Below, one piece after another: positions 1 to 64,000 of a stretch of 64,000 nucleotides of DNA. The position numbers and the translations under genes were made by a program. Each line of letters begins with the position of its first letter. Within the stretch, counting starts at the first letter, position 1. Below the pieces are notes generated by a model that saw only the letters and a list, made by a program, of their open reading frames with translations, was not told the DNA's origin and searched no databases. The DNA comes from Arcobacter sp. F2176 (GTDB taxonomy: Bacteria; Campylobacterota; Campylobacteria; Campylobacterales; Arcobacteraceae), in NCBI RefSeq assembly GCF_004116465.1, contig NZ_PDJV01000014.1, positions 1 through 64,000 on the forward strand, given 5' to 3'.

Positions 1-468
1 TTAATCTATCCATCAAAGAAGTTGTTTTTGCATCAGTTTTTGTTGTATCTACTTTTGTTTCAGTTTTAGCTTCACTTTTTGTAGCATCAGTTTTTTCTAT
101 TTTGTCTGTATTTGTATCTTTTTTTACTTCTTTTACATTTGATTTTGTTTCTTGGATTAATCTATCCATCAAAGAAGTTGTTTTTGCATCAGTTTTTGTT
201 GTATCTACTTTTGTTTCAGTTTTAGCTTCACTTTTTGTAGCATCAGTTTTTTCTATTTTGTCTGTATTTGTATCTTTTTTTACTTCTTTTACATTTGATT
301 TTGTTTCTTGGATTAATCTATCCATCAAAGAAGTTGTTTTTGCATCAGTTTTTGTTGTATCTACTTTTGTTTCAGTTTTAGCTTCACTTTTTGTAGTATC
401 AGTTTTTTCTATTTTGTCTGTATTTGTATCTTTTTTTATTTCTTTTATATTTGGTTTTGTCTCATTTT
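1..468. repeat. 156-bp tandem repeat, three copies visible
   Basis: Units start at 1, 157 and 313, each opening with TTAATCTATCCATC on the plus strand. Copies 1-156 and 157-312 look identical. Copy 313-468 carries several substitutions, most at its far end. The period is 52 codons, so copy-number change keeps the reading frame. More copies may lie beyond the edge. Confidence 0.95.
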
Positions 469-619
469 CAGCATTTTCAATATCATTTTTTGCTTTTGAT
501 AAGAATTTGTCAAATATAGATTCACCCTCTTTTTTTTGAGAATTATTTTGTGCAATTTTGGAAGTATTTGTGATTTCTGTTGATTTTGGAGTAGTGAAAA
601 GTTCTAATTCATTGCTCAT
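1..619 (-). CDS. Repeat-rich flagellar protein, N-terminal part (FliK candidate), cut by window edge
   Basis: An open minus-strand frame begins at the ATG at 617-619, 9 nt after an AAGGAT ribosome site, and runs off the left edge, so the C-terminus is not visible. The visible 206 residues are hydrophilic, rich in Lys, Thr, Asp and Glu, and lack a signal peptide or membrane segment. From about residue 50 the protein is built of 52-residue tandem units, each with MDRLIQETKSN at one end; the unit nearest the N-terminus is diverged. It follows flgC in the flagellar run. A disordered, repeat-bearing N-terminal half would suit the hook-length ruler FliK, but the diagnostic C-terminal domain lies outside the window, so this name is an inference from position and composition. 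Confidence 0.45.
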   Translation of the reverse strand, partial: MSNELELFTTPKSTEITNTSKIAQNNSQKKEGESIFDKFLSKAKNDIENAENETKPNIKEIKKDTNTDKIEKTDTTKSEAKTETKVDTTKTDAKTTSLMDRLIQETKSNVKEVKKDTNTDKIEKTDATKSEAKTETKVDTTKTDAKTTSLMDRLIQETKSNVKEVKKDTNTDKIEKTDATKSEAKTETKVDTTKTDAKTTSLMDRL

Positions 620-641
620 TCTTTATCCTTATAAGGAGTTA

Positions 642-1100
642 TTATCTTAATAATTCTAATGTTTTCGTATCAATTGTTTTAGTAGTTGTAAAAGCGGAAA
701 CATTGGCTTCATAAGATCTCATAGCCTCTATTAAATCAACCATTTCTATAACAGGATTAATATTTGGATATGCAACATAACCATCTGCATTTGCATCTGG
801 ATGATCTGGTTCAAACTTCATAACAGGTTTATCTTTTGCTTCAACTATTTGTTTTATACCTACTCCACTTAAGTTTTTACTTGGAAGAGCAGACTGTTTA
901 TCTTGACTATCATTAGCTTTTAATTTTTCATTTTCACTTAATAACATCTCTTGAAAAACAACATTTTGTTTTTTATAAGGACCACCATCTGTAGAATGTG
1001 TAGTCTTAGCATTGGCAATATTCGCACTTACAACATTTATTCTTGTTCTTTGTGCACTCATTCCAGAGCTTGCTATATTATATCCATCAAAAAAACCCAT
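642..1100 (-). CDS. flgC: Flagellar proximal rod protein FlgC
   Basis: FlgC is a proximal rod subunit in the periplasm. The 152-residue protein has the rod/hook N-terminal signature (YNIASSGMSAQRTRINVVSANIANA, residues 7-31, quoted here only in part: SGMSAQRTRINVV and SANIANA) and the C-terminal helix with VDLIEAMRSYEANV, where axial proteins pack in the rod core. Length is normal for FlgC. It follows fliE by 13 bp and precedes the repeat-rich gene, so the three probably form one transcript. The fliE-flgC pairing is conserved in many flagellar systems, whereas flgB is 17 kb away here. Confidence 0.95.
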   Translation of the reverse strand: MGFFDGYNIASSGMSAQRTRINVVSANIANAKTTHSTDGGPYKKQNVVFQEMLLSENEKLKANDSQDKQSALPSKNLSGVGIKQIVEAKDKPVMKFEPDHPDANADGYVAYPNINPVIEMVDLIEAMRSYEANVSAFTTTKTIDTKTLELLR

Positions 1101-1113
1101 TATAACTCCAATC

Positions 1114-1416
1114 CTAAACTTGCATTGCCATTACTTGTTTAAATCCTGCCATTGCTTTATTTTTAACTTCTAGTGCAAGTTTTAATGTCAATTCTGCTTC
1201 TTCTATTTTAGAAACAGCTTCTTGCAAGTTTTCTACTTTTCCAGTTGCAATGTTTTCCATTGCTTTGTATCCATCAACTTGAGTATTATTTACTTCGTTA
1301 ACTGCATTTTTTAGCATTGAAGCAAATGATTCACCTTGATTTTCAGTTTCGTTTGTTTTTTGAACATTATTTTTATTAAAAACATTAGAAATGCCATTAA
1401 TTCCTGAAATATCCAT
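1114..1416 (-). CDS. fliE: Flagellar hook-basal body protein FliE
   Basis: FliE joins the MS ring and export gate to the proximal rod. The 100-residue protein has the family core: SFASMLKNAVNEVN near residues 30-43, then a helix with the conserved pattern EEAELTLKLALEVKNKAM and a C-terminal GFKQVMAMQV. It lies between a small membrane protein gene and flgC with short gaps, so it is co-transcribed with them. Length and motifs are typical. Confidence 0.95.
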   Translation of the reverse strand: MDISGINGISNVFNKNNVQKTNETENQGESFASMLKNAVNEVNNTQVDGYKAMENIATGKVENLQEAVSKIEEAELTLKLALEVKNKAMAGFKQVMAMQV

Positions 1417-1427
1417 TTAATACTCCT

Positions 1428-1754
1428 CTAACTTGTCGTACTAGTATTTTTACTATTTGAGTCAGTTGTTGTTAACTCACTTAATAATTCATCAATTTTT
1501 TGCGTATGATATTTAAAATCCAACTCAGCTTTTTTATTATCAAGGTTAAACAAAAGTATTAACAATGATAACATTACATTTGACAATGTTTTAAAAAAAA
1601 TTGTTGCAAAAATAATACCTAACACAATTTCCATGGGTGTAAATAAACTTACATTGAATAAAAAAAATAAAGATATACCAAAGAAACCAGTTGCTACATA
1701 AAATCGTAAAATTCCACTTGCAATAACTGTTTTTGAAAATCTTTCTATAATCAC
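1428..1754 (-). CDS. Small membrane protein of unknown function
   Basis: I do not recognise this family. The 108-residue protein starts at a GTG codon and has two to three hydrophobic stretches (roughly residues 12-35, 40-55 and 58-70), followed by a charged C-terminal tail that ends in a Ser/Thr/Asn-rich run. It sits 14 bp after flhG and 11 bp before fliE on the same strand, so co-expression with flagellar assembly genes is likely. It is not a recognisable export-gate subunit (FliP, FliQ, FliR) or FliL. Any flagellar role is inferred only from position. Confidence 0.6.
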   Translation of the reverse strand: MIIERFSKTVIASGILRFYVATGFFGISLFFLFNVSLFTPMEIVLGIIFATIFFKTLSNVMLSLLILLFNLDNKKAELDFKYHTQKIDELLSELTTTDSNSKNTSTTS

Positions 1755-1768
1755 TTTTTATCCAAACT

Positions 1769-2593
1769 CTATTTATTTAATTTTTTTAGCAATGAACTAA
1801 CAATAAACTCCAATTCCCTTGTAACTAGTTGATCTTCAAACTCATTTACAAATAATTTTCTCAATCTTCCAGTTGTAGAAATATTTTTAGAACTGCTTAC
1901 ATTACCCATATATTCTATCATAAAATTTGGATTTAATCTATTTTTGAGAGCTAGGTTCTGCAATGAATTAGTTATAGATTCCCCTATTTTATAGTTTTTT
2001 GTATGATTAAAAGATAACATAAGCGAACTTTTATCTTTGGAAAGCATTTTCATCAAAGCGTATACATCTGTTAAAGCACTAGGATCTGTTGTAGTTAAAG
2101 CTAAAATATTACCAGAAATTGATAAAAATTCCTTCACATATTCATTTAATCCAGCTCCTGTATCAATTAATACAATATCAAAAACTTCTATATCAATTAC
2201 ATCTTGTACAATTCGTGCTAACACTAAGCTATTTGAGTGTTTAGAATATTGATAGCCACTTTTACCAGCAATCAATGTGATATTTGGATATTTAGTTTGA
2301 ATAAATACTTCTTTTAAATTAGCTTTACCATCAATATAATCAAAGAGAGTTAAAGTAGGTTTTACATCAAAAAGAACTTGCATATTTGCCAAGCCAATAT
2401 CTGCATCAATTACCGCAACTTTTAACCCCCTTTTTGCTAATAAAGAGGCTATATTTGCAGTAAATGTTGACTTGCCAACTCCACCTTTTCCAGAAGTTAT
2501 TGTTAATAATTTAGTATTAGAAGGATTAATCTTTTGTTTTCTTTTTGTAAGATTAATTAATTTATTTGCTTGTGTAGAAATAGTGTTAATCAA
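1769..2593 (-). CDS. flhG: Flagellar number regulator FlhG (FleN), MinD-like ATPase
   Basis: FlhG is a MinD/ParA-type ATPase that works with FlhF to limit flagellar number and place flagella at the pole. The 274-residue protein has the deviant Walker A motif SGKGGVGKST near residue 33, then VIDADIGLANMQ (switch region) and VLIDTGAGLNEYV (Walker B). A basic N-terminal segment precedes the ATPase fold, as in other FlhG proteins. The start is a TTG preceded by AGGA at 8 nt. The gene follows flhF by 9 bp, the usual order. Confidence 0.92.
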   Translation of the reverse strand: MINTISTQANKLINLTKRKQKINPSNTKLLTITSGKGGVGKSTFTANIASLLAKRGLKVAVIDADIGLANMQVLFDVKPTLTLFDYIDGKANLKEVFIQTKYPNITLIAGKSGYQYSKHSNSLVLARIVQDVIDIEVFDIVLIDTGAGLNEYVKEFLSISGNILALTTTDPSALTDVYALMKMLSKDKSSLMLSFNHTKNYKIGESITNSLQNLALKNRLNPNFMIEYMGNVSSSKNISTTGRLRKLFVNEFEDQLVTRELEFIVSSLLKKLNK

Positions 2594-2602
2594 TTTTTTT
2601 TC

Positions 2603-3763
2603 CTATTTAACACATGTATGATTCATAAAACAATCAATTAAAAATGATGAATTAGATACTACCAAATCATCAGGAACATTCTGCCCAATTGACATATAAG
2701 TGATAGATTTTTTAGTTTTGTGGGAAAAAGAGATTAAGTTTCCAAAACTTTTTGTTTCATCAAGTTTTGTAAAAGTCAAATAATCAATATTTAATCTTGA
2801 ATAATTTGTATAAATATCCATTAAATCACTTTGTTTAACATTTGCAGGAAGAACTAATACTTTTTCAATTGGAAGTTCATCTACTTTTTTTTGAAATTCA
2901 TTTATTAATTCTATTTTATCTATATCATATTGACTAGAACCTGCTGTATCAATGAAAATATAATTACAATCTTTTAACCTTAACAATGATTCTACTAAAT
3001 CTTCTGGTTTTTTAACAATTTCTAAAGGTAGTCTCATTATGTTTGTATACGCTTGTAATTGTTCAATCGCACCAACTCTAAATGAATCAAGTGTTACAAC
3101 ACCAACTTTATAGTTTTCTCCTAATTTATAAGCATAACGAGCTGCTAATTTTGCTATGGTGGTTGTTTTACCAACTCCTGTAGGTCCTACCATCATCATT
3201 ATTTTTCTTTGATGTTTTCTAAGTGGCACCTCATTTTTAATAGGAATTATTCTTCTTAATATTAATTTAAAAAAATCATTAATCTTATGGGGATTAGATT
3301 TCATAGCAACAGGTAATTGTTTAATTGTTTTTTTCATAATAGTATATGTCATCTCTTGATCAAATTCATTTGATTCAAATAAATTGTAAATATCCACAAA
3401 TTCAGGTGGTATAGTTAAATCATAAAGTTGTGACTTAGGATCCCAAATTGATTTTTGAACTTGTTCTATTGCATCTTGCATTTTAAGAATTTCTTCTTTA
3501 AAATCATACACTTTTGCAGAGAAATCTTTATCTTTTAATTTACCATTACTTGTTATAATCTTTTTTGTAAAAGATGATGGTTTTTTATTCTTATTTACAT
3601 CATAATCTTCTTCTAAAGCAACCACAACTTCATACATACTCTTTTTGCTATCTGGATCTGAGATTTTTTTTGTAGAAATTACTATTGCATCTTCTCCACA
3701 CTCTTCTTGGGCTTTTCTCAAAGCCTTTGTTGGTGTTTCACCTAAAAATGATAGCATATTCAT
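2603..3763 (-). CDS. flhF: Flagellar biosynthesis GTPase FlhF
   Basis: FlhF is an SRP-type GTPase that marks the cell pole for flagellar assembly. In the 386-residue protein a variable basic N-terminal region and an N domain precede the G domain, with G1 motif GPTGVGKTTTIAKLA near residue 193, TLDSFRVGAIEQL (G2 region), IDTAGSSQYD (G3) and TKLDETKSFG (G4). The last two separate it from Ffh, which is at 24847-26202. The start overlaps the flgA stop by 4 nt (ATGA), so it is translationally coupled to flgA upstream; flhG follows. Confidence 0.95.
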   Translation of the reverse strand: MNMLSFLGETPTKALRKAQEECGEDAIVISTKKISDPDSKKSMYEVVVALEEDYDVNKNKKPSSFTKKIITSNGKLKDKDFSAKVYDFKEEILKMQDAIEQVQKSIWDPKSQLYDLTIPPEFVDIYNLFESNEFDQEMTYTIMKKTIKQLPVAMKSNPHKINDFFKLILRRIIPIKNEVPLRKHQRKIMMMVGPTGVGKTTTIAKLAARYAYKLGENYKVGVVTLDSFRVGAIEQLQAYTNIMRLPLEIVKKPEDLVESLLRLKDCNYIFIDTAGSSQYDIDKIELINEFQKKVDELPIEKVLVLPANVKQSDLMDIYTNYSRLNIDYLTFTKLDETKSFGNLISFSHKTKKSITYMSIGQNVPDDLVVSNSSFLIDCFMNHTCVK

Positions 3764-4161
3764 TTATCTCTTCCATCTTTGTAAATTTTTTCTACTTTTC
3801 CATTCTCTTTTCTTATTTTAATATATTCATCATTCTCATACATTATTTTACCAGGTGTTTCAATTTGTATTGAACCAAAACTAAATATAACTCTATTAGA
3901 ATCTTCTTTTTTTAAGTCACTATGACAAATAATTTTATCTTTTTGTAAATACTTACTTGTAAAATATTTTCTTTCTTTTAATTCTTTTAAACTAATAGGC
4001 TTACAATCATCAGGTAATTTTTCTATTTGTAAAATAGCAACATTAGATGGAGTTAACGCACTTCTAAAAGGAATATCAACTTTTGCAATAATGACTTCAT
4101 ATGAAAAAAGTTTTAAAGTAAAAAGAAAAAATAGACAAAATAAACTAAACTTTAATTTCAA
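3760..4161 (-). CDS. flgA: Short FlgA-like P-ring assembly chaperone
   Basis: FlgA is a periplasmic chaperone for P-ring (FlgI) assembly. The 133-residue protein has an N-terminal signal peptide (hydrophobic core FSLFCLFFLFTLKLF), then an SAF-like segment (AKVDIPFRSALTPSNVAI, and KYLQKDKIICHSDLKK) and a C-terminal beta part with IQIETPGKIMYEND and IKIRKENGKV, like the end of FlgA. It is shorter than most FlgA proteins, which carry an extra N-terminal domain. The TTG start is preceded by a strong GGAGG at 8 nt and overlaps the upstream gene by 17 bp. The assignment rests on fold pattern and neighbours. Confidence 0.65.
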   Translation of the reverse strand: MKLKFSLFCLFFLFTLKLFSYEVIIAKVDIPFRSALTPSNVAILQIEKLPDDCKPISLKELKERKYFTSKYLQKDKIICHSDLKKEDSNRVIFSFGSIQIETPGKIMYENDEYIKIRKENGKVEKIYKDGRDK

Positions 4162-4522
4162 CTATATTTCCTCCACTCTGACTTGTTAATTCTTCAACTA
4201 TGTCTTTATACATTTGTTGAATTGGAAGAACAATTGAAGCTAATTTAGCATTTAATAAATGTAGTTCTTTTAACTCTTCTTCTAAACTATCTACATCATT
4301 TCTATAGGCATTAATATCAACACCTTCTTGCATTTTATTAACTAACTCTTCATTTAATTTTTTTCTTAATTCAATTATTTCATTCATATACTCTTGTTTG
4401 TTATCATTTCTATCTAAAAGTTTTTCATGATGAGCAGCTTTTATATCTTCAATATCACTATTTATTAAATCTTTCATCTTATTAACTAAAGAACTCATTT
4501 CATCTGTAATATTTTTAATCAT
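4145..4522 (-). CDS. FlgN-like coiled-coil export chaperone (tentative)
   Basis: The 125-residue protein is almost wholly helical by pattern: heptads of Leu/Ile with many Lys and Glu from residue 5 to 110, with no signal peptide or membrane segment. Size, helicity and position just after flgJ suit FlgN, the cytoplasmic chaperone for hook-junction proteins FlgK and FlgL, but the family is weakly conserved and I cannot point to a diagnostic residue. It overlaps the flgA start by 17 bp, so translation is probably coupled. Confidence 0.45.
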   Translation of the reverse strand: MIKNITDEMSSLVNKMKDLINSDIEDIKAAHHEKLLDRNDNKQEYMNEIIELRKKLNEELVNKMQEGVDINAYRNDVDSLEEELKELHLLNAKLASIVLPIQQMYKDIVEELTSQSGGNIVEIKV

Positions 4523-4535
4523 GTTATTGCCTAAT

Positions 4536-4829
4536 TTAACTATTTTTTTTACTCAAAAAATCATACAACATATCACTAATACCCATTCCACCTGCAACAT
4601 CATTTGAAACAGCATCAGTGTACATTCCTTTAATTATGTCAGAACCTGCACCCTCTCCAGCTATAGGAGAAGACTTTAAAGAAACATCCATAATTTCTTT
4701 TAAAAAAAATGATTCAAAATTATCACATACTTCTTTTAACTTTTTATCATTTAAATTTTTAGTATTTACATTATCAAATTTTTTTTGGTTTAATGTTGAT
4801 ACATCAACATTATTTGTTAAATCCATCAT
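4536..4829 (-). CDS. flgJ: FlgJ-like rod-binding protein without muramidase domain
   Basis: The 97-residue protein corresponds to the N-terminal rod-binding domain of FlgJ: CDNFESFFLKEIMDVSL near residues 35-51, then AGSDIIKGMYTDAVSNDVA and GGMGISDMLYDFL. This domain caps the growing rod. The C-terminal peptidoglycan hydrolase domain found in enterobacterial FlgJ is absent, as is common in Campylobacterota, so a separate lytic enzyme must open the wall. The start overlaps the stator B gene stop by 4 nt (ATGA). Confidence 0.88.
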   Translation of the reverse strand: MMDLTNNVDVSTLNQKKFDNVNTKNLNDKKLKEVCDNFESFFLKEIMDVSLKSSPIAGEGAGSDIIKGMYTDAVSNDVAGGMGISDMLYDFLSKKNS

Positions 4830-5596
4830 TGTTCCAACCTATCAAAGAAATTTTCTTTTTCTAATATATTCTTTTGTTCCGTTGCAGAAACAAATCTTAT
4901 TTCAACTCTTCTATTTTCAACTGCATTTTCACTTTTGGGTCTATAAGAACTGTATGCGGAAACTTTCAATTGAGAAGGATCAATACGATTTTTAATTAAT
5001 TCTTTTACAACTGAAATAGCTCTTAGTGCAGAAATATCCCAACCATCTCTTGGTATAGTATCACTTTTGAAATTACTTCTATCTGTATATCCTATTATTT
5101 CTATATCAAATGTTTGAGGCATAGTTCTAATTACCCTTGCAATTTTAGAAATAAAATTCTTTGCTGACCTATTTGACAAGTTATATTCTCCTTCATTAAA
5201 CATAATTGAAGAAGGAATATCTAAGGTAAACTCATTATTACCCTCAGTAATTTGTACTTGCTCACTTTGAGTTGAAACTTGTTCATTAATCTCTTGAGCA
5301 ATTTGACTCATCTCATCGGCAGCTGCTGCTGTATCTTGTGCATTACTATCTGCATCATTTGATGCCTCTTTTGAGGTATTAGTTGATTCATCTCTTTTTA
5401 CTGTATCTTGTGTTTGATCTAAAAAGCCCATAGCTTTTCTCATTATATCAAAATACTCTTCTACTTTCTTTTTATCCATCACGGCCATAGACAATAAAAG
5501 AATAAAAAAAGTAAGTAACAAAGACATTAAATCACCAAATTGTACTAACCAACCTGGCAAACATTTTGGGCAATCAGGACACTTTTTTTCAGCCAT
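4826..5596 (-). CDS. Flagellar stator protein B, PomB-type
   Basis: This is the plug and peptidoglycan-anchoring half of the flagellar stator. The 256-residue protein opens with a Cys/Pro-rich stretch, then the single membrane helix with LVQFGDLMSLLLTFFILLL, where Asp22 is the expected ion-binding residue. A long acidic linker (about residues 60-115) leads to an OmpA-like domain with GYTDRSNF and NRRVEIRF. The PGWLVQFGDLMSLL pattern is close to sodium-driven PomB of Vibrio and unlike the proton-type MotB of Helicobacter. It follows the A subunit by 12 bp. Ion type is inferred from similarity. Confidence 0.9.
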   Translation of the reverse strand: MAEKKCPDCPKCLPGWLVQFGDLMSLLLTFFILLLSMAVMDKKKVEEYFDIMRKAMGFLDQTQDTVKRDESTNTSKEASNDADSNAQDTAAAADEMSQIAQEINEQVSTQSEQVQITEGNNEFTLDIPSSIMFNEGEYNLSNRSAKNFISKIARVIRTMPQTFDIEIIGYTDRSNFKSDTIPRDGWDISALRAISVVKELIKNRIDPSQLKVSAYSSYRPKSENAVENRRVEIRFVSATEQKNILEKENFFDRLEQ

Positions 5597-5608
5597 TATT
5601 ATACTTTA

Positions 5609-6364
5609 TCATTGAGGTGATTCAACTAAGATTGCATTTAATTTCATCTTTATATTACCAATTGACTCTTCTGCTGCAATCATTGAAGTACCAGTAATTA
5701 TTACTTCGCATGCTGTTACTTCAGTTTTATGTTTCTGATCTAATTTTGACTCAATTAATCCAGCTATTAAAGTACCAATTAATGCACCATACAGTGTTGT
5801 AATCAAGGCAACTGCCATTGCAGGACCAACTGCTGCAGGATCAGAAAGGTTAGCAAGCATAGCAACAAGACCAACAAGTGTTCCAATCATACCCATAGAA
5901 CCTGCGGTTCCACCAATATTTGAAAAAACACCTATTAATGAAGTATGTCTTTTATCCATATGCTCTAACTTTAGCTCTAACAAAGGTACTAATACATCAG
6001 GCTTAGTACCATCTACAAGCAATTGAAATGCCTCTTTAAAAAAAGCATTTGATTCACTTAAAACTTTTTGTTCTATTTGCATAACACCATGTTTTTTTAC
6101 TTCAGTTGCATAAAAAATGATTTTTTCAATCAATTCAGGAAGTGGCTCAACTTTCGATTCATTCATAGCAATTTTAAATCCAGCACCAACTCTTTTTAAT
6201 TCACTTGGTTGAAATTGCCCTGCAGTTACAGCAATAGTTCCCCCAAATACAATGGCAACAGAAGGGATATCAATGTATGGACCAAAGCCAACTCCCCCTA
6301 ATATAATTGCAAGAGCAATTAGAGCCCAACCAGCAGCTAATCCTCCAACCGTAGTTTTATCCAT
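5609..6364 (-). CDS. Flagellar stator protein A, PomA-type
   Basis: This is the channel-forming half of the stator, with four membrane helices. The 251-residue protein has helices at about 8-28 and 33-50, a cytoplasmic loop of about 95 residues, and helices 3 and 4 with GMIGTLVGLVAMLANL and PAMAVALITTLYGALIG, nearly the same as in Vibrio PomA. Charged residues in the loop (for example KLEHMDKRHTS) sit where FliG contacts are known. It lies 3 bp downstream of fliY and 12 bp upstream of stator B, so rotor and stator genes share an operon. Confidence 0.92.
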   Translation of the reverse strand: MDKTTVGGLAAGWALIALAIILGGVGFGPYIDIPSVAIVFGGTIAVTAGQFQPSELKRVGAGFKIAMNESKVEPLPELIEKIIFYATEVKKHGVMQIEQKVLSESNAFFKEAFQLLVDGTKPDVLVPLLELKLEHMDKRHTSLIGVFSNIGGTAGSMGMIGTLVGLVAMLANLSDPAAVGPAMAVALITTLYGALIGTLIAGLIESKLDQKHKTEVTACEVIITGTSMIAAEESIGNIKMKLNAILVESPQ

Positions 6365-6367
6365 ATC

Positions 6368-7252
6368 TTATCCTAATCCTAATTGACTTAATCGTGATGA
6401 ATCATTTCCAATATTCTTAATTTTTAAACCAAATTTCCCTTCAACAATAACTGCTTCACCTTCTCCAATTTTAATTCCATTTACCAAAATATCTAATGGT
6501 TCATTTACCATTTGTTCTAATTCTATAATCTCACCAACATCCCATTTTAAGATGTCTTTTAACAAAAATAATTTTGTTCCAAGTCTAACACTCAGTTTTA
6601 ATTTTATGTCAAAAAGAAGTTTAAGATTTTTTGAGGATTCATCAGATAATAAAGAATCAATATTACCAGAAGTAGGTAAAGATGAATAATTTTGAGAAGA
6701 ACTATTTTCATCACTTGAAGTACTGCTTGTCTCTTTTCCTGTTATTTCTGAAAGAAAAGGAAGTATAACATCATCAAAAGATATAATAACTTCAGATATT
6801 TTATTATCTAAATTCAGTTTAAAGGAATAAGTATTTTCATCATTATTTTTTCCATTACATTCAATGATTTTTGAACCAAGAACTTCATGCTTAAGTCCTG
6901 AGATATCAGGAAAACCTTGAGCATTAACTGATGTTGAAATACTTCCACATATATTAGAGACTATCTCATTTATTGCATCTGTTATTTCATCATCAATGTG
7001 TTCTTTTAAATCTCCTGTTCCACCAAGCATTAAATATTCAAATCTTGCGGCACTAGAAGTTGGAATAAAAAAGTTCCAAGTTGATGAAGTATTTTTAAAT
7101 TCAAATTTAACATCAATCTCAACACATTGAGAAGAATCAACTTTTGAAAAGTCAGCTTTTTCAACATTTTCACATTTGGTCGATTGAGAGAGCAATTGTT
7201 CCAGAGTATTAGATAGCTCATCTCTTAAAATATTTGATAAATCTGATGCCAA
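6368..7252 (-). CDS. fliY: Flagellar C-ring protein FliY (CheC-like plus FliN domain)
   Basis: FliY is a rotor-switch protein found in Campylobacterota and Firmicutes. The 294-residue protein has an N-terminal CheC/FliM-like part (about residues 5-175, with EITDAINEIVSNICGS), a Ser/Asn-rich linker and a C-terminal FliN/SpoA domain with SVRLGTKLFLLKDIL, NEPLDILVNGIKIGEGEAV and KFGLKIKNI. I see no clear N-terminal CheY-binding motif. The frame starts at a TTG at 7250-7252 with AAGG 7 nt before; no closer ATG is in frame. A separate short fliN is at 14542-14829. Confidence 0.88.
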   Translation of the reverse strand: MASDLSNILRDELSNTLEQLLSQSTKCENVEKADFSKVDSSQCVEIDVKFEFKNTSSTWNFFIPTSSAARFEYLMLGGTGDLKEHIDDEITDAINEIVSNICGSISTSVNAQGFPDISGLKHEVLGSKIIECNGKNNDENTYSFKLNLDNKISEVIISFDDVILPFLSEITGKETSSTSSDENSSSQNYSSLPTSGNIDSLLSDESSKNLKLLFDIKLKLSVRLGTKLFLLKDILKWDVGEIIELEQMVNEPLDILVNGIKIGEGEAVIVEGKFGLKIKNIGNDSSRLSQLGLG

Positions 7253-7265
7253 AGCTAAACCTTAA

Positions 7266-7583
7266 TTAATTATTTTTATCTAAATTATCTACTAACTCAT
7301 GTAAATGAGCTTTTACTTTCATCATATCTTCTGTTGGATATTTAAATTCAGCATTACCTCTTGTAACTTTTACAAAAAAGTCTTGTGTATCTTTATTGTA
7401 ACCAAATTTTACATTATCCAAAACAACTTCATTTATCTTTTCGCTTTGCTCGTTTGTTTTGGCATTTTTATATTTTTCATCAGGAACAATCTTATCTTTT
7501 TCATCAACTTCTTGTACTTTCTGAATCTTAACATCATAATTTGCTTTTGCAGCGTCGATTTCAGGTAATCTACCAATTTCCAT
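7266..7583 (-). CDS. FlaG-like protein
   Basis: The 105-residue soluble protein has a charged N-terminal half and a C-terminal half of the pattern NVKFGYNKDTQDFFVKVT followed by YPTEDMMKVKAHL. This matches the layout of FlaG (beta hairpin with FxyN, then a Pro-Glu-containing helix), a protein that affects flagellar filament length in Campylobacter. The typical IREIP motif is only loosely kept (FKYPTED). It has its own promoter-like TATAAT box at 7614-7619 and an AAGGAG ribosome site, and it leads the fliY-stator operon. Confidence 0.55.
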   Translation of the reverse strand: MEIGRLPEIDAAKANYDVKIQKVQEVDEKDKIVPDEKYKNAKTNEQSEKINEVVLDNVKFGYNKDTQDFFVKVTRGNAEFKYPTEDMMKVKAHLHELVDNLDKNN

Positions 7584-7613
7584 AGCTTCTCCTTTATCAA
7601 TTCATTTTAAAAT

Positions 7614-7619
7614 ATTATA
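7614..7619 (-). promoter_or_regulatory. -10 box for flaG-like/fliY/stator operon
   Basis: On the minus strand GATATAATATT gives a perfect TATAAT 31 bp before the flaG-like ATG, with AT-rich sequence upstream and no clear -35. This is the usual look of a vegetative promoter in Campylobacterota. Confidence 0.5.
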
Positions 7620-7646
7620 TCTAAAAAAATTTAAATTAATAAAAAA

Positions 7647-9635
7647 TTAGAGACTTTCTAAAAATTTATCAAATCCTTCTATCTTAAAATCTATCATATC
7701 ATCTAAATAAGGCTTTAAAAAAAATTGTTTAGCACTACTTATTTTTAACTCTTGAATTAATTGTACACCTGTTAAGAAATCTGCACCACTATCTTTTAGT
7801 AAACCTTTTATTAAAGAGATTTGAACAGAGGCATCGTTGTATCTATTATCATCTAAATAAGAAGCAACTACCAAATACATAGTATATTTATCTTCAAGTT
7901 TATACTCACTTTGTAAAGTTTCAATAAGGTTTAAGGCCTTTTTAGGATAACCATCATGCAATAGTTTTAAAGCTTTAGTTCTTAAGTAAGTTGGTGTAAT
8001 ATTGCTTTGCATACTAAAGTCTGCTTTATTAAATAATCCCAAAGCTTTTAATAAATCAACATAATATTGAGTAATTAATATTGAACCATCAAGAAAATTA
8101 TTATTTATTTTTAAAGGAACAGTATCTTGTAATCTTGAAAAATAAGTAAAATCATTTTCATTTTCTCGTTTTATAACTTCTTTTAGTAAAAAAGTAAGTG
8201 GTTCTTTAAAATTATCTTTTATTAATGGATCATCTAAAGTTGCAGTACCTTCATTAAACTTAGGTAAGAAATTTAAAGCTTTATAAAAAATCGTTTTTGC
8301 ATAGTGTTTTGGTTCTGTTGAAGTTCCAATCTTATCATTAATTATTAAATTATAAATTTTTTGCCCAAAATATTGATACATTCCTTTTTTCAATTTAATA
8401 TTTGTATCTAAATAATCCTTGTCAGCAATTGTAGTATTAGAACGGATTGCAGTTATTAGTGTCATTGCAGAATATAATTTATTCCCAGGATTAAGTTTGG
8501 TTGCCTGTTCAAAGTATTTTAAGGCATTGTAAAAATCATCTATTTGGGCATAAGATAATGCTAAGTTATAATAAATATATGACTTGGTATCTTTATTTAA
8601 CATTTTTTTTAGTTCAGCAACTTTTTGTATTGGATCTTTTTTTATAAGTTTTAAAAATGAAGCATTATAAGAAATCATATCATCTAAATTATCTAAACTA
8701 CTTTTATCTTTAAATATAAAACCTTTTGTAGAGTCATACATAATTTCTTCATTATCTGAGAAAATATATGGTGCAAAATAATAAATAAAATCAATCTTTC
8801 TATTTAAATCAAATTTTGTAATAAATTTAAAATACTCATCTGGTGTATATTTATTTTTATTAAAAAACATTTTAAGTTCTAACTCTTTATTAGCTTCAAA
8901 TGATGACTTTCTTGCTTGTATCAAATCTAAGTTATCATTTAGTTTTTCTAAGTTATTTGATTTTAAATTACTAAAAACCATAAACCATAATATTTTATCT
9001 TTTTTATCCAAATTAACATTATTTTCATAAGCTTTTCTTAGTAACAAGTCAGCTTTTTCATAATCTTTTAACTTAATTAACAATAAGCCTTTTTTAAAAT
9101 CAGAAGCATAATCCATTGTATCTAAAAGAGAGAGTGCCATTTTATAATCTTTTAAAATTATAAAAGTATCAGCAATCAATCTTTTAGCATGTTCTGATAA
9201 ATCTTTTTTTGTTTTAGCCAATTGAATAATTTTCTTTAAAAATTTTTGATTATCTGAAATTAAATATAAATAATAACAAGCAGACATATAAGAATAAGTA
9301 TCTTCAGTAATAGCAGCATCATGAGAATAAATTCTTTCTAAATATACTTTTGCATTATGAATAGAATTCAACTTATAATATGCAATTCCTATATTTAAAT
9401 ATGATGGTATTTTTAAGAATTTAGAAGTATCTTTTAAAATATCTATAGCTTTTAAATATTCACCTTTTTCTAAAAGAAGAACAGCATTATTAAATTCTAC
9501 TTGTTGAGATAATGTTTTCTGATTTTTTTTTAAATCCTTATATTTAAACAAAACATCAGGTTGTGATTCTAATTTTGAGATATCTTCATCTGCAAATAAG
9601 TTAAATTGAAAAATAATAATTAGGAAAAAAAGCAA
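7647..9635 (-). CDS. Secreted TPR-repeat protein, PflA-like
   Basis: The 662-residue protein begins with a hydrophobic signal (LFFLIIIFQFNLFA) and then carries helical repeats of the TPR type along most of its length; clear ones are near residues 45-80 (FNNAVLLLEKGEYLKAIDIL) and 365-400 (YNLALSYAQIDDFYNALKYF). Exported TPR proteins named PflA are part of the periplasmic disk scaffold that supports a wide stator ring in Campylobacter and Helicobacter. Location within a flagellar run, signal peptide and TPR content fit that role; the family match itself is inferred. Confidence 0.55.
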   Translation of the reverse strand: MLFFLIIIFQFNLFADEDISKLESQPDVLFKYKDLKKNQKTLSQQVEFNNAVLLLEKGEYLKAIDILKDTSKFLKIPSYLNIGIAYYKLNSIHNAKVYLERIYSHDAAITEDTYSYMSACYYLYLISDNQKFLKKIIQLAKTKKDLSEHAKRLIADTFIILKDYKMALSLLDTMDYASDFKKGLLLIKLKDYEKADLLLRKAYENNVNLDKKDKILWFMVFSNLKSNNLEKLNDNLDLIQARKSSFEANKELELKMFFNKNKYTPDEYFKFITKFDLNRKIDFIYYFAPYIFSDNEEIMYDSTKGFIFKDKSSLDNLDDMISYNASFLKLIKKDPIQKVAELKKMLNKDTKSYIYYNLALSYAQIDDFYNALKYFEQATKLNPGNKLYSAMTLITAIRSNTTIADKDYLDTNIKLKKGMYQYFGQKIYNLIINDKIGTSTEPKHYAKTIFYKALNFLPKFNEGTATLDDPLIKDNFKEPLTFLLKEVIKRENENDFTYFSRLQDTVPLKINNNFLDGSILITQYYVDLLKALGLFNKADFSMQSNITPTYLRTKALKLLHDGYPKKALNLIETLQSEYKLEDKYTMYLVVASYLDDNRYNDASVQISLIKGLLKDSGADFLTGVQLIQELKISSAKQFFLKPYLDDMIDFKIEGFDKFLESL

Positions 9636-9677
9636 ACCCTTTTTTCTAGTAATAGCTAATTTAATAACAGGCTCCTA

Positions 9678-10007
9678 TTAAATCATAGTATTAACTTGAG
9701 CATAGAGCTCTTCTGACCTCTTCTTAAGTTTATCAAGTTGATGTTTTAAGTCATTATTTTCAAGTTTTGCAGCTCTTAAATCATTTCTTGCAACAGAAAG
9801 ATTATTTTCTGTATTTTTTATTGCATCATCTTGTGCAATAACTTGTTTATTATATCTTTCCATCAATTGCGTATATTTATTTTTTTCTTCTTCTAAAACA
9901 TTCTTTTCTTCATTAATTTTTACATATAATGATTTATATACATTTGTTGTAGAAAAATAGTATAAAAGCATTACTAATAAAAACAAAATCAATAAAAAAT
10001 TTTCCAA
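9678..10007 (-). CDS. Membrane-anchored coiled-coil protein, unknown
   Basis: The 109-residue protein has one N-terminal membrane helix (about residues 4-18, LLILFLLVMLLYYF) and then a long heptad-rich coiled coil full of Lys, Glu and Asn to the C-terminus. I do not recognise a family. It lies between flgE and the pflA-like gene on the same strand, after the flgE terminator, so it probably starts a transcript with the TPR gene. A scaffold role next to the motor is possible but not shown by the sequence. Confidence 0.6.
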   Translation of the reverse strand: MENFLLILFLLVMLLYYFSTTNVYKSLYVKINEEKNVLEEEKNKYTQLMERYNKQVIAQDDAIKNTENNLSVARNDLRAAKLENNDLKHQLDKLKKRSEELYAQVNTMI

Positions 10008-10020
10008 ATTTACCCTCTTT

Positions 10021-10050
10021 AAAAAATAGATAGAGAAATCTATCTATTTT
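10021..10050 (-). terminator. Intrinsic terminator after flgE
   Basis: A perfect 12-bp inverted repeat (AAAATAGATAGA ... TCTATCTATTTT) with a 4-nt loop lies 5 bp past the flgE stop. On the minus strand it runs straight into a U-tract, as expected for a rho-independent terminator. Confidence 0.85.
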
Positions 10051-10055
10051 ATTTA

Positions 10056-12392
10056 TTATCGTTTTAACTGAATCAGTGTTGTTAGCAGTGCATCTGCCGT
10101 TGTAATTGATTTAGCATTTGCCTCAAATGCTCTTTGAAATACCATTAAGTTTACTAAACTTTCACTTAAATTTGCGGTACTTAACTCTAGGTTTTTACCT
10201 AAAATAGTAGCTGTTCTATCATTATTTATATTAAATGTTGGTTCACCACTTTGAGTAGTTTTTGCCAAAAGGTTATCTCCCATTGGATCTAATCCTCTTT
10301 CATTATTAAACAATGCAATAGAAACTTGTCCAATAGCAAACTCTGCTCCATCTTGTTTCATTATAATTAAACCTGCATCATTAACTGAAAACTCACCAAA
10401 ACCGGAATCTGATATGCCAAGGGTATCAAGCCTCAATTGTAAAGAATCTTGAGAAGAAGTTTGATCAAGGGTAGTTTTGATCTCTAAAAACTCTGCACCT
10501 GTACCTTTACGACCAGAAGCATCAGCATTTTTGTCAATACCACCTGCAAGTTTATTTATAGTTAAATTAGCTGGATAAACTGCACCACCTGAAGTTTGCT
10601 CAATAATTAAACTTCCATTAACAACAATTGCATTATATGGAGTTGAAACTGTTCTTCCACTAGCATTAGTCGCGGTATTCTTAGCAAATAAGTCATTTAG
10701 TTTTCCAGCAAGAGTATCTAAGTCTCTAGGTGAATTTATACTTCCTCCTGTAGCACTTATTCCACTTATAACAGTACCATCACCTAAAGTTATAGCTGGA
10801 ATAGTTATAGAAAAACTAGTTTGCCCATTTGCCAAAATAGCATCAGTTCCTGAAAAAGTATAATTTGTCCCACTAGCTGCTGTAGTATAAGTTGCTCCAT
10901 TAGCAAATAATTCCGTACTAAATTCTACATCATACTCTCTTGCCTCAATAACAAGTGATCCATTGATATTTTTAGCTGTAAAGTATTTATTAAAATTAGC
11001 AACTGAAACTGATGAACCTGAAGTAAGATTTGAAATAACACTATCTATATCTGTTGTTGGGTCAACACTAATTGCAGAACCGAAATTAATAGTTTTTTCT
11101 AAATCTTTATCATACACACTAAAATCAAAAGTATATGAATCTGAACCATTAAGATTTAACTCTTCCATTGTGAAAACATCTCTTTGATTACCACTAATAG
11201 CTTTAGCTAAAGCTTCTCTAGCACTTTGTAAACCACCAAGACCAGTACCTTTTTGAACATTTGTTGCACTTGTTGTTTCATTAAAAGACCCATAAACATA
11301 AGAACCAGAATACTCTCCAACTTCAGTAATCTTAAATTCTTTTCCAGGAACCATTGACTCAATTTCTATCATTCCATGTAATACATCCAAGTCTTTTGTA
11401 GATTTTGTAAAAGTATCAAATGATTCAAAAGAATCTATAGCACTACCAGTTTCTGTAGTTCCAGTAATATCTTGATCAGTAACCGTATAAGCTACAAATC
11501 CAGTTTGATCAGAAATTTTATCAGCTAGTGCTTTATATGTCGCTATTTGACTTGCTTCAACTTCTGTTAACATTCTACTTCCATCATCAGACATTCTTGC
11601 AGGTTTAGACTCATACTTTTGTTCTATCTTTGAACCATCGATATAGACATATATAGTGTCTGATTCTTTACTTAAATCAGTTCCAAGAAAATTGATTTGT
11701 GTTTTTTGAGCAATAGCACTTTGAGAAGGACCATCAGGATTAGCTTGATATTCAGTTAATGCATCTGAATAATTTTTAATCAATGCTTTTACATCATCTA
11801 CTTTTGAACCCTCACTCTTAAGTCCATACCCAGAATAAACAGTAGATACATCACCTTTTACAGTTTGAGTATAGTCTGTAGCTTTTGCAGTATATGTTTC
11901 AACTGATTTATTAAGATTTATTATTTTTGATGTTAAAAGTTCTGTGTATGCACTCGTAAAAACATTAATATTAGGGTTAGTTGATAATCTATCTTGTTCG
12001 GTAATAGCACTCATTGCCCAACCTTGAACTTCATTCCCTGCGGCATCTTGCAAAGTACCATTATCACCCATTCTAAAGTTACCAGCTCTTGTATAATAAG
12101 TTTCACTAGTACCAGTTGAGCTTTTATTACTTACAGTAAAAAAACCACTTCCTGATAATGCCATATCAAAATTAACTCCTGTAGATTTAAATCCACCTTG
12201 AGTATAAAGTTTTTCAGCATCTAGAACTTTAGCACCTTTTCCTATTTTGTCTTGATACATTTGGTCAGCAAAAGAGATTCTTGATGATTTGTAACCTATT
12301 GTATTAACATTCGCAATATTATGTGACTCATTGTCTAAAGCTTTTTGTTGTGCTGATAGACCTGAAATTCCTGTCCATAGTGCTCCAATCAT
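10056..12392 (-). CDS. flgE: Flagellar hook protein FlgE (large)
   Basis: This is the hook subunit. The 778-residue protein has the axial N-terminus (LWTGISGLSAQQKALDNESH and NIANVNTIGYKSSRISF) and the C-terminal helix with NLMVFQRAFEANAKSITTAD. The length, about twice that of enterobacterial FlgE, comes from a large Thr/Ser/Gly-rich middle, as in the major hook proteins of Campylobacter. The gene has its own TATAAT box 20 bp upstream and a strong terminator after it, so it can be expressed at a high level apart from its neighbours. Confidence 0.93.
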   Translation of the reverse strand: MIGALWTGISGLSAQQKALDNESHNIANVNTIGYKSSRISFADQMYQDKIGKGAKVLDAEKLYTQGGFKSTGVNFDMALSGSGFFTVSNKSSTGTSETYYTRAGNFRMGDNGTLQDAAGNEVQGWAMSAITEQDRLSTNPNINVFTSAYTELLTSKIINLNKSVETYTAKATDYTQTVKGDVSTVYSGYGLKSEGSKVDDVKALIKNYSDALTEYQANPDGPSQSAIAQKTQINFLGTDLSKESDTIYVYIDGSKIEQKYESKPARMSDDGSRMLTEVEASQIATYKALADKISDQTGFVAYTVTDQDITGTTETGSAIDSFESFDTFTKSTKDLDVLHGMIEIESMVPGKEFKITEVGEYSGSYVYGSFNETTSATNVQKGTGLGGLQSAREALAKAISGNQRDVFTMEELNLNGSDSYTFDFSVYDKDLEKTINFGSAISVDPTTDIDSVISNLTSGSSVSVANFNKYFTAKNINGSLVIEAREYDVEFSTELFANGATYTTAASGTNYTFSGTDAILANGQTSFSITIPAITLGDGTVISGISATGGSINSPRDLDTLAGKLNDLFAKNTATNASGRTVSTPYNAIVVNGSLIIEQTSGGAVYPANLTINKLAGGIDKNADASGRKGTGAEFLEIKTTLDQTSSQDSLQLRLDTLGISDSGFGEFSVNDAGLIIMKQDGAEFAIGQVSIALFNNERGLDPMGDNLLAKTTQSGEPTFNINNDRTATILGKNLELSTANLSESLVNLMVFQRAFEANAKSITTADALLTTLIQLKR

Positions 12393-12411
12393 GGCTTATC
12401 CTTTTAGATAA

Positions 12412-12417
12412 ATTATA
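12412..12417 (-). promoter_or_regulatory. -10 box for flgE
   Basis: The minus strand reads TTTATAATTTATC, giving a TATAAT hexamer 20 bp ahead of the flgE ATG and just before the AAGGAT ribosome site. The implied leader is only about a dozen bases. No -24/-12 (GG-N10-GC) sigma-54 element is evident here. Confidence 0.4.
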
Positions 12418-12431
12418 AACATTTTATGTTT

Positions 12432-12462
12432 ATTAATTAATACTTCTTAAGTACTAATTAAT
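12432..12462 (-). repeat. 14-bp hairpin between the two hook genes
   Basis: ATTAATTAATACTT and AAGTACTAATTAAT pair over 14 positions (one G-U) around a 3-nt loop, 8 bp after the stop of the smaller hook gene. No U-tract follows on the minus strand, so it is not a typical terminator. It could protect an mRNA end, slow RNA polymerase, or be a protein site. Confidence 0.7.
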
Positions 12463-12469
12463 AGACATC

Positions 12470-13930
12470 TTATGTAGTTTTAAGTTGTATTGCTGTCTTT
12501 AAAAAATCATCAGATGTTGTCATAGATTTTGAATTAGCTTCAAAAGCTCTTTGTGCAACTATTAGTTTTGTCAATGCTGTTGATGTACTTATATTACTTA
12601 CTTCCACACTATTTGCAGCTATATTATTTAATATATCTGCATTTTTTGGCTCGCCAGAATCTTTTGTTTGTGTATATAAATTATCACCTGCTGCATTTAA
12701 ACTTTGTTCATCAGGAAAATAAACAGTTGATACTCTACCTACAACATAAGTATTACTTCCTTGTGTTAGTAATAAAACTCCATCATCTGCAACACTAAAT
12801 TTTGTATCATTATATGATGCTAAACCTATATTTGTTAATTTTAAGTTTATAGGTTCAAGGGTAAGTGTTGCTTGATTTGGTGCTGGAATACCATTTTGAA
12901 TATCAAGAAACTTTGCATTTGCTAATTGTACAGCTTGATTTAAAGCATCTCTTGAAGACTCAACCATTGCTAAACCTGAACCTTTAATTGCATCAACTGT
13001 ATCAACAGTTGCTTCAGTTGCATTTATAGTTGGTGAAGTAATTTTTGTATTTCTTCCTGCTACTAAATTATTAATTGTTAAAGTACTTGTAGCTGGATCA
13101 AAAGAAGCGGAATATCCCTCTTCATCTGAAATCTGGTCAGCTAGTTTTTTCATAGTTGTTAAAGCATCAGTATCAAAATTTTGTTTAATTTCAACATTTC
13201 CTAGATTCAATCTTAAAACATCATTTTGATTATTTAATTTTGTTTCATAATCTTTGTAATCAATCTTTGATTCTTGAAAAGTAGAAGAAACTGAAACTTC
13301 ATTTGGGTTAGACTCTAATAATTTCAACTTATCTGTATAATCTTTTTTTAACAATTCAATATCTGAAATAACAGAATTTGCTGTTTTATAATTATTACCT
13401 GAAACACCTACATCTGTTGCACTATCTCGATAATCAGTTGATTTAGTATTAATTGATAAAGTTCTATCTTCTTGCGTAATTATTGCTGATGCTAATGGCA
13501 TAGTATAATTATCACCAAAAGCAGTTGTACCATCAGAAGTTGTTGTAGATATAACTTTTGTTTGAAGTCCCATTACCTCTAAACCTTGATTATTTACAAG
13601 CATCCCAGCTTTAGATTCTAAAAAATTTCCAGCTCTTGTATAAAATGTTTTATTTGTATCTGGGTCAGTTACAACAAAAAAACCTTTTCCTTGTATTGCA
13701 AAGTCGTATGGATTGTTTGTATCCTTTACTCCGCCTTGTCTAAATGTTTTATTTATTGTTCCTTCTCCAACACCTTTTCCTTCTCCATTTTGATACATTA
13801 AATCAGCAAAAGAAATTCTACTTTCTTTATGAGCAATAGTATTTACATTAGCAATGTTATTTGATGTTACATCAACATAATTAGATGCTGCACTAATACC
13901 AGATAATGCATTGTATAAACTACCATTCAT
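12470..13930 (-). CDS. Second hook-type protein (FlgE2-like)
   Basis: The 486-residue protein has the same axial framework as FlgE: NALSGISAASNYVDVTSNN and NIANVNTIAHKESRISFADL at the start, a GKGFFVVTDPD beta region near 87, and LIVAQRAFEANSKSMTTSDD at the end. It is smaller than the adjacent 778-residue hook protein. It follows flgD by 11 bp, as a smaller FlgE paralogue does in Campylobacter jejuni. It may form a hook segment or another axial layer; sequence alone does not say which of the two is the main hook subunit. Confidence 0.85.
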   Translation of the reverse strand: MNGSLYNALSGISAASNYVDVTSNNIANVNTIAHKESRISFADLMYQNGEGKGVGEGTINKTFRQGGVKDTNNPYDFAIQGKGFFVVTDPDTNKTFYTRAGNFLESKAGMLVNNQGLEVMGLQTKVISTTTSDGTTAFGDNYTMPLASAIITQEDRTLSINTKSTDYRDSATDVGVSGNNYKTANSVISDIELLKKDYTDKLKLLESNPNEVSVSSTFQESKIDYKDYETKLNNQNDVLRLNLGNVEIKQNFDTDALTTMKKLADQISDEEGYSASFDPATSTLTINNLVAGRNTKITSPTINATEATVDTVDAIKGSGLAMVESSRDALNQAVQLANAKFLDIQNGIPAPNQATLTLEPINLKLTNIGLASYNDTKFSVADDGVLLLTQGSNTYVVGRVSTVYFPDEQSLNAAGDNLYTQTKDSGEPKNADILNNIAANSVEVSNISTSTALTKLIVAQRAFEANSKSMTTSDDFLKTAIQLKTT

Positions 13931-13941
13931 AATTCTTTTCC

Positions 13942-14532
13942 TTAGCTATTTGTTGTTGTATCAGATGAACCAGTATTATTTTCAGCTGTAGTTGTATCAT
14001 CACCAGTTGTTGTATCTGGTGGGTTCGTACTTCCACCTGATCCTGAAGTAGGAGTATAATTAATTCTACTTATGCTACTATATGGGATTCTAGTAGTTTC
14101 ATTAGCATAAGTTAATTCACCCTTTTCATTTGTAATGATTTCAAGACCCTCTACATAAATTTCGCCATTTATTGATTCTGCTGAACCAATTTGATAAGCT
14201 CTTCTAAGTCCATCATCTCCTAATTCATCAGTTTCAACTATTTTACCTATAACATTAGTTGCTGTTGATAAATTCATTTGAGCAAAAGATTGTTGTAATG
14301 CTTTCATTGAAGTTGACATATCTAAGTTTGTCTCAATTGTTGACATTTGCATTTGTGAATCAAGCATACTTTGTGAATCCATAGGCTTAGTTGGATCTTG
14401 TTGTTTCATTTGTTCTAACATTAAATTTAAAAAATCTTCATTTGTAAGCTTATCATTACTAATAGCTTGTGTATACTGCTGACCGTTTACACCAGTAGCA
14501 GTACTTACTTGTACATTATCTGTAGTTGCCAT
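13942..14532 (-). CDS. flgD: Flagellar hook cap protein FlgD
   Basis: FlgD caps the growing hook. The 196-residue protein has the conserved N-terminal assembly region NEDFLNLMLEQMKQQDPTKP near residues 31-50, QSMLDSQMQMSTIE after it, and a short beta region with VIGKIVETDE, then a low-complexity Gly/Thr/Asp tail of about 35 residues. The core is shorter than in many FlgD proteins. It lies 9 bp after fliN and 11 bp before the FlgE2-like gene. Confidence 0.93.
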   Translation of the reverse strand: MATTDNVQVSTATGVNGQQYTQAISNDKLTNEDFLNLMLEQMKQQDPTKPMDSQSMLDSQMQMSTIETNLDMSTSMKALQQSFAQMNLSTATNVIGKIVETDELGDDGLRRAYQIGSAESINGEIYVEGLEIITNEKGELTYANETTRIPYSSISRINYTPTSGSGGSTNPPDTTTGDDTTTAENNTGSSDTTTNS

Positions 14533-14541
14533 AATTTTCTC

Positions 14542-14829
14542 CTATAACATATTTTCATCAAAGAAATATCTTACTACATTATCTGAATCCATAGCATCTT
14601 GAACTCTAACTGCTAATTTTTCATCAATAACGATAATATCTCCTGTACCAATAATTCTACTGTTAACATAAATATCACCTCCAGCTCCTGCTGCTTTATC
14701 AAGTGATAATATGTCACCCTCACCTAAATCTAGGAAGTCTTTAATAGTAATATTTGCACTACCTAGCATTACATCTACTGTAATTTGGGTATCGACTAAA
14801 AGATCGTATGCTCTGTCATTAATTTCCAT
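14542..14829 (-). CDS. fliN: Flagellar motor switch protein FliN
   Basis: FliN forms the base of the C-ring and helps dock FliH. The 95-residue protein is a single SpoA domain with ITVDVMLGSANITIKDFLDL, GEGDILSLDKAAG, DIYVNSRIIGTGDIIV and KLAVRVQDAM. It is the first gene of a run with flgD and the hook genes, behind a clear promoter-like box. FliY (6368-7252) carries a second SpoA domain; FliM is not in the window. Confidence 0.93.
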   Translation of the reverse strand: MEINDRAYDLLVDTQITVDVMLGSANITIKDFLDLGEGDILSLDKAAGAGGDIYVNSRIIGTGDIIVIDEKLAVRVQDAMDSDNVVRYFFDENML

Positions 14830-14862
14830 AAATTTAAGTCTCTTTGTTTAAGTTTATAATGA

Positions 14863-14868
14863 ATTATA
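14863..14868 (-). promoter_or_regulatory. -10 box for fliN-flgD-hook operon
   Basis: TGTGATATAATTC on the minus strand gives a TATAAT 34 bp before the fliN ATG. Phased A/T runs fill the space up to the fliH stop, which is the common substitute for a -35 in this phylum. Confidence 0.6.
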
Positions 14869-14966
14869 TCACAATGGCTTCTATTAATTTTAATAAAAAA
14901 TAATAAAAAAGAGTGATTTTTAGATAGTTTTTAGTGTTTTAAGCTAATATTTACTTTTGTAGAATT

Positions 14967-15638
14967 TTACATTATAGAATCAAGTGATTCTAGCATTGAG
15001 TTTACTTTTGCTTCTATATTCCCATCAAAATTTCCTAGGTCACTGGCAATTACAACACCTCCAGCAGTTACATTTCCATCTTGAACTAAAGAGATATGAG
15101 TACCTTCAAGATTTAAGTCATTTTTTAGAAGTTCAAAGTCTCTAGGATTTAGATGAATCTTTACTTTTGAAGCAGTTTTTATTTTGTCTAATATATTATG
15201 AATAGTCTCTTTTGCTATTTTTGCTGAATTTTCCCCTATTTCTACGGAAATGATTTTTTGAGCTATAGAAATAGATGTTTTAAGTATTTTTGTTTCTAAT
15301 TGAAAAGTTGCCTGTTCAAAAAAAGCTGCATAATGTTTTAAGTCTTTAATAGCTTGAACCACTTGATGATCTATATCTTTACCACCTGCTAATCCAATAT
15401 GTTCTAAGCCATCAACTTTTTGTTGAACAGCAGCAATAGTTCCAGCAAGAGCTTTGATCTCAGCTAATATTTGATCACCATTAATACTTACTTGTTTCTC
15501 ATCTAATTTTGCAACCATTTGCATTTGATCAGTTTGTGTAATTTCACCAGTATTTAAAAAAGTTCCTAATTGAAAGTTTTCAATTCCATCTTTAGATTTA
15601 ATTACTTTTGCATTAGAGTATACATTGTTTTTTTCCAT
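14967..15638 (-). CDS. fliH: Flagellar export ATPase regulator FliH
   Basis: FliH binds the FliI ATPase and docks it at the C-ring. The 223-residue protein has a variable N-terminus, a helical middle from about 75 to 130 (with TIAAVQQKVDGLEHIG) and the C-terminal FliH/HrpE fold with SISIAQKIISVEIGEN, KVKIHLNPRDFELL and DGNVTAGGVVIASD. It is 3 bp after fliG. FliI is not in the window, so the export ATPase itself is encoded elsewhere. Confidence 0.92.
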   Translation of the reverse strand: MEKNNVYSNAKVIKSKDGIENFQLGTFLNTGEITQTDQMQMVAKLDEKQVSINGDQILAEIKALAGTIAAVQQKVDGLEHIGLAGGKDIDHQVVQAIKDLKHYAAFFEQATFQLETKILKTSISIAQKIISVEIGENSAKIAKETIHNILDKIKTASKVKIHLNPRDFELLKNDLNLEGTHISLVQDGNVTAGGVVIASDLGNFDGNIEAKVNSMLESLDSIM

Positions 15639-15641
15639 CTG

Positions 15642-16646
15642 TTATTCTACTTCCCTCTCAATTACACCCTCTTCAATAAGTTTTTGGGCTGCATCAAGCA
15701 TTTTTCTTTGAGCTGATTCAATATCTTTAATTTTAACTTTTGTAAGCATTTCAAACTCTTCTTGAAATCTATCACTAGCTCTTTGAGACATTGCACTTCT
15801 TACAACTGCAAGATCATCTTCTGTTGCATTTTTCATTGCAACTGCAACATCTGCCATTTCTACATTTTGAAGTATTTTCATTATATCATCTTTATCTAAA
15901 GCAAGTAAGTCTTCAAATACAAACATGTTCTCTTTAATTTTTGTAGCTAGGGCGGTATCTACACCATTGATATTTTTAAGTATATCTTGAGACTTAGGTC
16001 CCATTCTATTTAACATATCAGCTACAACCTTAACCCCACCAACATCCACAATTGAAGATAAAAGTGATTCTAGCTTTTTTTCTAAAACTATTGAAATAGT
16101 TCTTACAACATCAGGAGATACATCTTTTATTGTAGCCATTTGCATTGTAACTTTAACTTTTACATCTTCATCTAACTGATTTAGAACATCAGCCGCACCA
16201 TTAGCATTCATATGAGCCAAAATAACTGCAATTGTTTGAGGAGATTCTTCTTTAATAAAATCCGCTAATTGCTTTGGATTTATAGCATCAAGATAATTAA
16301 ATGATTGTGAAGCTAGTTGCATTTTAGATAATTTTGCTAAAATTTCATCTGCATCACTTTTACCTAAAGATTTGTATAAAAGATCTTTTGCATAATCATA
16401 TCCACCAGAACTAATAAATCCCTTTGTTCTTGTATATAAATGAAACTCTTCCAAAATAGCCAATGAAGTATCTTTATCAATCGAGCCCAATTGTGTAATA
16501 GCAGTAGATATATTTTCTACAACATGCCTAGGTAAATGTTGAAAAATTTTAACAGTTGCTTCTTCTCCAATTAATACAAAAAAGGTAGCCACTTTTTGTA
16601 GCATTGGCATACCCTTAGTCAATTCATGATCTAGTGGGTTTTGCAT
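15642..16646 (-). CDS. fliG: Flagellar motor switch protein FliG
   Basis: FliG couples the MS ring to the C-ring and receives torque from the stator. The 334-residue protein has the N-terminal FliF-binding part (MLQKVATFFVLIGEEATVKI), the middle domain with ESPQTIAVILAHMNANGAAD, and the C-terminal domain with FVFEDLLALDKDDIMKIL and AMSQRASDRFQEE, which carries the charged torque helix. It begins 1 bp after the fliF stop, in the normal order fliF-fliG-fliH. Confidence 0.97.
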   Translation of the reverse strand: MQNPLDHELTKGMPMLQKVATFFVLIGEEATVKIFQHLPRHVVENISTAITQLGSIDKDTSLAILEEFHLYTRTKGFISSGGYDYAKDLLYKSLGKSDADEILAKLSKMQLASQSFNYLDAINPKQLADFIKEESPQTIAVILAHMNANGAADVLNQLDEDVKVKVTMQMATIKDVSPDVVRTISIVLEKKLESLLSSIVDVGGVKVVADMLNRMGPKSQDILKNINGVDTALATKIKENMFVFEDLLALDKDDIMKILQNVEMADVAVAMKNATEDDLAVVRSAMSQRASDRFQEEFEMLTKVKIKDIESAQRKMLDAAQKLIEEGVIEREVE

Positions 16647-18389
16647 CTATCTTCCTTTCTTCTTGTTATTATTGTATTTTTTACCAGTATCTTCTGATAA
16701 TAACAACTCTATCATTTTTGCCATTTCAGCTGGTTCATTATTGATTATTCTATCAATTTCTTCTATTAAGACTTCATATTTAGCTGCTGATTCTTCATCT
16801 AATCCTTCAAGATTATTTAAAATCTGACTTCTTACTTTAGATTTTAACCTACCTTTTGCACTATCTAAATTAAATTCATCTTCTAATTTAGTGTCATCAG
16901 TTATACCAGGAATATTAATATCTTTTCCCTTACCAGCTTTTCCAGTTCCTGTAGTTCCAACTCCATCGCCTAGAATAACAACATCATTTTTAACAATAAA
17001 TTTTCTGTAAAAAATAAACAATAAGATTAAAGCAATTAAATATTGAAAATACTCACTAAACTCAGCTAATATAGCTTTTACCATACCAATTGTATCTCCA
17101 GAATCTTCTACAATTGGATTACCATTTTCATCAAGGTTTGCTTTTTTATCATAAGTGACAAATTTGAAATCTTTTACAGTGATTTTATCACCTCTTTTAT
17201 CATCATAACCTATAGTATCTTGAACCACTTCTACAATATTATTAATAAACTCATCTTTATTTTGAACATCAGTTAAAACGGTAGAATCAAAAGTTACAGC
17301 TGCCGTGATTTTATTTATAGTTGCATAATTTTTGTCTTCATGATCTATAACTCTTTTAGAAATCTCATAATTAATTATATTTTTTGAACTTTCATTTTTT
17401 GATGAATTAGTTCCACTGTTTCCTTCTGGTTGCGGTGCTTGAATGTTACTTTGAACACCAGGAACTGCTGCTGTATCTTTTACTACTCCATCAGATGAAG
17501 AAGTATTTTCAGTAGTTTGTTGACTTCGAATAGTCCCTTCTGGTTCATAAATTTCTTCTTGAGTGTGTTTTTTTGAAAAGTTTAAACTTAGTGAAACCCT
17601 AGCGACTACTCTTCCTTTTCCAACAAAAGGTTCTAATAAATCTACAATTTTTCCTTCAAACTCTTTTTCCAATCTTTTTTTATACTTATTTTGAGTCACT
17701 GAGCTTAAATTATCTACTTCTTCTTTTGATTGTTCTAAAATTGAACCATCTTGATCTATAAGTTTAATATTTTCTATTGTTAAATTAGGAATTGCAGAAG
17801 CAATAAAGTTTTTGATTCCATCAATTTGTTTTTGAGTTAAAAAAACACCTGGTTTTAAACTTAAAACTGCAGATGCAGTAGGAGGTGTTTTTCTTTCAGT
17901 AAAAATTGTTTCCTTTGGAATAGCTAACTTTACAGAAGCCCTTAATATACCAGATAAAGATTCTAAGGCTCTTGAAAGTTCACCCTCTAAAGCTCTTAAA
18001 TATTTAACTTTATTTTCAAAGTTAGTTGTACCTAATGAAGATTTTTCAAAAATTTCCCATCCAACATGTTTATTTGTGGCAGCATCACTTGTCACTAATT
18101 TTATTTTCGCAATATTTATAAAATCTTTTGATGTTTTTAAAGTAAGAGAATTACCACTTCCAACAACTGAAAATAAAATTCCAGATGCTTCTAATTCACT
18201 TGAAGCTAACATAACTTGGTTTTTTGTAAGATTAGTAGCAATTGTGTAATTTAGTTTACTATCTTCAGCTTTTACATTCGAATAAATTAATAATCCAAGT
18301 AGAAGAACCAATAAAAGGGAAAAACCTCCTATTATTACAGCTCTTTGAGCAGAATTTAAATTATTTACAAACTTTAAAAGTTGATCCAT
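16647..18389 (-). CDS. fliF: Flagellar MS-ring protein FliF
   Basis: FliF forms the MS ring in the inner membrane. The 580-residue protein has an N-terminal membrane helix (about residues 16-38), ring-building motifs such as FEKSSLGTTNFENKVKYLRA and KLAIPKETIFTERKTPPTAS, a hydrophilic periplasmic insert near 285-330, and a second helix near 450-468 followed by a cytoplasmic FliG-binding tail. Length is normal. It lies 16 bp after flgB. Confidence 0.97.
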   Translation of the reverse strand: MDQLLKFVNNLNSAQRAVIIGGFSLLLVLLLGLLIYSNVKAEDSKLNYTIATNLTKNQVMLASSELEASGILFSVVGSGNSLTLKTSKDFINIAKIKLVTSDAATNKHVGWEIFEKSSLGTTNFENKVKYLRALEGELSRALESLSGILRASVKLAIPKETIFTERKTPPTASAVLSLKPGVFLTQKQIDGIKNFIASAIPNLTIENIKLIDQDGSILEQSKEEVDNLSSVTQNKYKKRLEKEFEGKIVDLLEPFVGKGRVVARVSLSLNFSKKHTQEEIYEPEGTIRSQQTTENTSSSDGVVKDTAAVPGVQSNIQAPQPEGNSGTNSSKNESSKNIINYEISKRVIDHEDKNYATINKITAAVTFDSTVLTDVQNKDEFINNIVEVVQDTIGYDDKRGDKITVKDFKFVTYDKKANLDENGNPIVEDSGDTIGMVKAILAEFSEYFQYLIALILLFIFYRKFIVKNDVVILGDGVGTTGTGKAGKGKDINIPGITDDTKLEDEFNLDSAKGRLKSKVRSQILNNLEGLDEESAAKYEVLIEEIDRIINNEPAEMAKMIELLLSEDTGKKYNNNKKKGR

Positions 18390-18405
18390 ATATTATTTAT
18401 CCTAA

Positions 18406-18813
18406 TTAGTTTTTGGCAGAAGCATCTATAACTGATGTGAAAAAAGTAACATCTTTTCTTATTGAGCCTTGTATTGCTTGAAACATTGTATTATTTTTTG
18501 CCATTTCACTCATTTGTGTGTCCAAATTTACATTATTTCCATCATTTTGTTCTTGCAAGTTTTCAACTTCATAAACTTCCATTTTTGAATTTTTGCCATT
18601 TTGTTCTTGTGATTTAATATGATTTTGATTGGTTGTTACTAATTTCAAATTTTTTTGTTTATTTTTTTCTTGAAGTTGTGATTCAAAACTTAAATCTTTT
18701 GTTTTATAATCAGGAGTATTTATATTAGCAATATTACTAGATATAACCTTTTGTCTCTCTGCTCTATAACTTAATGTGTTAAATAAAAGTTCGCTTACAT
18801 TACTTGGTTTCAT
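18406..18813 (-). CDS. flgB: Flagellar proximal rod protein FlgB
   Basis: FlgB is a proximal rod subunit. The 135-residue protein has ERQKVISSNIANINTPDYKT near residue 18 and a C-terminal helix with MAKNNTMFQAIQGSIRKD, as in other FlgB proteins. Its usual partner flgC is with fliE at the other end of the island. It is 2 bp after flgF and 16 bp before fliF. Confidence 0.95.
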   Translation of the reverse strand: MKPSNVSELLFNTLSYRAERQKVISSNIANINTPDYKTKDLSFESQLQEKNKQKNLKLVTTNQNHIKSQEQNGKNSKMEVYEVENLQEQNDGNNVNLDTQMSEMAKNNTMFQAIQGSIRKDVTFFTSVIDASAKN

Positions 18814-18815
18814 AA

Positions 18816-19541
18816 TTAACCGTTACCTAATTTTTGAATTATTGTTTTATTCATACTATCAATACCTGTTATACCTTTTTGTGCTTGTTCATAGCTTCTT
18901 TGAGCTTCAATCAATTGAACCATTGCCATAACACTATTTACATTTGATTGTTCCAGCGAACCTTGAAGCACAAAGTTTTCGTTATCTTCCTCAGCTTGAA
19001 CTTGTACTGCTGCTTGTTGTTCATCTTTTAACTTATAATTATTATCTCCAAATTTTTCTAAATTATTGTAATCAATATTAAATACTCCAATTGCTTGTTT
19101 AAAGCCCTCTTCAATAGCTATAGGTTCGCCATCTGCACTTAAAACATTATTTCCTTTTGAGTCTACTAAAAATCCATCAAGGTTTTTAAATGAACCATCT
19201 TTTGTATATTGCACATTTCCATTTTGATCTAAAACTGCAAAAAAAGTTTGAGGTTCTTTCAAAGCAAAATCTAAATCATTTCCAGTTTGCACTATAGGAC
19301 CTTGTGAACTATTAATAAATTTTTGATCAATTTTAGGAACTTTATTTGTCAATTCATTTATATATTCTGATTTTTTACCCTCAAGATTTGCTTTTAACAA
19401 ATAGTTGTTAAAAGTGCCTTCAGCTAAGCTTTCTTGTTTAAATCCTATAGTTCTACTATTTGCTAAATTATTAGATACAGTATCAACTCTATTTATTTGA
19501 TTTACCATAGCAGCTGCTAAAGGGTACATTCCTTGATTCAT
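18816..19541 (-). CDS. flgF: Flagellar rod protein FlgF
   Basis: The 241-residue protein is an axial rod protein of the FlgF/FlgG group. It has VDTVSNNLANSRTIGFKQES at residues 19-38, a beta domain with NDLDFALKEPQTFFAVLD and TKDGSFKNLDGFLVD, and MAMVQLIEAQRSYEQAQKG at the end. It is shorter and more diverged than the FlgG at 21229-22020, which fits FlgF, the subunit nearest the proximal rod. It follows the CheZ-like gene by 3 bp. Confidence 0.85.
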   Translation of the reverse strand: MNQGMYPLAAAMVNQINRVDTVSNNLANSRTIGFKQESLAEGTFNNYLLKANLEGKKSEYINELTNKVPKIDQKFINSSQGPIVQTGNDLDFALKEPQTFFAVLDQNGNVQYTKDGSFKNLDGFLVDSKGNNVLSADGEPIAIEEGFKQAIGVFNIDYNNLEKFGDNNYKLKDEQQAAVQVQAEEDNENFVLQGSLEQSNVNSVMAMVQLIEAQRSYEQAQKGITGIDSMNKTIIQKLGNG

Positions 19542-19544
19542 AAT

Positions 19545-20684
19545 TTAATCCTTACTTTTACCAAATTCTGCAATTAACGATTCTAAATCATCACTATTAA
19601 GCAAATCATTAGAAGTATCTCCTGGTAGATGAGTAGCACCAGGAAGATTAACGCTATTAGATTCATCATCAAATATAGAGTTTAATTGACGAGATAGATT
19701 TATAACTAGACCCATAACTCGTTCTATTTTTTGTCTGTTTATGTCATGAAATTGCATTAATTCCATTGTTTCAAAAAGTTCTTTATCTCTATTATGAAGT
19801 CTTGTTTGAATTTCTTTTGGCTTTTCAAGAAGCTCTTTTACTGACTCTAAATTTTCTGAAAATTCTTTTACATTTGGAAATTTTTGATTTAACATCTCTA
19901 GCATTTTGTATTGAGATTGAATAAAACTATCTAAAGATTTAGTTGTTTTTCTAAGCTCTTCATTATCTTCTAGAATATAACTTAATGCATCAAATATTTT
20001 AGTTGCCTTTTCTTCTGAGTCGTTAGCAACTTCGCCCAATTGATTAGGGATATTGATTTGTTCAACATTTACTACATTATTCCCTCTTTTTTTGTTTGAA
20101 GGTGTAATTGTTATTTCTGGTTCTTCTGGCTCTTCTTTTAGATCAATTTTATCAATTTCATCAATTGATTCTGCATCAAAGTTAAGATCTAAATCTTTTA
20201 AATAGTCATCATCAGAGGACTCATTCTCAAGATCTTTATCATTTTCTAATCCTGCAATTAAATCATCAATTTCACTTGTATCAACAGTTTCATTACTATC
20301 AGTTTCATTAACAATTTTATTATTTTTTTCATCATTAGAATCAATATTATTAATAAGTGAATCTATTTCCTCACTAGAATCTGAAGATTCTTCTTCAGAC
20401 TCATCTTCTAGTGAATTTAATAAAGCATCAATATCATTATCTGACATTTTTTGAGCATCGTCTGCTTTGTCTTCTGCTTTTTCAGATGTTACATCTGAAT
20501 TATCTTCATCATCTACATTTTTATTTGATAAATTTGTTTCTGCAATTAAATTTGCAATATCATCTTCAGACATGTTTTCAGAATCATTTTCATCCGAGGA
20601 TGTATCATCACTTGTAGAACTTTCATTTTCAGAGATATCTAATCCATTCATTAAGGCTTCGATTTCTTCTTGACTCATACTCAT
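19545..20684 (-). CDS. cheZ: CheZ-like CheY-P phosphatase with repeated FliM-type docking motifs
   Basis: CheZ removes phosphate from CheY-P and resets the motor signal. In this 379-residue protein the C-terminal third is a helical CheZ-type domain with MQFHDINRQKIERV; Asp314 and Gln318 match the catalytic DxxxQ pair of CheZ. Residues 1-190 are very acidic, probably disordered, and hold five motifs like the CheY-P-binding N-terminus of FliM: MSQEEIEALMNGL (3-15), MSEDDIANLIAET (38-50), MSDNDIDALLNSL (80-92), SSEEIDSLINNI (103-114) and TSEIDDLIAGL (136-146). A sixth, SDDLESLIAEF (364-374), is at the C-terminus, where E. coli CheZ binds CheY. It lies 20 bp after cheY. Docking by the motifs is inferred. 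Confidence 0.8.
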   Translation of the reverse strand: MSMSQEEIEALMNGLDISENESSTSDDTSSDENDSENMSEDDIANLIAETNLSNKNVDDEDNSDVTSEKAEDKADDAQKMSDNDIDALLNSLEDESEEESSDSSEEIDSLINNIDSNDEKNNKIVNETDSNETVDTSEIDDLIAGLENDKDLENESSDDDYLKDLDLNFDAESIDEIDKIDLKEEPEEPEITITPSNKKRGNNVVNVEQINIPNQLGEVANDSEEKATKIFDALSYILEDNEELRKTTKSLDSFIQSQYKMLEMLNQKFPNVKEFSENLESVKELLEKPKEIQTRLHNRDKELFETMELMQFHDINRQKIERVMGLVINLSRQLNSIFDDESNSVNLPGATHLPGDTSNDLLNSDDLESLIAEFGKSKD

Positions 20685-20704
20685 AGTTATGCCTTTTTAT
20701 TTAA

Positions 20705-21076
20705 CTATTTTTTAAATACACCATCTAATTTTTCTTTTAATATCTCTGCATTAAAAGGTTTAACAATATAATTATTTACTCCAGCTTTTAAAGCAGTAAT
20801 AACTTCCCCTTTACCGCCTTCAGTAGTAATCATAATTATAGGTGTACTTTGATGATTACCCTCTTTTCTTACTTTTTTAACTAAATCTAAGCCATTCATA
20901 TTAGGCATATTCCAATCAGTTAAAATAACATCGTATTGTTTGCTAGCCAATTTATTCCAAGCCTTTACTCCATCTTCAGCTTCATCGAAATCTTCTTTAT
21001 CAATTCCTAACTGCATCACAACATTACCAATAATTCTTCTCATAGTAGAACTATCATCAACTATTAGTATTTTCAT
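20705..21076 (-). CDS. cheY: Chemotaxis response regulator CheY
   Basis: This 123-residue single-domain receiver has acidic residues Asp7 and Asp8, phosphoacceptor Asp54 (VILTDWNMPNMNG), Thr84 (MITTEGG) and Lys106 (IVKPF), the full set needed for phosphorylation by CheA and switching of the motor. It leads the minus-strand cheY-cheZ-flgF-flgB-fliFGH run behind its own promoter. No cheA is in the window. Confidence 0.95.
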   Translation of the reverse strand: MKILIVDDSSTMRRIIGNVVMQLGIDKEDFDEAEDGVKAWNKLASKQYDVILTDWNMPNMNGLDLVKKVRKEGNHQSTPIIMITTEGGKGEVITALKAGVNNYIVKPFNAEILKEKLDGVFKK

Positions 21077-21109
21077 TTATACACCTTTGTTAAATTTAAA
21101 ATTTCTTCT

Positions 21110-21115
21110 ATTATA
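21110..21115 (-). promoter_or_regulatory. -10 box for cheY operon
   Basis: TAATTATAATAGAAG on the minus strand holds a TATAAT 34 bp before the cheY ATG. It faces away from the flgG promoter across a 20-bp palindrome. Confidence 0.55.
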
Positions 21116-21133
21116 ATTAATTTGTTTTAAATC

Positions 21134-21153
21134 TATACTTAATATTAAGTATA
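21134..21153. promoter_or_regulatory. 20-bp perfect palindrome in the cheY/flgG divergent promoter region
   Basis: TATACTTAATATTAAGTATA is its own reverse complement and lies between the two divergent -10 boxes, 18 bp from the cheY box and 39 bp from the flgG box. A smaller palindrome, TCAAATTTATTTGA, is at 21161-21174. A site for a dimeric regulator of both operons is plausible; the protein is unknown. Confidence 0.55.
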
Positions 21154-21192
21154 TTTGTCTTCAAATTTATTTGAATTTAAAAATTCTTTAAA

Positions 21193-21198
21193 TATAAT
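21193..21198 (+). promoter_or_regulatory. -10 box for flgG operon
   Basis: TTAAATATAATGTATAG on the plus strand gives a TATAAT 30 bp before the flgG ATG, with AAAGGA as ribosome site. No sigma-54 or sigma-28 type element is evident. Confidence 0.6.
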
Positions 21199-21228
21199 GT
21201 ATAGTATTTTGTCAATAAAGGATTCACC

Positions 21229-22020
21229 ATGATAAAAGGAATGTATACAGCAGCTTCAGGAATGTATGCGCAGCAGCATCAAATTGATGTTACTTCAAAT
21301 AATATTTCAAATGTAAATACGGCTGGATTTAAAAAAGACAGAGCTGAATTTCAAGATTTAATGTATCAAAGATTAAACTATACAGGTGGTGCCACTAGTC
21401 AAGACACTAGAAATCCAACAGGAATTGATGTAGGTTCTGGAGTTAGAATTTCAGGTATACAAAAGTCTTTTACAGAAGGTGACTTACAATCAACAGGTAA
21501 TGACTTAGACATAGCCATTGAAGGTAAAGGTTTTTTTAGAATAACTATGCCTGATGGAGAAATAGCCTATACTAGAAATGGACAATTCAAAGTTAATAGT
21601 GATGGTTCTATAGTAAATGGTAATGGTTACTTATTAGATCCTGAAATTGTTATTCCTGATAATCTTATAAAAATAAATGTAGCTGCAGATGGACTAATTA
21701 CGGCAACAGATCCAACAACAGGTGAAGAGCAAGAGGTTGGACAAATAACTTTATCTGACTTTGTAAACTCAGCAGGTCTAGAACCATTAGGTGAATCACT
21801 TTTTAAAGCAACAACAGCTTCAGGTGATCCAATTGATGCAAATCCTACAGAAGAGCAATTTGGAAATCTTAGACAAGGCTTTGTAGAGATGTCAAATGTA
21901 AAACTAGTAACAGAGATGGTAGATTTAATAACTGCACAAAGAGCTTATGAAGCAAATTCAAAAGCAATTCAAACTGCAGATAAGCTATTAACAATAGCAA
22001 ATCAATTAAAAACTAGTTAA
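21229..22020 (+). CDS. flgG: Flagellar distal rod protein FlgG
   Basis: FlgG builds the distal rod. The 263-residue protein has MYTAASGMYAQQHQIDVTSN and NISNVNTAGFKKDRAEFQDL at the start, the family motif STGNDLDIAIEGKGFFRI near 87, and MVDLITAQRAYEANSKAIQT at the end. Length is standard. It leads a plus-strand operon with two non-flagellar-looking genes, divergent from cheY. The neighbouring flgF is on the other strand. Confidence 0.97.
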   Translation: MIKGMYTAASGMYAQQHQIDVTSNNISNVNTAGFKKDRAEFQDLMYQRLNYTGGATSQDTRNPTGIDVGSGVRISGIQKSFTEGDLQSTGNDLDIAIEGKGFFRITMPDGEIAYTRNGQFKVNSDGSIVNGNGYLLDPEIVIPDNLIKINVAADGLITATDPTTGEEQEVGQITLSDFVNSAGLEPLGESLFKATTASGDPIDANPTEEQFGNLRQGFVEMSNVKLVTEMVDLITAQRAYEANSKAIQTADKLLTIANQLKTS

Positions 22021-22033
22021 TTATTAGGTTAAA

Positions 22034-22471
22034 ATGGATTTAGAAGAATTAAAAAGACTCAGAGAGCGAAATTTTTTAGATCATAAAAAAAAGAAAAGAG
22101 AATATTATCTAAAAAAGAAGCTTGAAAAAGAGTCTAACGAATCATTAAAAAAATCTAAACAACAAATTTATGATTATGAAAATGATTTAAATATTGATAA
22201 TTTCGATTTAAAGATAAAAGAAATTATTAAAAAACAAAAATCTCATGTTGACAGTAGAAAAGATAAAATTATTCAGAAAATAAAAGACTACAGAAACCAG
22301 AAAAAAAGCTATTATCTTGAAAATAGAGAAAAAAGATTAGAATATGACAAAGAATACAGAGAAAAGAAAAAAGAAGAATTAAAAGAATACAGAAAAAAAT
22401 ATTACGAAGAAAATAAAGAAAAGATATTACTAAGACAAAAAGAATATAGAAAATCATCATCTAAAGAGTAA
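22034..22471 (+). CDS. Lys/Glu/Tyr-rich helical protein, unknown
   Basis: I do not recognise this protein. Its 145 residues are about half Lys, Glu and Arg, with no hydrophobic core, signal or membrane helix. The C-terminal part repeats a loose pattern of the type EYRKKYYEENKEKI, suggesting a single long charged helix. It starts 13 bp after flgG and ends 2 bp before the next gene, so it is part of that operon. Being basic, it could bind nucleic acid or the acidic proteins encoded around it, but nothing in the sequence decides this. Confidence 0.6.
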   Translation: MDLEELKRLRERNFLDHKKKKREYYLKKKLEKESNESLKKSKQQIYDYENDLNIDNFDLKIKEIIKKQKSHVDSRKDKIIQKIKDYRNQKKSYYLENREKRLEYDKEYREKKKEELKEYRKKYYEENKEKILLRQKEYRKSSSKE

Positions 22472-22473
22472 AA

Positions 22474-23754
22474 ATGGCAGAAAATAAAGAAAAAACTGAA
22501 GCAGAACTTTTAGAAGAAACTATGCAAAACTTAGGTTTAGAAGAAGTTCTTGACGAAAAGAAAAGTGAAGATTTATTAGTTGAGGGAAGAAAGTCTTCTC
22601 TTTCCGATGAAGAGATAGAATCTTTAATAAGAGATGACGATCCTTCAGAAGATGAAGAAGTAATAGAAGAGATTCAAAGTAATAGTAATGAACCTAAATC
22701 TACAAATTCAAATGAAGATGAAATTTCACCTGTTGATGATATTAACTTAAATAATGCATCCACTAATTATGGTGAAGATATTGAATTAAATGAAGAACTT
22801 CCAATTCAGAAAAAACAAAATAAATTTATCAAAATACTTACAATAGCAGTTTCAATATTATTATCTTTAGTTTCAATTGGTGCAGTACTTTATTTAATTG
22901 GAGTTTTTGATCCAGAGCCTGTTGTAAAGCAACCAAAAGCACAAGAAGCTAAAGTTCAAAAAGAAGAGTACCAATTTACACCAAATGATATTGATGCAAA
23001 TAGATTAAACAAAAAACTAAATCTTTTAACAAAATATGAAATAGTTGAAAATTCTACTACAGAAGAACAAAAAGCTCAAGAGAAAGAGAATTTGTACCTT
23101 GAAGCAAAAAAACAACTAGAAATGGAAAGATTAGCAAAAATTGAAAAAATAAAAGAAGCTGAAAGAAAAAGAATGGAAGAAGTACTTCCTGCAATTAAGA
23201 AAGAAAATATTGATGAAAATATTGATAAACAAATAGATAATGTTATCACAACAAAAGATGATACAAAAGAAGGAGAAAATGTACCTACAGATAGTTCAGA
23301 TAAAGTTGATGAAAATACTAATCAAGAAACAGAACAACCAACTCTAACAACAGATACGCCAAATGAAGAAACAAAAGTAACTACAAATGCTCAAGTAGAA
23401 TCAAATAAAGCAGAAGAGACAACTCCTTCAATTGAAGATACTACAAAAGAAAATGAAGTTGTGAAAGTAGAACCTGAAATAGTTAAAGAGAAGGTAAATC
23501 AGTTTGTAAAAGTTATAAAGATACAAACAAAAAGTAAAGATATCTATAAATCATTTCTTGACAAAGTTTACTCTGTTAATGATAGTATAACATTGTGTAG
23601 GGATTATCAAAATAATGTAGAGATTTTTGTGGGTCCATTCGAAAACGATATAGAAAGAGAAAAAGTTGCTAAAGAATATTTACTTAAATATAATATAAAT
23701 GTAGAGATTTACGACTATACAACTGAAGAATATGATAAAAGATGTAATTACTAG
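22474..23754 (+). CDS. Single-pass membrane protein with cytoplasmic FliM-type motif and SPOR-like C-terminus
   Basis: The 426-residue protein has an acidic N-terminal part of about 115 residues, one membrane helix (about 119-142, ILTIAVSILLSLVSIGAVLY), a long Lys/Glu/Thr-rich linker to about residue 340, and a C-terminal domain (FVKVIKIQTKSKDIYKSFLD, then EIFVGPFEND) resembling a SPOR peptidoglycan-binding fold. By charge the N-terminus is cytoplasmic. It contains SLSDEEIESLI at residues 42-52, the same type of motif found six times in the CheZ-like protein. It is third in the flgG operon. A bridge between envelope and chemotaxis or motor is an inference. The two stops of this gene and rimM overlap in CTAG. 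Confidence 0.6.
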   Translation: MAENKEKTEAELLEETMQNLGLEEVLDEKKSEDLLVEGRKSSLSDEEIESLIRDDDPSEDEEVIEEIQSNSNEPKSTNSNEDEISPVDDINLNNASTNYGEDIELNEELPIQKKQNKFIKILTIAVSILLSLVSIGAVLYLIGVFDPEPVVKQPKAQEAKVQKEEYQFTPNDIDANRLNKKLNLLTKYEIVENSTTEEQKAQEKENLYLEAKKQLEMERLAKIEKIKEAERKRMEEVLPAIKKENIDENIDKQIDNVITTKDDTKEGENVPTDSSDKVDENTNQETEQPTLTTDTPNEETKVTTNAQVESNKAEETTPSIEDTTKENEVVKVEPEIVKEKVNQFVKVIKIQTKSKDIYKSFLDKVYSVNDSITLCRDYQNNVEIFVGPFENDIEREKVAKEYLLKYNINVEIYDYTTEEYDKRCNY

Positions 23755-24278
23755 CTATTTTCTAAAATAGCTTTTGCATCTTTTGCATCAATTTTTTTAT
23801 TCTTAATATCTACACTTTTGATGTAGTTTTTTTCATAAGGAAGTAAAAAGTTTTTTGGAAGATCTTTTTCCACTAAAGATTTTTCTGTTTTTATTTCAAA
23901 ATAGTCACCAAGTGGATACCTATGAATTTCAATAATTGTACCTAGAATTTCTTCGTTTTCAATCACCATACAATCTATTAAATCAAACCAAAAAAATTGA
24001 TCCTTATTTAATTTGCAGTTATCTTTTGTGTCTTCTTCTGTGGTGAATAATTGTTGATTTGTTAGTTTTTTAGCATCATCAATATTATTAATTTCATCGA
24101 AAGAAATAATACCTCTTGATTCGTTATAATTCTTTACAGTAAGAGAATTATCTTTATTAGTTGTAAATGTAGCACCTTTTTTAAACTGCTCTGGAAAATC
24201 AGAATCAAGGAAGATTTTAATTTCTCCAGTTAATCCTACTGATTTTCCAAGTTTAGCTACATAGATTTTATTTTTCAT
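23751..24278 (-). CDS. rimM: Ribosome maturation factor RimM
   Basis: RimM helps mature the 30S subunit head and binds ribosomal protein S19. The 175-residue protein starts VAKLGKSVGLTGEIKIFLDS, the family N-terminal motif (a G-x-hG-hxGEhK type), and has a PRC-barrel part with FFWFDLIDCMVIENEE and LLPYEKNYIKSVDIKNK. It follows the KH-domain gene by 6 bp in the rpsP-khpA-rimM order. It converges on and overlaps the plus-strand gene by 4 bp. Confidence 0.93.
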   Translation of the reverse strand: MKNKIYVAKLGKSVGLTGEIKIFLDSDFPEQFKKGATFTTNKDNSLTVKNYNESRGIISFDEINNIDDAKKLTNQQLFTTEEDTKDNCKLNKDQFFWFDLIDCMVIENEEILGTIIEIHRYPLGDYFEIKTEKSLVEKDLPKNFLLPYEKNYIKSVDIKNKKIDAKDAKAILENS

Positions 24279-24284
24279 TTTAAG

Positions 24285-24524
24285 TTAGTTTGCAACTACT
24301 TGTATTTTATATGATACACCATCTTTTGCTTTACAGCCATTAGCCATAGTTTTCAATGCATTTATCATATTTCCATTTTTCCCTATAAGTTTACCCACAT
24401 CTTGAGTATCTGCACTTATAGTAACTTCAACAAAAGTATCATCTATTTGCTTTTCAGATACTACAATTGAGTCTGGATTACTAGCAATAAGCTTTACGTA
24501 GCTTTCAATGAAGTTTTTAATCAT
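24285..24524 (-). CDS. khpA: KH-domain RNA-binding protein (KhpA-like)
   Basis: This 79-residue protein is one KH domain with the RNA-binding GxxG loop in VGKLIGKNGNMINALKTM (about residues 43-60). KhpA-type proteins bind RNA broadly and lie between rpsP and rimM in many bacteria, as here, 8 bp after rpsP. No other domain is present. Confidence 0.9.
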   Translation of the reverse strand: MIKNFIESYVKLIASNPDSIVVSEKQIDDTFVEVTISADTQDVGKLIGKNGNMINALKTMANGCKAKDGVSYKIQVVAN

Positions 24525-24532
24525 ATTAAAAC

Positions 24533-24763
24533 TTATTTTGCTTCAGCTAATTTTTTAACTTTTTCAGAAGGTTTAGCACCAACACTTAACCAATAGTTAT
24601 ATCTCTCTTCGTCAAGTTTTAACACTTTTGGTTCTGCTACTGGGTTATAATAACCAATTGATTCAATCCATCCTGAATCTCTTCTTTTTCTTGAATCTGT
24701 TACAACGATTCTATAAAATGGTTTTTTATTTCTACCCATTCTTGTTAATCTAATTACTGTCAT
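24533..24763 (-). CDS. rpsP: 30S ribosomal protein S16
   Basis: The 76-residue protein is a standard S16: [20 protein letters not shown] at the start, [18 protein letters not shown] in the middle and [18 protein letters not shown] near the end. It leads the rpsP-khpA-rimM run, with a nested hairpin in the 83 bp between ffh and this gene. Confidence 0.97.
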
Positions 24764-24782
24764 GTTTTTCCTTTTTTTATTT

Positions 24783-24833
24783 AATAGTATTGAATTCTAA
24801 ACTCGTCATTGAAGTTTACAACTCAACACTATT
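24783..24833 (-). other. Nested hairpin between ffh and rpsP
   Basis: An 11-bp outer stem (AATAGTATTGA with TCAACACTATT, one G-U) encloses a perfect 6-bp stem (TAAACT with AGTTTA, 24798-24803 and 24813-24818) with a 9-nt loop. It begins 14 bp past the ffh stop. No U-tract follows on the minus strand, so it is more likely an mRNA processing or control element in the rpsP leader than a terminator. Confidence 0.5.
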
Positions 24834-24846
24834 TGTGTTTTAATTT

Positions 24847-26202
24847 TTATCGTGGTAGACCTTGCATTCCACCAGGACCTTTCATTTGAGACATCATGCT
24901 TGATAAGCCTTTCATCCCACCTTTGTTTGATAATTGTTTTGCCATTTTTGATGCACTTTTAAATTGCTTCAAAATTTTATTAACTTGTACTTCTGATAAT
25001 CCAGAACCCTTAGATAATCTTTTTTTTCTACTTGGATTAAGAAGTGATGGCATTTCTCGCTCTTTTGGAGTCATAGAACCAATTAATGCTTTGATTCTTT
25101 TTATCTCATCAGAATTTTCAAAATCCATATCTTTTAGTTGTCCAGCCATTTGTGACATACCTGGAATCATCCCTAAAATTGATTTCATAGAACCTAATTT
25201 ACTCATCATTTTAAGTTGTTCTAAAAAGTCATTAAAGTTAAACTCACCTTTTTTGATTTTTTTAGTTACTTCTTTTGCTTTTTTCTCATCAATAATTGCT
25301 GATGTTTTTTCTGCAAGTCCTTCAATATCTCCAGCACCCATAAGTCTAGAAACAATTCTATCTGGAATAAATACTTCCAAATCTGGCATTTTTTCACCAA
25401 CACCTATAAATCTTAAAGGAACTCCAACTTGATCAGCTAAAGAGATTGCAACCCCACCTTTAGTATCACCATCATATTTAGATAAAATAACACCATCTAT
25501 TCCAATTTGTTCTTTAAAAGAAGTTGCAGTTTTTGTTGCATCGTGACCAGTTAATGAATCGGCAACATAAAAAATCTCATCTGGATTTAGGGCATCTTTT
25601 ACTTTTGATAATTGATTCATTAATTCTGTATCAATTGCTAATCGTCCAGCTGTATCAACTAAAAGTACATCATAAAGTTCTTTTTTTGCTTTTTCTTGAG
25701 CAGCTTTTGCAATTTTTACTGGATCTTTTTCATTGTCATCAAAATATAAATCAACTTCAATTTGTGCACAGATTTGTTTTAGTTGTTCAACTGCTGCTAG
25801 TCTTTGTAAATCACAAGCAGCTATTAAAACTTTTTTCTTTCTTTGTTTTAAATAATTTGCAAGTTTACCAGTTGTTGTTGTTTTACCTGAACCTTGAAGC
25901 CCAGTCATTAAAACAGTTGTTGGAGGAGTATTTGAGAATACAAAACCTTGATTACCCTCAGCTGTTAAAATGCTTGTTAAATTCTCTTGTAAAGCTTTTA
26001 AAAAGGCGTTTTGACCTATTCCTAACTCTTTTGTTCTTAATTCAACATTGTTGATTAAATCTCTTGTAGTTTTATGGTGTACATCTGCTTTTAATAGTGC
26101 TTTTCTAAGTTCAGTTGTTGCTTTTTTTAATGATGCTGCATCATCTTTAAATCTTACTTTATTTACTGCACTTTTAATCGACCCAGTTATTACATCAAAC
26201 AA
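24847..26202 (-). CDS. ffh: Signal recognition particle protein Ffh
   Basis: Ffh binds signal sequences of nascent membrane proteins and 4.5S RNA. The 451-residue protein has an N domain, the G domain with GLQGSGKTTTTGKLANYL near residue 105, DTAGRLAID, and TKGGVAISLADQ, then a Met-rich M domain ending in MSQMKGPGGMQGLPR. The start is a TTG at 26200-26202 with GGAG 8 nt ahead; the ATG just upstream is followed by a stop in its frame. It is followed by rpsP, a common order. Confidence 0.97.
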   Translation of the reverse strand: MFDVITGSIKSAVNKVRFKDDAASLKKATTELRKALLKADVHHKTTRDLINNVELRTKELGIGQNAFLKALQENLTSILTAEGNQGFVFSNTPPTTVLMTGLQGSGKTTTTGKLANYLKQRKKKVLIAACDLQRLAAVEQLKQICAQIEVDLYFDDNEKDPVKIAKAAQEKAKKELYDVLLVDTAGRLAIDTELMNQLSKVKDALNPDEIFYVADSLTGHDATKTATSFKEQIGIDGVILSKYDGDTKGGVAISLADQVGVPLRFIGVGEKMPDLEVFIPDRIVSRLMGAGDIEGLAEKTSAIIDEKKAKEVTKKIKKGEFNFNDFLEQLKMMSKLGSMKSILGMIPGMSQMAGQLKDMDFENSDEIKRIKALIGSMTPKEREMPSLLNPSRKKRLSKGSGLSEVQVNKILKQFKSASKMAKQLSNKGGMKGLSSMMSQMKGPGGMQGLPR

Positions 26203-26276
26203 AACTCTACTCCATTTTTAAAATTGAGTGATTTTACTAAAGTTTAACTTTATATATCTTTAATTGAGTCGATTTT

Positions 26277-26305
26277 AAGTTAAATTTAAATAATAAATTT
26301 AACTT
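26277..26305. repeat. AT-rich 12-bp inverted repeat upstream of ffh
   Basis: AAGTTAAATTTA and TAAATTTAACTT pair perfectly around 5 nt in the 172-bp gap between the rluA-family gene and ffh. T-rich sequence follows on the plus side but no plus-strand gene ends here. It may terminate or pause the rluA transcript or mark the ffh leader. The rest of the gap shows nothing else clear. Confidence 0.6.
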
Positions 26306-26374
26306 TTTATCTCTTTTATAGCTATTTTAAGGGTTTTTAGGAATTTTCATAAATTATCAAACCTTAAATTTTAT

Positions 26375-27124
26375 TTAAAGTCCATAGATGTTAAATTCTC
26401 TAGGAACCTTTGCTTCAAATGTATAATTAAATATTTTAGTTATTTTTGAGTGTAATAAAACTCTATTTACTTGAGGTGAAGGTTTCCCATAAACATTATC
26501 ACCTATAATAGGATAGTCAATATAATTTAAGTGAACTCTAATCTGATGAGTTCTTCCTGTATCAATCACAACTTTAATTTTTGATTTATTCCCTTCAATA
26601 AGCATTGGGTAAACTGTAGTTTTAGCGCTTTTACCTTTTTTAATATCCACTTTACTTCTAGCAACACCTTTGTTGTTTTTAATAGTTAAAATTGGTTTAT
26701 CAACTACAATTTCATCAATAACTTTTCCCTCAACTATAGCAACATATTCTTTATATACTGCATTATTTTTAAACTCTCTTATAGCTTTTGTTTGAAACTC
26801 TTCATTTTTTGCAAAAAGCATAACTCCACTTGTCTCTTTGTCTAATCTATTTAATAATAAATAATTGGGAAACTTTCTTGACACTTCATCTGCAGTTAAA
26901 AAAGCTGGTTTATCTACAGCCAAGATATCATCATCTTGAAATATTACTTTTATAGGTGCTACATCTTTTACTATAAATTTTGTATTTTCAGAGATGTCAC
27001 CCCTTGCAATTAGAACTTTTTTATCTCCAACTTTTACTAAGCCTTTATCAATCAAATCTTTCGCTTTACTATTTGATATATTTTCTTGTTTTGCTAATAC
27101 TTTATAAGCTTTATCTTGTCCCAT
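26375..27124 (-). CDS. RluA-family pseudouridine synthase
   Basis: The 249-residue enzyme converts uridine to pseudouridine in RNA. It has an N-terminal S4-like RNA-binding part (about residues 12-55, NSKAKDLIDKGLVKVGDKKV) and the catalytic domain with LLNRLDKETSGVMLFAKN, whose Asp is the catalytic residue, and DTGRTHQIRVHL. The exact target (23S rRNA or tRNA) cannot be told. It is last in the glyQ operon and overlaps the waaA end by 14 bp. Confidence 0.88.
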   Translation of the reverse strand: MGQDKAYKVLAKQENISNSKAKDLIDKGLVKVGDKKVLIARGDISENTKFIVKDVAPIKVIFQDDDILAVDKPAFLTADEVSRKFPNYLLLNRLDKETSGVMLFAKNEEFQTKAIREFKNNAVYKEYVAIVEGKVIDEIVVDKPILTIKNNKGVARSKVDIKKGKSAKTTVYPMLIEGNKSKIKVVIDTGRTHQIRVHLNYIDYPIIGDNVYGKPSPQVNRVLLHSKITKIFNYTFEAKVPREFNIYGL

Positions 27125-28259
27125 TTATTTCCCTTAATATTGGTTCTATTGTTCCCCTCTCTTTTAAAGAGGCTGTTTTTAGATTTTTTATATCTCTCAT
27201 TATATCTTTTAATTGAGAGTTTTCTACAATTTTATAATTCTCAATACACTCAAAAAGAGCTTTTTGATTAAAGTAATTTTTACCACTTATCACCCTGCAA
27301 TTAAAAAATGCAGGTTCAACGGGATTGTGTCCACCAATTTTTTCAAATGCCCCGCCAAGTATAACTGCATCTGATATTTCATAGATATTATTTAACTCAC
27401 CCATAACATCTACTAAAATTATATCACTTGAAAAATCATTTTTCAAGGAAAATTTATGATAAGTAATATCTTTATCTTTTACAAAATCATTTATAAGAAG
27501 ATTTACTTTCTCAAATCTTTCTGGGTGTCTGGGGACAATAATCAACTTCCCAAACTCTTTTTCATAAGAATTTAAAATTAGTTCTTCTTCTTTTTCATGG
27601 GTGCTACCAGCTGTTATTATAAATTCATTTGTTTTTTTGTATTTATTAGTTCTTTTTGGTAATGTAGCTAATTTTATATTTCCTATTACCTCAATATTTG
27701 TTGCACCCAACTCTTCAAGTCTATTTTTGTCAATTTCACTTTGAGCAAATACTTTATCAATATTTTTAAAAATTCTTTTATAAAACCAAGAAAACTTTTT
27801 ATATGAAGAGTATGATCTATCACTAATTCTTGCATTTATCAAAATAGTTTTTGTTTTTTTAATTTTTGCAACTAAAAAAAGCATATACCAAAGTTCTGCT
27901 TCCATCACTAATAAAACTTTTTGTTTTTTTATCCAAAATGGAAGTAAAAGTTCATATGGCAAAAATCTAACATTTTTACTCAATTTTTCAGCCTCTTCAA
28001 AACCTGTATTTGTAATAACTGATATATTAACATCTTCATTTAAAGCTTCAATAATTGGTTTTATTGCTTTTGTTTCACCAAAAGAGCAAACATGAAACCA
28101 AATTTTTGATTCACTAAAAGAGTTATTATCTTTTAAAAAAAATCTTGCAGGTAGAGCTTTTTTATATTTTTTGTTTTTTGACTTAAATAAAATAAAGGGG
28201 ATTGCTAAAATATATAGTAGTAAAGATACTAAAAAATAAAATATCGAAAAGAGGCTCAA
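27111..28259 (-). CDS. waaA: 3-deoxy-D-manno-octulosonic acid (Kdo) transferase
   Basis: WaaA adds Kdo to lipid A precursor at the inner membrane. The 382-residue protein has an N-terminal membrane anchor, a first half with WFHVCSFGETKAIKPII (the Glu fits the catalytic base position) and a second half with TAGSTHEKEEELIL, IIVPRHPERF and GGHNPVEPAFFNCRVISG, which bind CMP-Kdo. It is a little shorter than the enterobacterial enzyme. It follows the HP0958-like gene by 2 bp. Confidence 0.92.
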   Translation of the reverse strand: MSLFSIFYFLVSLLLYILAIPFILFKSKNKKYKKALPARFFLKDNNSFSESKIWFHVCSFGETKAIKPIIEALNEDVNISVITNTGFEEAEKLSKNVRFLPYELLLPFWIKKQKVLLVMEAELWYMLFLVAKIKKTKTILINARISDRSYSSYKKFSWFYKRIFKNIDKVFAQSEIDKNRLEELGATNIEVIGNIKLATLPKRTNKYKKTNEFIITAGSTHEKEEELILNSYEKEFGKLIIVPRHPERFEKVNLLINDFVKDKDITYHKFSLKNDFSSDIILVDVMGELNNIYEISDAVILGGAFEKIGGHNPVEPAFFNCRVISGKNYFNQKALFECIENYKIVENSQLKDIMRDIKNLKTASLKERGTIEPILREINGTR

Positions 28260-28261
28260 GA

Positions 28262-28981
28262 TTAAGCCTCTACAGTTTCTTCTTCTTTATAAATTATTCT
28301 TCCACAATGTGGACAATTGATAATTTCTTCTGATTTAATTACTTCTGCATATGTTTGATCACTAATTTTCATAAAACAACCATAACAAGCCTGTTTTTTA
28401 ACAGGAACAACTGCTGTATCTTTTGCCCATCTTTTGATTTTTTCATAGAAAGTTAAAACTTTATTGTCAAAATCAGCTAATAATTCTGATCTATCTTGAT
28501 AAACAACATTTCTTTCTTTATTAATCTCTTCTATAGCACTATCAACAGCTACTTGTAACTCTTTTATTCCAGTTTCTTCTTCAGTTAATTTGTCTTGTAA
28601 CTCTTTTAACTCTTCTTCTTTTACAGTTGATAGTTTATCAAGTCTTTCAATCTCTTCATTTGCAAATGAAATTTGTTCTTTTGCAATCTCTTCTTCTAAT
28701 TGTAAAGCTTTAACTTCTTTTTCTGTTTGAACTATTGCACCTTTTTTAGATATATCATCTAATTTCGATTTTAATTCAGCTAAGTGAATATTATTTTTAG
28801 TTCTTTTTGATTTTATCTCATCAATTTGAGCATAAGTGTCATTTATACCTTTTTTAATCTCTTCTGCTATCTCAACAAAAGTTGCTAATTTTTCTTTTTC
28901 GTTGTCAATTTGTGGTTCAAATGAACTAATTTTGCTGTCAAATTTTGATAATTTGATTAAATCCTCTAAATACTTGTTCAA
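28262..28981 (-). CDS. HP0958/FlgZ-like coiled-coil zinc-ribbon protein
   Basis: The 239-residue protein is a long antiparallel coiled coil (about 1-175) ending in a zinc ribbon with two Cys pairs, ACYGCFMKIS and INCPHCGRIIY. In Helicobacter pylori the homologue HP0958 stabilises sigma-54 (RpoN) and binds flagellin mRNA; the neighbours NIF3, waaA and glyQ are the same there. The start is TTG with AAGGAG 6 nt ahead, overlapping the NIF3 stop. Whether this organism has RpoN cannot be seen here, so the role is inferred. Confidence 0.85.
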   Translation of the reverse strand: MNKYLEDLIKLSKFDSKISSFEPQIDNEKEKLATFVEIAEEIKKGINDTYAQIDEIKSKRTKNNIHLAELKSKLDDISKKGAIVQTEKEVKALQLEEEIAKEQISFANEEIERLDKLSTVKEEELKELQDKLTEEETGIKELQVAVDSAIEEINKERNVVYQDRSELLADFDNKVLTFYEKIKRWAKDTAVVPVKKQACYGCFMKISDQTYAEVIKSEEIINCPHCGRIIYKEEETVEA

Positions 28982-29730
28982 CCGTTTCTCCTTGTATTAT
29001 AAAAACTGAATGGATTTTTTGAATTCGCCATTATAGCTGTTAATTTATTTTTTTTCAAATATTTTTCAATAAGAGAGTATAAAAGTTCTGTAAAATGCTG
29101 TTCACTTTCATAATGTCTTATATCAATTAATGATATTCCTCTTGTTTTAGCATCCATTGCATCATGATATTTAATGTCTCCTGTTAAAAAACAATCAGCA
29201 TCAACTTCCGATAGCATAGACATTCCTGCCCCTGTAACTAAGGCAACTCTTTTTACCTCATCACTACATTTTACAAATTTCAATTCTTCAATATTTAATT
29301 TTTTTGAAATTTCTTCACAAAATTTATCAAATGAAGAATTTACCTTGGCATATGAGATATATTCTTCATTATTTTCTAAATTTAGGCCTAAAATCTCTTT
29401 TCCAACATATTTATTTAAATGTGTTTTATCAATATTTGTGTGCATTGAAATCAGTGAAATATTTTTTTGTATCAAACTTCTTAAAATCTTTGTAGAGTAA
29501 GAATCAAAATTTACTCTTTTCAAAGGTGCAAAAATCAAAGGATGATGAGTTATCACTAAAGAATTTTCTTCCATATTAGAAACTAATTCTTCATCTAAAT
29601 CTATACTAATATAAACTTTATTTATCTCTTCATCAAAAGCACCTACAACTAGTCCTGAATTATCCCATTTTTCTTGTAAAGAAAAAGGTGAAAGTTCATC
29701 TAAATAGTCATAAATCTCTTTGATTTTCAT
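28978..29730 (-). CDS. NIF3-like dinuclear metal-binding protein
   Basis: The 250-residue protein belongs to the NIF3/YbgI family, which forms a hexameric toroid with a two-metal site; a GTP cyclohydrolase-like activity has been proposed but the role is not settled. Metal ligands are visible in ITHHPLIFAP (about residue 60), HTNID and the later DIRHYESEQHF. It overlaps glyQ by 1 nt (TAATG) and the HP0958-like gene by 4 nt, so all are coupled. Confidence 0.9.
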   Translation of the reverse strand: MKIKEIYDYLDELSPFSLQEKWDNSGLVVGAFDEEINKVYISIDLDEELVSNMEENSLVITHHPLIFAPLKRVNFDSYSTKILRSLIQKNISLISMHTNIDKTHLNKYVGKEILGLNLENNEEYISYAKVNSSFDKFCEEISKKLNIEELKFVKCSDEVKRVALVTGAGMSMLSEVDADCFLTGDIKYHDAMDAKTRGISLIDIRHYESEQHFTELLYSLIEKYLKKNKLTAIMANSKNPFSFYNTRRNG

Positions 29731-30611
29731 TATTTTCCAATTCTTTTTAATCTATCTTGCTCTTGTTCTTTATATAATAAAGCACAACCTTGTGAAAGTT
29801 CTCGCACTTTTAAAATATAATTTTGTCTCTCAGTTACAGATATTGCTTTTCTTGCATCAAGTGTATTAAAAGCATGACTTGCTATCATGCATTGATCATA
29901 TGCAGGAAGAGGAAGTCCGTGCGCTAAACATGACTTACACTCATTAAAAGCATCATCAAAATGTTTAAATAGCATATCTACATTTGCTACTTCAAAATTA
30001 TATTTAGAAAATTCATATTCTGCTTCTTTATGAACATCTGCATATGTTGTTTTGCCATGTTCATTTTCATTCCAAACTATATCAAATACAGAATCAACCT
30101 CTTGTAAATACATAGCTAATCTCTCAGTACCGTATGTAATTTCAACGGCAACTGGATCACAAGCTATTCCACCTACTTGTTGGAAGTATGTGAATTGAGT
30201 AACTTCCATACCATCAAGCCAAACTTCCCATCCAAGTCCCCAAGCTCCTAATGTGGGAGATTCCCAGTTATCTTCTACGAATCTAATATCATGTTTAGAA
30301 ACATCTAAACCTAAATATTCTAAAGATTGTAAATATAAATCTTGGATATTATCTGGACTTGGTTTGATTAAAACTTGAAATTGATAGTAAGCCCCTAATC
30401 TATTTGGGTTTTCTCCATATCTTCCATCAGTTGGTCTTCTGCTTGGTGCTACATATGCTGTACTCCAAGGTGTTGAGTCTAAACTTCTTAATAGTGTTGC
30501 AGGATGAAATGTCCCAGCTCCTGCTGGTATATCATAAGGCTGAACAATATTGCAACCTTGCTCTGCCCAAAATTGTTGTAATTTTAAAAGAAGTTGTGAA
30601 AATGTAATCAT
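29730..30611 (-). CDS. glyQ: Glycyl-tRNA synthetase alpha subunit
   Basis: GlyQ is the catalytic subunit of the tetrameric bacterial glycyl-tRNA synthetase, a class II enzyme. The 293-residue protein is highly conserved: [20 protein letters not shown] at the start, [18 protein letters not shown], and [20 protein letters not shown] with the class II active-site core. Length is typical. The beta subunit gene glyS is not adjacent. It leads the glyQ-NIF3-HP0958-waaA-rluA operon. Confidence 0.97.
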
Positions 30612-30653
30612 CTAATTTATCCCTAAAGCTTTGTTTTTTATTTTTCAAAATGC

Positions 30654-30686
30654 AAATATCACACTATAAAAAATAGTGTGATATTT
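30654..30686 (-). terminator. Terminator hairpin after purE
   Basis: A perfect 14-bp stem (AAATATCACACTAT with ATAGTGTGATATTT) with an A5 loop begins 4 bp after the purE stop. The sequence after it on the minus strand is T-rich but not a clean U-tract. It separates purE from the glyQ operon. Confidence 0.7.
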
Positions 30687-30690
30687 TAAA

Positions 30691-31185
30691 CTATATTAGT
30701 ACTTCTATACTTTTAGAATCAACTTCTACAGCTTTACTTTTTACTATTCTATCTTCTTTTAATTTTATAGCAAGTTCTTTATCTGTAATTGCTAAGATTT
30801 GAATAGCTAGGTATGCAGCATTAATAGCTCCAGCTTTTCCTAAAGCAACGGTAGCAACAGGCATTCCTGAAGGCATTTGAACAGTTGAAAGCATAGCATC
30901 CATACCATCCATTGCACCACCTTTCATAGGTACTCCAATAACAGGCTTAGTTGTAGCAGAAGCTAATGCACCAGCAAGGTGTGCAGCCATTCCAGCAGCA
31001 GCAATAAATGCTATTGCACCTTTCTCTTCAGCTTCTTTAATGTAAGTTTTAGTTCTCTCAGGAGATCTATGTGCAGAAGAGATTATCATTTCATATTGAA
31101 CATTGAATTGCTCCAATGTTTCAGCACAGTTTTTCATAATTTCATAGTCAGATTTACTACCCATAATAATAGAAACAAAATTCAT
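30691..31185 (-). CDS. purE: N5-carboxyaminoimidazole ribonucleotide mutase PurE
   Basis: PurE converts N5-CAIR to CAIR in purine synthesis. The 164-residue class I enzyme has the substrate motifs MGSKSDYEIM at residue 8, ISSAHRSPERT near 36, and AAAGMAAHLAGALAS near 66. PurK, its usual partner, is not adjacent. It has its own promoter box and a terminator hairpin, so it is probably a single-gene unit. Confidence 0.96.
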   Translation of the reverse strand: MNFVSIIMGSKSDYEIMKNCAETLEQFNVQYEMIISSAHRSPERTKTYIKEAEEKGAIAFIAAAGMAAHLAGALASATTKPVIGVPMKGGAMDGMDAMLSTVQMPSGMPVATVALGKAGAINAAYLAIQILAITDKELAIKLKEDRIVKSKAVEVDSKSIEVLI

Positions 31186-31219
31186 ATTTTTCCTTTAGTA
31201 TTTTTTATAAATAGTGGCG

Positions 31220-31225
31220 ATTATA
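31220..31225 (-). promoter_or_regulatory. -10 box for purE
   Basis: TTTGATATAATCGCC on the minus strand contains TATAAT 35 bp ahead of the purE ATG, preceded by T-rich sequence. AAAGGA serves as ribosome site. Confidence 0.6.
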
Positions 31226-31253
31226 TCAAAAATAGCCTAATTATTTTATAAAT

Positions 31254-34200
31254 TTATAAAGCTAATTCTTTTGCCCTTTTAAAATCCTTTTTCCCACTTC
31301 CTAATTTTGGTATATCTTCCACAATTTTTATACTTGAAGGAATCATTAATTTATTATCAAATTTTTTGATAATCTCATCTTTTAACTTTGCAACTTCTTT
31401 TTCACTTACATTAGAAATAAGTAATATAATCTTTTCACCTTTTTTTTCATCTTCTATGGAAGTAACTATAAAATCAACTTCTGAGTTTTCATCTTCAAAT
31501 AAAAGTTTTGAAATCTTATCTTCAACACTTGCTAAACTTATCATTTCTCCACCCAATTTTGCAAACCTTGAATATCTGTCTACTATTGTAATAAAACCAT
31601 CTTTATCAACTCTTCCTTTGTCACCTGTGATATAAAAAGTTTTACTATTGATTGTTTTTAATACTTTTGATGTTTTTATTTCATCTTTTAAATAAGCTTT
31701 CATAACTTGAATTCCAGAGATGATAATCATACCCTCTTCACCTGTTTCTAACTCTTTAAAACTATCAGGATCTACTATTTTTATGATTGTTCCTGGTATT
31801 GGCATACCTACACTTCCTTTTTTTGATCCCACTTGAATAGAACCATCACTTGATAATGTATCTGGAATATTGCAAGCAACTACGGGAGAAGTTTCACTTG
31901 TCCCATATCCTTCTAAAATCTCTTTTTCAAACTTATTTTTAAAATCAACTCTTACCTCATCCCTTAATTTCTCAGCTCCAGCTACTGCAAGTCTAATACT
32001 TGAAAACATAGCTTTATTTACTTTTGGATTTTTTGTATAAAGTCTATAAAATGTTGATGTTCCAAACATAATTGTAGCTTTATATTCATCAATTAGTTTT
32101 CCCAATCCAAAGCCGTCAGTTGGATCTGGGTGGGCTACACATTTAATCCCTTCAATCAAAGGTAAAAAAGTGGTTACAACTATACCAAAAGCATGAAATA
32201 AAGGTAGTGAACCTACAATAATATCATCATGTGTTGCATTTACTATTGTAGCTATTTGTTGTGAGTTACCCAAGATATTATCACTTGTAAGTTCGATTCC
32301 CTTTGGTAAATCTTCGCTTCCAGATGAGAATAAAATCATAACAATATCATCTTTTTTGATTTTTGTTAAATAAAGAGGTTTTAATAAGAATGCTGGAAAA
32401 AATTTAATACTAAGAAGAGTAAATAAGCCAGATACTTTTGATATCTTCTCTTTTAACTCTTCCACATAAACTACATCAACTAAGTCAAATATTTCCCTTA
32501 CATCTATACCTTTATTTTTCAATTTTTCAACAAATTTTTTTGAAGCAATTATTGTTTTGATTTCTGCTTGTAAGATAGCTTGCTTTATTGAGCTTAACTC
32601 ACTTGTATAGTTTAAGTTTACAAGGGTTTTTCCCAACATCAGACATGAATAATTTATAAACGCTCCTGCTACTGTTGATGGTAAAAGTAAACCTACATTT
32701 TTTCCTTGTATCTTTTTATTTAGTAAATTTTTAAATAAAATTGAGGCTGTGAGAAATTTATTACCTGATAGATTTACTCCCGTAGAATCTGCAAAAATCA
32801 TCTCACTTGATACAGATTTTAATCTATCAAAAATAACTTCATTTAATGGTGCTAGGTTATTTATATGTTCTTGCCATGCAATTGTTGAAAGATTTACAAT
32901 CTCTTGTTTTACACTTATTACATTTGCTTTTTCTTTTTTAACTCTTTTCCCAAATGATATGGTTACACTATTTACTTTAGATGATTTTTTGTATTTTTTA
33001 CTAGCTCTTGAAAAAACTGTCTCCCAAAGACCTCTTATATAAAAAGGAACTACTCGTACATCACTAGTAGTTAGTTCTAATATCTTTTCAAATCCTTTTT
33101 TAAACTCTCCTAAATGGCCATTTCGTGTAATTCCTCCCTCAGGAAAAAGTACAACTATACTTCCTTTATCTAACTCATTTGCAATTATTTTAATTGTATT
33201 TTTGCTTCCTGTAATTCCAATAGGTATTGCTTTAAACATCTTTAAAATCCAATTTAAGTACCATTTTTCATAAATTGGTTTATGCATTACAAACTTAACT
33301 TCCCTAGGAACTGACATCAGTACAACTGCCCAATCTATCCATGAAACATGATTCCCAAGTAAAAGTACTCCACCGCTTGAAGGAATATTTTTTATTCCAC
33401 TTACTTCAAGTTTATACTTTAATCCAATAACACTTTTTAAAAAAAGTAAGATTAAAGATTGAGGTAATTTTATTACTGTATAAGCTGTCCCAACTATAGT
33501 AATAAATAAAATCAGATATATTGTATTTAATGGGTCCAAATTATAAAAAGATACAACTGTAGTCATACACAACATCAAAAACATAGAAACAGAATGAAAC
33601 CAATTATTACCAGCTAAAATTGTTCCTAATATCTTTTTCTTTGCATTAAATTGAATTAAAGCATTTAAAGGAACAACAAACATTCCTCCAAATATTCCAA
33701 AAATGAAAAATGAGACACCTATTAGAAATGGACTTTGTGCTATAGTTGCTGTATAAATAGTAGTTGCCATTCCTAAAGCTGATAAAGGTATAGTTCCCAC
33801 TTCTATATAGTGTTTTGAAATTCTAGAATAAAGTATAGAACCTATTGCTATACCAATTCCAGATACTCCAATAACTGCATTTATTACAAACACATCAGTA
33901 ACATTTAAATACTCTTTTGCAAAAGATGGGAAAACAGCCATCATACCTTGTGATATTCCCCAAAATACAGAAAGCCCAATAACTGATAAAAATATCACAC
34001 TATTTGAAGATAACACTTTTATATTTTTACCTAATAGTTTTCCCTTTAATAACTCACTCTTATTTAAAGATAGTTCTTCATCTCTTTTGTAATAAGTATT
34101 CACTCTTCTTAAGACTAGAAAAGAGACAAACATCTCTAAAAATGCCACAGGCAAAATATAATAAGTCAAAGGTAAGATTGCATATAAAAGTTCTTCTTTT

Positions 34201-34733
34201 GTACTTAATAATTCAAGATGCTTACTATTATAAAAACCTTCAAAAAAGTATGAAGCTCCTGCTATTGAAAAAAGTATTGCTATTATTGATATAGCTTGCA
34301 GGGCAGAGTTTCCACTTGATAGGTTTTTCTTTCCATATATATCTAAAATCAAACCAAATTTTGCAGGTGAGTATATAGCACTTTGAGTAGCTAATAAAAC
34401 CAAAACAAACATTGCTAAATAAAAGTTTGAAATAGCATAAGCAAATATCATAAGAATTGATAATGAAAAGGAAGATACAGCCCCATATATCAAAATATTT
34501 TTTTTATTATATTTGTCTGAGAGGTATCCACTTAGTGTGAATAAAAGTACATAAGGAATAAGAATCAAAGCATTTATAATAGATATCCAAATTACTTGAG
34601 TACTTCCATCAAATATCTTAAAAGCAATATTTTGTAAAAATATTTTATGGGCAATATCAACCACAACATTACAAAATACTACAAACAAAAAGGCGAATTT
34701 TATTACTACTAAATTATTTATTTTACCTATCAT
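31254..34733 (-). CDS. aas: Fused lysophospholipid flippase, acyltransferase and acyl-ACP synthetase (LplT-Aas type)
   Basis: One 1159-residue protein joins three activities that recycle lysophospholipids. Residues 1-420 are an MFS transporter of the LplT kind, with about twelve membrane helices and LSGYLSDKYNKKNIL. Residues 430-620 are a PlsC-type acyltransferase with GNHVSWIDWAV (HX4D) and LFPEGGITRNGHLGEFKKGF. Residues 640-1159 are an AMP-forming acyl-ACP synthetase with MILFSSGSEDLPKGIELTSD, EGYGTSETSPVVACN and TGDKGRVDKDGF. Together they would flip lyso-PE inward, activate a fatty acid on ACP and reacylate. E. coli encodes the transporter (lplT) separately from aas. Confidence 0.9.
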   Translation of the reverse strand: MIGKINNLVVIKFAFLFVVFCNVVVDIAHKIFLQNIAFKIFDGSTQVIWISIINALILIPYVLLFTLSGYLSDKYNKKNILIYGAVSSFSLSILMIFAYAISNFYLAMFVLVLLATQSAIYSPAKFGLILDIYGKKNLSSGNSALQAISIIAILFSIAGASYFFEGFYNSKHLELLSTKEELLYAILPLTYYILPVAFLEMFVSFLVLRRVNTYYKRDEELSLNKSELLKGKLLGKNIKVLSSNSVIFLSVIGLSVFWGISQGMMAVFPSFAKEYLNVTDVFVINAVIGVSGIGIAIGSILYSRISKHYIEVGTIPLSALGMATTIYTATIAQSPFLIGVSFFIFGIFGGMFVVPLNALIQFNAKKKILGTILAGNNWFHSVSMFLMLCMTTVVSFYNLDPLNTIYLILFITIVGTAYTVIKLPQSLILLFLKSVIGLKYKLEVSGIKNIPSSGGVLLLGNHVSWIDWAVVLMSVPREVKFVMHKPIYEKWYLNWILKMFKAIPIGITGSKNTIKIIANELDKGSIVVLFPEGGITRNGHLGEFKKGFEKILELTTSDVRVVPFYIRGLWETVFSRASKKYKKSSKVNSVTISFGKRVKKEKANVISVKQEIVNLSTIAWQEHINNLAPLNEVIFDRLKSVSSEMIFADSTGVNLSGNKFLTASILFKNLLNKKIQGKNVGLLLPSTVAGAFINYSCLMLGKTLVNLNYTSELSSIKQAILQAEIKTIIASKKFVEKLKNKGIDVREIFDLVDVVYVEELKEKISKVSGLFTLLSIKFFPAFLLKPLYLTKIKKDDIVMILFSSGSEDLPKGIELTSDNILGNSQQIATIVNATHDDIIVGSLPLFHAFGIVVTTFLPLIEGIKCVAHPDPTDGFGLGKLIDEYKATIMFGTSTFYRLYTKNPKVNKAMFSSIRLAVAGAEKLRDEVRVDFKNKFEKEILEGYGTSETSPVVACNIPDTLSSDGSIQVGSKKGSVGMPIPGTIIKIVDPDSFKELETGEEGMIIISGIQVMKAYLKDEIKTSKVLKTINSKTFYITGDKGRVDKDGFITIVDRYSRFAKLGGEMISLASVEDKISKLLFEDENSEVDFIVTSIEDEKKGEKIILLISNVSEKEVAKLKDEIIKKFDNKLMIPSSIKIVEDIPKLGSGKKDFKRAKELAL

Positions 34734-34846
34734 CTATTTTTCATCACAAATTTCATTTAACACTCCAATAAATGTACATATTATGAAGTATAAATATTTA
34801 TGAATAATAAGTCAAGTTAAAATTTTAATGTGAAACCAAATTGTAA

Positions 34847-35743
34847 TTATTTAATTTTAACTTTTTTCTTTGAAAATGAATCTAATGAATAAATAATAAG
34901 AGCTAACCAGATTAAACAAAAGGTTACTAATTTATCAAAATTAAACTCTTCATGATAGATAAACACAGCAGTAAAAAAAGAAACTGTAGGAGCAATGTAT
35001 TGAAAAAAACCTAATGTAGCAAGTTTCATTCTTGTAGCTGCTCCATTAAATAATAACAAGGGAATAACAGTTACTAGCCCTGCAAGAACTAGCATAAAAG
35101 AGACATAAACTCCACTATTTTCACCAAAAGCTATTCCTTTAGTATTATAAATATAAATTAAATATGCACCTGCAAAAGGTAATAATAAAAGAACTTCTAC
35201 AAATAGACCTACGATAGAACCTACATTTATTTTTTTTCTTATCATTCCATATATAGCAAAAGAGACAGCTAAGGATAAAGAAACTATTGGAATATAACCT
35301 AACGTTATTAACTGGTATAATATCGCTAAGATAGCTATAAAGATTGCTAGATATTGATATTTTGTCATTCTTTCATTGAAAAATAAAAAGCCAAATAAGA
35401 CATTTACAAGTGGATTTATATAATATCCAAGTGAAGCCTCTAATATTCTATTATTTGTTATTGCCCAAATAAATATAAGCCAATTTATTGATACAAAAAG
35501 TGTAGATAAAAATAGGTTTCTTATTTGCCTAAAATCTTTTATAATATTAAAAAAAGCAATAAGTTCTTTTTTGAAAAAGAAAAAAGGCAAAAGGGTAATA
35601 ACTGAAAATAAAACTCTATAAACTAATATCTCAATTGGTTCTACAGAAGAAACTTCTTTAAAATATATTGGAGATAAACCACCCCAAAATAAAAATGCAA
35701 ATATTGCATAAAGTTGACCTAATCTTTCATTACTCAAGTGCAC
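34847..35743 (-). CDS. rarD: RarD-like EamA transporter
   Basis: The 298-residue protein has ten hydrophobic segments in two EamA-type halves and begins with AIFAFLFWGGLSPIYFKEVS and EILVYRVLFSVITLLPFFFF, as in RarD. Substrate is not known for this family. The frame starts at a GTG at 35741-35743 with a weak ribosome site. The 113 bp upstream of the neighbouring aas gene and the 60 bp to the PepSY gene show no clear terminator. Confidence 0.82.
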   Translation of the reverse strand: MHLSNERLGQLYAIFAFLFWGGLSPIYFKEVSSVEPIEILVYRVLFSVITLLPFFFFKKELIAFFNIIKDFRQIRNLFLSTLFVSINWLIFIWAITNNRILEASLGYYINPLVNVLFGFLFFNERMTKYQYLAIFIAILAILYQLITLGYIPIVSLSLAVSFAIYGMIRKKINVGSIVGLFVEVLLLLPFAGAYLIYIYNTKGIAFGENSGVYVSFMLVLAGLVTVIPLLLFNGAATRMKLATLGFFQYIAPTVSFFTAVFIYHEEFNFDKLVTFCLIWLALIIYSLDSFSKKKVKIK

Positions 35744-35803
35744 TCTTTATCGTTTTTGAAACTATATCAAAACTTGAGTAAATAAAAGTACTTTTTCTTA
35801 GTA

Positions 35804-37216
35804 TTATTTAAATATTTTTTTAAGTATTGGAATACGAGATAAAACAAACATATCCAATAATAAAACACAAACTAAAGTAATACCTACTAATGGGAAAAAT
35901 AAAGAAAGGGCTAACATAAGAATCATAGCATTATGCCAATGGGGCAATTTACTTGGAATAGCCGGAGGAACTAATTTAAATCCAGATTTTTCAGGTCTTC
36001 TTTTCCACCACATAATAACACCTGTAATACTTAAAATTATAACTGATAGACAAATTATTGTATTAATTATAAGATTCCAAATAGTTACCAATCCCATATG
36101 AATAGGAATAGATACAGCCATAGTTTTACCTGCAAGTGAATAATCATCAAAAGTAACCTTTGCTAAAACTTTTCCTGTATATCTATCCACATGGACTGTT
36201 TTGTCTGCAAAAGGATTTTGAGCATCACTATTCATGGTATCTTGATTTATTGTCCATACACCTGTTTTTCCTTTTGGAAAAGATACTCTATATCTTCCTT
36301 CAAAACCAATTCTTTGGGCAAGTCTTTCAATACTATCTATATTTACAGCTTTGTTTGGAAGTGTCCCATCTACTCCTAATTTTGAACCAGAAGCAGGAAG
36401 AGGAGTCTCTTCTATTGCCCAAGGCATTCCAGCTGATGGACCATAGTTTAATGAAGCATGAGTTTCACTAGAAAGTGGTATATTATCCCACTTTTGGGCA
36501 GGGAAAGTACTCCATGCTTGGAAAATTTTTCCACCCCAAATACCAGTCCAAGACATACCAGATAATAAAAATAGAAAAAAGAAAATAGATACATAAACTC
36601 CAAGTGAGACATGTACTTCTTTCCAAAAAAGACGACCTTTTAGTGATAGTTTTGGAATCAAAGAATCTCTTATTTTCCTATCCTTTGGCCACCAAAGATA
36701 AACTCCTGTGATAATTAAAATAATAGCAAAGCCAGCAGCTATTTCTAATATCCTATCACCAATAGTTCCTAAAAGCAAATCACTATGAATAGCATCAGCT
36801 AAATCATACCAACCTTGTCTTCTTAGCCATTCATTTACAATCTCTCCATTATATGGATTTACTGCAACCATAGATTGGCTACCATCAGAATCTTTTATTC
36901 GAAAAACATTTACTCTATTTGGTTCAGAGGCTTTTATCCACTCTACTAATTTTCCTTTTGGGTGAGTGGCTAGTGCGATGTTTGATTGTTCTTGTAAGGT
37001 AAGCATAATAGCATTTGGTGGTACAGGAACAGTTACTCTCTCCCCATCTCTTCCATCAAAATAACCAATATACATCATAAGCATACCAGTTACTGCAAGT
37101 AACAACATAAAAGGTGTTACAAATATTCCTGCATAAAAATGCCAGCGCCAAGCGGCTTTATAAAAAAGTGTATCTTCATTTACTTTTTTATATTTACTAG
37201 ATGTTCCTATATCCAT
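35804..37216 (-). CDS. PepSY-associated four-helix membrane protein (iron uptake)
   Basis: The 470-residue protein belongs to the PepSY-TM group often paired with siderophore receptors. Membrane segments include WHFYAGIFVTPFMLLLAVTG (about 24), AAGFAIILIITGVYLWWPK (about 160), VYVSIFFFLFLLSGMSW (about 210) and IICLSVIILSITGVIMWWK (about 395). His residues next to the helices (WRWHFYAG, KEVHVSLG, IPIHMGL) could bind heme, as proposed for related ferric-siderophore reductases. It is at the end of the receptor operon, which supports a role in iron release. Confidence 0.75.
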   Translation of the reverse strand: MDIGTSSKYKKVNEDTLFYKAAWRWHFYAGIFVTPFMLLLAVTGMLMMYIGYFDGRDGERVTVPVPPNAIMLTLQEQSNIALATHPKGKLVEWIKASEPNRVNVFRIKDSDGSQSMVAVNPYNGEIVNEWLRRQGWYDLADAIHSDLLLGTIGDRILEIAAGFAIILIITGVYLWWPKDRKIRDSLIPKLSLKGRLFWKEVHVSLGVYVSIFFFLFLLSGMSWTGIWGGKIFQAWSTFPAQKWDNIPLSSETHASLNYGPSAGMPWAIEETPLPASGSKLGVDGTLPNKAVNIDSIERLAQRIGFEGRYRVSFPKGKTGVWTINQDTMNSDAQNPFADKTVHVDRYTGKVLAKVTFDDYSLAGKTMAVSIPIHMGLVTIWNLIINTIICLSVIILSITGVIMWWKRRPEKSGFKLVPPAIPSKLPHWHNAMILMLALSLFFPLVGITLVCVLLLDMFVLSRIPILKKIFK

Positions 37217-37291
37217 CTTCTCTATCCTTCATACAAACTAAAATTTAAGTCTGAAAGGTTAGAGAAAGATAGTTAATTATCTGTTAATTTA

Positions 37292-37519
37292 TCAAAAAAA
37301 TACTTTTATCTCTTCACTATTTAATAGTTTACCAGTAGATTTAACTTCACCATTTATCACAAGTGCAGGAGTACTCATAACTCCATATTCCATGATTTTT
37401 TGTATATCTTCTACTTTTTCAACTTGGGCAAAAATTTTAGCATCTGCAACTGCTTTTTTTGCATTTTCTTCCAAGGCTTTGCACTTTGTACATCCTGTAC
37501 CTAATATTTCTATTTTCAT
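37292..37519 (-). CDS. Small thioredoxin-like redox protein
   Basis: The 75-residue protein is a minimal thioredoxin fold with a CTKC active site (Cys10, Cys13) after the first strand (KIEILGTG) and a cis-Pro-type segment VMSTPALVINGE. This is the archaeal-type small redox disulfide family. It overlaps the preceding gene by 1 nt (TAATG). Its position inside an iron-uptake run suggests a link with metal or disulfide reduction, but this is only context. Confidence 0.82.
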   Translation of the reverse strand: MKIEILGTGCTKCKALEENAKKAVADAKIFAQVEKVEDIQKIMEYGVMSTPALVINGEVKSTGKLLNSEEIKVFF

Positions 37520-37863
37520 TATATCTCCTGTATGTGATCTTTTAATGTATAAATATAAGTATCAACTTCTAATTCATCATATCGTTCAACAGTTACTGGT
37601 GTTCTTACAAATTCACCACCTTCAAATTCATCTAAATAATCCCAATGATTAATTAAATTTGAAGAAGTAAATAAAAACCCATGAACAGTATCCCCATCTG
37701 GATTAAGTCTTATTCCTGGATACCCCATACTTGCACTCCAACCAGCATCTATTAAAAAACCTTTTACAGTAGCAGGTACAAATTTACCTACAATTTTTTC
37801 TAATACATGAGCATTTGGACAGTTTGGCATAAGTGTACCATAAACAAAAAGAGTTGTATCCAA
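37519..37863 (-). CDS. Gamma-glutamylcyclotransferase-like (AIG2/YtfP) protein
   Basis: The 114-residue protein has the family start LFVYGTLMPN, with the YGTL substrate loop at about residues 8-11, then GYPGIRLNPDGDTVHGFLF and the acidic segment WDYLDEFEGGEFVRTPV where the catalytic Glu lies in GGCT enzymes. The biological substrate of bacterial members is mostly unknown. It is translationally coupled to the thioredoxin-like gene. Confidence 0.8.
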   Translation of the reverse strand: MDTTLFVYGTLMPNCPNAHVLEKIVGKFVPATVKGFLIDAGWSASMGYPGIRLNPDGDTVHGFLFTSSNLINHWDYLDEFEGGEFVRTPVTVERYDELEVDTYIYTLKDHIQEI

Positions 37864-37922
37864 TCTATTTCCTTTGTAATAATTTATTAGATTTTTGAAA
37901 TTATAACAAAGTAATATAAATA

Positions 37923-38528
37923 TTAAGAAAATGAAAGGGCTAAAAAAATCACAACTGTAAATATTCCTGTTAACATTAATAGAAAGCCTCTTTTTTTAAA
38001 ACCATATTTTCCCTTTACCATTACGATAGCTGATAAAGCAAAAAAGGCTAAAACAATACTATAAACCATAGCTAAATAATACCAAGCTCTATTATTAGTT
38101 GATAAGTGAGAGTTAATAAACATCTGTAAAAAAGCTGGATAAGAGATATATTTTATATTTGTCTCTCCAGAAGTTTGATTATAAATTATATGCATATACT
38201 TATAATCAAAAAACAAAGTACTATTTTCTTGTTTCACAAAATTCAATCTAGATATGTTTTTTTCTACAGTACTCTTTGATCCAACTTTATAAATATAATC
38301 AAGCTTCCCAATTTTTGCTTCACTTATTAGCTTTTCTTTAAAATCATCACTTGAAATATTTTTTGAAATATTTGTTTGAAAAGTATACTCATATTTAAAC
38401 CAACCTAAACCACGAGCAGATAATATAAAACCCGTAATTGCATATATAAGTGAAATACCTATAAAAAAATACCCAAGATCTCTATGAAGAGATCTTGCTT
38501 TATTACTTAATGATTTCTTTTTTGACAT
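37923..38528 (-). CDS. Small PepSY-type membrane protein
   Basis: The 201-residue protein has three to four hydrophobic helices (about 18-36, 145-168 and 178-200) around a periplasmic region of about 105 residues. His residues in SLHRDLGYFF and INSHLS flank the helices, as in PepSY-associated proteins that may bind heme. It starts 3 bp after the TonB receptor stop, so the two are surely co-transcribed. A role in siderophore or iron handling at the inner membrane is inferred. Confidence 0.65.
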   Translation of the reverse strand: MSKKKSLSNKARSLHRDLGYFFIGISLIYAITGFILSARGLGWFKYEYTFQTNISKNISSDDFKEKLISEAKIGKLDYIYKVGSKSTVEKNISRLNFVKQENSTLFFDYKYMHIIYNQTSGETNIKYISYPAFLQMFINSHLSTNNRAWYYLAMVYSIVLAFFALSAIVMVKGKYGFKKRGFLLMLTGIFTVVIFLALSFS

Positions 38529-38531
38529 ATT

Positions 38532-40631
38532 TTAAAATGTTCTTTTAATATTGATAGTGAATTTTCTAGGTTCACCAGAGAAAATTCTATTATCTTCTCT
38601 ACCTGATTCATAATACTTTTTATCTGTTATATTTTCAATATTTAATGAGAAATCCCAATCATTGATTGAGTAATATGCTCCCACATCAACTCTTGCATAT
38701 GATGGTAACTCTACTCTTTTTGCTACAGCTGAATTTGTATATATTTTATCTCTATATGATATTCCTGTTGATAATCCAAGTCTTCCATCATATATTTTTT
38801 GGGGAATATTATATCTAGTAAATATATATGCAGTAACCTCAGGAGTAAGAGCTTGTGTATTTCCAACAAATTTTCCAGATACATATTTTGCTTTATTATA
38901 GGCATACCCTGATTTAAACTGCCAATTAGCAGTAGGTAACCATTGAACTTCTAGTTCTACACCCTTACTTTCTACTTCACCTGAAATTTCATAAAAATCA
39001 GTTCCTGAAATCTGTTCAGCTACATTTTCTTTATTTATTTTATAAAAAGAAATTCCTGTATTAAACTCTTTACTTACATTAATTTTAGTTCCAATTTCAT
39101 ATTGTTTTGATTTTTCAGTATCTAAGAAGTTACCAGAAGTATCAGTCCTTTCAGCACTACTAGGATCATAACTTTGTGCTAAACTTCCATACACTGAAAA
39201 GACATCATTAATATTGTAAATTGTCCCAATAGATCCAACAAAATCTCTAGATTTTTTTATTTTATCAGGTGATACACAAGGTCCTCTTGAACACTCAAAA
39301 TCAATTTTTGTTCTATCCACTCTAGCAGAACCTACAAGGGTGAGTTTATCTGTTAGACTTATTTTATCTTGTAAATATACTCCTGTGCTAAAATATTGAG
39401 TTTTTCTTCTATCTTTTTGCTTAATAACAGCAGTTCCCCCATGAATAAGATTATAGATATTTATATTTGGAGTTACAAAACCTCCTTGAGCAATTCTATC
39501 ATAATCAGTTTTTCTATAATTTCCAGCTAATCCAAAAGTCAAACTATGTTTCATATCTGCAATAATTGTATCAAGATTTAGATTTGTATCAAAGCTATGC
39601 CAATCTCTTTCATTGTATTGATGTCTATTTCTTCTTTTTAGTGTTGTATCTGATGCAGTTACTCCTTGTTTTACTTCATTATTTTCATAAAGTTTTCTTT
39701 CATCTGTATGAAATACACTTCTCCAGTCAAAATTAAAGAAAAGATTATCACTAATATAATGATCTAAATTAATATCAAAAGCTTTTCCTTCATCATTATC
39801 ATAGTCATCTGATTCTTGATAAACCGTATTTAAACTAGCAGCTGTTGATATATCATGATTTGCTACAAACAGTCCATCATCTGCACTTCCATCTTCATGT
39901 CCATATTCCATTGCAACTAATAAAGAAGTATTATCACTAGCATTCCATAACAAACTTGGATAGATATAAAGATTTTTAAAATCAACATTATCTCTATATG
40001 AATTTAATTTTTCCCCAACCGCAATAAATCTATAAAATAAATTTTCAGTAATAGGTCCCGTTGTATCTAGTGTAGTAGTTATACCATTATCACTTCCAAA
40101 TTTAGAAACTCCATTTGACATGTATGTTTGAAGGGATGTTTCTAAAGTAGTTTTTTGCTCTGACTGGGGTCGTTTGCTTACTATATTAACCAATCCTCCT
40201 GGTGTCATTGAACCATATAATACTGCTGCTGGACCTTTTACTACTTCTATTCTCTCAACATTTGCAGTTGAAGGTGAGCCCATTCTACTTATAAGTCCTG
40301 ACATACCATTTACTTTGATATTTTCTAAAGAAAGATCAAATCCACGTATCATTATGGCATCTGCATTCTTTCCAACTTTTGTTACTCCTGTTGTATAATC
40401 AAAGGTATCTTCTATTCTTTGAGCTTGCAAATCATCTATTAAAGTTCCCTTTGTCACAGAGACTGTGTAAGGTGTTTTTTTGTCACTTGACTCACCTTTC
40501 ATACTTGAAGAAGAGTTCTGTTCAAAATATGACTCTTGAGCTCCTTGTACTACAACTGTGTCTAATTGATCTGCAAAAGTTAATCCTTGAGAAACAACTA
40601 AAGACATTGCAATAACTAATCTTTTTTTCAT
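38532..40631 (-). CDS. TonB-dependent siderophore receptor
   Basis: This outer-membrane gated channel imports a ferric siderophore using TonB energy. I place the start at the ATG at 40629-40631 (AAGGGA 6 nt before), giving 699 residues with a signal peptide (MKKRLVIAMSLVVSQGLTFA); a longer frame exists but adds an unlikely hydrophobic leader. The plug domain shows IEDTFDYTTGVTKVG, ADAIMIRGFD and VEVVKGPAAVLYGSMTPGG-type residues (IEVVKGPAAVLYG), then a 22-strand barrel pattern ending in an aromatic residue (INIKRTF). One loop has a Cys pair, ECSRGPC. A Fur-box-like site is 85 bp upstream. Confidence 0.92.
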   Translation of the reverse strand: MKKRLVIAMSLVVSQGLTFADQLDTVVVQGAQESYFEQNSSSSMKGESSDKKTPYTVSVTKGTLIDDLQAQRIEDTFDYTTGVTKVGKNADAIMIRGFDLSLENIKVNGMSGLISRMGSPSTANVERIEVVKGPAAVLYGSMTPGGLVNIVSKRPQSEQKTTLETSLQTYMSNGVSKFGSDNGITTTLDTTGPITENLFYRFIAVGEKLNSYRDNVDFKNLYIYPSLLWNASDNTSLLVAMEYGHEDGSADDGLFVANHDISTAASLNTVYQESDDYDNDEGKAFDINLDHYISDNLFFNFDWRSVFHTDERKLYENNEVKQGVTASDTTLKRRNRHQYNERDWHSFDTNLNLDTIIADMKHSLTFGLAGNYRKTDYDRIAQGGFVTPNINIYNLIHGGTAVIKQKDRRKTQYFSTGVYLQDKISLTDKLTLVGSARVDRTKIDFECSRGPCVSPDKIKKSRDFVGSIGTIYNINDVFSVYGSLAQSYDPSSAERTDTSGNFLDTEKSKQYEIGTKINVSKEFNTGISFYKINKENVAEQISGTDFYEISGEVESKGVELEVQWLPTANWQFKSGYAYNKAKYVSGKFVGNTQALTPEVTAYIFTRYNIPQKIYDGRLGLSTGISYRDKIYTNSAVAKRVELPSYARVDVGAYYSINDWDFSLNIENITDKKYYESGREDNRIFSGEPRKFTINIKRTF

Positions 40632-40715
40632 AATATCCCTTTTAATTTTTAATAAGAGAATAAATATATTCACTAAAGTGGGGAATTGTAAGAAAATTAA
40701 TATTAATAGTTTATT

Positions 40716-40734
40716 AATATAGATTATCATTATT
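40716..40734. promoter_or_regulatory. Fur-box-like operator
   Basis: AATATAGATTATCATTATT matches the palindromic 19-bp Fur consensus (GATAATGATTATCATTATC) at 15 positions. It lies 85-103 bp upstream of the chosen receptor start, so the iron-uptake operon is probably repressed by iron-loaded Fur. Confidence 0.65.
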
Positions 40735-40812
40735 GTTATTTATATATAAGTAACTAGAAAGTGTTTTTTAAGTAGCTAACTTAAAAGCCAAGATAGCTTT
40801 TAAGTCTCATTT

Positions 40813-41664
40813 TTATTTTTTGAATAATTGGTAAATTGATGAAAAATCTTCATCACCCTTACCTAACATCTTCATTTTTGAGAATAACTCTTTAGGAATA
40901 GCTGCACTATATAGTGGTTGATTTAAACTAAAGGCTAAATTTTGAAGTAGATGTAAGTCTTTATTTATTGCACTATTAGAAAAATGTGGTGAAAAGTCTT
41001 CATCAATTAGTTTTTGTGTTTTTGCTTTTAGCACAAGTGATTGACCACCACCCACACCTAAAATTTCTAAAGCTTTAGCTTTTGGAATCTCACAACTTTC
41101 TGCTAAAGCAGTACACTCTGCAAGTGTTGCCATAAAAGAACCAAGGCATAGATTATTGATAAGTTTCATTTTAGTAGCACTTGAAGGTTTTTCTAAATAA
41201 AATATCTCTTTAGCTATTTTTTCTAATATTGGTTTTACATTTTCAAAAACTTCTTTTTTACCTGAACTTACAACTGTCAATTCACCTTTTAATGCTGGTG
41301 CAACACTACCAAAAACTGGATTTTCTAGATAGTTACCACCTAAAGTATTTACTGCTTCATAGAACTTTAAAACATCTTCATAATGATTTGTAGTCAAATC
41401 AATTATTGTCTTACCTTTTAACTCTTCACTTAAAAGTCCATCATGCATTGAAAAGATATTATTAACAGCTGGGGAATCAAACAAACACATAAAAATAGTA
41501 TCACATTTAGTTAATAACTCCTTTGGTGAACTTGCAATTTCATAACCCAAATCTTTTATTTTCTCAGCATTTCTATTATAAACAATAAGTTCTTCACCAA
41601 CATCACTTAGTCTTGTGGCTATTGCTTTTCCTAAGTTTCCAAGTCCTATAAATCCTATTGACAT
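40813..41664 (-). CDS. NAD(P)-dependent beta-hydroxyacid dehydrogenase family protein
   Basis: The 283-residue protein has an N-terminal Rossmann fold (IGFIGLGNLGKAIATRL, GxGxxG at about residue 6), a second family signature with LENPVFGSVAPALKGELTVV, and the catalytic Lys region ATKMKLINNLCLGSFMATLA. Members act on 3-hydroxyisobutyrate, tartronate semialdehyde, glyoxylate or succinic semialdehyde; the substrate cannot be read from sequence. It is probably a one-gene unit with its own promoter box. Confidence 0.85.
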   Translation of the reverse strand: MSIGFIGLGNLGKAIATRLSDVGEELIVYNRNAEKIKDLGYEIASSPKELLTKCDTIFMCLFDSPAVNNIFSMHDGLLSEELKGKTIIDLTTNHYEDVLKFYEAVNTLGGNYLENPVFGSVAPALKGELTVVSSGKKEVFENVKPILEKIAKEIFYLEKPSSATKMKLINNLCLGSFMATLAECTALAESCEIPKAKALEILGVGGGQSLVLKAKTQKLIDEDFSPHFSNSAINKDLHLLQNLAFSLNQPLYSAAIPKELFSKMKMLGKGDEDFSSIYQLFKK

Positions 41665-41670
41665 TATTTC

Positions 41671-41695
41671 TCCTAATTCTTTTAGGACTATTATA
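41671..41695 (-). promoter_or_regulatory. -10 box and ribosome-site hairpin for the dehydrogenase gene
   Basis: TTCTTATAATAG on the minus strand gives TATAAT at 41690-41695. Just after it TCCTAA (41682-41687) can pair with TTAGGA (41671-41676), which overlaps the AGGAG ribosome site. The 6-bp hairpin could limit translation, but is short. Confidence 0.4.
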
Positions 41696-41751
41696 AGAAG
41701 ATTAGATTAAAAAAAGATGATATTTTTAAATTGAGTTAAAAGAAGTTTGAA

Positions 41752-41771
41752 AAGATGAGTTGCCTCATCTT
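41752..41771 (-). terminator. Intrinsic terminator after transketolase
   Basis: An 8-bp perfect stem AAGATGAG / CTCATCTT with a GCAA tetraloop (minus strand), followed by TTTTC, begins 5 bp after the transketolase stop. Confidence 0.8.
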
Positions 41772-41776
41772 CTCTT

Positions 41777-43690
41777 TTATTTTAAGTCAGCTAAGATTTT
41801 AGCTTTTAGTTTTGGAATTGTAAATCCAAATTGTTCAAATAATTCATTTGCAGGGCCAGATGCACCAAAAGTATCCATACCGTAAACCACATCGGCAAAT
41901 TTATAGTACTCTAAACCTCTAGCAGCCTCAACTGCAAATACTTTTGTATTTGGATCAATGATTGTATCAATATATGTTTTATCTTGCTCTACTAATAAAT
42001 CATAACAAGGAACAGAAACAACATTTGCAATCACACCCTCTTCTTCAAGTGCACATCCAGTTTGTAATGCAAGCATCAATTCACTTCCAGATGCCATAAT
42101 TGTAATAGTTGCATTTTCTCTTTTTTTAACTAAATATCCACCATTTGCAACTTCACCATAAGCTCTATCATCTTTTAGTACTTTTAATCCTTGTCTTGAA
42201 CAAACAAAAGCAGAAGGTGCATTTAGTTTTAATGCTACTTTCCAAGAAGCAATATTTTCAGTAGCATCTGCTGGTCTAAATACATAAAAGTTTGGTAATG
42301 CTCTAAATTGAGTTAAATGTTCAATTGGTTGGTGAGTTGGTCCATCTTCTCCCACACCAATAGAATCATGAGTCCAAACAAAATGTTGTGGAATAGAAGC
42401 CAGTGCTGCAATTCTAGCTGCTGGTTTTAAATAATCACTAAAGACAAAGAATGTAGCAGAGAATACTCTAAATAATCCATATAAATTCATAGCATTACAA
42501 ATAGATGCCATAGCGTGTTCTTTAATACCAAAGTGGATATTTTTACCAGTTGGAAAATCTCCCGCACCTTTTAATTCTGTTTTATTAGATGGTGCTAAAT
42601 CTGCACTTCCACCTATAAATCCAGGAATAGCTTGTGAAATAGCATTTAAAATTTTATGATTTGAATCTCTTGTAGCAACACTTGTATCTGCTTCAAATTC
42701 AGGATATTCAATAGAATCAAAATCAGGCTTTTGTAACATCTCAATTTTCTCTTTTGATTGAGCACTTAAAGAATCATTCCAAGCTTTTTCAATCAATGAC
42801 CCAGTTGTAGTTTTATCAAATGCAGCTTTTACTTCATCAGATACAAAAAATGAATCTTCTGGATTAAATCCAGCTTTTACTTTAGAAGCAGCGATTTCAT
42901 CAGCACCTAAAGGAGCACCATGGGTATGGTGACTTCCTTCCATAGTAGCAGCACCTTTCCCAATAGCAGTTTTTGCTATGATAAGTACTGGTTTTGTAGC
43001 AGTTTTAGTTTTTACAATAGCATCATCAATTTGAGTGAAATCATGACCATCTATTTCTAATACTTCAAAGTCAATAGCTTCAAATCTTTTTTTAACATCT
43101 TCACTCCAAGCAATAGAAGTATCACCTTCAATTGTAATTGAGTTTGAATCATAAATAATAACTAAATTATCAAGTCCTAAATGTCCAGCTGTTGCAGTTG
43201 CTTCATAAGATAAACCTTCTTGTAAATCCCCATCTCCACATAAACAGAAAACTTTATGATTGATAACATCTTCACTTAAAATATTTTTTGCATATTTAGA
43301 AGCCATTGCAAAACCAACTGCATTTGCAATTCCTTGTCCTAATGGTCCAGTTGTGATTTCTACCCCATGTGTATGTCCATATTCTGGATGTCCTGGAGTT
43401 TTAGAATTTGTTTGTCTAAAGTTTTTGATATCTTCAATACTTACATCAAATCCCCAAAGGTGTAATAATGAATAAACTAATCCAGTTGCATGACCACCTG
43501 AAAAAACTAATCTATCTCTATTTAACCATTTAGAATTTGCTGGGTTTACATTTAAATGTTTACTCAATACCGTTGCAATGTCAGCAAGTCCCATAGGTGC
43601 ACCTGGGTGTCCTGAGTTTGCTTTTTGAACCATATCTGAAGCCAAGAATCTGATTGTATCCGCTTGTTTTTGAAGTAAATTATTTGACAT
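41777..43690 (-). CDS. tkt: Transketolase
   Basis: Transketolase moves two-carbon units between sugar phosphates in the pentose phosphate pathway, using thiamine diphosphate. The 637-residue protein has ANSGHPGAPMGLADIA at residue 24, the ThDP site CGDGDLQEGLSYEA (about 152), HGAPLGADEI, and the C-terminal pyrimidine-domain motifs FGIKEHAMASICNAM and THDSIGVGEDGPTHQPIEHL. Length is normal. It has its own promoter box and terminator. Confidence 0.97.
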   Translation of the reverse strand: MSNNLLQKQADTIRFLASDMVQKANSGHPGAPMGLADIATVLSKHLNVNPANSKWLNRDRLVFSGGHATGLVYSLLHLWGFDVSIEDIKNFRQTNSKTPGHPEYGHTHGVEITTGPLGQGIANAVGFAMASKYAKNILSEDVINHKVFCLCGDGDLQEGLSYEATATAGHLGLDNLVIIYDSNSITIEGDTSIAWSEDVKKRFEAIDFEVLEIDGHDFTQIDDAIVKTKTATKPVLIIAKTAIGKGAATMEGSHHTHGAPLGADEIAASKVKAGFNPEDSFFVSDEVKAAFDKTTTGSLIEKAWNDSLSAQSKEKIEMLQKPDFDSIEYPEFEADTSVATRDSNHKILNAISQAIPGFIGGSADLAPSNKTELKGAGDFPTGKNIHFGIKEHAMASICNAMNLYGLFRVFSATFFVFSDYLKPAARIAALASIPQHFVWTHDSIGVGEDGPTHQPIEHLTQFRALPNFYVFRPADATENIASWKVALKLNAPSAFVCSRQGLKVLKDDRAYGEVANGGYLVKKRENATITIMASGSELMLALQTGCALEEEGVIANVVSVPCYDLLVEQDKTYIDTIIDPNTKVFAVEAARGLEYYKFADVVYGMDTFGASGPANELFEQFGFTIPKLKAKILADLK

Positions 43691-43732
43691 ATCTTTCCTA
43701 CTGTGTTGTGAGTTTTAAATTGTATTTTGCGG

Positions 43733-43738
43733 ATTATA
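43733..43738 (-). promoter_or_regulatory. -10 box for transketolase
   Basis: TTAGTTATAATCCGC on the minus strand gives TATAAT 43 bp before the tkt ATG; TAGGA is the ribosome site. Confidence 0.55.
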
Positions 43739-43764
43739 ACTAATTTTTAATAAAGATAAAATTT

Positions 43765-43792
43765 GTAGAAAAGAGAAGTCTCTCTTTTCTAC
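43765..43792 (-). terminator. Terminator hairpin after the adhesin gene
   Basis: A perfect 12-bp stem (GTAGAAAAGAGA with TCTCTTTTCTAC) and 4-nt loop begin 6 bp past the adhesin stop. Sequence on both sides is A/T-rich, so it may work in both directions. Confidence 0.75.
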
Positions 43793-43798
43793 TTTTTA

Positions 43799-46700
43799 TT
43801 ACACATCAGGAGTAACTGAAACATCATCGTCAATTAAGACTTTTACATTTGAACCACCAACGGTTCCTTGATAAACATGGAATGTTTCTCCTGTATCACT
43901 TACATAATCAGCTTGTTGCGACCATTTTGCATCTCCACCTTCAAGAGTAACTTTATCATCACTATCACCAAAGATTTTTAACTCATTGTTATTATCTGTC
44001 ATATCTAAAATATCATCTAGATTTATATTCATTTCTTGCGCATGATTATTAGTTAAATCTATATTTTCGATATTTTTTATCTCTGTATGTTTTAAAACCT
44101 CTTCTAAATCAATTGTATCATTATTCATAACTAGTGTATCATTTCCTTCTCCACCATCAATTGATTTTTCCGTTCCATTAAATACAATAGTATCATCACC
44201 TGCACCTGCATCAATAATATCAGCACCACCTTTTCCATCTATATGTTCATTGGCAGCAGTTCCGGTGATGGTATTTGCATTTTCATCACCCTCAATTGAA
44301 ATTTTTGCAGATGTTGTTACAGTTGATTGAGCATCATTTTCTGATTCTGTTGATGTTACACTCGCAGTCATTGAATTAACTTCGCTTGACTCTAAATGTT
44401 TTGTAGAAACAAAGGTAAATTCTTCTTCTTTTCCCTCTTCAATTGGTAACTGAACTGTTCCACCACTTACATCATATACATTTCCACTACTATCTTTAAC
44501 AGATGTTATAGTATCAGGAATATTATCTAGTGTTACTTTTGATAAAGATTCACTTCCATCAACATCAGATAACAGTGCAGCTAATGTAATAGTATAATTA
44601 TATACTGTTGTAGATAATGGTGAAGTATTAAATACACTAGCATCTCCTTTAACTACTCCATCACTACATTTAATATTTTCGAAATTTGAAATTTTATCTC
44701 GAATATTATCTTCATTTTTATAATAATCATTAATTGTGTAACCTTTTAAGTATATAGAATCAGTTCCATCTCCTCCATCTATTGTTGCCCATCCAATATT
44801 TCCAACTTTATCTCCAATAGTAATGAAATCATTTCCAGAACCTAAATCAACTCCACCATAATTAATATCATCACCAATATTAACTACATCATCACCTCCA
44901 AAAGTTTTTAATCCATCCCATCCATATAAATCATTTTCTATATTTATATGATTATCATTATCTCCATAGAATGCTTTTGAACTTGAATTATAAACATTAT
45001 AGTCATATTCATTTGTTATAGAAATAGATCCATTATCTTCTACATTAAAAGACAAACTTGGTGTACTTGCAATATTATCAATAGTATTTGTAATATTAAT
45101 ATTTACATCAAAACTTGTAGTATCCCCATCTTCATCACTTGCATTAACAGTAAATGATTCTTTATCTTCAACTACATCTTTATTTGTACCACTGTAACTA
45201 TATTCACCTGTTTCAAAATTAAATTTAAGTGTTCCACCTGCACTTGTATTAAGAGATAAAACATTATCAGTTGCCTCAGATACATTATGAGTAACACCAT
45301 CAACTACAATAGAATCAATTGTTATCTTACCATCCCCACCTGTAATATTATCTGATACATCTCCATGTATAGTTGATTCAACAGTATTTTGTAGAGTTAC
45401 ATCCAAATCATCTGCATCATTTACAATAATTACATCATTATCTGAGTTAGATATTTCTTCTAAATAAGTAGTTAATGAATTATTCCCAATCCCAATAGAA
45501 TATGCTTTATCAAAACCTAAATCTTTCCATTGTGCTGCAATATCATCATTTACAGAATAAGTATCATGTCCATTACCATGTCTATAGTATGTACCATTAT
45601 ATTCACTCATTCCATATGTTGGTTTTCCATCAGATACAAAATAAGAAATAGTTTCTCCATTTAGTGGTGCTGGATTCTGTTCTAAACTATCAATTACTTT
45701 TAATAATGCATCATCATAATTAGTTCCACCATTTGCTTGTAAGTTATTTATTAAACTTATTGCATCATTTGCATCTAACCAAACATCACCATTACTTGAT
45801 AGAGTATTACCATAATCACCAAATGTTGTAAGTAAAACTTTTACATTACCTGCACCATCATAGTTATTTATCATATTAATAATTGATTGTTTTGCAAGTG
45901 ATAATTTATTATCATAATTCATGCTATTAGATATATCTATAGTAATTGCAAGATTTACATTTACTTGTCCAAAATCCAATGTTTTTGAGTCATCACTACT
46001 ATACAGTAAGGCATCACTATCAGTTGTTTCTTTATAGTTTGTTCCATCTTCATTATCATTTGTTTCTGTTGCTCTTGCTGTGATACCTAAATCTATATTT
46101 TCTGTTCCTTTTGGAACTGTCATTTTGATGCTATCACTTATATCTTTTGTACCATCAGGTAAATTAACAGTCCATGTTCCATCATTATTATTTGTTAATG
46201 TATAAGATGAATTTGAAGAAGTAAATTCTGCACCTTCTGGAACATTTGTTATTGTAACTGTTAAACTTTCACTTCCATCAACATCATTTAGTGCTGCATT
46301 AAAATCAACATTATAATTTTCAGTTGTTTCTATAGTTCCACTATCTTTATCTGATTCAAATACGACATTTTCAATATTTTTTACAACAAATTTAGACCCT
46401 TGTAAAGTACCATTTCCATCAACTTCATATATTGTAAACTCTTTGTTTGCATAACCTTCTGGGTGTTTATTCATTTGAGCATATTCTTCCCAGCTAATTA
46501 AGTTGTCTTCTCCACCATCAACACCAACTGATACTTTATAATCTTCCATTTTTCCAGAAAAGTGAAGAGTGTCTTGACCTTTTCCACCGTCAATTACTGT
46601 ATTTATATTAAAGTTTACATCACTATCTGAAGATAAATTGATAGTATCATTTCCATCTCCTAAATCAACTTTTGTATCTTGTACATTTCCATTAAACTGT

Positions 46701-49700
46701 ACAATATCATCACCTGCACCTGTTGATATAGTATTGGCATCACTATTATTTCCGACAATTAAAGTATCGTTTCCACTACCTGTACTCACATTACTTCTAT
46801 TTAATGATTCACCTACACTTATAGTATTGTCTCCATCACCTAAATTTACAGTTGTTTCATTTGTTCCTTGATTTACAATAAATGTATCATCACCTAAACC
46901 AGCTTGTGTTGAACCTTGATTTAGACTTCCTGCAACTGTATAAGTATTATCACCTTCACCTAATTGAATATTTGCACTTGAACTTTGATTAACAACTACT
47001 TTATCATCTCCATCTCCAGTGTTGATATTTTTTCCATTATTTAAACTTTGGAATTCTAATGTGTCATTTCCTTTATCTGTAGTTATACTTGATGCATTTA
47101 CATTTTGATAATCTTTTACAATATTATCTGTTCCATCATAATTAAAATTACTATCTAAATTTCCATCTTTACCTGTACCTTCATGTAGTGCTTGTAATAC
47201 ATCTAAACTATCAGAATTTGAATTTCCACTTCCATTTCCACCTTGGTTATGTTCACCACTTGTAGACTCAATTTTTGTAACATCAATACTTGCATTTGGC
47301 GCATCTGCAACTGCTTTAATATTTATATCAGTTTTATAATCTACATCTTTAAAGTTTTCATTTCCATCACCAATTTGGAATTTAAAACTTGCATCATTAT
47401 CACTATCTTCTTTTGGAACATATATTAAGTTTCCAGCTGCAACATTTGCTAAAGATACTACTTGTCCTGAATTAACTTCAATCTGAGTATCTTTAGATAC
47501 AACATGTTTATTACCATTTGCATCAATTATTGTTTCACCTTCATGAACAGTCAAATACAAAATACCTTCACTTGGAATTTCTGTAATTTTAAACTCTTTT
47601 ACTCCAGTACCAATATCACCAAAATCAGTCTCAGTTAATACATAAGTTTGATCTTCGTTTATATTAATAACATCATCAGTTGAACTAAAATCATCTGTAA
47701 ATGAACCACTTAAATCAAAAGATTCACTAGCACTATTAACTTTTTCATAATTTCCGCCAATAACTTCTTTTACCTGAATATCAACTTTTGATAAATCAGG
47801 GAAGTCTTTTGCATCAAGTGAAAGAGAACCTCTTCCTGTAGCATTTAAATCTACTTCATACTCTTGTCCATTAACTTCTACAATTGCTGTTGCTTTTCCT
47901 TGAGGAGGATAATCTTCATCAATTTGAATATTAAATGTAATTTTCCCATCTGTTGTACTAATATTTGTAACCTCAGGGTCAATTACTTCTGTATATGATA
48001 TTTCATGTATCAAATAATCATCATCATATCCTGGTGCACTAAACTCGACTTTATCGAATGCTACTGGATTACCAGTAGCATCAGGGAACTCAAATGTATA
48101 TGATAAATCAACTCTGTCTGTTCCCCCTTGTGCGGGAACTTCTTTTATTAAATTATTATTCATATCAAAATATCTAACAACAGCATCTACATCACTACCA
48201 CCACCTGAAACAGTTGCATAACCTATTCGTTCACCATCATTTGAAAAAGTGATTTGTGCAGTTTCTTGATTGTTTCTCCATGCAAAGGCAACATCTACTG
48301 AGTCTACATCATTAGTGAAATCAAAAACTACTTTTTCACTAACTCCATTAGAACCATGTCCTATCTCTGAATTTGCTCCAGAACCATCAGTATTTCCTTG
48401 AACACCAAATCCATCATGATTTGTTCCTTTTACAACAGATAAATTACCTTCATTGCCATTTACATCATATGCAGTAACTTTAATGCCTGTACTTTCACCA
48501 AATTCTGTATCAACATCTATAATCTTTGGTGCAGTTGCAACTGCTGTAATTGTGATATCGATAGGAGTTATTGTATCAGCTATATCTGCTGTTACTGTAT
48601 TTGTAGAAGGTGTTAATTTCTCAAAGTTTCCACCCTCTACACTTGTAATTGAATTATCTAATGTACTTGCATCTTTATATACATCTTCTGTATTTGGATT
48701 TGTTACTTCTAGTGTTCCTGTACTTCCTTCAGTAATTGTAATATCACCAAGTTTTGTATGTATTACTACTGGTGTATCACCTGCTACTACTGGGTTTGAC
48801 AAGGTTGCTGTAAATGTTACTGTTCCTGCTGCCTCATTTGTATCTGTTGCACTTAAACTTACTGTTGTCTCATCAGGCGTTGTCTCTGTTACAGTTGTTG
48901 TTGCTGTATCACTTGTATTTAGGTTTTCATAATTTCCACCAGTAGTTCCTGTGATTGATACTGTCTGTGTTTTTCCATCTGTTTGTCCATATACATCATC
49001 AGCACTTGCTACTGTTACACTTCCAGTAGTTTCTCCAGCTTTAATTGTTATCTCTGATCCATTACTTAATGTGATTACTAAATCTGTCTCTGGTTTATGA
49101 TCTACACTTGCAGTATATGTTATATCTTCACCTGCTTGTACACTTTGTGTTGCAGTAAGTGTTACTGTTGTATCATCTATTGTATCAGCTATATCTGCTG
49201 TTACTGTATTTGTAGAAGGTGTTAATTTCTCAAAGTTTCCACCCTCTACACTTGTAATTGAATTATCTAATGTACTTGCATCTTTATATACATCTTCTGT
49301 ATTTGGATTTGTTACTTCTAGTGTTCCTGTACTTCCTTCAGTAATTGTAATATCACCAAGTTTTGTATGTATTACTACTGGTGTATCACCTGCTACTACT
49401 GGGTTTGACAAGGTTGCTGTAAATGTTACTGTTCCTGCTGCCTCATTTGTATCTGTTGCACTTAAACTTACTGTTGATGTTACTGTAGTTGATGGAGAAA
49501 CTGATGTTCCGGTATCTTCTGGATCGTTTGGAGTAGGAGTACCTCCTGTTCCAGGTACATTTAATATTGATCTTGTTGTTCTAAATCCATCAGGTCTTTC
49601 TCCTGGATTTAAATCTAAAGGAATATCATTATCTGTAGCATTTGGAGTAGTAGACGAATCTGAAAGTACTTCTCCTGCTGCTGATGCTTCCATTGCACTT

Positions 49701-50119
49701 GCTAAAGAACCAAAGTCATCAATTATAACCCCATATGGTTTATCTGCATTAGCTAAATTTTCATCAAATCGAGCTTCTAAATCTTTTATAATATCATCAC
49801 TTTTAAAATCAGGGTTTAAAACTGTTTCTTTTAAATCAGTCACTCCCTCTTTGTCATAAATTACTGAAAGTACAGTCTTATTTACTTCACCATTTGATTT
49901 AATAAGATCGGCCATTCCATTAAAAGTTAATTTTAATTTTGGATTAGTACCTAAAGTCAATTGAATTGTACTCTCTCCATCAATCAAATTTAGAGCATAT
50001 CCAGGATTTTTAGAATTATCTAAAAAATATTGTTCACCTTCTTTTGGAGTAAAAGTTGTATTTTTGTTAACTTCTATTTCTCTATAACTTCCATTTGGTT
50101 GTTTAATAATCAGATTCAT
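43799..50119 (-). CDS. Giant type I secreted RTX/vWA adhesin (LapA-like layout)
   Basis: This 2106-residue protein looks like a surface adhesin. There is no Sec signal. Residues 1-145 form a compact N-terminal module that could plug the exporter pore, followed by SAAG (146-149), like LapG protease sites, and a Thr/Pro linker. Three Ig-like modules follow; two (about 214-314 and 417-517) are identical. Next come cadherin-like repeats (near 810), RTX nonapeptides of GDGDNTISVG type (1020-1156), a von Willebrand A domain (about 1383-1583) with its DISNS metal site, more RTX repeats and a T1SS secretion signal in the last 100 residues. The exporter genes lie just upstream. The ligand is unknown. 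Confidence 0.9.
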   Translation of the reverse strand: MNLIIKQPNGSYREIEVNKNTTFTPKEGEQYFLDNSKNPGYALNLIDGESTIQLTLGTNPKLKLTFNGMADLIKSNGEVNKTVLSVIYDKEGVTDLKETVLNPDFKSDDIIKDLEARFDENLANADKPYGVIIDDFGSLASAMEASAAGEVLSDSSTTPNATDNDIPLDLNPGERPDGFRTTRSILNVPGTGGTPTPNDPEDTGTSVSPSTTVTSTVSLSATDTNEAAGTVTFTATLSNPVVAGDTPVVIHTKLGDITITEGSTGTLEVTNPNTEDVYKDASTLDNSITSVEGGNFEKLTPSTNTVTADIADTIDDTTVTLTATQSVQAGEDITYTASVDHKPETDLVITLSNGSEITIKAGETTGSVTVASADDVYGQTDGKTQTVSITGTTGGNYENLNTSDTATTTVTETTPDETTVSLSATDTNEAAGTVTFTATLSNPVVAGDTPVVIHTKLGDITITEGSTGTLEVTNPNTEDVYKDASTLDNSITSVEGGNFEKLTPSTNTVTADIADTITPIDITITAVATAPKIIDVDTEFGESTGIKVTAYDVNGNEGNLSVVKGTNHDGFGVQGNTDGSGANSEIGHGSNGVSEKVVFDFTNDVDSVDVAFAWRNNQETAQITFSNDGERIGYATVSGGGSDVDAVVRYFDMNNNLIKEVPAQGGTDRVDLSYTFEFPDATGNPVAFDKVEFSAPGYDDDYLIHEISYTEVIDPEVTNISTTDGKITFNIQIDEDYPPQGKATAIVEVNGQEYEVDLNATGRGSLSLDAKDFPDLSKVDIQVKEVIGGNYEKVNSASESFDLSGSFTDDFSSTDDVININEDQTYVLTETDFGDIGTGVKEFKITEIPSEGILYLTVHEGETIIDANGNKHVVSKDTQIEVNSGQVVSLANVAAGNLIYVPKEDSDNDASFKFQIGDGNENFKDVDYKTDINIKAVADAPNASIDVTKIESTSGEHNQGGNGSGNSNSDSLDVLQALHEGTGKDGNLDSNFNYDGTDNIVKDYQNVNASSITTDKGNDTLEFQSLNNGKNINTGDGDDKVVVNQSSSANIQLGEGDNTYTVAGSLNQGSTQAGLGDDTFIVNQGTNETTVNLGDGDNTISVGESLNRSNVSTGSGNDTLIVGNNSDANTISTGAGDDIVQFNGNVQDTKVDLGDGNDTINLSSDSDVNFNINTVIDGGKGQDTLHFSGKMEDYKVSVGVDGGEDNLISWEEYAQMNKHPEGYANKEFTIYEVDGNGTLQGSKFVVKNIENVVFESDKDSGTIETTENYNVDFNAALNDVDGSESLTVTITNVPEGAEFTSSNSSYTLTNNNDGTWTVNLPDGTKDISDSIKMTVPKGTENIDLGITARATETNDNEDGTNYKETTDSDALLYSSDDSKTLDFGQVNVNLAITIDISNSMNYDNKLSLAKQSIINMINNYDGAGNVKVLLTTFGDYGNTLSSNGDVWLDANDAISLINNLQANGGTNYDDALLKVIDSLEQNPAPLNGETISYFVSDGKPTYGMSEYNGTYYRHGNGHDTYSVNDDIAAQWKDLGFDKAYSIGIGNNSLTTYLEEISNSDNDVIIVNDADDLDVTLQNTVESTIHGDVSDNITGGDGKITIDSIVVDGVTHNVSEATDNVLSLNTSAGGTLKFNFETGEYSYSGTNKDVVEDKESFTVNASDEDGDTTSFDVNINITNTIDNIASTPSLSFNVEDNGSISITNEYDYNVYNSSSKAFYGDNDNHINIENDLYGWDGLKTFGGDDVVNIGDDINYGGVDLGSGNDFITIGDKVGNIGWATIDGGDGTDSIYLKGYTINDYYKNEDNIRDKISNFENIKCSDGVVKGDASVFNTSPLSTTVYNYTITLAALLSDVDGSESLSKVTLDNIPDTITSVKDSSGNVYDVSGGTVQLPIEEGKEEEFTFVSTKHLESSEVNSMTASVTSTESENDAQSTVTTSAKISIEGDENANTITGTAANEHIDGKGGADIIDAGAGDDTIVFNGTEKSIDGGEGNDTLVMNNDTIDLEEVLKHTEIKNIENIDLTNNHAQEMNINLDDILDMTDNNNELKIFGDSDDKVTLEGGDAKWSQQADYVSDTGETFHVYQGTVGGSNVKVLIDDDVSVTPDV
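48569..48867. repeat. 299-bp direct repeat in the adhesin gene, copy 2
   Basis: This stretch and 49178-49476 read the same base for base as far as I can compare, at a constant offset of 609 bp. They encode the same Ig-like module of about 99 residues. The 310 bp between them encode a different module. Confidence 0.85.
49178..49476. repeat. 299-bp direct repeat in the adhesin gene, copy 1
   Basis: Partner of 48569-48867. Offset is a multiple of three, so recombination between copies would delete or add two modules in frame. Confidence 0.85.
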
Positions 50120-50147
50120 TTTAGACCTTTTAGTGAATATTTTGTAT

Positions 50148-50181
50148 ATTATATATAAAAAAAGTCTCTAAAAAGTCTCTA
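50148..50181 (-). promoter_or_regulatory. Adhesin promoter with tandem 11-bp repeat
   Basis: On the minus strand TAGAGACTTT occurs twice at exactly 11-bp spacing (50172-50181 and 50161-50170), followed 7 bp later by TATAAT (50148-50153). One helical turn between direct repeats in the -35 zone is the arrangement used by OmpR-type activators. The adhesin ATG is about 29 bp downstream of the -10. Confidence 0.5.
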
Positions 50182-50233
50182 TTATGAAAAAATAAAGTTT
50201 CTTATAATTTCAATTATTATTTATTCTAAAAAA

Positions 50234-51040
50234 TTATTTTATTGGGTTATTATGAGTAATTATTTTAAATTCGGCACCTAAATTATTATTATTAACTAAA
50301 AGTTTACCATTCATATTATTTTCGATTATTAGCTTAGACATAAAAAGTCCAACTCCAGTTCCATTTTTTTTGCCATATGTAAAAAAAGGTTTAAAAATAT
50401 TTTCAAGAGGATCTACTTTTATTCCACCTGCATTATCTTCTATTTTTAGAATAACTTCATTATTTTCTTCTTTTACGCTAATAATAATTTTAGGATTTGA
50501 AATCTTTCTATCTATTAATGCATCTTTTGCATTATTAAGAAGATTTATTAAAACTTGTGTATATTCATTTTTATAACCAATTATTTTAGGATTTTTACTC
50601 ACTCTTATTTCAAGTAATATATCATTGGCTTTTAAACTTGCACTTGTGAGTCTATATGCAGTATTTATTTCTTCTAATACTTTAAATTCTTCTATTTTTT
50701 TATTTGTAGCAAAAAAATTCCTAAAATCATCAATTGTATTTGACATATATTTTGTAATAATATTCAAATTTTCAATTGATTCTTTTAACTCTTCTTGTTT
50801 CACTTCCATATTTAGATTTAATTTACCTTCAATAGGAATGAATAAAGAAGATATTTCCATCAAAGGCTGTCTCCATTGATGAGAAATATTATTTAACATC
50901 TCTCCTAAAGCAGCCATTTTATTTTGAGCAAACAGAAGCTTATCTTTTTGTCGATTTTTTTCAATCTCATTTTCAATAAGAATTTGCAATTCTTTATTCT
51001 TCTTTGATAAGGATAAAAATTTTTCTTCTTTTTTCTCCAT
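50234..51040 (-). CDS. Soluble sensorless histidine kinase
   Basis: The 268-residue protein starts with a coiled coil (residues 1-40), then the dimerisation and phosphoacceptor region ALGEMLNNISHQWRQPL with His54, and an ATPase domain with LLNNAKDALI (N box), EDNAGGIKVD (G1) and GTGVGLFMSKLII (G2). It has no membrane helix and no PAS, GAF or other input domain, so its signal must come through another protein. It is last in the T1SS operon, 2 bp after the WG-repeat lipoprotein gene. The OmpR-type regulator at 57002-57736 is a plausible partner. Confidence 0.85.
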   Translation of the reverse strand: MEKKEEKFLSLSKKNKELQILIENEIEKNRQKDKLLFAQNKMAALGEMLNNISHQWRQPLMEISSLFIPIEGKLNLNMEVKQEELKESIENLNIITKYMSNTIDDFRNFFATNKKIEEFKVLEEINTAYRLTSASLKANDILLEIRVSKNPKIIGYKNEYTQVLINLLNNAKDALIDRKISNPKIIISVKEENNEVILKIEDNAGGIKVDPLENIFKPFFTYGKKNGTGVGLFMSKLIIENNMNGKLLVNNNNLGAEFKIITHNNPIK

Positions 51041-51042
51041 AT

Positions 51043-51759
51043 TTAATAACCAAACCTTTGTCCAAATTCAAAATCTGGTTTTACAACTTCATTACCTTTT
51101 GTATTTATATATCCCACTTTTTTATTTAAAACTACTTTTGTAAATTTTGAATAAAAATTATTTATGTAGTCATACTTTGGCTCAATAATAACTTCACATT
51201 TCTTATTTATAAAACCCCATTTATCATCAAGTTCAGTTCTTGCAAACGAATTTACAAGAGGAAATATTTCATCATATTTCCCATCTAATAATACTTTCAT
51301 ATTATTTGAAATACAACCCCATTTATTATTAGGGAACTGCACAAAAGCAACTCCATTTGTAAACTCTTTTGCGCCTAAATAAAATGGCTTTTGCACTACT
51401 TCGAAGTTTTTATTTACATAGCCATATTTATCATTTTCTTTTATAATAAAAAACTTATTGTAAAATTTTGAGATGTAGTCATATTTTGCTACTAATAAAA
51501 ACTTATTTTTATCATTAATTATTCCATACTTATTATTTTGTTTAACAATAGAATAATACTCACTGTCTTTATTCTTTTCATTAATACTTTCAAAAGGAGT
51601 AGCATCTTCGTAAACTTTATTGAGGTTAAGTTTATCTTTTTCTTGTAAAATCATATATTTATTATCTTTTATTACAAGAATTGAATTTTCTTTTGAACTA
51701 CATCCAATTATTAAAAAAGAAGTTGCAAGATATAAAACTGCTAGGTATAATTTATTCAT
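51043..51759 (-). CDS. WG-repeat lipoprotein
   Basis: I choose the ATG at 51757-51759 (AAAGGA before it), giving 238 residues with a lipoprotein signal, AVLYLATSFLIIGCSS, where the Cys would be lipidated. The mature protein is made of about five WG/YG repeats of the form KYGIINDKN, KYGYVNKNF, KWGCISNNM, KWGFINKKC, KVGYINTKG, spaced by about 35-45 residues, a beta-rich repeat of unknown function. It lies 10 bp after the HlyD-type gene and 2 bp before the kinase gene, so it probably works with the exporter or its control. Confidence 0.85.
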   Translation of the reverse strand: MNKLYLAVLYLATSFLIIGCSSKENSILVIKDNKYMILQEKDKLNLNKVYEDATPFESINEKNKDSEYYSIVKQNNKYGIINDKNKFLLVAKYDYISKFYNKFFIIKENDKYGYVNKNFEVVQKPFYLGAKEFTNGVAFVQFPNNKWGCISNNMKVLLDGKYDEIFPLVNSFARTELDDKWGFINKKCEVIIEPKYDYINNFYSKFTKVVLNKKVGYINTKGNEVVKPDFEFGQRFGY

Positions 51760-51769
51760 AATATTTCCT

Positions 51770-53209
51770 TTATCTTTCATGTAATGCATTATCTTTTGTT
51801 TTCAATATAGGTTTCAAAATAAAATCAAGTATTGTTTTTTTACCTGTAATAATATCAACTGTAGCAACCATCCCTGGTATGATAGGGAGTTTTATCCCAT
51901 TTCTTTCAAGATAATTTTTATTTGTTTTTATTAAAACTCTATAATAACTTTTCCCTTCTTTTGATTCTTTATCTATAATACTATCAGCAGATATCTCAAT
52001 AATCTTACCTTCAAGTCCACCATAAATAGAAAAATCATAAGCAGTAATTTTTACTATTGCCTTTTGACTTGGATTAATAAAAGCAATATCTTTGGGATCA
52101 ATTTTAGCATCTACTACTAAAACATCACTCTCTGGAACAATTTCTATAAGATCAACACCTGATTGAACAACACCTCCAATCGTATTATAATAAAGTTGTT
52201 TCACAATTCCATCAACAGGTGAAGTAAGAATTGTCTTTGCAACTTTATCTTTATCTCCTACCATTTTTGCTTCAAATTTATTAATTAAACTTGCCGTCTC
52301 TTGGAGTTTTTTAGAAGATTCTGCCTTAAAAGTATTGATTTTTTCTGTCATTCTGCTTTTAGCTTCTTCAATTGCTAATTTTGATCTTTTTACAGATAAT
52401 AAGGCAGCTTCCAAATCACCTGTTGTTTTGTTATACTCTTTTTCTACATCAAGTAAATCGTATTTTGATTTAACACCTCTATTTACTAATCTTTGAATAG
52501 TAAGCCTTTGTTCTTTTATTATGTTATAACTTTTGCTCAAATTTTTGATTGTATTTTCTATTTCTTTTAATTCTTGCTCTTTTTGTCCTGCTTGATTTTC
52601 CAATACTTTTACAGACGATTTTAGTTCATTAAATCTATTTATTAACAATCTTTTTTCTAAAATATCATATCTAGAAGGATCATTCATAACTTCTTTTGGA
52701 AAAACTAAAGTTGGTAATTCTTTATTTATATCAATATTTGATTCAACTTCTAATCTTACTTTCACAGCAAGTAAACTTAAATACTCTTGTTTACTCTCTT
52801 CTAAAGTTGCTTGAAATCTTGTTGTATCAATTTTCATCAAAGGAGTACCTTTTTTTACAATTTGCCCCTCTTTTACTAAAATTTCTGAAATAATACCACC
52901 ATCAAGTGACTGTATTTTTTGTATTTTATCAGTGGGAATTACTTTTCCTTGTCCCCTTGCCAATTCATCTATTTCTGCAAAGGCTGCCCAAATAATAGCA
53001 ATAGTAAATAATGATATAATAAATAAAAAAAGTATATTTGCAAACTTTGTTGGACTTTCATTTGCATTTGAATAACTTGTATATATAAATTCTAAATCTT
53101 TTGTTTCATTATCTTCTAGTCCATAAAGTCTTTTAAACCACCCAGAAACATTACCACTTAGGTCTTTTACGTTAATTACTTGCGACAATAATAATCTAAC
53201 TTTACTCAT
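51770..53209 (-). CDS. Type I secretion membrane fusion protein (HlyD/LapC family)
   Basis: The adaptor links the ABC exporter to the TolC channel across the periplasm. With the ATG at 53207-53209 it has 479 residues and overlaps the exporter stop by 8 bp, after an AGGTGG ribosome site. A cytoplasmic N-terminus of about 50 residues precedes one membrane helix (LFLFIISLFTIAIIWAAFAE), then a lipoyl half-motif (GGIISEILVKEGQIVKKGTP), a long coiled coil (about 155-310) and the second half with TSPVDGIVKQLYYNTIGGVV. All regions are intact. Confidence 0.93.
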   Translation of the reverse strand: MSKVRLLLSQVINVKDLSGNVSGWFKRLYGLEDNETKDLEFIYTSYSNANESPTKFANILFLFIISLFTIAIIWAAFAEIDELARGQGKVIPTDKIQKIQSLDGGIISEILVKEGQIVKKGTPLMKIDTTRFQATLEESKQEYLSLLAVKVRLEVESNIDINKELPTLVFPKEVMNDPSRYDILEKRLLINRFNELKSSVKVLENQAGQKEQELKEIENTIKNLSKSYNIIKEQRLTIQRLVNRGVKSKYDLLDVEKEYNKTTGDLEAALLSVKRSKLAIEEAKSRMTEKINTFKAESSKKLQETASLINKFEAKMVGDKDKVAKTILTSPVDGIVKQLYYNTIGGVVQSGVDLIEIVPESDVLVVDAKIDPKDIAFINPSQKAIVKITAYDFSIYGGLEGKIIEISADSIIDKESKEGKSYYRVLIKTNKNYLERNGIKLPIIPGMVATVDIITGKKTILDFILKPILKTKDNALHER

Positions 53210-55364
53210 TTTTGCCACCTTGATTTGATTTATATAGACCTTCTTTAGGCCCATCAAAAACAATATTCCCATTATCTAACACAATAACCCTATCAACAAG
53301 ATCCAATATTGAAGTTTTGTGAGTAACTATAATTACAGTCTTATCTTGTATAATATTTTTTAATTTTTTAATAAAAGCTTTTTCAGTTTGACTATCCATT
53401 GAGTTTGTTGGCTCATCTAACATCAATATATTTGGATCGGAAATAAGTGCTCTTGCCAAAGTTACACTTTGTCTTTCTCCTCCACTTAATCCATCACCTC
53501 TTTCACCTACCATTAAATCAAAACCAGCTTCATGTTTACCTAGAAATTCATCAAGACCTGCAATCTTTGACACAGATATTAACTCCTCATCAGATACATA
53601 TTGTTCACCAATTGTTATATTATCTTTAATAGTTCCCATAAATAAAAATGGTTCTTGAGGAACTACTCCAATTGAACTTCTTAAATCAATAGGATCTATT
53701 TGTCTAACATCTACTTCATCGACAAGTATTGAACCATTTGTTGGCTCATATAAATTCATGATAAGTTTTAATAAAGTAGATTTTCCAGTACCAATTTTTC
53801 CTAATATTGCTACTTTTTCACCTTTTTTAATTGTCATATTAAGATTATTTAGTATCTTGTATTTACTCTGTTTATATGAAAAATCGACATTTTTAAATTC
53901 TATATTACCATTTAAATTAGGTCTACTAATATAATTCTTATTTTCTTTTTCAACTGGCATTTTCATGATTTCATCTAAATTATTCAAGGAAAGCATTGTT
54001 TTATCGTATCTCATTATTAAAGAAACTAATTGTGAGACAGGTGCTATTGTTCGACCATTTAACATCATAGAAGCAATGATTGCACCCATTGTTATATCAC
54101 CTTCACTTGCTAAATAAACTCCACCTGCAACAATCGCTATATTTGAGAACTGCGCTATATAGGCTGTAAAGAAAGTGATACTTTGAGATAAAAACTGACC
54201 TTTATCTGCAAAATGTACTGTTTTTCCAACACTTTGATCCCAATTTGTTCTCATTCTATTTTGTGCTTTCACACTTTTAATAATTTCAAGTCCAGTAACT
54301 GTTTCTATAAGTGTTGTTTGTTTTATTTGTTCTTCTTTTACTGATTTTTCAATTATGGTTTTTAGTGGTCTTTGCATATACCAAGATGTTCCAATAGAAA
54401 GAAGTACTGTTGCAAGAGTAATTAAAACAAGAGGGCCTGAAATATAAAATATTACTATTAAAAAAAATATGGCAAAAGGAAAATCCACAAAAGCAGCAAC
54501 AGTTGCACTTGTAAAAAACTCTCTAACACTCTCAAATGATTGTAATCTACTTACAAATTGTCCAGTTGAAGCTGGTTTTGAATCAATTTTTATATTTAAT
54601 ACATGGTTAAATATTTTATTTGCGATAATAGTATCAGTTCTTTTGCTAGCAATACCTAAAAAATATGCTCTTAATATCTTCATTATAAAATCAAATAACA
54701 TCACAAAACTAATGCCTATAAAAAGTACCCACATAGTATCAATAGCATTATTTGGTAAAACCCTATCATAAACATTCATTGTAAATAAAGGAGTAGCTAA
54801 AATAAAAAGATTTATAAACAAAGATACTAAAATAACTTGATTATAAAGACCTTTATTTCTAGCTAATGTTCCCCAAAACCACTCTTTTGGAGTTTCTACA
54901 AGAATTTCTTTATCTATTCTATTATTAAAATTATATTCTGGTTTTATAATTATTACTTCACCTATAAACTCAGAATTTAATTTTTCTAAAGATATTTCAG
55001 TCTCTCCAGAACTAACACCTGGAAGTATTATTTTAGCAATTGATGTTTTTTCATTATAATCTAAAAGTACACAAGATCTATTCTTTTCCAATAATAAAAC
55101 TGCGGGCAATGCCAATTTTGTGAGATTTTGTACATTTTCTCTTTTTACAGTTTTTGTTGTTAATCCAATTCTCTTAGAAGCTTTTATAAACATAGGTAAA
55201 TCAAAAGATCTATTATGTATAGGAAGATTAAATTTTAAAGAACCAGCTGAAGTTTCTCTTTTATAATATTTTGCCAAAAATAGTAAACACTCTAAGAGTG
55301 TATCTACTTCTCTTCGATCTTGTAAAGTGTTTAAATCTCGTTCTTCATTTTCCATGCTACTCAA
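53202..55364 (-). CDS. Type I secretion ABC exporter with degenerate C39-like domain (LapB family)
   Basis: The inner-membrane exporter has 720 residues. Residues 20-145 resemble a C39 peptidase fold but lack a convincing catalytic Cys/His pair, as in exporters of RTX adhesins, where the domain binds substrate. A six-helix membrane domain (about 170-450) and an ATPase follow, with Walker A GKIGTGKSTLLKL, signature GLSGGERQSVTLA and Walker B ILMLDEPTNSMD. The first frame codon is TTG at 55362-55364, well spaced from AAAGG; an ATG three codons later is less well spaced. It leads the operon exporter-adaptor-WG lipoprotein-kinase. Confidence 0.93.
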   Translation of the reverse strand: MSSMENEERDLNTLQDRREVDTLLECLLFLAKYYKRETSAGSLKFNLPIHNRSFDLPMFIKASKRIGLTTKTVKRENVQNLTKLALPAVLLLEKNRSCVLLDYNEKTSIAKIILPGVSSGETEISLEKLNSEFIGEVIIIKPEYNFNNRIDKEILVETPKEWFWGTLARNKGLYNQVILVSLFINLFILATPLFTMNVYDRVLPNNAIDTMWVLFIGISFVMLFDFIMKILRAYFLGIASKRTDTIIANKIFNHVLNIKIDSKPASTGQFVSRLQSFESVREFFTSATVAAFVDFPFAIFFLIVIFYISGPLVLITLATVLLSIGTSWYMQRPLKTIIEKSVKEEQIKQTTLIETVTGLEIIKSVKAQNRMRTNWDQSVGKTVHFADKGQFLSQSITFFTAYIAQFSNIAIVAGGVYLASEGDITMGAIIASMMLNGRTIAPVSQLVSLIMRYDKTMLSLNNLDEIMKMPVEKENKNYISRPNLNGNIEFKNVDFSYKQSKYKILNNLNMTIKKGEKVAILGKIGTGKSTLLKLIMNLYEPTNGSILVDEVDVRQIDPIDLRSSIGVVPQEPFLFMGTIKDNITIGEQYVSDEELISVSKIAGLDEFLGKHEAGFDLMVGERGDGLSGGERQSVTLARALISDPNILMLDEPTNSMDSQTEKAFIKKLKNIIQDKTVIIVTHKTSILDLVDRVIVLDNGNIVFDGPKEGLYKSNQGGKNE

Positions 55365-55381
55365 AATAGACCTTTCTTATA

Positions 55382-55402
55382 ATTATAGTTATAGTTATAG
55401 TT
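55382..55402 (-). promoter_or_regulatory. T1SS operon -10 box overlapped by three ATAGTT repeats
   Basis: The plus strand reads ATAGTT three times in tandem (55385-55402). On the minus strand the end of this run forms ACTATAATTATAAG with a TATAAT at 55382-55387, 18 bp before the TTG start. Slippage in the hexamer would alter spacing upstream of the -10. Confidence 0.45.
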
Positions 55403-55449
55403 TAATACAACAATTAGTGTTTATTTGTACCGCCATTATTTTCTCTGAT

Positions 55450-56922
55450 TTAATTATCAGTCTTGACATCATTGAGATGTTTTTTATTTTTCTCTTCTGA
55501 TAACTTAAATGATTCTATTATAGAACTATCTGTATCACTTATCAAACTATCTAAATCTTCTTGTGTACTCTTATTTTGTTTATCTGGTTCATACTCTATT
55601 ATTCTTGGTTTTATCTCTTCACAGTTTTGATTCTTTGATTCTAATACATTATCTGTCAATGATGAAAAATTGTACATCAATTGATAATAATTTACTATTC
55701 TATTATATTCTATTTCTATTAATGTTTTTACTGATTCAAATAACTCATCTTGTGCATTTAATATATCTATAAAGGTTCTTGTCCCTGCTGAAAATTGCTC
55801 TTTATATATATCTACTATATTTGTATTTGCTTTTACATACTCTTCTATCTCATTTATTCTTGCTTTATATCTCTCATTTTTCCCATACAATGATTTTACA
55901 TTTGAAACTATCTCTCCTGTAATATCGTCAAGATTCTTCTTCTCTTCATTTAGAAATATCTTCTCTTGTTCTGTTGCTATTTTATTTTTATTCCCATTAT
56001 ACAAATTCCAGTTAAGGTTCAATCTTGCTGCAACATTTTTTGTTGTTCCATCTCCTAACAAATCTATATCTTTATCATATGATGCTCTTAATTCAAAGTT
56101 TAACTTTGGTAAAAACTCCCCTTTTGCTTGTGCTATCTTCTCTCTTTGTGCTTTTATCTTCTCTATTTGTTCTTTTATTTTACTATTATTTAATACTGCC
56201 CGTTTCACAGCATCTTCTATTGTTTTTGGTACTTTTTTCTCATCTATTATTGGTCTACAAACCCTTCCTTTTGGCTCTTTCCCTACATATCTTCTATATG
56301 ATGCTATTGCTGTATCTTTTTTATCTTCTTCATCTATATATTTGTTTTTTACCAAATGCAATTTTGACGATACTTGATAAGTCTCTAATATCTCTCCACT
56401 TATCTTCTCATTTTCTTTTGCTATAATCATATTATCTTCATTTACTTTTACCATATTTTTGGTTACTCGTAATATCTCTTCACTTTTTACTAAATCTGTA
56501 TATACTTTTATTGATTCTAACACTGTTGATTCTATTGCATCAAAGCTTCTATATTTATTTGACAAATCCTCGTATCTTGATTGTGCTACTTGCGATGGTG
56601 TTATCCCTCCATCATACAAATATTGTTTTAGAATTAGTGTTGCTAGCATCCCATCTTGTGTCGTCCATTCTCCATCTGTATTTGAACTCTTCCTATCTTT
56701 ATTATCCCTTGATCGTTCTATATATGTCTCTAAATCTAAAGTTGGCAAGTAATTACCCTCTCTATCATCTACATATTTACTGTATCCTTTTTGATTTTCT
56801 AATTCTGCTTGTACTGTTGGATTATTTATTAAAACTTTTGATACTGTATCTTTTAAACTTACAGCATTTAATTCAATTGAGAATAAGGAAAAAGCAAAAA
56901 TAATAAAGAATAGTTTTTTCAT
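55450..56922 (-). CDS. TolC-family outer membrane channel, copy A
   Basis: The outer-membrane duct of a type I system. The 490-residue protein has a signal peptide (residues 1-20, ending LNA) and the OEP fold in two halves: VSLKDTVSKVLINNPTVQAE, later SRYEDLSNKYRSFDAIEST, and AVKRAVLNNSKIKEQIEKIK, RTFIDILNAQDELFESVKTL. A charged tail of about 55 residues follows the last helix, longer than in TolC. From Gln44 to near the stop it is identical to copy B. It lies 85 bp upstream of the exporter gene and is divergent from the regulator gene. Confidence 0.93.
   Translation of the reverse strand: MKKLFFIIFAFSLFSIELNAVSLKDTVSKVLINNPTVQAELENQKGYSKYVDDREGNYLPTLDLETYIERSRDNKDRKSSNTDGEWTTQDGMLATLILKQYLYDGGITPSQVAQSRYEDLSNKYRSFDAIESTVLESIKVYTDLVKSEEILRVTKNMVKVNEDNMIIAKENEKISGEILETYQVSSKLHLVKNKYIDEEDKKDTAIASYRRYVGKEPKGRVCRPIIDEKKVPKTIEDAVKRAVLNNSKIKEQIEKIKAQREKIAQAKGEFLPKLNFELRASYDKDIDLLGDGTTKNVAARLNLNWNLYNGNKNKIATEQEKIFLNEEKKNLDDITGEIVSNVKSLYGKNERYKARINEIEEYVKANTNIVDIYKEQFSAGTRTFIDILNAQDELFESVKTLIEIEYNRIVNYYQLMYNFSSLTDNVLESKNQNCEEIKPRIIEYEPDKQNKSTQEDLDSLISDTDSSIIESFKLSEEKNKKHLNDVKTDN
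55454..56793. repeat. 1340-bp direct repeat shared by the tolC-like genes, copy A
   Basis: No difference from 57771-59110 was found in the parts compared, at a constant offset of 2317 bp with no gap; synonymous positions are also the same. Identity stops sharply at both ends inside the two genes. Confidence 0.9.
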
Positions 56923-56960
56923 AGATTTCCTTAAGACAAAACATACATATAATTTATTTT

Positions 56961-56970
56961 ATTATATAAT
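56961..56970. promoter_or_regulatory. Overlapping divergent -10 boxes, tolC A and regulator
   Basis: ATTATATAAT holds TATAAT on the plus strand (56965-56970, 32 bp before the regulator ATG) and on the minus strand (56961-56966, 39 bp before the tolC copy A start). Two polymerases could not use both at once. Confidence 0.45.
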
Positions 56971-57001
56971 AATATGAATTATAGCAAAACTAGGTTAATA
57001 A

Positions 57002-57736
57002 ATGATTACGAATAAGTTACATAATATCAATAATAACATTTTACTTGATAAAATTCTAAAAGATATAAATATCCTATACATAGAAGATGAACTTAACATT
57101 AGAATGAATATATCCAAAACATTAAAACTTATTGTAAACAATGTTTTTGATCTTCCTGATACAGTTCATGCCCTTGATATATTAAATAACAATAAAATAG
57201 ATTTAATTATTTGTGACATAAACTTGCCAAAACAAAATGGAATAGATTTTATTAAAATAGTTAGAGAGAAGTTTCCAAAATTTCCAACTATTTTATTAAG
57301 TGCTTCAACTGATAAAAAATATTTATTGGAAGCTACAAGATTAAAATTGATTGATTACTTAGTAAAACCAATTGATTTTGTTGTTCTTCAAAATGCCTTA
57401 CATAAAGTTGCCCTTGAAATATTAGAAGAAGGCAAATATGTCCTTAAATTTAAAGATGATATTTTTTATAACTATATAGAAAAGAAGTTATATAAACATA
57501 ATATTGAAAATGCAATTCCTTTAACATCAAATGAAATATTATTATTAGACTTTTTAATAATTCATGACCAAAGACTTATTTCACAAGAAGAAATAAAAGC
57601 TACTATTTGGGAAGACGAAGAGTATGCAACTGATTCTGCGTTAAAAAACTTGATTAGTAAATTACGAAAAAAAATAGGTAAAAATAGTATTATCAATACA
57701 TCTGGATTTGGATACAAAATAGACTATAATAATTAA
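57002..57736 (+). CDS. OmpR-family response regulator
   Basis: The 244-residue protein has a receiver domain (about 22-138) with acidic Glu28 and Asp29, phosphoacceptor Asp72 (LIICDINLPKQNG), Ser100 and Lys122 (YLVKPID), and a C-terminal winged helix (about 160-244) with TSNEILLLDFLIIH, ISQEEIKATIW and SALKNLISKLRKKIG, ending in the wing GFGYKIDY. It is the only plus-strand gene in the adhesin region and lies between the two tolC copies. Likely targets are the adhesin and channel promoters, which carry 11-bp tandem repeats; this is inferred. Confidence 0.92.
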   Translation: MITNKLHNINNNILLDKILKDINILYIEDELNIRMNISKTLKLIVNNVFDLPDTVHALDILNNNKIDLIICDINLPKQNGIDFIKIVREKFPKFPTILLSASTDKKYLLEATRLKLIDYLVKPIDFVVLQNALHKVALEILEEGKYVLKFKDDIFYNYIEKKLYKHNIENAIPLTSNEILLLDFLIIHDQRLISQEEIKATIWEDEEYATDSALKNLISKLRKKIGKNSIINTSGFGYKIDYNN

Positions 57737-57757
57737 TTCTCTACTATAGACTATTTG

Positions 57758-59242
57758 TTACAAAGTTTGTTTATCAGTCTTGACATCATTGAGATGTTTT
57801 TTATTTTTCTCTTCTGATAACTTAAATGATTCTATTATAGAACTATCTGTATCACTTATCAAACTATCTAAATCTTCTTGTGTACTCTTATTTTGTTTAT
57901 CTGGTTCATACTCTATTATTCTTGGTTTTATCTCTTCACAGTTTTGATTCTTTGATTCTAATACATTATCTGTCAATGATGAAAAATTGTACATCAATTG
58001 ATAATAATTTACTATTCTATTATATTCTATTTCTATTAATGTTTTTACTGATTCAAATAACTCATCTTGTGCATTTAATATATCTATAAAGGTTCTTGTC
58101 CCTGCTGAAAATTGCTCTTTATATATATCTACTATATTTGTATTTGCTTTTACATACTCTTCTATCTCATTTATTCTTGCTTTATATCTCTCATTTTTCC
58201 CATACAATGATTTTACATTTGAAACTATCTCTCCTGTAATATCGTCAAGATTCTTCTTCTCTTCATTTAGAAATATCTTCTCTTGTTCTGTTGCTATTTT
58301 ATTTTTATTCCCATTATACAAATTCCAGTTAAGGTTCAATCTTGCTGCAACATTTTTTGTTGTTCCATCTCCTAACAAATCTATATCTTTATCATATGAT
58401 GCTCTTAATTCAAAGTTTAACTTTGGTAAAAACTCCCCTTTTGCTTGTGCTATCTTCTCTCTTTGTGCTTTTATCTTCTCTATTTGTTCTTTTATTTTAC
58501 TATTATTTAATACTGCCCGTTTCACAGCATCTTCTATTGTTTTTGGTACTTTTTTCTCATCTATTATTGGTCTACAAACCCTTCCTTTTGGCTCTTTCCC
58601 TACATATCTTCTATATGATGCTATTGCTGTATCTTTTTTATCTTCTTCATCTATATATTTGTTTTTTACCAAATGCAATTTTGACGATACTTGATAAGTC
58701 TCTAATATCTCTCCACTTATCTTCTCATTTTCTTTTGCTATAATCATATTATCTTCATTTACTTTTACCATATTTTTGGTTACTCGTAATATCTCTTCAC
58801 TTTTTACTAAATCTGTATATACTTTTATTGATTCTAACACTGTTGATTCTATTGCATCAAAGCTTCTATATTTATTTGACAAATCCTCGTATCTTGATTG
58901 TGCTACTTGCGATGGTGTTATCCCTCCATCATACAAATATTGTTTTAGAATTAGTGTTGCTAGCATCCCATCTTGTGTCGTCCATTCTCCATCTGTATTT
59001 GAACTCTTCCTATCTTTATTATCCCTTGATCGTTCTATATATGTCTCTAAATCTAAAGTTGGCAAGTAATTACCCTCTCTATCATCTACATATTTACTGT
59101 ATCCTTTTTGTTGTTGCAACTCTGCTTGAATAGTAGGGTTATTAATCATTACAGCAGATACTGTTTCTTTTAAACTTACGGCATTTAAACTTAAATTTAC
59201 AACTAACATTGTAATTAAAAATAAAAAGAATCTATTTTGCAA
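57758..59242 (-). CDS. TolC-family outer membrane channel, copy B
   Basis: A second 494-residue outer-membrane channel gene. Signal peptide and first 43 residues (for example NLSLNAVSLKETVSAVMINN) differ clearly from copy A though they align, whereas the rest is identical up to ...VKTD, after which copy B ends KQTL. Both copies have intact frames and separate promoters. It converges on the regulator gene with 21 bp between stops. Having two channels for one exporter could adjust dose, or one may serve another exporter. Confidence 0.93.
   Translation of the reverse strand: MQNRFFLFLITMLVVNLSLNAVSLKETVSAVMINNPTIQAELQQQKGYSKYVDDREGNYLPTLDLETYIERSRDNKDRKSSNTDGEWTTQDGMLATLILKQYLYDGGITPSQVAQSRYEDLSNKYRSFDAIESTVLESIKVYTDLVKSEEILRVTKNMVKVNEDNMIIAKENEKISGEILETYQVSSKLHLVKNKYIDEEDKKDTAIASYRRYVGKEPKGRVCRPIIDEKKVPKTIEDAVKRAVLNNSKIKEQIEKIKAQREKIAQAKGEFLPKLNFELRASYDKDIDLLGDGTTKNVAARLNLNWNLYNGNKNKIATEQEKIFLNEEKKNLDDITGEIVSNVKSLYGKNERYKARINEIEEYVKANTNIVDIYKEQFSAGTRTFIDILNAQDELFESVKTLIEIEYNRIVNYYQLMYNFSSLTDNVLESKNQNCEEIKPRIIEYEPDKQNKSTQEDLDSLISDTDSSIIESFKLSEEKNKKHLNDVKTDKQTL
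57771..59110. repeat. 1340-bp direct repeat shared by the tolC-like genes, copy B
   Basis: Partner of 55454-56793. The flanks encode related but diverged N-termini, so the identity is newer than the duplication. Recombination between the direct copies would delete the regulator gene. Confidence 0.9.
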
Positions 59243-59282
59243 AGTATTTCCTTATAAGTAGAGTAAAATAATAATATATATT

Positions 59283-59288
59283 ATTATA
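59283..59288 (-). promoter_or_regulatory. -10 box for tolC copy B
   Basis: TAGGTTATAATAATA on the minus strand gives TATAAT 41 bp before the copy B start. Two more TATAAT hexamers lie farther upstream at 59379-59384 and 59412-59417, so several starts are possible in this 238-bp gap. Confidence 0.4.
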
Positions 59289-59411
59289 ACCTAAAAAATC
59301 CAATTTGAGACTATAAAAATAGTGAAAATTTCAAATTAATAAGTAATTTAATTATTTTTTTTGATTTAAATTACTTTAATTATAATAAATAAAAAATTCA
59401 TTTAATTATTT

Positions 59412-59445
59412 ATTATAACTAGAAGTAGTATCAAAGTAGTATCAA
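59412..59445 (-). promoter_or_regulatory. Tandem 11-bp repeat next to a distal -10 box, tolC copy B
   Basis: AGTAGTATCAA occurs twice without a gap on the plus strand (59424-59434 and 59435-59445). On the minus strand this reads as two direct repeats ending 6 bp before a TATAAT at 59412-59417. Layout matches the adhesin promoter, with a loose shared pattern ACTTT-N6-ACTT. Confidence 0.4.
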
Positions 59446-59467
59446 AAAAGAAAAAATATAAGAGAAA

Positions 59468-59492
59468 TATAGAAAACTAATTATTTTCTATA
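59468..59492 (-). terminator. Hairpin overlapping the RND gene stop
   Basis: TATAGAAAA (59468-59476) and TTTTCTATA (59484-59492) form a 9-bp stem; the stop codon of the RND gene lies across the loop. T-rich sequence follows on the minus strand. Confidence 0.6.
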
Positions 59493-61940
59493 TGGTTTGA
59501 AAATAATTAGTAATCGAGGAAGAAGAAGTAAAGCTGAGCATAACATTGCAATCATAACAATTACAGTTAATAATCCAAAATAAATAGTTGGTATAAGATT
59601 TGATAAAACTAAAATAGAAAAACCAAGTACTACTACTAAGGTAGTATAATACATAGCATAACCAATACTTGCATGAGATCTTTTCATAGCTTCAATATAA
59701 TCATGGTCAACTTTAAACTCTTCTTTAAATCTATGTATATAATGAATAGTATCATCAACCCCTATTCCTATACTAATAGCAGCAATTGTTATTGTCATAA
59801 TATCCAAAGGAATTCCAAGCCATCCCATTATTCCAAATACAATACCAATAGGTACAATATTTGTAATAATAGCAATAAGTGCCACTTTTATTGATCTAAA
59901 TAAAATAATAAACATCAAGAATAAAATAGCAATTACAAATCCTAAGGTTTTGATTTGAGAATTAAAAAGTGATTGGAGCATATTATTATACAAAACCATA
60001 ATTCCAGTTACTTTGTAACTTGCTTCACTTTGTGGAATCATTTCTTTTAAATCATTTTTAATCTTATTTAAAAAATCATTTCTTCTAAGATTTGGATTTG
60101 AATCTATTATTCTAAGGCTAAATCTAGCTTCATTTTTCTTAATATCTATATAAGGAGACAGTATTAGATTCTTGTATTTTTCAGGTAATTTGTTATATAA
60201 AAGAGCTAATTTAAAACCATCAAGAGGCTCACCTTTGTTTAAAGTTTTGCCTATTTTTAATAGTGTTGCTAAAGACTGAACATTACCTACTGAATCTAGG
60301 CTTTCTAAATAATTGTGTACTTTCATAATCAAAGCCATCTTATCTTCTGTAAACCAATACTGGGCATCATTTGAAGTTGATTCAAACTCATCTTCAAAAG
60401 AGAAATCATCAGAAGAAGACTCTTTTTTAGCTTTCTTTTCAACTTTGAAATCTAAGATAATATCTAATGGTGTTGTTCCACCAAGTTTTTTGTCAATTAC
60501 TTCCATACCTTTGTATATCTGTGTATCTTTTTTAAAATAATTAATAAAAGAATTCTCAACTTTTAATTTTGTAGTTCCAGTTAAACTAAAAACAATAATC
60601 AAAGCTGTTCCAATAAAAATGTATTTTGATTTATTTTCTACTATATATGAACTAAAAGAAGTCAAAGAAGAATGATTTTCAAGTTTTTTGTGGGGTCTTT
60701 TTATCTCACTCATTATTAAAATTGTTGGAAAAACAATAAATGAAATAAACAAAGACATTGCAATACCTGCACTCATCATCCAACCAAGATTTATAACAGG
60801 TACAATTCCAGAAAATACCAATGAACCAAAACCAGCAATAGTGGTGATAATTGCAAAAAACGATGGATTTAATTTTGATAGAATTGTGTTAATTACTAAT
60901 TTATATTGACTAGCATGTACAAATCTTCCGCTTAACTCTCTATATCGTACTATAAGATGTAACACAATTGAAATAGTAATTATTAACTGTAACGCAATAA
61001 AATTAGATGAGATAACAGTAATCTCCCAACCAAATAGCCCCAATATTCCTGAAGTTGCAATAACGGATAATATACAAATTAATATAGGTAGAGTTATCCA
61101 AATAACTTGTCTAAATATTACCCATAAAACAAAAATCAAAATAAATACAAGCGTAGTTCCATAAACAGCTAAATCATTTTTTACAAAGCTAATAACATCA
61201 TTAGCAATCATACTAGTTCCACCAAGGAATAGTGTTGCTTGATTGTCATATTTTTTTATTATTGTTCTTACATCTAAAATATTTTGATGTTCTGCTTTTC
61301 TAAGTTTATCTCTATATATTTTGAACTCATTTTTTACGCTCTCAAGTTCAATAGCCTCAGGGTTAGTAATAGTTCCATCCCTTTGTTTTTTAATTAAAGC
61401 ATTTCTTTTGTCCAAAAAGTCAAAATATTCATCATCTCTAATTAGATTTATAACTACTGATGTGGTTTTAAAATCACTACTTACAAGGGCATTTTTATAC
61501 AAAGGACTTGTAAGAAATTCTTTTTTTGCAAGTTTCTTATCGACATCTTTATCTTCTAAAAGATTTACCTTATCAACAAGGTCTTTTATCTCTCTAACAG
61601 GTGATTCGAGCATAGGAACAGTTAAAATTGATGTTACTAATTCTACTCTTGGGAGTTTTTCTAAATCACTTGAAATATCTCTTATCAAATCTAAACTACT
61701 CTTTGATAATAAGTCATTTTTAGGACTTACAGTTAAAACTAAAATATCCCTATTTTTATATCTTTTATTAACTTCTCTTGTTAGTTTTAGGTCTTTGTCA
61801 TTTTCTAAAAGTAGCGTTTCTGAAGAGGCATCTATTTGTAGTTTTGTAGCGTAGTATCCTAAAAAAGATATAAGTAAAAGAAGAGCTACTAAAACTTTTT
61901 TAGGATTGTTTAAGATAAATTTATCAAAAAATGATTTCAT
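59481..61940 (-). CDS. RND/MMPL-family permease of the Mla-type operon
   Basis: The 819-residue protein has the RND plan: helix 1 at about 15-32, a large periplasmic loop (35-235), five helices (about 240-420), then a second half with a helix near 440, a loop (460-660) and five helices to the end. Typical motifs are ISIGIGVDDTIHYIHRFKEE and its weaker partner in the first half. It lacks the adaptor usual for drug efflux and is third in an mlaA-mlaC-RND operon, so transport of phospholipid or another lipid between membranes is the best guess. The start overlaps the mlaC stop by 1 nt. Confidence 0.85.
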   Translation of the reverse strand: MKSFFDKFILNNPKKVLVALLLLISFLGYYATKLQIDASSETLLLENDKDLKLTREVNKRYKNRDILVLTVSPKNDLLSKSSLDLIRDISSDLEKLPRVELVTSILTVPMLESPVREIKDLVDKVNLLEDKDVDKKLAKKEFLTSPLYKNALVSSDFKTTSVVINLIRDDEYFDFLDKRNALIKKQRDGTITNPEAIELESVKNEFKIYRDKLRKAEHQNILDVRTIIKKYDNQATLFLGGTSMIANDVISFVKNDLAVYGTTLVFILIFVLWVIFRQVIWITLPILICILSVIATSGILGLFGWEITVISSNFIALQLIITISIVLHLIVRYRELSGRFVHASQYKLVINTILSKLNPSFFAIITTIAGFGSLVFSGIVPVINLGWMMSAGIAMSLFISFIVFPTILIMSEIKRPHKKLENHSSLTSFSSYIVENKSKYIFIGTALIIVFSLTGTTKLKVENSFINYFKKDTQIYKGMEVIDKKLGGTTPLDIILDFKVEKKAKKESSSDDFSFEDEFESTSNDAQYWFTEDKMALIMKVHNYLESLDSVGNVQSLATLLKIGKTLNKGEPLDGFKLALLYNKLPEKYKNLILSPYIDIKKNEARFSLRIIDSNPNLRRNDFLNKIKNDLKEMIPQSEASYKVTGIMVLYNNMLQSLFNSQIKTLGFVIAILFLMFIILFRSIKVALIAIITNIVPIGIVFGIMGWLGIPLDIMTITIAAISIGIGVDDTIHYIHRFKEEFKVDHDYIEAMKRSHASIGYAMYYTTLVVVLGFSILVLSNLIPTIYFGLLTVIVMIAMLCSALLLLPRLLIIFKPYRK

Positions 61941-62530
61941 TAATTATTTGTTTTTGTATTTAAAGTAAGCAATAAATCTTTAAAACTTTTATTTTTCAAA
62001 TATCCAGCAAACTGTTGTCTATATGTTTGCATAATACTAACTCCGATAATATTTACATCATAAATAAGCCAATCATCATTTGATTTTTTATAAAATTTGT
62101 ACTCTATCTCATACTTTTCATCTTTTCCAATTAGATATGTTATTAGTCTAATTCTTTTGGGATTTAATTTATCTATACCATCAATTTGTATTTTTTGATT
62201 TGTATAAAGATCCAGTTTATCAATATATGAGTTTTTTAATTTTGTTTCAAAAAGCTTTGTAAATTCAGCTTTTTCATCACTTGATAAACTATTCCAATCT
62301 TTTCCCAATGCAATTTGAGACATAACATTATAATCAAAAAGAGCATCCATAATAGAAAAAATCTTATCTGTTCTTTCTTTTAGTGTTTTATCTTTTTGTT
62401 GTAAAATTAATATAACATTATCAATCTTTTCTTGCATCACATCTTTTATTTTAGATTCTTCAATTGCAAATAAACTCTTTGAAAGAATCAATAATGAGAA
62501 AAGTAGAATTAAAAATTTATTGCCTATCAT
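61940..62530 (-). CDS. mlaC: MlaC-like periplasmic lipid-binding protein
   Basis: MlaC (Ttg2D) carries phospholipid across the periplasm. I choose the ATG at 62528-62530, 9 nt after AAGGA and 4 bp past the mlaA stop, giving 196 residues with a signal peptide (LILLFSLLILSKSLFA); an upstream in-frame ATG would overlap mlaA and hide the signal. Family motifs are FDYNVMSQIALGKDWNSLS, EFTKLFETKLKNSYIDKL, and near the end YDVNIIGVSIMQTYRQQFAG. Confidence 0.88.
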   Translation of the reverse strand: MIGNKFLILLFSLLILSKSLFAIEESKIKDVMQEKIDNVILILQQKDKTLKERTDKIFSIMDALFDYNVMSQIALGKDWNSLSSDEKAEFTKLFETKLKNSYIDKLDLYTNQKIQIDGIDKLNPKRIRLITYLIGKDEKYEIEYKFYKKSNDDWLIYDVNIIGVSIMQTYRQQFAGYLKNKSFKDLLLTLNTKTNN

Positions 62531-62534
62531 CAAA

Positions 62535-63272
62535 TTATTCCTTAATCTCTTTTTCTCTTTTTTGTTCATAAATATCTCTTAAAAAAGGATATAAATCGAT
62601 TGCATCTTTTTTAATATCTTGATATCTTCCAATATTAAAAGAGTTTTCATTTAAATGTCTTCCAATAGCCAAATAAGAAGTCTCTTCAGTGTTATTAGGA
62701 ATTTTATATTTTATAGTATCATCTCCAAAGTTATTTAAAGGAGAAACATACCCATCCGCAACCATTCCAAAAGTATCTCTTAAATTTGAAGGTCCTAAAA
62801 GTGGTAAAACAAGAGGAAATCCAGAACCGACTCCATAAAATCCTAAAGTTTGTCCAAAGTCCTCTTTATGTGCTTGCCAATGTAGTTCAGTAGTTGCAGG
62901 ATCCATAAAACCTAGCAATCCAAAAGTACTGTTTATTAGAAATCTACCCAACTCTTCTGCACTATTTGAAAACTTGAATTGTAATAAATTATTTACAAAT
63001 CGAATAGGAAAGAAAAGATTATTAAAAAAGTTTGAAACACCAGTTCTAGCAACTTCTGGCATGACCTTTACATATCCTCTTGTTATTGGGTCAAATACAT
63101 ATATATATGCTTTATCATTGAATGAAGTCATTACTCTGTTATAACCACTTAAGGGATCAAAGATCTCAGTTTTTGGTTCACTAAATTCATTAGAAAAATC
63201 TACTGTTCCACTATCATCGGAAGCCAATGCGAAATTTAATAATAAAACTAAACTAAAAATAATCTTTTTCAA
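62535..63272 (-). CDS. mlaA: MlaA-like outer membrane lipid-removal protein (VacJ family), no lipobox
   Basis: MlaA takes misplaced phospholipid from the outer leaflet. The 245-residue protein has FDPLSGYNRVMTSFNDKAYI, VSNFFNNLFFPIRFVNNLLQ, GRFLINSTFGLLGFMDPAT and GVGSGFPLVLPLLGPSNLRD, all strong family signatures. The usual lipid-anchor Cys after the signal peptide is missing (NFALASDDSG), so it is not a classical lipoprotein. The start is TTG with AGGAT 6 nt before, behind a TATAAT at 63305-63310. Confidence 0.92.
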   Translation of the reverse strand: MKKIIFSLVLLLNFALASDDSGTVDFSNEFSEPKTEIFDPLSGYNRVMTSFNDKAYIYVFDPITRGYVKVMPEVARTGVSNFFNNLFFPIRFVNNLLQFKFSNSAEELGRFLINSTFGLLGFMDPATTELHWQAHKEDFGQTLGFYGVGSGFPLVLPLLGPSNLRDTFGMVADGYVSPLNNFGDDTIKYKIPNNTEETSYLAIGRHLNENSFNIGRYQDIKKDAIDLYPFLRDIYEQKREKEIKE

Positions 63273-63304
63273 ATACTTATCCTATTCTTTTATGTTATTG
63301 TGCG

Positions 63305-63310
63305 ATTATA
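63305..63310 (-). promoter_or_regulatory. -10 box for mlaA operon
   Basis: TTATAATATAATCGCAC on the minus strand holds TATAAT 33 bp before the mlaA start; a second overlapping TATAAT is just upstream at 63310-63315. Confidence 0.5.
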
Positions 63311-63372
63311 TTATAAATTTCATAATTACTTCATAAAGTGATATTTATAATAATTATTTCTAAGTTATTGGC

Positions 63373-64000
63373 TTAATTTAACTTGTGATTAAATTCTGGA
63401 ACTATTTCTTTTAATACTTTTATTTTATCTTCGCTTACTAAAAGTTCTTCAATCTTTTTATTTAATAGCTCTATATCAAACAATGTAGAACTTGCAACTG
63501 TAATTGAGTCATAATCTGTGTTCTTATCACTGTCATTTATAAGTAACTCTTCATATAACTTTTCACCTGGCCTTAAACCGCAATACTCAATTTGTATATT
63601 TTCTCTACCGCTTAGTTCTATCATCTTTTTAGCTAAATCAACTATTTTTATAGGTTCACCCATATCTAATATAAATATTTCCCCGCCTTTTCCTATACTT
63701 GCTGCTTGTAGAACAAGTTCACAGGCCTCAGGGATGAGCATGAAATATCTAGTAATATCAGGATGAGTTACTGTAATAGGGCCACCTGAATCAATTTGTG
63801 ATTTAAACTTAGGAATAACACTTCCACTACTTCCTAAAACATTACCAAATCGTACAGCTACTATTTCAGTAGAATTAGAAACCACATTTTGGGCATAAAG
63901 TTCACAAATACGCTTTGTAGTTCCCATAACATTTGTAGGACGTACTGCTTTATCAGTAGATATTAACACAAATTTCTCAACCCCATATTTTATAGATAAA
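63373..64000 (-). CDS. UDP-sugar 4,6-dehydratase family protein (CapD/FlaA1-like), 5' end beyond window
   Basis: The frame stays open to the right edge (the codons just before the edge read ...[17 protein letters not shown]), so about 208 C-terminal residues are visible and the true start is outside; the GTG at 63967-63969 is an internal Val. Motifs are [20 protein letters not shown], with the Met-x3-Lys pair that replaces Tyr-x3-Lys in this branch of short-chain dehydrogenases, [18 protein letters not shown] and [13 protein letters not shown]. Such enzymes make 4-keto-6-deoxy sugars for polysaccharide or protein glycosylation, as PglF and FlaA1 do in this phylum. Which product is made cannot be told. 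Confidence 0.88.

Follow-up and report, generated by a model that had tools for sequence, protein, structure and literature searches.

A divergent CheZ with an array of putative CheY-docking motifs in the flagellar gene cluster of Arcobacter sp. F2176

In silico analysis of the window (the whole 64,000-nucleotide stretch of contig NZ_PDJV01000014.1 of Arcobacter sp. F2176, a member of the Arcobacteraceae) distinguished a divergent CheZ carrying six FliM-type CheY-docking motifs. Five of them are spread over the N-terminal half, which is acidic and modelled with low confidence, and the sixth is C-terminal, so that they flank the catalytic residues Asp314 and Gln318. On balance, we regard this protein as probably a CheZ-type phosphatase with a multivalent docking arm that acts as an antenna for phosphorylated CheY (CheY-P), in which several signal molecules are probably held at once beside the active site. 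This reading is built on what was observed or computed: the CheZ identity, the motif array, the predicted helices, the selection on the motifs, their family-wide spread and the conserved CheY partner. The gene, its neighbour and its conserved core comprise:

19545..20684, minus strand: cheZ, encoding the motif-array CheZ; intact ORF of 379 aa with a match to NCBIfam NF041271
20705..21076, minus strand: cheY, directly upstream of cheZ; PF00072 7e-29
19668..20051, minus strand: helical hairpin of the CheZ core (residues 212-339), made of two long helices with pLDDT mostly >89
19731..19745, minus strand: catalytic DxxxQ, Asp314 and Gln318, placed by alignment

The cheZ gene sits inside a flagellar gene cluster, immediately downstream of cheY, and a start common to its relatives gives a 379-aa protein beginning with MSMSQEEIEALMNGLD. 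The same order was found at 46 relative loci, in which cheY is located 3-46 bases upstream of cheZ. Both genes are likely to be carried on the same transcript, and the product of this cheY is likely the main ligand of CheZ.

The encoded protein is a divergent CheZ. It matches NF041271 (Phos_CheZ) with an E value of 9e-32 and 110 bits, which is below the curated cut-off of 350, and its DxxxQ lines up with those of the E. coli and Helicobacter-type CheZs; Asp314 and Gln318 are invariant in 29 relatives (family alignment). These results bear out the CheZ-like character and the catalytic pair put forward in an earlier note on this DNA, and homology marks the protein as a predicted CheZ-type CheY-P phosphatase. 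The hairpin helices of the AlphaFold model, which in CheZ dimerize as a four-helix bundle, span residues 212-268 and 273-339, and a Foldseek search of the PDB with the bare hairpin, an uninformative query, returned E. coli CheZ (1KMI) as a weak match at rank 15 (E 1.6). Sequence searches of Pfam, PHROGs and the PDB gave nothing useful for the window CheZ, and the FliM domain PF02154 is absent from it (zero matches in the Pfam search); the genome's own FliM, encoded elsewhere (C2:61752-62327), begins MAEFLSQDEIDALL.

The motifs and the linker that carries most of them are located as follows:

20649..20678, minus strand: motif 1, residues 3-12, MSQEEIEALM; profile score 24.7, helix 5-12
20544..20573, minus strand: motif 2, residues 38-47, MSEDDIANLI; profile score 14.3, helix 40-54
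20418..20447, minus strand: motif 3, residues 80-89, MSDNDIDALL; profile score 17.2, helix 82-97
20352..20381, minus strand: motif 4, residues 102-111, DSSEEIDSLI; profile score 12.4, helix 106-115
20256..20285, minus strand: motif 5, residues 134-143, VDTSEIDDLI; profile score 6.1 (weak), helix 137-147
20142..20171, minus strand: possible degenerate motif, residues 172-181, ESIDEIDKID; profile score 2.5 (very weak), helix 172-179
19572..19601, minus strand: C-terminal motif, residues 362-371, LNSDDLESLI; profile score 14.1, helix 364-376
20043..20645, minus strand: linker of residues 14-214, acidic (net charge -55) and modelled with low confidence; pLDDT mostly <50 outside the motif helices

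The short helices predicted by AlphaFold largely coincide with the motifs. The stretches that join the N-terminal motif helices mostly have pLDDT <50, which, together with the net charge, agrees with the acidic, probably disordered N-terminal half described previously. Motif 1 is near-invariant in Arcobacteraceae and has its equivalent in most CheZs from elsewhere in Campylobacterota, and motif 5 is identical in genome G001 and differs by one residue in G002. The C-terminal motif, which follows a tether with pLDDT <50 and corresponds in position to ASQDQVDDLLDSLGF of E. coli CheZ, is by this correspondence the predicted standard CheZ docking helix. The array proper is composed of the three to four internal motifs.

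The motifs were scored with a 10-column profile trained on the N-termini of Campylobacterota FliM proteins together with the motifs at both ends of CheZs from other families; every Arcobacteraceae CheZ was excluded from the training, while Arcobacteraceae FliM was included. Since the docking helix of E. coli CheZ (ASQDQVDDLL), taken as a positive control, scores 8.1, five of the six window motifs outscore a true positive, the exception being that at residue 134. The 201-residue linker contains three matches with a score of at least 8, against 0.07 and 0.11 in shuffles keeping composition and dipeptides, respectively (three matches were reached in 0/4000 and 0/1500 of them), and four matches with a score of at least 6, against 0.19 and 0.31. 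The profile thus recognizes three strong internal motifs and one weak one, and the profile scores and shuffles uphold the earlier count of five N-terminal motifs and one terminal motif. Over all linkers, the true profile gave 93 matches and its reverse 11, while 300 column-permuted profiles gave a median of 2 and at most 28. Because the shuffles and the permuted and reversed profiles fall short, the signal is specific to the FliM/CheZ-tail pattern and does not reflect acidic composition. An extended CheZ-tail pattern (hydrophobics at positions 0, 3, 4 and 7; compare VDDLLDSL of E. coli) gave 89 matches against 4 expected and takes in the weak motif 5 (EIDDLIAGL).

What the shuffle and conservation tests reveal is a selected short helix, without naming its binding partner. 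The internal helices could bind something else, such as a polar localization factor (ChePep, for example), CheA or CheZ itself, their resemblance to FliM being merely that of an acidic amphipathic helix. In H. pylori, ChePep places CheZ at the pole (PMC11237671, PMC7750401), and the N-terminal region of CheZ is of unknown function (PMC11237671), but the internal motifs match the full FliM/CheZ-tail pattern beyond helicity, permuted and reversed profiles fail, and the identical motif type occurs at the C-terminal end, the known CheY-binding site of CheZ. We consider a partner other than CheY improbable.

When the genome was scanned for a strict DNA motif, 31 sites turned up, most of them by chance, as the control gave 19; limited to reading frames, the scan picked up FliM, three cheZ sites and the protein encoded at 22474. 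The latter (22474-23754, plus strand), encoded beside flgG and containing one likely transmembrane segment, carries LSDEEIESLI (residues 43-52, profile score 16.7) in its N-terminal acidic part, and its BM504 orthologue (L083) has LSDEDIESLI; by its sequence it possibly bears a membrane-anchored CheY-docking motif. Farther along the window, two very similar neighbouring proteins of about 490 aa (55450-56922 and 57758-59242, minus strand), with matching antisense ORFs, are probably a recent duplication; together with a nearby 2106-aa ORF (43799-50119) they resemble, as judged from the sequence, components of a secretion locus.

The array is a family-wide feature. The linkers of 62 Arcobacteraceae CheZs (96-252 aa, mean 153) hold 93 internal motifs, against 2.5-4 expected; at least one is present in 51/62 of the proteins, and 11/62 have none at the profile threshold. 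The motif number rises with the linker length (Spearman 0.64), and the largest arrays occur in the genus of the window (4 internal motifs in the window CheZ, 5 in that of BM504), which is placed on a long branch of the core tree. At the position of motif 2, near residue 38, 53/62 CheZs have a motif, which is therefore probably ancestral. The Campylobacterota CheZs examined outside Arcobacteraceae contain zero internal motifs in a linker of about 64 aa (mean); in nearly all of them, a TQEELDALM-type motif opens the protein and a SxDDIEALI-type motif closes it.

In 28 separate pairs of relatives, identity is 83% (278/333) at internal motif positions, against 62% (2405/3878) elsewhere in the linker (odds ratio 3.1); the p value of about 2e-16 is only indicative, since the pairs share no sequence but are linked through the tree. 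The motifs are thus better conserved than their acidic background, and nearly every internal motif is retained in the paired relative. A codon comparison, underpowered with three genus members, the third of which aligns badly around motif 4, was set aside in favour of this protein test. It follows that drifting, non-functional copies of the N-terminal motif, which would fit the differing copy number among species, are a very improbable source of the array: motif positions outconserve the linker, the motifs are kept in the partner and the place of motif 2 is occupied in most of the family.

Other CheZ-like proteins were also observed. This genome encodes a second, short one (G000:C29:8883-9269; L049 884-1270, plus strand), of 128 aa or less, with IQEEDIFRQKLERV and a C-terminal ISQEDIDKMF, whose gene is convergent with a chemoreceptor gene; its relatives in other genera (L051, L052) have both terminal docking motifs. 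Outside Campylobacterota, CheZ-like proteins were found in Desulfurellales (L133, L134). The N-terminal MSQNEIDDLI of L133 suggests that the N-terminal CheZ motif is older than the phylum.

In the mechanism that we propose, each motif would form a short helix binding the alpha4-beta5-alpha5 face of CheY-P, by analogy with the FliM N-terminus, whose EIDALL helix docks in a groove of CheY alpha4/alpha5 (PMC9126983), and with the tethered tail helix of E. coli CheZ, which provides the main affinity for CheY-P while catalysis takes place at a separate site (PMC1447658). Docking on this face would keep the phosphorylated Asp accessible to the DxxxQ of the same flexible chain or of the dimer partner. 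The arm would concentrate CheY-P locally around the phosphatase, more CheY-P would be captured, and the arm and FliM would rival each other for the same CheY face. We infer CheY binding by each motif, a preference for the phosphorylated form and an effect on motor switching. In H. pylori, N-terminal deletions of CheZ leave the phosphatase and biofilm function unimpaired (PMC11237671), and the N-terminal motif is therefore dispensable for catalysis there, which speaks against a strong role of motif 1.

The arm may also join several CheY-P molecules and CheZ dimers in one larger complex; bridging of CheZ dimers by CheY-P has been proposed in E. coli (PMC1447658). A stronger version, in which multivalent docking driven by CheY-P builds large CheZ/CheY-P clusters that terminate the signal in a switch-like manner, with a sharpness evolving via the motif number, is conceivable, although we hold it to be rather unlikely.

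The earlier note had proposed a sponge or sink for CheY-P. The motif array on which that proposal relied stands; however, we favour an antenna that supplies the catalytic site of its own chain over a pure sponge, since bound CheY-P would be hydrolysed and not stored. As a buffer, the array would mainly hold CheY, in either phosphorylation state, out of reach of FliM and set its free level, with dephosphorylation secondary. The FliM-like chemistry of the motifs and their increase with linker length are in line with such storage, but the conserved DxxxQ lies on the same chain, and the effect would need a CheZ abundance near that of CheY. Sequence alone cannot separate the two readings, and we judge storage as the main role to be unlikely.

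The presumed ligand is well conserved: the alpha4-beta5-alpha5 segment of CheY is near-invariant across 23 Arcobacteraceae rows, and the closest solved relatives of the window CheY are those of H. pylori (3gwg/3h1g). A single-chain model of a CheY-CheZ read-through fusion from relative L116 gave motif helices with pLDDT of about 50; with its shallow alignment, it says little for or against docking. Arcobacter lost the F3 chemosensory class and took up F7, retaining the F3-derived cheYZ in the main flagellar locus; its lineage has five CheYs, of which CheYz is predicted to bind FliM (PMC9321776). The window CheY is CheYz. A second CheY (G000:C4:43746-44111; L205), encoded next to a transporter-like gene, is 63% identical to CheYz and has the same docking-face sequence, NNYIVKPFNA.

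Given this class exchange and the five CheYs, CheZ may gather several CheYs, with separate motifs serving separate receiver-domain proteins. The very similar alpha4-beta5-alpha5 of the second CheY would suit such a hub, as would the presence of the array in the class-swapping family and its absence from the other Campylobacterota examined. Nevertheless, most other Arcobacter CheYs are without the residues for this docking mode (PMC9321776), and the motifs form no clearly different classes; we give the hub little credence, and keep to an antenna for CheY-P as the preferred reading.

Docking of CheY is classically a one-peptide interaction. A selected, putative docking array of variable length on a phosphatase would thus make valency an evolvable setting of chemotaxis, and the motif number can be altered without touching catalysis. 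The array also suggests what part of the N-terminal region of Campylobacterota CheZ, a region described as being of unknown function in H. pylori (PMC11237671), may do. In the literature searched, which did not extend to the original reports on CheZ and ChePep of H. pylori, no paper describes such a CheZ motif array. The view of the earlier note that the array is unusual holds for the three to four internal motifs, which are, as far as these papers show, the new and undescribed part of the window CheZ. It does not extend to the C-terminal motif, an ordinary CheZ tail helix (PMC1447658), nor to the N-terminal motif, which by sequence appears general in Campylobacterota CheZs and may already be known in the primary literature.

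Among known systems, the Helicobacter-type CheZ (NF041271) shares with the window CheZ the homologous core, the DxxxQ, the C-terminal docking motif and the N-terminal FliM-like TQEELDALM, but its linker is short (mean 64 aa, against 153 in Arcobacteraceae) and without internal motifs. E. coli CheZ (PDB 1KMI) likewise has DxxxQ on a helical hairpin and a C-terminal helix on a flexible tether; it differs in having one docking motif and no N-terminal FliM-type motif, and its sequence similarity is very low. The N-terminal CheY-binding peptide of FliM (EIDALL; PDB 1F4V) is the same short linear motif, although present as a single copy on a motor protein without a phosphatase. In the two-step binding of FliM/FliN(Y), the rotor and not a phosphatase serves as the second site, and each chain has one peptide; as proposed for the window CheZ, the docking peptide raises the local CheY-P for the second site (PMC9126983).
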